Below the pieces are notes generated by a model that was given only the letters and a program-made list of their open reading frames with translations, was not told the origin of the DNA and made no database searches. Source: a virus. Taken from it: a stretch of DNA of 22,350 nucleotides. The DNA lies in IMG/VR virus record IMGVR_UViG_3300048032_000904, positions 1 through 22,350 of that record. The stretch is one strand, 5' to 3'. The translations under genes were made by a program, and so were the position numbers. Shown here piece after piece: positions 1 through 22,350 of the stretch (positions are counted from its first letter, which is position 1; each line of letters opens with the position of its first letter).

Positions 1-609
1 TTTGATCAAAAATACATTATCTTTGATACAGAAACAGAGGGCTTAAATCTCGTTTCCTCTAAACCTTGGCAGCTAGCTTGGATCGAAGCCACTGGCAAAA
101 AGATAACAAAAAAACAAAATCGTTTTCTTATGTGGGATGATTTGAATGTTTCGGAAGGAGCGGCCAAGATCACTGGATTCAATAAAAAAGACTACTTATC
201 TAAAGCTGAAGACCCTGCCGTAGTGCTTAAAGAGTTTATGGACTTGATAAGCCAAAACGACGTCATTGTTGTTGGACAGAATATTCTTGGTTATGATCTT
301 TATATGCTTGGCGTTATAGCAAGAAACTTGAATATCAAAATAGATTATTCTTTTGCCAAAAGATGCTTCGATACTAAAGCAATCGCAACAGCCATTGCCA
401 AAGATAATAAAAACCCAAGCAAACAAGATTTTCTATCTTGGCAGTTAAGATACCTAAATTACAGAGAAAGAGGACTCAAAACTTCTCAAAAGTTTTTATT
501 ACAACATTATGAGATTGACTTTGATGAAAAAAAGTTGCATGATGCTTTATACGATATTGAGAAGAACTTTGAAATATTCCAAAAACAATTATGGCAATTA
601 GAAATTTAA
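1..609 (+). CDS. DnaQ-like DEDDh 3'-5' exonuclease (5' end missing)
   Basis: The reading frame is open from the first base, so the gene starts before the window; 202 residues are visible. It should remove mismatched 3' nucleotides, as proofreading partner of the polymerase encoded next. Exo I is the DTETEGL motif (D9, E11 of the visible part), preceded by a hydrophobic strand. Exo II is GQNILGYD (D99). Exo III is HDALYD (H180, D185), with the H-x4-D spacing of the DEDDh subclass. All four acidic residues and the catalytic His are present, so it is probably active. Its end overlaps the polymerase start by 19 nt, which implies translational coupling and fits a separately encoded epsilon-type subunit. 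An in-frame ATG at 130 is not the start, because it would delete Exo I. The true start and any N-terminal extension cannot be seen. Confidence 0.9.
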   Translation, partial: FDQKYIIFDTETEGLNLVSSKPWQLAWIEATGKKITKKQNRFLMWDDLNVSEGAAKITGFNKKDYLSKAEDPAVVLKEFMDLISQNDVIVVGQNILGYDLYMLGVIARNLNIKIDYSFAKRCFDTKAIATAIAKDNKNPSKQDFLSWQLRYLNYRERGLKTSQKFLLQHYEIDFDEKKLHDALYDIEKNFEIFQKQLWQLEI

Positions 610-3167
610 AACCACTAGAGAGGCCAATGCCGCCAGGCGTTCGTTTACCAGAAATTGATGTAGAACTGCGAGTATACCATCAACTTGACCTAGACCCTCA
701 ATCTTCTAATTATGACCTTCTGAGGGCATTGTGTCTTCGTGGGGTAGAACAGAGAGGCATTGATAAACTCGACAATAAACAAGAATATTACGATCGAGTA
801 AAGATGGAGCTTTCTGTCCTACAAGAGCTTGGCTTTGTCGATTATATTCTACTCAATTGGGATGTTTTAAATTTTTGTCACCAAAATTTGATACCAACTG
901 GCCCAGGTCGAGGATCTGCCGCTGGTTCATTGGTATTGTATTTGTTAAAAGTGACAAATGTCGATCCAATTAAATATGATCTTTTCTTTGAGCGATTTGT
1001 ATCAAAGAGCCGTGCGAAGAAAACAGTTGTTGATGGTATCACATATCTTGACGGTTCGCTTCTTGCTGACGTTGACAACGATATTTCTTATGATCGCCGC
1101 CAAGAGGTTATTCAATATATTGAGAAAAAACACAAGGGTAGAACCTGTAAGATTCTTACACTCAATACTTTAAGTAGTAAATTATGCGTAAAGGAATGCG
1201 GTAAAATAGTCGGAGAGATGTCTGAAGATGAAGTAAATCAGATTAGCTCACTTATCCCTAAACAGTTTGGCAAGGTAGCTAAATTAGATCAAGCCGTTGC
1301 AGAGAGTGACAAGTTCAAAGAGTTTGCTGACAAAAACGCAAAAATATTCAAAATTGCAAAAAAACTAGAAGGGTTAAACAAAAATACAGGAGTTCACCCA
1401 TCTGGTATTGCTATTAGTTTCTACGATATTGCAGAAATTATGCCGATGCAAAAAACAAATGACGGGGATTTAATATCTACCTACGACATGAATGACGTTG
1501 CATCTTTGACGGTCAAGTTTGATATTCTTGGCCTTAGAACCCTTTCCGTAGTAAATGACACCTGCAAACAATTGGGCATAAATATTGAAGACATAGATGT
1601 TGGACTCGAAGAAATATACGAAAACTTCAAATCTATTGAAGCACCCAAAGGCTTGTTCCAGATTGAAGCGGATACAAACTTTAAAGTCTGTAAAAAAATC
1701 GCTCCTAAAAATCTTGAAGAGCTATCTGCCGTTGTTGCTATTGCTCGTCCTGGCGCACTTGATTATTTGGATGTTTACTCAGAATACGCAAGGACTTCTA
1801 GATTCCAATCAGTCAATGAATTCTTTGATGATGTCCTGTCTTATACTGGCGGTATTCCTTTATACCAAGAGCAATTGATGAAGATGGCCGTTAAGGTTGG
1901 TTTTACTCTTGATGAGTCGGAACAGCTTCGTAGAATCGTGGGTAAGAAAAAAGTAGATCAAATGCCAGCTTGGAAAGCTAAGATTGAGCAAAAAATTGCT
2001 CAAAATAATTTAGACAAAGAAGTCGGAGAGGTTCTTTGGAAAGTTGCAGAAGACTCGGCAAATTACTCTTTTAATAAGTCTCACTCAATTAGTTATGCGA
2101 TTCTTGCCGCTATCACGACTTACTTAAAATTTAAGCACCCAAAAGAGTTTTTTCTTTCACTGCTTAAAATGACTAAACATGAGCCAGATTCTCATGCGGA
2201 AATAGCATTAATCAACCAGGAACTTTGCTTATTTAACATGAAGCTTCTTCCGCCAGATTTATCAAAGTCTGATATTAACTTTGATATTGAAGGTCGCAAC
2301 ATTCGTTTTGGAGTGAATAGCATTAAAGGCGTATCGGAAAAAACCTTAGAAAGCTTGGTAGATTTTAGAAAAGCCCAAGAAGGTAATCAGAATAAATACG
2401 ATATATTTACTACCGCAAAGCAGTGTAGCCTCAACATTGGCGTTCTGTCTGGACTAGTACAAGGAGGTATGATGGATTCTTTTTGTTCATCTCAGAAAAA
2501 AATACCAAATCGCTGTCGATTAGTTTTAGAGGCTCAAGCCTTCAATATTTTAACCGATAGAGAAAAGCGAAATGTAATACAGCTAGGCGATAAATTTAAT
2601 TATGATGTTTTGGAAACTATACACTCAATAGTTAAAGACTCCCTAGTGGCAGATGATGGTAAACCTATTATGAAACCATCTCGTTTTGAAACATTTAAAA
2701 AGAAGTACGCTTCTTACAAAACAATCTACGACAAAAACAAAGATCATCTAAAGTTTGCAAATTGGTTCTTTGAGCGCAAATACTTGGGTTACAGTCATTC
2801 AACTGAAATTAAAGACGTATTTGAAAACTGCGGAGATATGTATAACAGCTTAACACTGAAATCAGTTCCAAACAATGATCGAGTCAAATTCGTGGGTGTT
2901 GTTACAGATTGTATATCTCGCACAAGTGCAGCTGGAAATAAATACATGAGGGTTGAAATCCAAGATGATTTTGGTAAAATAAATTTTATGCTTATGAATA
3001 ATAGACGTGCTGCTACTTTAGACAATTATTTAAACAGCGGTGGCAAAAAACCCAAAGAAGAGCAAATCGTTTTTATTTACGGCAGCAAAGGCGATGACGT
3101 TATTTTCGGAGAGAAAATTACTATTCTAGACGAAAAAATCTACACAAAATTATCAGAAATAAAATAA
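591..3167 (+). CDS. DNA polymerase III alpha subunit, PHP-less (DnaE type)
   Basis: This is a C-family replicative DNA polymerase of 858 residues. GPGRGSAAGSL (104-114) is the conserved palm motif. D160, D162 and D164 match the catalytic DxDxD of E. coli DnaE (D401/D403), and D311 in KFDILGLRTL matches D555. NTGVHPSG (265-272), ARPGALD and SFNKSHSISYA are further family signatures. The last ~100 residues (759-858) form an OB fold (VKFVGVVTD...). Bacterial DnaE is about 1160 residues; here the ~270-residue N-terminal PHP domain is absent and there is little after the OB fold, so the tau-binding C-terminal domain is also missing. About 15 extra residues lie just before the catalytic Asp triad. 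The start at 591 overlaps the exonuclease gene; the stop shares a base with the next start (TAATG). I saw no obvious beta-clamp motif. Confidence 0.95.
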   Translation: MAIRNLKPLERPMPPGVRLPEIDVELRVYHQLDLDPQSSNYDLLRALCLRGVEQRGIDKLDNKQEYYDRVKMELSVLQELGFVDYILLNWDVLNFCHQNLIPTGPGRGSAAGSLVLYLLKVTNVDPIKYDLFFERFVSKSRAKKTVVDGITYLDGSLLADVDNDISYDRRQEVIQYIEKKHKGRTCKILTLNTLSSKLCVKECGKIVGEMSEDEVNQISSLIPKQFGKVAKLDQAVAESDKFKEFADKNAKIFKIAKKLEGLNKNTGVHPSGIAISFYDIAEIMPMQKTNDGDLISTYDMNDVASLTVKFDILGLRTLSVVNDTCKQLGINIEDIDVGLEEIYENFKSIEAPKGLFQIEADTNFKVCKKIAPKNLEELSAVVAIARPGALDYLDVYSEYARTSRFQSVNEFFDDVLSYTGGIPLYQEQLMKMAVKVGFTLDESEQLRRIVGKKKVDQMPAWKAKIEQKIAQNNLDKEVGEVLWKVAEDSANYSFNKSHSISYAILAAITTYLKFKHPKEFFLSLLKMTKHEPDSHAEIALINQELCLFNMKLLPPDLSKSDINFDIEGRNIRFGVNSIKGVSEKTLESLVDFRKAQEGNQNKYDIFTTAKQCSLNIGVLSGLVQGGMMDSFCSSQKKIPNRCRLVLEAQAFNILTDREKRNVIQLGDKFNYDVLETIHSIVKDSLVADDGKPIMKPSRFETFKKKYASYKTIYDKNKDHLKFANWFFERKYLGYSHSTEIKDVFENCGDMYNSLTLKSVPNNDRVKFVGVVTDCISRTSAAGNKYMRVEIQDDFGKINFMLMNNRRAATLDNYLNSGGKKPKEEQIVFIYGSKGDDVIFGEKITILDEKIYTKLSEIK

Positions 3168-4660
3168 TGGATCTATCTAATTATAACCTAACTCCCACCG
3201 CAAAAAAAGCGATAGACAATGCGAGATTAGTCGCCCAAAATTTTGGACATCTTAAAGTAATAGATCTCCACCTAATTGTAGCGCTTCTTGAATTTGATCA
3301 TAATAATATTGATTTTATTTTTAATTCTAATGGTTTAATTAAAGAAGGAGTTAATCAAAATCTCAAGCATGTCTTATCGAACTACAAAGAGAGAAAAAGG
3401 AAAAAAGAAATATTTGCTCCTGAAATTAAAGAAATTTTAGATTACGCCCTCTTAAAAGCTAAAAAATTTAAAGATAATTACATAGGTGCGGATCATATTC
3501 TTCTTTCTATACTATCTAGCAGAGAAGCTATCGCCGACTTTTTCACTTCCTTGGATATAGACTTAAGTAAACTTATCAAAAATTTCGAAGAAGTCATAAA
3601 GTCTGGGACTCCCCAAGAACTCATTCATTCTGGCGCTGCCCCTCAACAAGAGCCATCAACTTCATTAGACATTTCAGAATGGTCGGAAAATTTAAATGAA
3701 AAAATACTAGAGAGGGGTGGTTTTGAAATATGTGGTAGAGAAAAAGAAATAGAACGGGTATTTGAAATTTTATTAAAAAGAAATAAAAGTAATGTTATCC
3801 TAGTAGGAGAAGCTGGTGTTGGTAAAACAGCCATAGCTGAAGGTTTGGCTGAAAAAATAGTCAAAAGAGAGTGTCCAGATTTACTGCTACATAAAGAGGT
3901 TATTTCTCTAGATCTGACGTCGATATTAGCTGGCACAATTTACAGAGGACAAATGGAGCAAAAGCTTAAAGACATACTTTCTCACCTTTCTGCAAACAAA
4001 CAATACATTTTGTTTATTGACGAAATTCATACAATCATTGGAGCAGGAAACAGCACGGACGGAGGGTTAGATTTCGCTAATATATTTAAGCCAGCTTTGT
4101 CTAGAGGTAATATATCTTGCGTTGGAGCCACAACAATGCAGGAATATAATAGTTTTTTCAAAAAAGATTCTGCCCTCGATCGCCGTTTTGAAAAGATTGA
4201 GATTGCCGAACCCACAAAAGAAGAAACTCTAGAACTAATCAAGGTGGCTAAAAGACCTTACGAAGAGTATCATCAAGTAGAGTATAGCCAAGAAGTTTTA
4301 GAAAAAATTATCGAACTCTGCGATATTTATTTAAAAAATAAAAAATTTCCAGACAAAGCTTTTGATATACTAGATGAGTCTGGCGCTAAGACAAGAAAAG
4401 CACATATTGTCCGCCCAGAAAAAGCAAAAAATATGGAGAGCAAATTAGCTAATGAAGACTTTAAATCAAAAGCTGAGTATGATAAATACTTACAAAAATA
4501 TAATAAAATTCTTACAAAATGGGGAGAAACTTTAGAAAATAAAGTTTTTGATGTTGACATGGAGACTATTTATGATATATTTGCATTTAAATTAAAAACG
4601 CCTAAAGAAGATATCAAAAACAACAGGAACGTGCCATCTTATGGCAAGATAGGATTTTAA
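3167..4660 (+). CDS. Half-length Clp ATPase (Clp N-domain plus one AAA+ module)
   Basis: This is a 497-residue ClpA/ClpC-like unfoldase that ends where D2 would begin. Residues 1-145 form a Clp N domain with its two repeats (LTPTAKKAID and FAPEIKEILDYA). The AAA+ module has Walker A GEAGVGKT (214-221), pore loop GTIYRG (256-261), Walker B LFIDE (282-286), sensor 1 GATT (320-323) and Arg finger DRRF (338-341), all intact. A short helical linker follows, and the protein stops at residue 497 with the sequence IGF. ClpA and ClpC have 750-850 residues and a second AAA+ module with a ClpP-binding loop. The family couples ATP hydrolysis to threading of protein substrates; the target here is unknown. 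It may remodel phage replication proteins or feed or block host ClpP. It shares one base with the upstream polymerase stop, so it is probably cotranslated with the replisome. Confidence 0.9.
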   Translation: MDLSNYNLTPTAKKAIDNARLVAQNFGHLKVIDLHLIVALLEFDHNNIDFIFNSNGLIKEGVNQNLKHVLSNYKERKRKKEIFAPEIKEILDYALLKAKKFKDNYIGADHILLSILSSREAIADFFTSLDIDLSKLIKNFEEVIKSGTPQELIHSGAAPQQEPSTSLDISEWSENLNEKILERGGFEICGREKEIERVFEILLKRNKSNVILVGEAGVGKTAIAEGLAEKIVKRECPDLLLHKEVISLDLTSILAGTIYRGQMEQKLKDILSHLSANKQYILFIDEIHTIIGAGNSTDGGLDFANIFKPALSRGNISCVGATTMQEYNSFFKKDSALDRRFEKIEIAEPTKEETLELIKVAKRPYEEYHQVEYSQEVLEKIIELCDIYLKNKKFPDKAFDILDESGAKTRKAHIVRPEKAKNMESKLANEDFKSKAEYDKYLQKYNKILTKWGETLENKVFDVDMETIYDIFAFKLKTPKEDIKNNRNVPSYGKIGF

Positions 4661-4668
4661 CATAAATA
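4661..4668 (+). promoter_or_regulatory. Possible TATAAATA-like promoter element
   Basis: CATAAATA matches the T4-late-type -10 octamer TATAAATA at 7 of 8 bases. It lies in the 16-nt gap before the gene at 4677, so the start codon falls about 8 nt after the element. No -35 box or Shine-Dalgarno is visible. The support comes from the same geometry at five other genes. In AT-rich DNA a single match of this kind is weak. Confidence 0.3.
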
Positions 4669-4676
4669 ATAAAAAT

Positions 4677-4889
4677 ATGAATAGAAAAACAAAAAACATC
4701 GTAAAAGCGATTAGTGCGAGTCGCGGCCGATTTTTCGGTCTCACTACTCGGCAAGGAGAAACTGTTAACGCGCAGTTTGTTCGGGAAACTCCGAGCTACG
4801 TAATTGTCCGAGATCGAAATGCGAAAGTAACTCGCAAATTTGCTAAGACGAGCCTTCAAAAGCTGTCAATGGGCAGCACTCAGATCTAA
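4677..4889 (+). CDS. Small basic protein, probably beta-rich
   Basis: This 70-residue protein is very basic, rich in Arg and Lys throughout. The pattern from residue 15 on (RGRFFGLTTRQG, then alternating hydrophobic strands such as YVIVRD) suggests a small SH3-like beta barrel, of the kind often annotated in phages, and its charge suggests nucleic acid binding. No catalytic motif is present. The gene stands alone between a 16-nt gap and a strong terminator. Its base use is unlike its neighbours: clearly more GC-rich, with several CGN arginine codons where adjacent genes favour AGA. That may mean separate origin or selection for high expression. The start ATG has no Shine-Dalgarno. It is a real gene on the strength of codon pattern, compactness and the terminator, but its function is unknown. 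Confidence 0.7.
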   Translation: MNRKTKNIVKAISASRGRFFGLTTRQGETVNAQFVRETPSYVIVRDRNAKVTRKFAKTSLQKLSMGSTQI

Positions 4890-4893
4890 ACAC

Positions 4894-4920
4894 AAAGGCG
4901 GTAGAAATACCGCCTTTTTT
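4894..4920 (+). terminator. Strong intrinsic terminator
   Basis: A perfect inverted repeat AAAGGCGGTA / TACCGCCTTT encloses a GAAA tetraloop (4904-4907) and runs directly into a T tract ending at 4920. It begins 5 nt after the stop of the small basic gene and ends just before the promoter of the next gene. It is the only clear hairpin terminator I found in the window. Confidence 0.9.
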
Positions 4921-4923
4921 GTG

Positions 4924-4929
4924 TATAAT
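4924..4929 (+). promoter_or_regulatory. TATAAT promoter element abutting a start codon
   Basis: A perfect TATAAT sits 3 nt after the T tract of the terminator and 6 nt before the ATG at 4936. The expected transcription start would coincide with the ATG, giving a leaderless mRNA. No TTGACA-like box is found 16-18 nt upstream; that space is filled by the terminator hairpin. The placement between a terminator and a gene makes a promoter likely. Confidence 0.5.
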
Positions 4930-4935
4930 GAGATT

Positions 4936-6078
4936 ATGGCAATAAAGAATAAACAAGTTAAATTAAATAATTATTCAGTTGTAGACACCAATCCAAACGA
5001 AAATAACTTTGAAGCTTCAAGATTTGAGAAAGATTTGATTAATAAATTTATCAACGAGGTCTATAAAAAAGAAGTAACGAAAATACAAATTTCCAAAATA
5101 TCTTCTAATTTTTTTTACGAAAGTTATGCATTGCTTATTGACAACAACAAGATGTTGTTAAAGATCAGCTTAGACCCAGATAATAAAAAACTACACACAG
5201 AAAAAATCGCCCTCAACCATGTTCCCAACAATATAAGTCCTACTATTATTGCTCACAAGAGCAACGAAAAAGACGGCATTGAATTTTTGCTAACAACTTG
5301 GGAAAATGCAGAAAGTTTTGAAATTTATGGCGTCGATGATTTGGTATATAATTTAGGAACTCTTTGCGCTGTAATAGATGGTGTTCATGAAAGCAGAAAC
5401 GAAGGTGTATTAAATTTTAAAAATAAATTCTTTCAAAATGAATCCGTTTCATCTCTATTTGAAGTCATTGACCCCAAAGAAGTGCTTATTTTTGAAAAGC
5501 TGGTCGATTTAAATATAGCAGATCTAGAAAAAATCTTTTTAAAAATTAAAGAGGAATATTTGCCAGGATACACAGAAGAGCCGCTTGTATTGTCTCATGG
5601 GAACGTAAAAAGCTCTAATATTTTATATTTGAGTGGCTATATTAAACTCATTAATTTTCAGAATTGTTACAGCTGCGACCTGTACTACAGCCTCTTCAAT
5701 ACCGTTATCGACCTATATTTATATCACAACGAAAAAACAGTAAAAGAATTCTTAAAAAAATATCATAGCTCATCTAAAGTATTAGGTAGCACAAGTGTTA
5801 ATGAATTTTTAGAAAATTACGAAAAAAAGAAAAAATTAAATTCCATATTAACGTTTCAAGATTTACTGCACAAGATTTTGCTTCACTTTGTTACTTATGG
5901 AGCTTACTACAAATCAGACTATTTGATTAAGTATATGAATACGTACTTGTTCTTAAAACCGATGCTCGAAGAAGTGTTTCCAGAATATATAAAATCATTC
6001 GATAAGTTGTTTTTTACTGTGATGCCCACTGTAGAAACTTACGATATAGAGCAGTTGCAGATTATAAAGAATATGTAA
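4936..6078 (+). CDS. Kinase-fold protein (aminoglycoside/choline kinase-like), probable pseudokinase
   Basis: This 380-residue protein resembles aminoglycoside phosphotransferase/choline kinase enzymes. An N-lobe strand MLLKIS carries a candidate nucleotide-binding Lys (K76). LSHGNVKSSNIL (219-230) aligns with the family loop HGDxxxxN, and LINFQN (238-243) aligns with IDFE. In both places the catalytic or metal-binding Asp is Asn (N223 and N240), so phosphoryl transfer is unlikely. This points to a pseudokinase used for binding or scaffolding, although the ligand is unknown. The C terminus (about 260-380) is helical without recognised motifs. I chose ATG 4936 because the upstream in-frame extension to 4840 starts with TTG, overlaps the small basic gene and reads through the terminator. 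Upstream are only a TATAAT and no Shine-Dalgarno. The kinase-fold call rests on two short motifs. Confidence 0.6.
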   Translation: MAIKNKQVKLNNYSVVDTNPNENNFEASRFEKDLINKFINEVYKKEVTKIQISKISSNFFYESYALLIDNNKMLLKISLDPDNKKLHTEKIALNHVPNNISPTIIAHKSNEKDGIEFLLTTWENAESFEIYGVDDLVYNLGTLCAVIDGVHESRNEGVLNFKNKFFQNESVSSLFEVIDPKEVLIFEKLVDLNIADLEKIFLKIKEEYLPGYTEEPLVLSHGNVKSSNILYLSGYIKLINFQNCYSCDLYYSLFNTVIDLYLYHNEKTVKEFLKKYHSSSKVLGSTSVNEFLENYEKKKKLNSILTFQDLLHKILLHFVTYGAYYKSDYLIKYMNTYLFLKPMLEEVFPEYIKSFDKLFFTVMPTVETYDIEQLQIIKNM

Positions 6079-6117
6079 TTTTATTTTTTGAAGTGTAGAA
6101 TTACTTTTATTTGGCTA

Positions 6118-6123
6118 TATAAT
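6118..6123 (+). promoter_or_regulatory. TATAAT promoter element near a start codon
   Basis: TATAAT lies in a 52-nt gap, 7 nt before the ATG at 6131. The predicted transcription start is at or within 1-2 nt of the start codon. No good -35 box or Shine-Dalgarno is present. It matches the arrangement at 4924. Confidence 0.45.
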
Positions 6124-6130
6124 AGTTCAA

Positions 6131-6592
6131 ATGAAACAATACGATCTCTACAAACCAAACTCCTTCAATTCGGGATGTGCATTTTCCTTTAAAATTATAG
6201 AACAAGATAAAGAGGGAAATAAAACTAAACCTTCCGTTCTTGTACAGTCCATCAAACAAGCGTCATGGAATGACAAAACTAAGAATGGGTCTTTTAGCGC
6301 CAACGCGAAAGATCCAGAGAAAAATATTTATTTTAAATTAAGCGAAAGCGAAGTTGGGGGGATATTGCACGCTATAGAAAATTATAGTGAGTTCTCTGCA
6401 TTCCATAGTTATAACGACGATAAAACTATCATTTCATTCAAACCCTATACAAAGAAGGATGGTAAAAAAGCTTTTTCGTTAAGTGTTGTAAAAAATTCTA
6501 CATTAAAATTTGGAATGGGTATGGAACTCGGCGAAGCAAGAACTTTGAAAGGTTTGTTTGATTTATTTTTGTTTAAGTATTTTAATCATTAA
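6131..6592 (+). CDS. Possible ssDNA-binding protein (Whirly/PC4/MRP-like fold)
   Basis: This protein has 153 residues. The central part shows a run of beta strands (ASWND..., NIYFKLSESEVGGIL, FSAFHSY, TIISFKPY, AFSLSVV) followed by a C-terminal helical stretch, ELGEARTLKGLFDLFLF. This layout, with strand pairs ending in a long helix, recalls small single-strand nucleic-acid-binding proteins of the Whirly/PC4/MRP type that some phages carry. A short N-terminal stretch, FNSGCAFSFKI, precedes it. No enzyme motif is seen. Its place downstream of a replisome and in the same direction as an annealing protein fits a role in handling single-stranded DNA, but that is inference. The stop shares one base with the glycosyltransferase start (TAATG). 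The gene itself is secure; the fold assignment is tentative. Confidence 0.45.
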   Translation: MKQYDLYKPNSFNSGCAFSFKIIEQDKEGNKTKPSVLVQSIKQASWNDKTKNGSFSANAKDPEKNIYFKLSESEVGGILHAIENYSEFSAFHSYNDDKTIISFKPYTKKDGKKAFSLSVVKNSTLKFGMGMELGEARTLKGLFDLFLFKYFNH

Positions 6593-8280
6593 TGAAAAAA
6601 AAGATACTATTCCACTCGAATGGATCTAAAGCATTTACTGGTTTTGGTAAAAATGCAAAAAACATACTTCGCTATCTTTACTCAACAAAAAAGTACGAAT
6701 TAATTGAATTTGCAAACGGCACTCAGTGGGACGATCCATCTTTAAAAACAAGACCTTGGAAAGCTCAAGGTTCTTTGACAAATAACCCGTCCTCACTAAA
6801 CCAACTTAAGGCAGATCCACAAAAAGCTCGCGAGGCAGGCTATGGTGGAGGCACTATAGACCAAGCTATCAAGCACTATAAACCAGATATCTATATCGGG
6901 GTGGAGGATATTTGGGCTTTTGGCTCTTTTTGGGAGAAGCCCTGGTGGGATAAAATAAATAGTATGATTTGGACTACCCTAGATAGCCAACCCATACTAT
7001 CTCAAGCCGTTCAAGCTGCAGATAAAACGAAAAACTTTTACGTATGGTCTTCTTTTGCAGAAAAAGATTTAAATGAATTGGGTCACGATCACGTTAAAAC
7101 TTTACATGGCACTGTAAATACTGAAGATTTTTTTAGACAAAGCGATACATATCGCGAAGGGCTGCGTCAAGAATTCGGTCTTTCAGACGAATTTATCATT
7201 GGCTTTGTTTTTAGAAACCAACTCCGTAAAAGCGTCCCAAACCTTTTGGAAGGATTTAAAATATTCAAAAAAGATTGCCCGAAAGCTAAATTACTTCTAC
7301 ACACCCATTGGTCAGAAGGGTGGGATATTCCGAGCTTGATAAAAGAGAAAGGGGTTAATCCCAACGACGTTCTCACAACTTATTTCTGCTCTTCCTGTGG
7401 CAAATATGAAGTTAAACCCTTTGTTGGGCAGGAGCAGAAATGCAAATTCTGCGGAACTGAAAAATCACTTAATACTACAAACGTGAAAGCTGGCGTCAAT
7501 GAGTCCCAACTTAATGAAATTTATAACCTAATGGATGTTTATTGCCATCCTTTTACTAGTGGAGGTATGGAGATCCCCATCTTCGAAGCAAAGATGACGG
7601 AACTAGTCACACTCGTAACAAGTTATTCTTGCGGGGAAGACTCTTGCGAAGCTAAAACTGGAAGCTTCGACCTAGACTGGGCAGAATATAGAGAACCAGG
7701 AACGCAGTTTATTAAAGCCTCTACTTACCCATCAAGCATAGCTAAACAATTAAAAAAGGTTTGGCAAATGGATAAAAACAAAGTTAATGAGATGGGCAAA
7801 AGAGGAAGAAAATGGACAATTGACAATTACTCCACACTATCTGTAGGTAAAAAACTAGAGTCTATTTTGGATGCAATGCCTAATATAGAATATGACTTTG
7901 ATTTTGGGGAAGAAAAAAAGGGGTTGCATTTAGAAGATGTTTTAGATGACGGCAAAAGAATAGCTTTGGTGATACCAGGATCCGCAGGGGACGTTCTATG
8001 GGTTAATTCCCTAATATCTAACATGAAAAAAATGTATCAAGAATTCGACCTATACGTTTTTACAAAATCTCAATTCTATGATTACATTGAAGATAATCCA
8101 GATGTTCATAAAGTTCTTCCCTATTCAAACGAAATGGATAGCGCCGCCTTCTTAGAGGGCAGAGAATCTCACAAGGGTTATTTTGACATGGCTTTTTTCC
8201 CTCATCATGGAACTCAACGCTTAAATAATTACCACCATAATGGCATAGACAGAACCCAATTTGAATTATATGAAAATTAA
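6592..8280 (+). CDS. GT4-like glycosyltransferase fused to the N-terminal half of a GT9 enzyme
   Basis: This 562-residue protein has two parts. Residues 1-430 form a GT-B glycosyltransferase resembling family 4: an N-terminal strand KKILFHSN with a glycine-rich loop, a central IIGFVFRNQLRKSVPNLLEGF donor-domain start, and SGGMEIPIFEAKM (323-335) matching the acidic nucleotide-sugar-binding region of GT4 enzymes. A zinc-ribbon-like insert has Cys at 266, 269, 284 and 287 (CxxC...CxxC). Residues 456-562 (RIALVIPGSAGDVLWVNSL...) match the N-terminal Rossmann half of GT9 heptosyltransferase-like enzymes and then stop. The missing C-terminal half is encoded at 8664-9794. It probably transfers sugars to a phage or host surface, or to DNA; the acceptor is not evident. 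The stop overlaps the DUF6165 gene by 11 nt. Confidence 0.85.
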   Translation: MKKKILFHSNGSKAFTGFGKNAKNILRYLYSTKKYELIEFANGTQWDDPSLKTRPWKAQGSLTNNPSSLNQLKADPQKAREAGYGGGTIDQAIKHYKPDIYIGVEDIWAFGSFWEKPWWDKINSMIWTTLDSQPILSQAVQAADKTKNFYVWSSFAEKDLNELGHDHVKTLHGTVNTEDFFRQSDTYREGLRQEFGLSDEFIIGFVFRNQLRKSVPNLLEGFKIFKKDCPKAKLLLHTHWSEGWDIPSLIKEKGVNPNDVLTTYFCSSCGKYEVKPFVGQEQKCKFCGTEKSLNTTNVKAGVNESQLNEIYNLMDVYCHPFTSGGMEIPIFEAKMTELVTLVTSYSCGEDSCEAKTGSFDLDWAEYREPGTQFIKASTYPSSIAKQLKKVWQMDKNKVNEMGKRGRKWTIDNYSTLSVGKKLESILDAMPNIEYDFDFGEEKKGLHLEDVLDDGKRIALVIPGSAGDVLWVNSLISNMKKMYQEFDLYVFTKSQFYDYIEDNPDVHKVLPYSNEMDSAAFLEGRESHKGYFDMAFFPHHGTQRLNNYHHNGIDRTQFELYEN

Positions 8281-8680
8281 TACACCAATATCAGCAGGAG
8301 AGATCGCCGACAAGATAACCATTCTTGAGATTAAGTCATTAATGATTAGAGAGGAAGATAAGCTAAAAGAGGTTTTAAATGAAAAAAAACAACTAACCGA
8401 CATAATGAATGATTTACTTTATCCTAGCTCAAAGTTAAAATTTTCAATAGCTCAGTTTTTTGGCCTTAAAGCAGACCTCTATGAAACCAATTTAGCACTT
8501 TGGAAAATTGAAGATCAAATACGCATATGCGAAAAGAACAAAGATTTTAGTGCGGAATTCATCAGGTTAGCAAGAGACGTTTACCATGCTAACGATATTC
8601 GCTTTGGAATAAAAAACGAAATCAACCAACTAACAAATTCAGACCTAAAAGAAGTAAAATCATATGAGTCATATAGCTGA
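8270..8680 (+). CDS. DUF6165 family protein
   Basis: This 136-residue protein begins KINTPISAGEIADKITILEIK, which I recognise as the start of the DUF6165 family. It then has charged helices, NLALWKIEDQIRICEKNKDF, and the conserved RDVYHANDIRFGIKNEINQL near the C terminus. The family has no known activity but occurs beside GT9 and other glycosyltransferase genes in polysaccharide loci. The ATG at 8270 is chosen over an in-frame TTG at 8261 because the family normally starts at MKINTP. It overlaps the upstream gene by 11 nt and the downstream gene by 17 nt. It lies between the two halves of a GT9 enzyme, as if inserted into that gene. No Shine-Dalgarno is present, so translation probably depends on coupling. 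Confidence 0.8.
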   Translation: MKINTPISAGEIADKITILEIKSLMIREEDKLKEVLNEKKQLTDIMNDLLYPSSKLKFSIAQFFGLKADLYETNLALWKIEDQIRICEKNKDFSAEFIRLARDVYHANDIRFGIKNEINQLTNSDLKEVKSYESYS

Positions 8681-9794
8681 AGTTTACGCAAAAGATCTGG
8701 GGGTTAAAATTGGCCGCCCTCATATTACTGATCATTTTTTTCCAGGTCTTCCTGATAAATATATAACTGTACAGTCTTCTAGCAAGATGCCTGCCGCTAA
8801 ATATAAATATTGGGATATCGTGCTAATGTTGATTAAACCATACCTACAAAACGAGGGTATAAAAATCATTCAAATTGGAGGCCCAGAAGAAGTAAAAATT
8901 CAAGGCATAGATTATAATTGCTTGGGTACTACCTACAAGCAAATGAACTACATTATTAAAAAATCTTTGACACACGTTGGGTGCGACAGTCTTCCTGGAC
9001 ATATCGCTGGAGTTTACGACACGCCCTCCATCATCTTGCATTTTAATCTATATCCAGAAAACTCAAAACCTCTTTGGCATAAAATAAATAAATCAATAAG
9101 TCTTTCTCCAGATTTTTCTGAAAAAAAACCATCATTCTCTACTACGTGTGACAGAATTAACGAAATTAAAGCAGAAACAATTGGTCAAAGTGTTCTTGAC
9201 CAATTAGGGATCAAAAATCAATTAAAATTCAAAACAATAAAAATAGGCAAACACTTTCATAGTGAACGAGTAGAGATTGTCCCAAACTTTTTTGGTTTCT
9301 CTGAAAAATTACAGGGTAAACCTGTAAACATTAGAGGAGATTTGCATTTTGACATGGGCAAGATTGTTGAATGGTGCAAGATGTGTATTGTAAACCTACA
9401 TATAGACCAATACTTCGATACTGAAATATTGAATCACTTAACCAACGTTAAGCAAATAATTTTTAAATACAAAGATTGCCACAATGATATAGATTTAAAT
9501 AGTTTTTTTAATTTTATTAAAAGCAAAAAAATTAGACTTTTGATTGTTTGCGGCGATAAAGAAAACATTGCGGATGTGAGATTTAAATATTTTGATTTTG
9601 ATGTTATAGATGACATAGAGCCAGAAAAAGAAATTAAAAGCGAGAAGTTTTTCTCAAAAAAGCTTTTTATATCTAACGGAGAAACATATTCATGCGAATC
9701 ATCAGCAAATAGGCTTGACAAATCCCATAACTTTGTTTATGATGAGGCTTCATCTAAAGAATTAGAAAGTTTATACCTATATGAAGAAAAATAA
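8664..9794 (+). CDS. C-terminal half of a GT9 (heptosyltransferase-like) enzyme plus unknown C-terminal domain
   Basis: This protein has 376 residues. Residues 28-135 match the nucleotide-sugar-binding half of GT9: a strand (YITVQSSSK), then WDIVLMLIKPY, IKIIQIGGPEE, and HVGCDSLPGHIAGVYDTPSIILHFNLYPEN, which corresponds to the family GxDSxxxHlAaaxgtPxv...P signature. The first half of the enzyme is at the end of the gene ending at 8280. The reading frame is open for two codons before the ATG, and the joined text reads ...FELYEN + NHMSHIAEVYAKD, as if the two were once continuous. Residues ~190-376 form an unrecognised second domain of alternating strands and helices. The two half-proteins probably associate into one active enzyme. 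It overlaps DUF6165 by 17 nt upstream and the next gene by 14 nt. Confidence 0.8.
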   Translation: MSHIAEVYAKDLGVKIGRPHITDHFFPGLPDKYITVQSSSKMPAAKYKYWDIVLMLIKPYLQNEGIKIIQIGGPEEVKIQGIDYNCLGTTYKQMNYIIKKSLTHVGCDSLPGHIAGVYDTPSIILHFNLYPENSKPLWHKINKSISLSPDFSEKKPSFSTTCDRINEIKAETIGQSVLDQLGIKNQLKFKTIKIGKHFHSERVEIVPNFFGFSEKLQGKPVNIRGDLHFDMGKIVEWCKMCIVNLHIDQYFDTEILNHLTNVKQIIFKYKDCHNDIDLNSFFNFIKSKKIRLLIVCGDKENIADVRFKYFDFDVIDDIEPEKEIKSEKFFSKKLFISNGETYSCESSANRLDKSHNFVYDEASSKELESLYLYEEK

Positions 9795-10539
9795 ATTATT
9801 TGGCCCAGATCTCTGGAAGCGTGACGAACACGGACTCCTTGAGTCTGTTGATTATACATTCAACGAGGATGGCTCCGTCAATTGGCGAGCCATGATTAGC
9901 CCAGAGCACCTATACCCCAATAAGGGTTGGTTCGAAATGCGCAAGATGCCAGCCCCAGAATCTATTGAAGGATTAGAAGATCATCAATTACTTATTAAAC
10001 TTGGCGGAATTAAGGAACTTGCGAAGCTCAGGGGCATTGACACTGTTAATTATGACATTGTCGAGTCTTCTGAAGAGAGGTCCGTCGTAAAATGTGTTAT
10101 TACTTTTATTTGCAATTATGAAAACCCAACACACCTTTGCGGTGATCATGGCGCCAAGTTCTCCTCAATTGCCAATGCGACACTTCACAATACAAATGGA
10201 TTTGCCGCTAAGTTCCTAGAATGTATTGCAGAAAATCGTGCTTTCGTTCGTACTGTTCGTAACTTCTTGGGTATTCATATTGTTGGCGCTGACGAGATTG
10301 ACTCCTCCAAGGACAAGTCTCCCATCGTAGCGCCCCCTTCATCTACTGGAGCAAAGGATATTAGCCCACAAGGCATCTTAAAAGATAAAGCGGGCACAGA
10401 CTTCAATTCATTCCTAGCTAAGCTACGAAAGCTTTATACCGATGGTAAATACGAAAATGACCCAGAGGTTATTAAGACTTGGAAAGGCTATAAAGATATC
10501 CCCGCAAAAGAATGTCGCAAACTTTTGAAGCTGCTGTAA
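9781..10539 (+). CDS. Rad52/DdrA-like single-strand annealing protein
   Basis: This protein has 252 residues. The core at 67-172 (DHQLLIKLGGIKELAKLRG, a beta hairpin around VVKCVITFI, GDHGAKFSSIANATLHNTN, then AENRAFVRTVRNFLGIHIVG) has the layout of the Rad52/DdrA annealing fold, whose hallmark is a helix of the type IAExRAxxRAxR after a short G-x-x-A/S loop. In place of the usual DASP there is NATLHN. A Pro/Ser-rich linker (172-195) leads to a C-terminal helical tail (200-252) rich in Lys. Such phage proteins anneal complementary ssDNA in recombination and repair, and this would fit the replication genes to the left. It overlaps the GT9 gene by 14 nt and the GNAT gene by 28 nt. The assignment rests on motif resemblance, so confidence is moderate. 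Confidence 0.55.
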   Translation: MKKNKLFGPDLWKRDEHGLLESVDYTFNEDGSVNWRAMISPEHLYPNKGWFEMRKMPAPESIEGLEDHQLLIKLGGIKELAKLRGIDTVNYDIVESSEERSVVKCVITFICNYENPTHLCGDHGAKFSSIANATLHNTNGFAAKFLECIAENRAFVRTVRNFLGIHIVGADEIDSSKDKSPIVAPPSSTGAKDISPQGILKDKAGTDFNSFLAKLRKLYTDGKYENDPEVIKTWKGYKDIPAKECRKLLKLL

Positions 10540-10985
10540 AAAACGGCATATATAAAATAGAGTCCATCGAAGACTTTGTTGAAAGCACAAAAATAATGTA
10601 CTGCAAAATGCAAGAATGCAGTCATTATGGCTTCCCAATAAATAGATCTTCGGTGGTCTCTTATTTTTCCAACCCACAAAGATTTAAAGATTGCTTTTGT
10701 TTTGAGTACTACACTGATAATCAACTAGTTAGTTTTATCTGGTGGATTAAAGCTTACGACGCCAGAGTAAACAAAAAAATTATACAAGAATATGCATGGA
10801 TATCTGATTCTGATAAAAAAGGCTGTGGAATCAAATTATTTAAAAAGAGTTTAGAATATATAAAAAATATATATAAATTTGATGTAATCTTAACAGGCAA
10901 TAGCGAAAAACACCCCAAATTAGAAAAATTCTATAAAAAAAACGGCTTCAAAGTAGAGAGTAGTATTTTTTACAAATCAAATTAA
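10512..10985 (+). CDS. GNAT-like N-acetyltransferase
   Basis: This protein has 157 residues. The layout fits a GNAT: an N-terminal helix with CKMQECSHY, a central strand pair (FEYYTDNQLVSFIWWIKA), then EYAWISDSDKKGCGIKLFKKSLEYIK, where CGIKLF corresponds to the acetyl-CoA-binding R/QxxGxG/A region, and a closing FYKKNGFKVESS typical of the C-terminal GNAT strand. The first Gly of the motif is replaced, so cofactor binding is plausible but not certain. The substrate is unknown; similar genes sit next to structural genes in many phages, where they may modify virion or host proteins. It overlaps the upstream gene by 28 nt and the opposite-strand tail gene by 4 nt. A second candidate of this type lies at the other end of the tail cassette. 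Confidence 0.6.
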   Translation: MSQTFEAAVKNGIYKIESIEDFVESTKIMYCKMQECSHYGFPINRSSVVSYFSNPQRFKDCFCFEYYTDNQLVSFIWWIKAYDARVNKKIIQEYAWISDSDKKGCGIKLFKKSLEYIKNIYKFDVILTGNSEKHPKLEKFYKKNGFKVESSIFYKSN

Positions 10986-11875
10986 GTTTCAGATACAATA
11001 AAAGCCTGTCTTTGCCCGTTTGCGTCTAACAAGGCATCAATTGAAAATTCTGCCAAGTCGTTTCCACTTGGAATTGTAATAGTTCCAGCACTCACTGGGA
11101 AACTTGTAGAACTGCTCTCTAGCACGGCCCCGCCAATTGCGGAAATAACAACAGCTTCCGAGTTTGTTCTAATTCTAAACGGAGCCGAGAAGTCTAAAGG
11201 AATGTTATTGGTTAAAATTATTTCAGTGCCTGTAAAAATGTCAGTAACGCCAGCATTAGTAAAAAATCTTAAATCATTTGCATTAGATCTATCAATAAGC
11301 ACTTCATCTTCCGTGATTGAAGCAAAAGAATCAAAACCATTAAACATTATTCCACTTACGGAATCTGAAGGTTCTCCAAAAGTCAAATAATCTAACGGAA
11401 CAACTTTATAGAATATATTATCTACTCTGTTTTCTATGTCTGTATTGAAAACATTGAAAGTTAAAAACGAATCATCTTTATCTACATTAACGATGCCGCC
11501 CTTGAGAAAATTTGTCAATCCAACTGTGTCTGGCTCAAAATCAACATAAGATCCAGTATAAACATCAATTTTTTTAATATTTTCTTTAGCGAGTCCTGAA
11601 AATCCATTTATGTCACCAGAAAAGAAACACCTTAATTCAATAAGGTCTGTAATCACTTCTATATCAGACATCAATTGTAATTCTGATCCAGTTGGCTCAA
11701 AAACTATATTTTGCCCTCTAAATTCCAGGCCAGTAATAGAAAACTGAGGAAACTCCACAAAGAAGGAGCCAGACCCACTCAAAAAGTCTGATTCTTGATT
11801 ATTTTGCACAAAGCATTCAAGTTCATATCCAGACGATGCTGGATGAAGACCTACCACTAATTCGTTAAACCTCAT
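10982..11875 (-). CDS. Uncharacterised tail-associated protein downstream of J
   Basis: This protein has 297 residues and is last in the tail-tip operon. I recognise no family. The sequence is rich in Ser, Gly, Asp and Asn with alternating hydrophobic residues, suggesting a beta-rich virion protein. It has no signal peptide or membrane segment and no Cys cluster. The last ~100 residues (AFIVSET end; FRIRTNSEAVVIS...) read as short beta strands of an Ig-like or fibre-type domain. Its start overlaps the J stop by 4 nt (ATGA), so it is translationally coupled. In lambda-like phages the gene after J often encodes a further fibre or an assembly factor; that is the likely role here. Its stop codon overlaps the end of the convergent GNAT gene. 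Confidence 0.65.
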   Translation of the reverse strand: MRFNELVVGLHPASSGYELECFVQNNQESDFLSGSGSFFVEFPQFSITGLEFRGQNIVFEPTGSELQLMSDIEVITDLIELRCFFSGDINGFSGLAKENIKKIDVYTGSYVDFEPDTVGLTNFLKGGIVNVDKDDSFLTFNVFNTDIENRVDNIFYKVVPLDYLTFGEPSDSVSGIMFNGFDSFASITEDEVLIDRSNANDLRFFTNAGVTDIFTGTEIILTNNIPLDFSAPFRIRTNSEAVVISAIGGAVLESSSTSFPVSAGTITIPSGNDLAEFSIDALLDANGQRQAFIVSET

Positions 11876-14800
11876 AATATTCCAGTTACTCCTATTTGTA
11901 TAAAATTAAAATTCGGGTTTGTTAAACCTTCATTTGATCGGTACAGTGCATTTTTTCTAATTTTTTCTCTCGAATCTGGTTGAACGTTTTTATAAATTAA
12001 TAGTTCTTGAAATTTTCCGTCGAAACTATTATCATAAGTTTGATCAGATCCTATAGTACCAATGATATTATTCTTTTGTCCTGATACTGTATAGCCAGAT
12101 ACATAAGATCCATCAAAAGTCATACCCCTAAACCCAGAAGTAGCTGAATCGTCGAAACCTACGAAACCGTTTAATACATATTTTGTATCAAAAGATATTT
12201 CATTACCAGTAATACCCCAGCCATCTTTAGTTATATCCCCAGGAAAGTCGAAACCGCCAAATGTATTAGCCGACCCATGTTCTTCATATAGGTATTGATA
12301 AGGTGTTCCCGCCACTTTCCCAGCTCCAAAGCCTATGTCATTTACTGCAGAGTTTTGGTTTTCTGATACAACATAATCTGCCCTAAACGAACTTGAAGCA
12401 TTTAATGTTTGATTTACAGTATCAAAAGATACAGTGGCAAAAATTTCAAGACCTTCTACTCCAGTAATATGGCCACTGTCACTCACTCTATAATAAACGG
12501 CGTTGTCTTGCCCGCCAGCTGTTCTAACGAAATCCAAAGCTGGCTTACCGTCCAAGCTAACCATAGATCCACCAGTTACTATTTTAGCTTGAATACCTGT
12601 AATATCTTGAATAGCGTGTTTATCCCCAAAATGATCATATATTTTAGGAACACGAACATCTCCTCCAGAAGCAAAAGTCAATAACTCGCCATTGTTTATT
12701 TGCGCCGAAGTAAAAGACCCAGTTACGTTTGCATCATTAGCCCCATCTATTACTAATTGATTTACATCCCCATTAGTGTTAAACAAGCTATAAACATGGT
12801 CGGGAAAATCTGCATTAATGATAGAGCCAGATGCGCCAATACCAGACCCCGTTTGCAAAATATGTTCGGAAACTTTATTCTTTCCATCTCCAGTTGATTG
12901 AACCGCAAAAAAGCTATTCTCAAATAATCCATCATCTCCGTATCGCTGGTAAAGTACAGCATATTGGTCATTATTGAACCTATACCCAACATTATTTGTT
13001 CCGTTTACCTGTTCTAAAATGCTATCTGTATTAAAATTAAAATTAGATTCTCCCGTGCAAGAATAATTTAGAGTTCTTATAGGCAAATCGCTAGAATCAG
13101 CTACATTAAAAATATTTTGATTTGTAGCTAAATATGCAAATATACCAGTACCACTAGCAGGAGATAAATCACTTTCAAAAGAGTTAAAGTAAAACCCGCT
13201 AACAGATACTCCAGTTATACAAGTTTCTGAAAAATAATTCTCTTCGCTAACTTGAGGCTGTTGTGATTGTATAAAAACTTTTGGAATAGAATCAAAATCT
13301 TCCGAGAACCCTACAAAATTATAACCAGAATTATTATCTTTTGTTGCTGTAGCTACTTCAATCCTGTCTTGGCTGTTGTTAAATTTAAAATTGCCAGTCT
13401 TGGTGGCTATATACACATGATTACTAATCGAACTTGAAGACCCAGTAACATAAAAACCACCACTAGTAGAAATAACTCTACCTATTTTGTCGTAGTCATT
13501 TTCAAACCCACCAGTTATCAGCTGAGAAGTAAAAACAGCTGGAGATTCAGAAAATGGCTGACCAAAAGAAATGAATTGATCAGTTGTTAAATCCCCACTT
13601 CCGCTAAGTAAAAAACTACCAACTTCAAAATCTAAACTAGGAGGTATTCTATACTTACCTTCCCCAGTATAACCAAATGCAATATTTAACTCTTCATTCG
13701 TTACAGAGAAAAACTCCTCCCTTCCTAGGACTTTAAATCCTGTTTCGATCAAATCACCTTGGTAGTTTTTCAAATTAATAACTTGGCCAGATATACTCTG
13801 TATAACTTCAGCATCTTCGTTGCCAAAAATATCTTCAAAAGACAAATTAAAAGTTGCATTTATTAACTCATTATTCTCTATAAAAGAAACCTGCCCAGTA
13901 CCTTCGTTTTCCAAATTATTAAAAGAGCTTTCATATGCAGTGTTTATGGAAATATCTTTATACTCTAAAAAAGAATTAGTAGCTGAATTAAAGTTAAAAT
14001 CAGATGATTGGGTAGTAAAAGATATAGTTGCAGCTAAAGAGCTTCTTATTTTTGTGGTAGCTGTACTAGACTCTGAAAATACATTGATTTCATAAGAGCC
14101 TATTTGATCTATCTTCGCGGCTCCAGATAAAATAACATTTGTAACCGAAGTAAAGCTTTTTCCGAATTCTGCTACTATTACATTTGTATTTGGTTCTTCG
14201 ATATATACAACATACTTATTGCCAACCCTAGTTGATGGATCAGTAATATTCAATGGCAAATTTAAAGATGCGTCTAAATTTTGCGAAAAAGCTCCAGTAG
14301 CCAAATTACTTGGAGGATTCGGTTTAATTAGTTCGGTAGTTATTAAATCAGGCTGGAAAGAGTCTGGGTTTATATCAAAAGTAGTATTTTCTTCTACAAA
14401 TTCAAATTTTCCAGTATGATGTATTGTGGCAGTTATATTGTAGCCCATGTCAACATCTTCTTTAATAGCCAGGATTCTATAATATTTAGGCTCTCTACCA
14501 CTTATGTCCACGCTATAAGAAGAGCCAAAAACATCATTTGCGTCTTCATTAGAGAACCATTGACTAGAGGCTGTGCCTGGGCCACCGACAGCTGTTCCTG
14601 TCACTTGTTCATCTATAAAAATGTAAACCCCACTGTCTGTGTGCTGGTAACTAAACCCAGATCCTCCAGAATTTATTTTTAAACTTATCGCTTGAGGATT
14701 ATTTAATTCTTTATAAAGGTTTTGGTCTATTTTCCCATTAAATTGATCGAATTGATCTGTTCCACTCGTGCCTACTGGATTAAATATATTTAAAACCCCG

Positions 14801-17475
14801 CCAGTTAAATTTTCAAATTGATTGCTCTTGAATGCGGGTTCTACTAAAATAGCTGCTGGCCCTTCTTCGTAATCGCCCGATCCATTTGGATTGTAATATG
14901 CGACATTTCCACTAGTCCCCACTACTGTGCCAAAGTTTTTGCTGAAATTTCTCATTTCGTCATCAACTCTTATAATGTCCCCAGGCTCCACTAATAAAGC
15001 CTCTAATCCAGCGCCAAAAGACACGGTCTCCGTAGTATACAAAGATTCGAAGAGTATATATTTAGCTAAACGATGGGCTTGCCCCCTAGAAGTGACGCCA
15101 ATACCATCTAATTGTTTAAAATTCAAACCAACCTGCTTAATAGCTTCAGTATCTTCGACGTACTCCGTAGCTGATGTGAAATTTTTAGATTTATCCAAAA
15201 ACGAAACTTCTACAGCAGAAAGTTTTGTATTTCTATCTACATCAGCATAAGCAAAAGCCCCTCCTTTTACATTTAAATTATTAAAAATTAAATGGGGTGC
15301 AAATTCTAATTCTGATGGAGGCGCTCCTGGCGCAGACTTTCCTTGTTTAAAGTACGGCTTATCAACCCTCACATTGACAAAAGAATTACTGAAATAAGCC
15401 ATAGCTCTAAAAGTTCGAGCTATATCTTGTATAGCTTCAAAAGCGCTATTCTGATCTTTGATCATTATATTGCAACTAAATCTAGGTTCTAAACCTCCAA
15501 ACCCATCACTCAAACCCACAAATTCTCCATTATCGTTGACTGCATCACAATATCTACCTATTTCATATAATGACCATTTATCTACAACGCTAACATCTCT
15601 TAAATAAGATCCTATTCCGTATCTGGTATTTATCAACAAATCATAATAAATCCAAGCGGGGTTATCTGTCCAACCTAATTTAAATGTTCCATCCCAATTC
15701 CTATTAGGCGATCTTTCTATACCCCTTAAATTTATTATAAAAAGCCCTATAATATTTGCAATAAGACCAGGTTCAGGTTCGCCAGAAACCCAGTAAGTGT
15801 ATCCTGGGGTAGCGACAGCCGCCAAAGCTAAACCAGCACTACTTTCTGGCGTTATGTCCATACCTAGAGTAGCTATAGTCACACCATCATTTTTTAAAGG
15901 TTGAGCGTCAACTGCTGCGCTGCCCACATCGCCATCACTTAATGCAAATATATATTTTTTTTTAGTTGTGTCTAGTATAAGAGAGTTTGTTATTAATTGT
16001 AAGCCAGAGCTCATATTTGTGCCCCCATCAGCTGTAAGGCTATTTACCGACGTCACCATAGCAGATAAACTGGTGCCGTAATTGGCGACTATGGCAGAGC
16101 TACTATTATATTCCACAATAGCTATTGAATCTACTGGCATTCCCTCTAATACTAAAAAATTTAACGCATCAATGATTGCTGTTTTTGCCCAAGCCAATCT
16201 ATTACCGCTCATCGAGCCAGAAGTATCTATTAAAAATATAACCTCAACATCATCTATCGAAACCCCATCGCCCGCATTGTTAAAAACCAAATCTCCATAT
16301 ATAACTCTTCCAGCAGAAGACCCATCATCAGAAAACCTCCTATCGAATAAACGATCATCTACTGGATGATAGTTGCTTGGGATTAAAACTTTTTTACCTT
16401 TTAGTTTAAAGGTTCTACTGGGTACTTGAGGAAAATATTTTGAATCAATAGATGTCCCGACATAAGCCGAATTGGGGTAAAGGTACGTTTCTGCATTTAT
16501 TTCGGAAACAGTCCCAACGCCTATCTCTCTTTTTACTATACTAGAGCTAGTTTCTGCTTCAATCTTTCTAATTCTAACAAAATTATTTATATCTGTATCG
16601 GATAAATTAGGAAGAGTTATATTTTCTAAAGTAAAAGTATACGGCGCTGTTATAATCCCAGTTATAGAGATTCTGCCATTTGCATTCCCTAGCGTTACTC
16701 CTTTACCCGCTCTAGTGGTAAAAGATGCGAAAGATACCTCTTCCTCCTCACCAAGATCATTGATTTTACCCACCGTTACTTCAATACTAACTGTGATGGG
16801 CAAATTCGTCCCAAGTCTACTCTTTCCTCCTGAGCTTTCGTATTTATCGGCAAAACTTTTTGTGTCGAACAAACCATCAATCTGCAATCCGATATTTAAT
16901 AAATTAACATTCTTATCGTAATTTTCATAATAAAAAGGGCTTTCTAATACTTCTCTGGGTATATAATTTTGCCAATTAACAAAATCCCTATCACCTCTGG
17001 TATCAAGACTACCACTGCCATTTCTAGCGCCATTAATATTTATCCAAGGACCCTTAATAGGTTTGCCATACTTTTGTAATTTTTGAGGTGTAGCGAGTAT
17101 CTCTGATCTAGTTTGAAATTCTGAACCATCTCTAAAAACACAATTATATTTTGATACAGTTGGCTCATTATTGCTCTCCCTTAAAGGTATATTGTCGAAA
17201 TATATAGCCTTATCTATGCCCCCTTTAGAACTTCCGACAGTATTGTCTTTGCTAGAGAAATTTTTAATAACTTGGCCTGGGTCTAATATTACCCCTTCCT
17301 TATCTGTTAACCCAGCAATTGGTCCTTCGCACAATAAATCTAAAGCTTCGTAAATCTGAAAACCGACCTTCCCGAATGCGGAAGATGGAGGCATCAAATA
17401 AGAAGGTTTCTCCCCTTTTGCTCCAGCTATAGTTAGCGCTTTTTTCCGTTGTAGGATTTTCTTATAGTAATTCAT
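11872..17475 (-). CDS. J-like tail tip attachment protein with inserted vWA domain
   Basis: At 1867 residues this is the central tail-tip and receptor-binding protein; lambda J has about 1130. The J core is clear: an N-terminal assembly region (AFGKVGFQIYEALDLLCEGP), LKGKKVLIPSNYHP (358-371), WDGTFKLGWTDNPAWIYYD (594-612), then RYGIGSYL, VDKWSLYEIGRYCD and EPRFSCNI (663-670). Between those blocks sits a von Willebrand A domain (409-580). Later parts include IGVTSRGQAHRLAKYIL and EPGDIIRVDDE, a fibronectin-like region starting PNPPSNL, two H-type-lectin-like repeats (1301-1455) and a LamG-like C terminus (1562-1855). It shares one base with the I-like gene stop (TAATG). The J assignment is secure; the accessory domains are read from motifs. 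Receptor binding is the family role. Confidence 0.9.
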   Translation of the reverse strand: MNYYKKILQRKKALTIAGAKGEKPSYLMPPSSAFGKVGFQIYEALDLLCEGPIAGLTDKEGVILDPGQVIKNFSSKDNTVGSSKGGIDKAIYFDNIPLRESNNEPTVSKYNCVFRDGSEFQTRSEILATPQKLQKYGKPIKGPWININGARNGSGSLDTRGDRDFVNWQNYIPREVLESPFYYENYDKNVNLLNIGLQIDGLFDTKSFADKYESSGGKSRLGTNLPITVSIEVTVGKINDLGEEEEVSFASFTTRAGKGVTLGNANGRISITGIITAPYTFTLENITLPNLSDTDINNFVRIRKIEAETSSSIVKREIGVGTVSEINAETYLYPNSAYVGTSIDSKYFPQVPSRTFKLKGKKVLIPSNYHPVDDRLFDRRFSDDGSSAGRVIYGDLVFNNAGDGVSIDDVEVIFLIDTSGSMSGNRLAWAKTAIIDALNFLVLEGMPVDSIAIVEYNSSSAIVANYGTSLSAMVTSVNSLTADGGTNMSSGLQLITNSLILDTTKKKYIFALSDGDVGSAAVDAQPLKNDGVTIATLGMDITPESSAGLALAAVATPGYTYWVSGEPEPGLIANIIGLFIINLRGIERSPNRNWDGTFKLGWTDNPAWIYYDLLINTRYGIGSYLRDVSVVDKWSLYEIGRYCDAVNDNGEFVGLSDGFGGLEPRFSCNIMIKDQNSAFEAIQDIARTFRAMAYFSNSFVNVRVDKPYFKQGKSAPGAPPSELEFAPHLIFNNLNVKGGAFAYADVDRNTKLSAVEVSFLDKSKNFTSATEYVEDTEAIKQVGLNFKQLDGIGVTSRGQAHRLAKYILFESLYTTETVSFGAGLEALLVEPGDIIRVDDEMRNFSKNFGTVVGTSGNVAYYNPNGSGDYEEGPAAILVEPAFKSNQFENLTGGVLNIFNPVGTSGTDQFDQFNGKIDQNLYKELNNPQAISLKINSGGSGFSYQHTDSGVYIFIDEQVTGTAVGGPGTASSQWFSNEDANDVFGSSYSVDISGREPKYYRILAIKEDVDMGYNITATIHHTGKFEFVEENTTFDINPDSFQPDLITTELIKPNPPSNLATGAFSQNLDASLNLPLNITDPSTRVGNKYVVYIEEPNTNVIVAEFGKSFTSVTNVILSGAAKIDQIGSYEINVFSESSTATTKIRSSLAATISFTTQSSDFNFNSATNSFLEYKDISINTAYESSFNNLENEGTGQVSFIENNELINATFNLSFEDIFGNEDAEVIQSISGQVINLKNYQGDLIETGFKVLGREEFFSVTNEELNIAFGYTGEGKYRIPPSLDFEVGSFLLSGSGDLTTDQFISFGQPFSESPAVFTSQLITGGFENDYDKIGRVISTSGGFYVTGSSSSISNHVYIATKTGNFKFNNSQDRIEVATATKDNNSGYNFVGFSEDFDSIPKVFIQSQQPQVSEENYFSETCITGVSVSGFYFNSFESDLSPASGTGIFAYLATNQNIFNVADSSDLPIRTLNYSCTGESNFNFNTDSILEQVNGTNNVGYRFNNDQYAVLYQRYGDDGLFENSFFAVQSTGDGKNKVSEHILQTGSGIGASGSIINADFPDHVYSLFNTNGDVNQLVIDGANDANVTGSFTSAQINNGELLTFASGGDVRVPKIYDHFGDKHAIQDITGIQAKIVTGGSMVSLDGKPALDFVRTAGGQDNAVYYRVSDSGHITGVEGLEIFATVSFDTVNQTLNASSSFRADYVVSENQNSAVNDIGFGAGKVAGTPYQYLYEEHGSANTFGGFDFPGDITKDGWGITGNEISFDTKYVLNGFVGFDDSATSGFRGMTFDGSYVSGYTVSGQKNNIIGTIGSDQTYDNSFDGKFQELLIYKNVQPDSREKIRKNALYRSNEGLTNPNFNFIQIGVTGIL
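11908..12792 (-). other. Concanavalin A/LamG-like C-terminal module of the J-like protein
   Basis: Residues about 1562-1855 contain DGKPALDF, a long run of beta strands, and the closing FDGKFQELLIYKNVQPDSREKI helix, as in LamG/concanavalin-like modules at phage fibre ends. The preceding IYDHFGDKHAIQD is like the WYDQSGNG element of arabinofuranosidase-B-type modules. It probably binds surface sugars. Confidence 0.6.
13111..13575 (-). other. Two H-type-lectin-like repeats within the J-like protein
   Basis: Residues about 1301-1455 contain two copies of a pattern: a strand with F-x-x-x-F-x-x-x-P-x-V, then an Asn-rich loop, then S-G-F and V/F-x-x-Y-x-A. The first reads FGQPFSESPAVF...VYIAT, the second FSEDFDSIPKVF...FAYLAT. 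This resembles the H-type lectin fold, so sugar binding is possible. The similarity is by eye and could reflect another beta sandwich. Confidence 0.45.
15736..16251 (-). other. vWA domain within the J-like protein
   Basis: These are residues 409-580 of the J-like protein. The MIDAS metal site is complete: DTSGS (D417, S419, S421), T486 in GGTNMSSGL and D514 in LSDGD. vWA domains bind protein or other ligands through a divalent metal. The insertion is bounded by J-family blocks on both sides, so this is a domain within one gene and not a separate gene. Confidence 0.85.
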
Positions 17476-18074
17476 TATCCAAGATCCTCACTAACAACGT
17501 TTGTGGCAATTATATTTGATCCGACCCGCATCTCTCCATAAACCAAAGGAATAGGGAAGCCTTGAATAGCATTATTTTGTAAATTTGTAAAAATATAACT
17601 AGAAGTATCTATCTTTGTCTCTACTGTCTGGGCTGATGTTTTTGGTAGTTCTACGGGGAAAAGGAGAGTCATAATACCTTGTATTAACAAACCCACAGCA
17701 AGATTGAGTAAAAAACCTCCAATAGAAGACAAAGATACTGCTGCTACAACGCCTCCTATCGCTCCAGCTATAGCGGCTACCGCTCCAATTGCAGCGGCAA
17801 ACAAACCAGCACCAGCGATTTCTGGGACTAAATGAATTTCATCAGGAGCTTCTTCTTTTGAATATTCCTCAATAGAGTCCCATTTTTGATTTGGTTTCTT
17901 CAAATTAACCATGTTGTAATTCACTCCCTTGTGAAACAAAGAAAGAATATGTTCTTTGAATCCTGGGTTGTTCGCATTTAAAGCCTTCACCACATCTATT
18001 AGTTTTTCTAATTTGAATGTATGATTTGCCCCAAACACCTTTCCGAGTTCTCCGTGAATAATTACGTTAGTCAT
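17475..18074 (-). CDS. Lambda gpI-like tail assembly protein
   Basis: This protein has 199 residues and matches the gpI family of tail assembly proteins. The N-terminal ubiquitin-like part has HGELGKVFG and a stretch ending EIHLVPEIAGA (79-89). A long Ala/Gly-rich hydrophobic segment follows (87-140, GAVAAIAGAIGGVVAA...), and the C terminus has the family signature GFPIPLVYGEMRVGSNIIA (172-190). In lambda this protein assists tail tip assembly. Here the hydrophobic segment is long enough for one or two membrane-spanning helices, though in the family it may simply be buried in the tail tip. A good ribosome binding site, AAGGGAG, lies about 7 nt before the ATG. It overlaps the K-like gene by 8 nt and shares one base with the J-like start. 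Confidence 0.9.
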   Translation of the reverse strand: MTNVIIHGELGKVFGANHTFKLEKLIDVVKALNANNPGFKEHILSLFHKGVNYNMVNLKKPNQKWDSIEEYSKEEAPDEIHLVPEIAGAGLFAAAIGAVAAIAGAIGGVVAAVSLSSIGGFLLNLAVGLLIQGIMTLLFPVELPKTSAQTVETKIDTSSYIFTNLQNNAIQGFPIPLVYGEMRVGSNIIATNVVSEDLG

Positions 18075-18459
18075 TTATTGCTCCCTTCAGCATATTTACA
18101 CCACTTTCAGGACCTTTAAATCCAGGCATGTCGAATAAATTGAATTTTTTAGTTTCCAAAGAATAAATTAAAAACGGATAAAGACAATTCTTTGAATTTT
18201 GTATATCGTACTCCGAGGGGCGCTCTTCTGAATCTACATGAGTGTGAAATATAGCGACCAACTCATTACTTAGAGATCTCTCTAGAAAAGATATGGGGTC
18301 AACTTTAAAATAATCATCCTTATGAGAATGATTAATCATTTTTTCAAAAATCAGACCGCCATCTTTGTAAATAATAAAACCGCAAACTTCTCTCAGAGGA
18401 GAGCTTTCTGAAAACTCTATCATTTCATTTATAAAGTTATTGTTTTGGTGGGTATTCAT
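18067..18459 (-). CDS. JAB/MPN metalloprotease-type tail protein (gpK-like, protease domain only)
   Basis: This protein has 130 residues. The JAMM zinc site is complete: E24 in LREVCGF, then HTHVDSEERPSEYD giving H72, H74, S82 and D85 in the exact HxHx7Sx2D spacing. It corresponds to the first domain of lambda K, which is followed there by an NlpC/P60 cell-wall peptidase domain; that second domain is missing here. In lambda-like phages K acts in tail tip assembly; the JAB part may process tail proteins. The ATG at 18459 is chosen because AGGAA lies 4 nt upstream, whereas the longer version from 18480 starts with TTG. It overlaps the L-like gene end by about 23 nt and the I-like gene by 8 nt. 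Confidence 0.85.
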   Translation of the reverse strand: MNTHQNNNFINEMIEFSESSPLREVCGFIIYKDGGLIFEKMINHSHKDDYFKVDPISFLERSLSNELVAIFHTHVDSEERPSEYDIQNSKNCLYPFLIYSLETKKFNLFDMPGFKGPESGVNMLKGAIND

Positions 18460-19408
18460 GTGTTCCTGGGAATCCCCCAAATCTTAAATTATTAGTATAT
18501 CTAAATTTACAGTCAGATATTTTTTTTGAACATTCATCTTTTTGCCATTTTGCAGAAATTGATGGGTTGTTTTCATTTCCAGATACTCCATCAGCGACAC
18601 AAACGTAAAATGTTTTTAACCTTTCGGCTGGCGCGGACAAGTCCGTCTCTATATCGCTTCGGAGTATGAAATTTTCTATTTGCAGAAAAACGTAGTCCCC
18701 TTTATTATATGTAATTGAACTCGACCATAGACCTTTATTAGTTGCTGGAGTCACAACAACCCCATCAGAATCAGTAAAATCTTGCGAATTGCCTGTTTTT
18801 TTGGGTTCTCCAGCATACCTGCATCCATGACCTCTATATATCCAAGTACAGTACCTAGCATAAACATTTCTATTAGGCAAGTAAACATTATCTAACTCAA
18901 AAACCGAAGAAAGCTCCAGTTCTACCAATTCTTTTGTTTCGCTTACTCTCCTATTTACATAAAAAGTTTGATCTGGCAAAAAAGAAGTTTCTGAAGCCGA
19001 TGTTATTTGTTCGACGACGTCAAAAAATGGATTTTGTCCACCTTCAAAATTTGAATCATCTAAAAATTTCGCAAATGTTCTTTTTCTTACTATTTTTGCT
19101 CCTATAAGATTATTATGAACTTTTAAATATTTTGAAATAGCATAATCCTTATTTGAAAGCATTACCCTTGGCCTAGGCAAAGTGTTGTCGCCAGATGATT
19201 CGAATCCAGAAATTTCCATAGGATAAGAGAGGTAAGATTGCCCTTGCCAGATAACTTGAATATTTATACCCTTTTGTATTGGAGTCAACGCGAGGACGCT
19301 GTTTTGGTCTTCTGGCCAATCATAGTAGATTAGATAAAATTCTAATAATTGACTAGGTTCGAGAGATGTAGCCTCTCTTGCTGTATTTTTATCTATGCCT
19401 TGACCCAT
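18437..19408 (-). CDS. Lambda gpL-like minor tail protein with Fe-S cysteines
   Basis: This protein has 323 residues. The C-terminal region holds C187 and C196 in YCTWIYRGHGCRYAG, and C293 and C300 in DECSKKISDCKFRYTNN, followed by FGGFPG; in lambda gpL four cysteines with the same 9- and 7-residue separations bind a [4Fe-4S] cluster. Between the pairs lie ~96 residues instead of about 22. The insert (225-290) has WSSSITYNKGDYVFL...FYVCVA...NNPSISAKWQ, the layout of CBM5/12-type carbohydrate-binding modules. The N-terminal part (1-180) is a beta-rich tail domain. It begins the minus-strand tail operon; its partner genes K, I and J follow in the lambda order. There is no Shine-Dalgarno before the ATG. 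C270 is extra and outside the cluster pattern. Confidence 0.85.
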   Translation of the reverse strand: MGQGIDKNTAREATSLEPSQLLEFYLIYYDWPEDQNSVLALTPIQKGINIQVIWQGQSYLSYPMEISGFESSGDNTLPRPRVMLSNKDYAISKYLKVHNNLIGAKIVRKRTFAKFLDDSNFEGGQNPFFDVVEQITSASETSFLPDQTFYVNRRVSETKELVELELSSVFELDNVYLPNRNVYARYCTWIYRGHGCRYAGEPKKTGNSQDFTDSDGVVVTPATNKGLWSSSITYNKGDYVFLQIENFILRSDIETDLSAPAERLKTFYVCVADGVSGNENNPSISAKWQKDECSKKISDCKFRYTNNLRFGGFPGTHEYPPKQ

Positions 19409-19438
19409 AATTTACTTTACACTTTCTTTTTGTATTTT

Positions 19439-19444
19439 ATTATA
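19439..19444 (-). promoter_or_regulatory. Possible promoter for the tail operon
   Basis: On the minus strand this reads TATAAT. It lies about 30 nt upstream of the L-like start and overlaps the plus-strand TATAAATA element of the divergent gene. The two genes are only 43 nt apart, so any promoters for both must sit here. No -35 box is evident. Confidence 0.35.
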
Positions 19445-19448
19445 AATA
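19441..19448 (+). promoter_or_regulatory. T4-late-type TATAAATA promoter element
   Basis: This is a perfect match to the T4 late promoter octamer TATAAATA. The start codon ATG at 19452 follows after only 3 nt. No Shine-Dalgarno fits in the space. It is the first element in the 43-nt divergent gap between the tail operon and the right-hand genes. In T4 geometry the transcript would begin just at or inside the start codon. Confidence 0.5.
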
Positions 19449-19451
19449 CAT

Positions 19452-19961
19452 ATGGAAGAAAATAAATATAAATTTTGCAATAATACCGATGAGCGTGAGG
19501 CTTATATAATTGCCAAAATTCAATTTAAAAAAATTATTAAGAATTTTCAAGAAACAAAATTTAAAGATAATTTTGATGAATTATTTAAATCCGACGAAAA
19601 TCATTATAAACTCTTCTTAAAAGAGCGAGATAATTTAATCTGCGGCACACTATCATATTTGTATAAAAATAACGCTTTTGTTGATATTTTTTTCTGGAAT
19701 GAGATTTTTTTACACACGAACAGTAAGATTTTTAGATTTTTTTGCGAAAGATTTTTTGAAGAAACTCAAAAAATAGGCATTGAAAATATGATAGTGCCTA
19801 TGGAAAAATCCAGAATCAAACATGAATCTTTTAAAAAATATTGCCAAAAATTGTATTTTACAAAAGAAGAATATAATATATCAGATACTGAATTAAAAAA
19901 TGAATATAAAAATCATTATCTTTTAAGGGTTAACTACAAAAACTATTATGAACAAAAATAA
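19452..19961 (+). CDS. Uncharacterised protein, possible GNAT
   Basis: This 169-residue protein is Lys-, Phe- and Asn-rich. I cannot assign it firmly. A possible GNAT layout is seen: LKERDNLICGTLSYLYKNNAFVDIFFW as a central beta pair, a helix (SKIFRFFCERFFEETQKIG), then strand IENMIVPM and FKKYCQKLYFTKEEYNI, like a C-terminal GNAT strand. The acetyl-CoA motif is not clear. Codon use is strongly AT-rich. It is the first gene to the right of the tail operon, on the opposite strand, and it shares a promoter region with it. A GNAT-like gene also lies at the other end of the operon, which makes this reading somewhat more likely. Confidence 0.4.
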   Translation: MEENKYKFCNNTDEREAYIIAKIQFKKIIKNFQETKFKDNFDELFKSDENHYKLFLKERDNLICGTLSYLYKNNAFVDIFFWNEIFLHTNSKIFRFFCERFFEETQKIGIENMIVPMEKSRIKHESFKKYCQKLYFTKEEYNISDTELKNEYKNHYLLRVNYKNYYEQK

Positions 19962-19999
19962 AAAAACGAGCGAATATAACGATAAACTAACGATTTATT

Positions 20000-20650
20000 T
20001 TGACTAAAGTAAAAAAGTTTACCTTTGGAGCGAATAAGAAGGTTAATTTTATTCGTATCCCCAAAAATGCAAGTACGTCTCTTTATAATTACTTTGGCGT
20101 AACAAATACAGTTAGAGACGCCTACCTAAACGCAGATAACAGAATATACAAAAATACATTTGCTCCATCTCACTGTCGATTAAATTTTGTAATCGAAGAA
20201 TTTGGCGAAAGAATTTTAAACCTACCCACATTGGCGGTTACAAGAAATCCATACGATAGAATGGTTTCAATGTTTTTCTTTGCTCAAAAAATCAAAGCAT
20301 ACAAAATATATGATGTTAATATAGAAAATTTTTTACAATTCTGTGAAACCTTCGAATCTTTATGTTCAGATAGTTATTTTTTTCATGGGTGGACTCAGAA
20401 GTCTTTTATAAACATTGGGAGCAAAACCATGGTAAACGATTTAATTAGTTTCGAAAATTTAGAAGTGGAATTCATGAAATTTTTATATAAGCACGATTTA
20501 AAAAATTTTTATGAAAAATGTGGGTCAAGATTAAAAAAACAAAACAGCACGACGCATAAACAATATAAGCATTATTTTTGTTCGAAATCTCAGAAAATTG
20601 TTAAAAATCTTTGGGAAGAAGATATAGATTATTTTGAATACATTTTCTAA
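20000..20650 (+). CDS. PAPS-dependent sulfotransferase (Sulfotransfer_2-like)
   Basis: This protein has 216 residues. The 5'-phosphosulfate-binding motif is IRIPKNASTSLYNYF (18-32), and the 3'-phosphate-binding motif is TRNPYDRMVSMFFF (81-94), both in the right order and near the expected distance. A His in APSHCR (H58) is a candidate catalytic residue. It would move a sulfate from PAPS to a sugar or other acceptor; the acceptor is unknown, but its location next to fibre genes suggests sulfation of surface glycans or virion components. Only TTG at 20000 is available as a conventional start, because the frame has a stop at 19988-19990 and later Met codons fall inside the motifs. There is no Shine-Dalgarno. 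No PAPS synthesis gene is in the window, so the donor would come from the host. Confidence 0.85.
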   Translation: MTKVKKFTFGANKKVNFIRIPKNASTSLYNYFGVTNTVRDAYLNADNRIYKNTFAPSHCRLNFVIEEFGERILNLPTLAVTRNPYDRMVSMFFFAQKIKAYKIYDVNIENFLQFCETFESLCSDSYFFHGWTQKSFINIGSKTMVNDLISFENLEVEFMKFLYKHDLKNFYEKCGSRLKKQNSTTHKQYKHYFCSKSQKIVKNLWEEDIDYFEYIF

Positions 20651-20830
20651 TATTTTTGTAGCACAACAGAAATATTAGATAACTTAGACTTAGCGAGTAG
20701 AATAATACAACCAGTTGATGCTGACTTTAGATCTTTGGATTTTCTCGCATTCTTTGCTGATGTACCCACCTTCTCCAAGAAAATTTATTCAAATCAACAC
20801 CAGGGCAAAATGTTTAGTGTAATAAATACT
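20651..20830 (+). other. 180-nt gap between sulfotransferase and fibre gene 1
   Basis: This is the longest stretch without a called gene. It has no hairpin terminator. The frame shared with the sulfotransferase and fibre gene 1 stays open for 60 codons from the sulfotransferase stop to the fibre ATG, and includes a TTG at 20735. The translation resembles nothing I know. It may be the remnant of a gene or simply a spacer. Confidence 0.4.
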
Positions 20831-21058
20831 ATGGCAGACAAAAAAATATCACAACTCGTTGAACTCACTTCAGCTAACGCAGCAACTGACGTTTTGCCAG
20901 TTGTTGATACTAGCGTTGGCGAAACTAAGAAAATAGCCTTGGCTAATTTGCCGATGAGCGATGCTGCTCTTGCGCAATCTTACCCTTTCACAACGGACAT
21001 TCAATCTGGCACAGAGCAGACACGGAATCTTACGACTATTGATGACACATCTGGGTAT
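20818..21058 (+). repeat. Fibre gene 5' repeat, copy 1
   Basis: This segment, from TGTAATAAATACTATGG to CTGGGTAT, matches 21762-22002 with no insertion or deletion over 241 bases and only scattered substitutions. It spans the promoter-like element, the start codon and ~75 codons. It marks a duplication of the upstream signal plus N-terminal anchor of a fibre gene. Confidence 0.9.
20821..20828 (+). promoter_or_regulatory. AATAAATA promoter-like element before fibre gene 1
   Basis: AATAAATA matches TATAAATA at 7 of 8 bases and ends 2 nt before the ATG at 20831. The surrounding TGTAATAAATACTATGG is identical to that before fibre gene 2, which shows it is conserved. No Shine-Dalgarno is present. 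Confidence 0.45.
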
Positions 21059-21766
21059 GACAACAACAACATCACTTCTATTTACATTGGAAGTAATGTG
21101 ACTTCGATTGGAAATTATTCGTTTTACTACGCCCAAAACCTGACTAGCGTCAGTATTCCAGACAGCGTCACATCGATTGGAAATAGTACGTTTTATAGCT
21201 GTTCAAACCTGACTAGCGTCAGTATTCCAGACAGCGTCACATCGATTGGAAGTTATGCGTTTTACTTCTGTCCCTCAACTAGCCTTAATATTCCAGACAG
21301 TGTCACATCGATTGGTAATGCTGCCTTCAGCTCCTCTGGCATAACTAGCGCCAGTATTCCAGACAGCGTCACATCGATTGAAAATTATGTGTTTTACTAT
21401 GCTTCAAACCTTACCAGTATAACTATTCCTGATAGCGTGACTTCGATTGGGGATAGTGCGTTTAACTCCTGCTCAAGTCTTACCAGTATAACTATTCCTA
21501 ATAGCGTGACTTCGATTGGGAATTATGCTTTCACGTACTGCACAAGTCTTACCAGCGCAACTATTGGTAATGGTGTGACTACGATTGGGAGTTATGCGTT
21601 CGACTCAGCTTCTAGCCTAGCTACAGTTAACTGCCTAGCTACAACTGCTCCAACTTTAGGTTCTGATGTATTTAACAGTATTCCAGCCACAGAAATTCAC
21701 GTTCCAGTGGGGGCAACAGGCTACGGAACTACATATGGAGGTTTGACAGTCCGCGCAGACTTGTAA
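20831..21766 (+). CDS. Tail fibre protein 1: N-terminal anchor plus BspA-type leucine-rich repeats
   Basis: This protein has 311 residues. The first ~70 (MADKKISQL...LPVVDTSVGETKKI) are of the phage fibre N-terminal type that attaches to the virion. From about 85 to 265 come 23-residue repeats of the form LTSVSIPDSVTSIGxxAFxxCSS, BspA-type LRRs that form a curved beta surface for binding. The last ~45 residues (APTLGSDVF...VPVGATGYGTTYGG) are the usual C-terminal cap of such repeats. I place the start at ATG 20831, not at the in-frame TTG 20735, because the paralogous gene at 21775 begins with the same MADKKISQL and the same upstream DNA. GC content is higher than in the neighbouring genes, so the repeats may have come from another source. 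Host-receptor binding is inferred. Confidence 0.85.
   Translation: MADKKISQLVELTSANAATDVLPVVDTSVGETKKIALANLPMSDAALAQSYPFTTDIQSGTEQTRNLTTIDDTSGYDNNNITSIYIGSNVTSIGNYSFYYAQNLTSVSIPDSVTSIGNSTFYSCSNLTSVSIPDSVTSIGSYAFYFCPSTSLNIPDSVTSIGNAAFSSSGITSASIPDSVTSIENYVFYYASNLTSITIPDSVTSIGDSAFNSCSSLTSITIPNSVTSIGNYAFTYCTSLTSATIGNGVTTIGSYAFDSASSLATVNCLATTAPTLGSDVFNSIPATEIHVPVGATGYGTTYGGLTVRADL
21130..21600 (+). repeat. Tandem 69-nt repeats of fibre gene 1
   Basis: Units of 69 nt (23 codons) recur head to tail. The stretch AACCTGACTAGCGTCAG with the following GACAGCGTCACATCGATTGG occurs twice exactly 69 nt apart; other units are diverged. They are coding repeats of the BspA-type leucine-rich domain. Confidence 0.85.
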
Positions 21767-22002
21767 TAAATACTATGGCAGACAAAAAAATATCACAACT
21801 TACAGAACTTACTTCAGCTAACGCAGCAACTGACTTCTTGCCAGTTGTTGATACTAGCGTTGGCGAAACTAAGAAAATCTCATTAGATAATTTGCCAATG
21901 AGTGATGCTGCTATAGAGCAGTCTTACCCATACACAACGGACTTTATATCTGGCACAAAGCGGACACGTGACCTTACGACTATTGATAACACATCTGGGT
22001 AT
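21762..22002 (+). repeat. Fibre gene 5' repeat, copy 2
   Basis: This is the second copy of 20818-21058, shifted by exactly 944 nt with no indels. Both contain a promoter-like element, an ATG and the N-terminal anchor of a fibre gene. Confidence 0.9.
21765..21772 (+). promoter_or_regulatory. AATAAATA promoter-like element before fibre gene 2
   Basis: It has the same sequence and same position relative to the ATG at 21775 as at 20821. It overlaps the stop codon of fibre gene 1, so the intergenic space is almost nil. Confidence 0.4.
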
Positions 22003-22350
22003 CAATATCAAGGAAGTCTAACCTCCGTATATGTTGGAAGCAATGTGACTTCAATTGGTGATGGGTCATTTGAAAACAGCGGCTTGACCAGCATCACAAT
22101 ATCCGACACTGTTACCAGCATCGGGGATGATGCATTTATTGACTGCATTAACCTAACGAGCATTATTATTCCTGACAATGTAACATCGATTGGGAGTGCT
22201 TCATTCCGCTATTGCTCAAGTCTTACCAGTGTTTCTCTTCCCTATGGAATTACTTCACTTAGTAATAGTATTTTCAAGAGTTGCTCAAGTCTTACCAGCA
22301 TAACTATTCCAGATAGTGTGACCTCGATTGGGAATGGTGCATTTCAGCTC
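21775..22350 (+). CDS. Tail fibre protein 2 (3' end missing): same anchor, divergent BspA-type repeats
   Basis: 192 codons are visible and the gene continues past the edge. The start MADKKISQL...LPVVDTSVGETKKI is nearly the same as in fibre gene 1. After it come repeats such as LTSVYVGSNVTSIGDGSFENS, LTSITISDTVTSIGDDAF and LTSIIIPDNVTSIGSASF, again 23 residues each, but more diverged from each other than in fibre gene 1. The gene starts 8 nt after the previous stop. It is probably a paralogue arising by tandem duplication, with the anchor kept and the recognition part changed. The C-terminal cap cannot be seen. Confidence 0.85.
   Translation, partial: MADKKISQLTELTSANAATDFLPVVDTSVGETKKISLDNLPMSDAAIEQSYPYTTDFISGTKRTRDLTTIDNTSGYQYQGSLTSVYVGSNVTSIGDGSFENSGLTSITISDTVTSIGDDAFIDCINLTSIIIPDNVTSIGSASFRYCSSLTSVSLPYGITSLSNSIFKSCSSLTSITIPDSVTSIGNGAFQL

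Follow-up and report, generated by a model that had tools for sequence, protein, structure and literature searches.

Accessory binding domains on the hubs of siphophage tails are established for folds other than the von Willebrand A (vWA) domain (PMC7291167, PMC10276861), and they were hitherto known mainly as carbohydrate binders of Gram-positive phages. In the evolved Dit/Tal proteins of Gram-positive siphophages, carbohydrate-binding modules, most of them in Dit, occupy a loop of a conserved baseplate hub protein (PMC7291167), and the marine siphophage-type tail tips of roseophage R4C and of the RcGTA hub/megatron carry extra hub domains reported as carbohydrate- or oligosaccharide-binding, with vWA not mentioned there (PMC10276861). 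VWA domains are known from another phage-tail-derived adhesion organ, the eCIS tail fibres (PMC12923769), and one Bordetella phage record names a vWA tail protein. Among openly licensed PMC papers, we found no description of a vWA domain in phage tail or J proteins, nor of the J loop considered below as an insertion hotspot.

The locus studied here lies in a stretch of 22,350 nucleotides from an uncultured siphophage, analysed as a whole and called the window. Its hub protein shares with lambda gpJ the family, the gene order L-K-I-J and both blocks flanking the insert, which align, but where lambda has a short loop (residues ~252-259) it carries ~200 residues of vWA. As in evolved Dit/Tal, the insert occupies a hub loop and is absent from close relatives (contigs L002 and L003, where the site is empty); in contrast to them, it is a protein-binding-type vWA in J and not a carbohydrate-binding module in Dit or Tal, and at most it works like those modules without being a member of their group. 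It also differs from the eCIS case, since the domain is inserted in the hub and not in a fibre. The closest counterpart is gp78 of Bordetella phage MW2 (Vojvodinavirus, KY000218), in which a vWA domain with a metal-dependent adhesion site (MIDAS) precedes the Phage-tail_3 core and is inserted directly before NPA[HW]I, although that hub belongs to family PHROG_1101 and the one in the window to PHROG_31.

A vWA domain inserted in a J-type tail hub

On sequence grounds, the 1867-residue protein is a lambda J-type (TipJ) tail hub. It matches Phage-tail_3 in Pfam (E = 6.2e-16), PHROG_31 'central tail fiber J' (E = 3.1e-104) and, by phmmer against the PDB, lambda gpJ (E = 1.5e-46), and the L-, K- (JAB) and I-like genes lie directly upstream on the same strand (Table 1). 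The J homology is split by the vWA domain, the phmmer alignment resuming at residues 593-845, which correspond to gpJ 259-490. The 297-residue protein gave no Pfam or PHROG match, and its gene is also found in contig L141. Inside the Phage_tail_L region of the gpL-like protein there are ~80 extra residues, for which a carbohydrate-binding fold suggested by eye received no support from Pfam.

Table 1. Features of the hub gene, its insert and the neighbouring genes (window positions)
Feature	Position	Strand	Basis
gpL-like minor tail protein	18437..19408	-	Phage_tail_L, E 4.9e-43
gpK-like protein, JAB domain	18067..18480	-	Prok-JAB, E 2.5e-9
gpI-like tail assembly protein	17475..18074	-	PHROG_32, E 1.4e-35
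J-type tail-tip hub gene, 1867 aa	11872..17475	-	ORF, Phage-tail_3, PHROG_31, lambda gpJ
N-terminal J block, residues 269-372, ending IPSNYHPV	16360..16671	-	lambda gpJ 153-252, phmmer
Whole inserted segment, residues ~396-592	15700..16290	-	Absent in relatives L002, L003
vWA domain, residues ~405-585	15721..16263	-	Pfam VWA_2 and VWA, AlphaFold2, Foldseek
MIDAS motif 1, DTSGS 417-421	16213..16227	-	Translation; identical in L141
MIDAS Thr486 (GGTN)	16018..16020	-	Translation; conserved in L141
MIDAS Asp514 (LSDGD)	15934..15936	-	Translation; conserved in L141
J hub core, residues 593-860, starting NWDGTFKLGWTDNPAW	14896..15699	-	lambda gpJ 259-490; L141
Uncharacterised protein, 297 aa, overlapping the J 3' end	10982..11875	-	ORF

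An initial annotation had proposed a MIDAS-intact vWA domain cleanly inserted in the hub at 15736-16251 (minus strand, residues 409-580), and this is borne out by the Pfam matches, the split gpJ alignment and the relatives with an empty site. Direct translation agrees with the coordinates and with the DTSGS, T486 and D514 assigned there, all 5 MIDAS residues being present (D417, S419, S421, T486 and D514). The location was right, but the comparison with L002 and L003 makes the insert proper slightly wider than proposed. Both Pfam models scored above their curated cut-offs, VWA_2 over residues 412-515 (E = 6.3e-13, 49.7 bits against 27) and VWA over residues 412-539 (E = 4.3e-11, 43.8 bits against 23.8), and phmmer against the PDB reached the pilus-tip vWA of Mfa5 at E = 2.5e-7.

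The suggested structure prediction, run with AlphaFold2 on J residues 230-870, returned the expected vWA fold with the complete alternating strand/helix order of a Rossmann-type domain, while the hub part was of low confidence (pTM 0.37) because the alignment was thin. Blocks of 10 residues had pLDDT values of 78-96 over J 410-539 (model residues 181-310) and 63-68 across most of the remaining vWA domain. Foldseek against the PDB gave 284 matches at E<=1e-3, the best 50 of which are essentially all vWA-fold chains, with E values down to 1.2e-9 and TM-scores by target up to 0.78; they include mussel PTMP1 and the adhesive vWAs of CMG2, the Mfa5 pilus tip, TRAP and the integrin I domains. vWA is the adhesive fold of integrins. 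Since the alignment given to the predictor included vWA rows, the AlphaFold2 fold is a consistency check rather than independent proof, a part that falls to the Pfam profile matches and not to the structure model. Pfam, AlphaFold2 and Foldseek are concordant on the vWA fold of the insert.

Distribution of the vWA insert and of its insertion site

Two other contigs share this architecture, which rules out a chimeric assembly: L083, a separate contig of another IMG record that is 99.8% identical to the window in nucleotides, and L141, a 73-kb contig that shares 17 kb of collinear sequence with the window (78% nucleotide identity). Between L141 and the window, the vWA domain is 70% and the hub core 94.8% identical, and dN/dS, as single pairwise estimates, is 0.33 for the domain and 0.029 for the core, a tenfold difference. 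The MIDAS motifs are unchanged in L141 (DTSGSMSG, GGTNM and LSDGDVGSAA). These comparisons indicate that the domain has been retained and constrained, yet evolves faster than its hub surroundings.

A gapped pattern scan of IMG/VR found only L083, the window's twin, although the pattern needed a GAT-A start and fixed spacings and can miss others; 2 profile-guided scans returned, within J proteins of this type, only this twin and L141 with a vWA domain; and among 50,697 phage records searched by tblastn, only Bordetella phages matched the insert, while J itself matched 1,519 records. Together, the pattern, profile-guided and tblastn scans rule out vWA as a general J feature.

The insertion loop, which corresponds to lambda gpJ ~252-259 and lies just upstream of 'WTDNPAW', was surveyed in the 80 top-ranking J relatives from IMG/VR by measuring the residues between IPSNYxP and WDGTF. 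Most of them have 7-52 residues there, and the site is empty in L002 and L003, the 2 best J matches of the IMG/VR scan (identity of 63% across the hub segment); 17 measured ORFs hold ~230-470 residues in the loop. Ten of these 17 share an insert starting 'LDVIFMVDQNMN', the model of which is weak (pLDDT 52), with the listed PDB matches almost all of vWA fold, among them the integrin CD11b I domain and vWF A3 (E ~2e-3, probability up to 0.99); one member of the type also matches Pfam VWA at E = 0.02. Its MIDAS is degenerate, nearly all of 86 members having DQN[ML]x instead of DxSxS, and no Asp follows strand 4. A separate scan of IMG/VR confirmed 113 stretches with this vWA-like insert, in J proteins of aquatic siphophages, and no match to it was found in the phage record collection. 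Degenerate (DQNMN) inserts were noted in L030, L040, L045, L047, L048, L053-L055, L057, L060 and L254-L333.

The other 7 long-loop ORFs contain a different, probably beta-rich insert of ~230-260 residues (L004, L005, L006, L044, L056, L061 and L065; ~470 in L056 and L065). Its reading as LamG/ConA was made by eye, and Pfam and PDB sequence searches gave no match. The first J fragment of L006 apparently has yet another, propeller-like insert, and J-type genes occur as tandem pairs on one contig in L005, L006, L015, L044, L056, L061 and L065, often with differing inserts.

The 3 kinds of insert enter the loop at different residues, the window's vWA after IYGD, the degenerate type before [KR]IYYGDW and the beta type between two IY-containing segments, which favours independent insertions. 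As far as these sequences go, the gpJ ~252-259 loop is an insertion hotspot in J proteins, and this recurrent use of one point, which goes beyond the initial annotation, would make it a natural site for domain swaps.

The initial annotation knew of no described J protein with this domain, but vWA-bearing hubs are not unique to the window. The hub tail protein of Bordetella phage MW2 is annotated 'von Willebrand factor type A', and its gp78 matches VWA_2 (E = 1.8e-10) as well as Phage-tail_3. Of 298 genomes sampled from the Rhodobacterales family to which Actibacterium sp. XHP0104 belongs, 15 matched a vWA-hub query; the hubs of 12 contain a MIDAS vWA, inserted at the same alignment point, and those of the other 3 are close to them (core 72-77% identical) but have an empty site. 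A bare junction, YSAKAAIGQ-DMNPAHIIREC, is likewise seen in PaMx25, a relative of MW2 gp78. In a joint alignment, DMNPAHI stands opposite the window's TDNPAWI, so that the insertion point is homologous within ~15 residues. The hub of Sphingomonas phage Lucius (L139:1444-3996) has a different insert of ~120 residues at the homologous site.

DxSxSM is present in each of the 25 vWA-bearing hub ORFs detected, among them the window's copies. Bordetella phages and contig L143 have a second vWA domain in the gpL-like protein preceding the hub, and hence 2 vWA-bearing tail-tip proteins per phage (L082:3733-5133 with DISGSM and L143:3404-5095 with DTSGSM). These gpL-like vWAs fall in one clade with other hub vWAs, and the MW2 domain groups with the Rhodobacterales hub vWAs, apart from that of the window. 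The window/L141 pair lies outside the tail-protein vWA clade in the tree, in which a single clade is not rejected (p-AU 0.37).

Proposed role of the vWA domain at the tail tip

Ligand binding appears the most plausible role for the insert. We propose, with a probability of about one half, that the domain is an exchangeable, metal-dependent accessory adhesion module on the J hub that binds a host ligand. This reading is preferred since the insert can be exchanged, is found in some relatives and missing from others, evolves faster and, in its canonical form, keeps its MIDAS. In lambda, the lower hub is made up of the HDII, HDII-insertion and HDIII domains, all of which rotate outward when ejection takes place (PMC11101478, PMC10721106). 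The vWA domain would occupy a permissive loop located at, or close to, the boundary between HDII-insertion and HDII and, placed by analogy with lambda between gpJ 252 and 259, would probably hang outside the lower hub; lambda J being a trimer, 3 copies would decorate the tail tip. Through a divalent metal, the intact MIDAS would engage a ligand on the host surface, either a protein or an acidic group, and the domain would keep the tip attached to the cell during binding of the main receptor by the C-terminal J region. Exposure, copy number, metal occupancy and host ligand are predictions for this domain, and a MIDAS vWA adhesin further predicts a divalent-cation step in adsorption.

Adhesion is supported by the non-homologous inserts at this site in other J proteins and by its being empty in most of them, the pattern expected of exchangeable binding modules. 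It is further supported by the MIDAS vWA at the homologous point of Bordetella and Rhodobacterales hubs, before an NPAHI aligned to NPAW, whose close relatives have precisely empty versions. The vWA fold with all 5 MIDAS residues, the unchanged motifs of L141, the DxSxSM shared by the detected vWA hubs, the adhesive vWAs among the best structural matches and the precedent of accessory domains of other folds on siphophage hubs speak for adhesion as well. The use of one recurrent loop by 2 distant hub families suggests a class of metal-dependent adhesins at the tail tips of Gram-negative phages, with abundant uncultured aquatic phages among its suggested users. Against adhesion, the far commoner vWA-like insert at this site has a largely lost MIDAS (DQNMN, no final Asp), which rules out metal-dependent adhesion as the general function at this loop.

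The same variety of unrelated inserts and the many empty sites would also be seen if the loop merely tolerated inserts and the domain were a passive decoration with little function, and the tenfold dN/dS relative to the core, which could be mere relaxation and in that respect counts against adhesion, points the same way. We consider this unlikely, as the dN/dS of the domain (0.33) is clearly below 1, its MIDAS motifs have stayed unchanged across 30% vWA divergence and a MIDAS vWA recurs in unrelated hub lineages.

The main rival to an adhesion module, tentative but better placed than the other alternatives, is docking inside the virion, in which the MIDAS would attach another tail protein to the hub, be it a side fibre, the gpL-like protein or an unlinked fibre. 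Docking between proteins is a general use of the vWA fold, and in many bacterial complexes the subunits are assembled by way of vWA domains. The related vWAs in 2 adjacent tail-tip proteins of Bordetella phages and L143 would fit such a contact between virion proteins, and to that extent they count against adhesion. Against docking, no gene for a partner follows the distribution of the insert (L003, which has no vWA domain, also possesses the gene overlapping the end of J and several others), the window's gpL-like protein has no vWA match in Pfam, and the insert evolves faster than the remainder of J.

In integrin I domains, occupancy of the MIDAS is linked to the movement of a helix, and the vWA domain might similarly be a switch in which a MIDAS ligand or force shifts the last helix and is relayed through both junctions to open the tail. 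Both of its ends are anchored in the hub close to HDII, which rotates together with its insertions as the lambda tail opens (PMC11101478). A dedicated switch is nevertheless quite unlikely: most J proteins work without an insert here and other folds occur at the same site, so none is needed, and each of the two linkers flanking the domain differs in length by 5 residues between L141 and the window, which speaks against tight coupling. The broadest version, that Gram-negative phage hubs have one ancient plug-in point with repeated gain of metal-dependent, integrin-type vWA domains, at which engagement of a host protein by the MIDAS is mechanically tied to the opening of the hub and acts as an integrin-like trigger of DNA ejection, is in our view very improbable.

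Other genes in the window

Outside the tail module, positions 20735-21766 and 21775-22350 encode tandem BspA-type LRR_5 proteins (E = 5e-60 and 6e-34), possibly virion adhesins, which have a common N-terminal MADKKISQLxELTSANAATD segment. A Sulfotransferase-family protein (20000-20650; Sulfotransfer_2, E = 2.7e-6) lies between the tail and LRR genes. At the other end, positions 1-3167 encode a DNA polymerase III alpha-type protein of 858 residues that starts at its NTPase domain and is preceded by a separate exonuclease gene.
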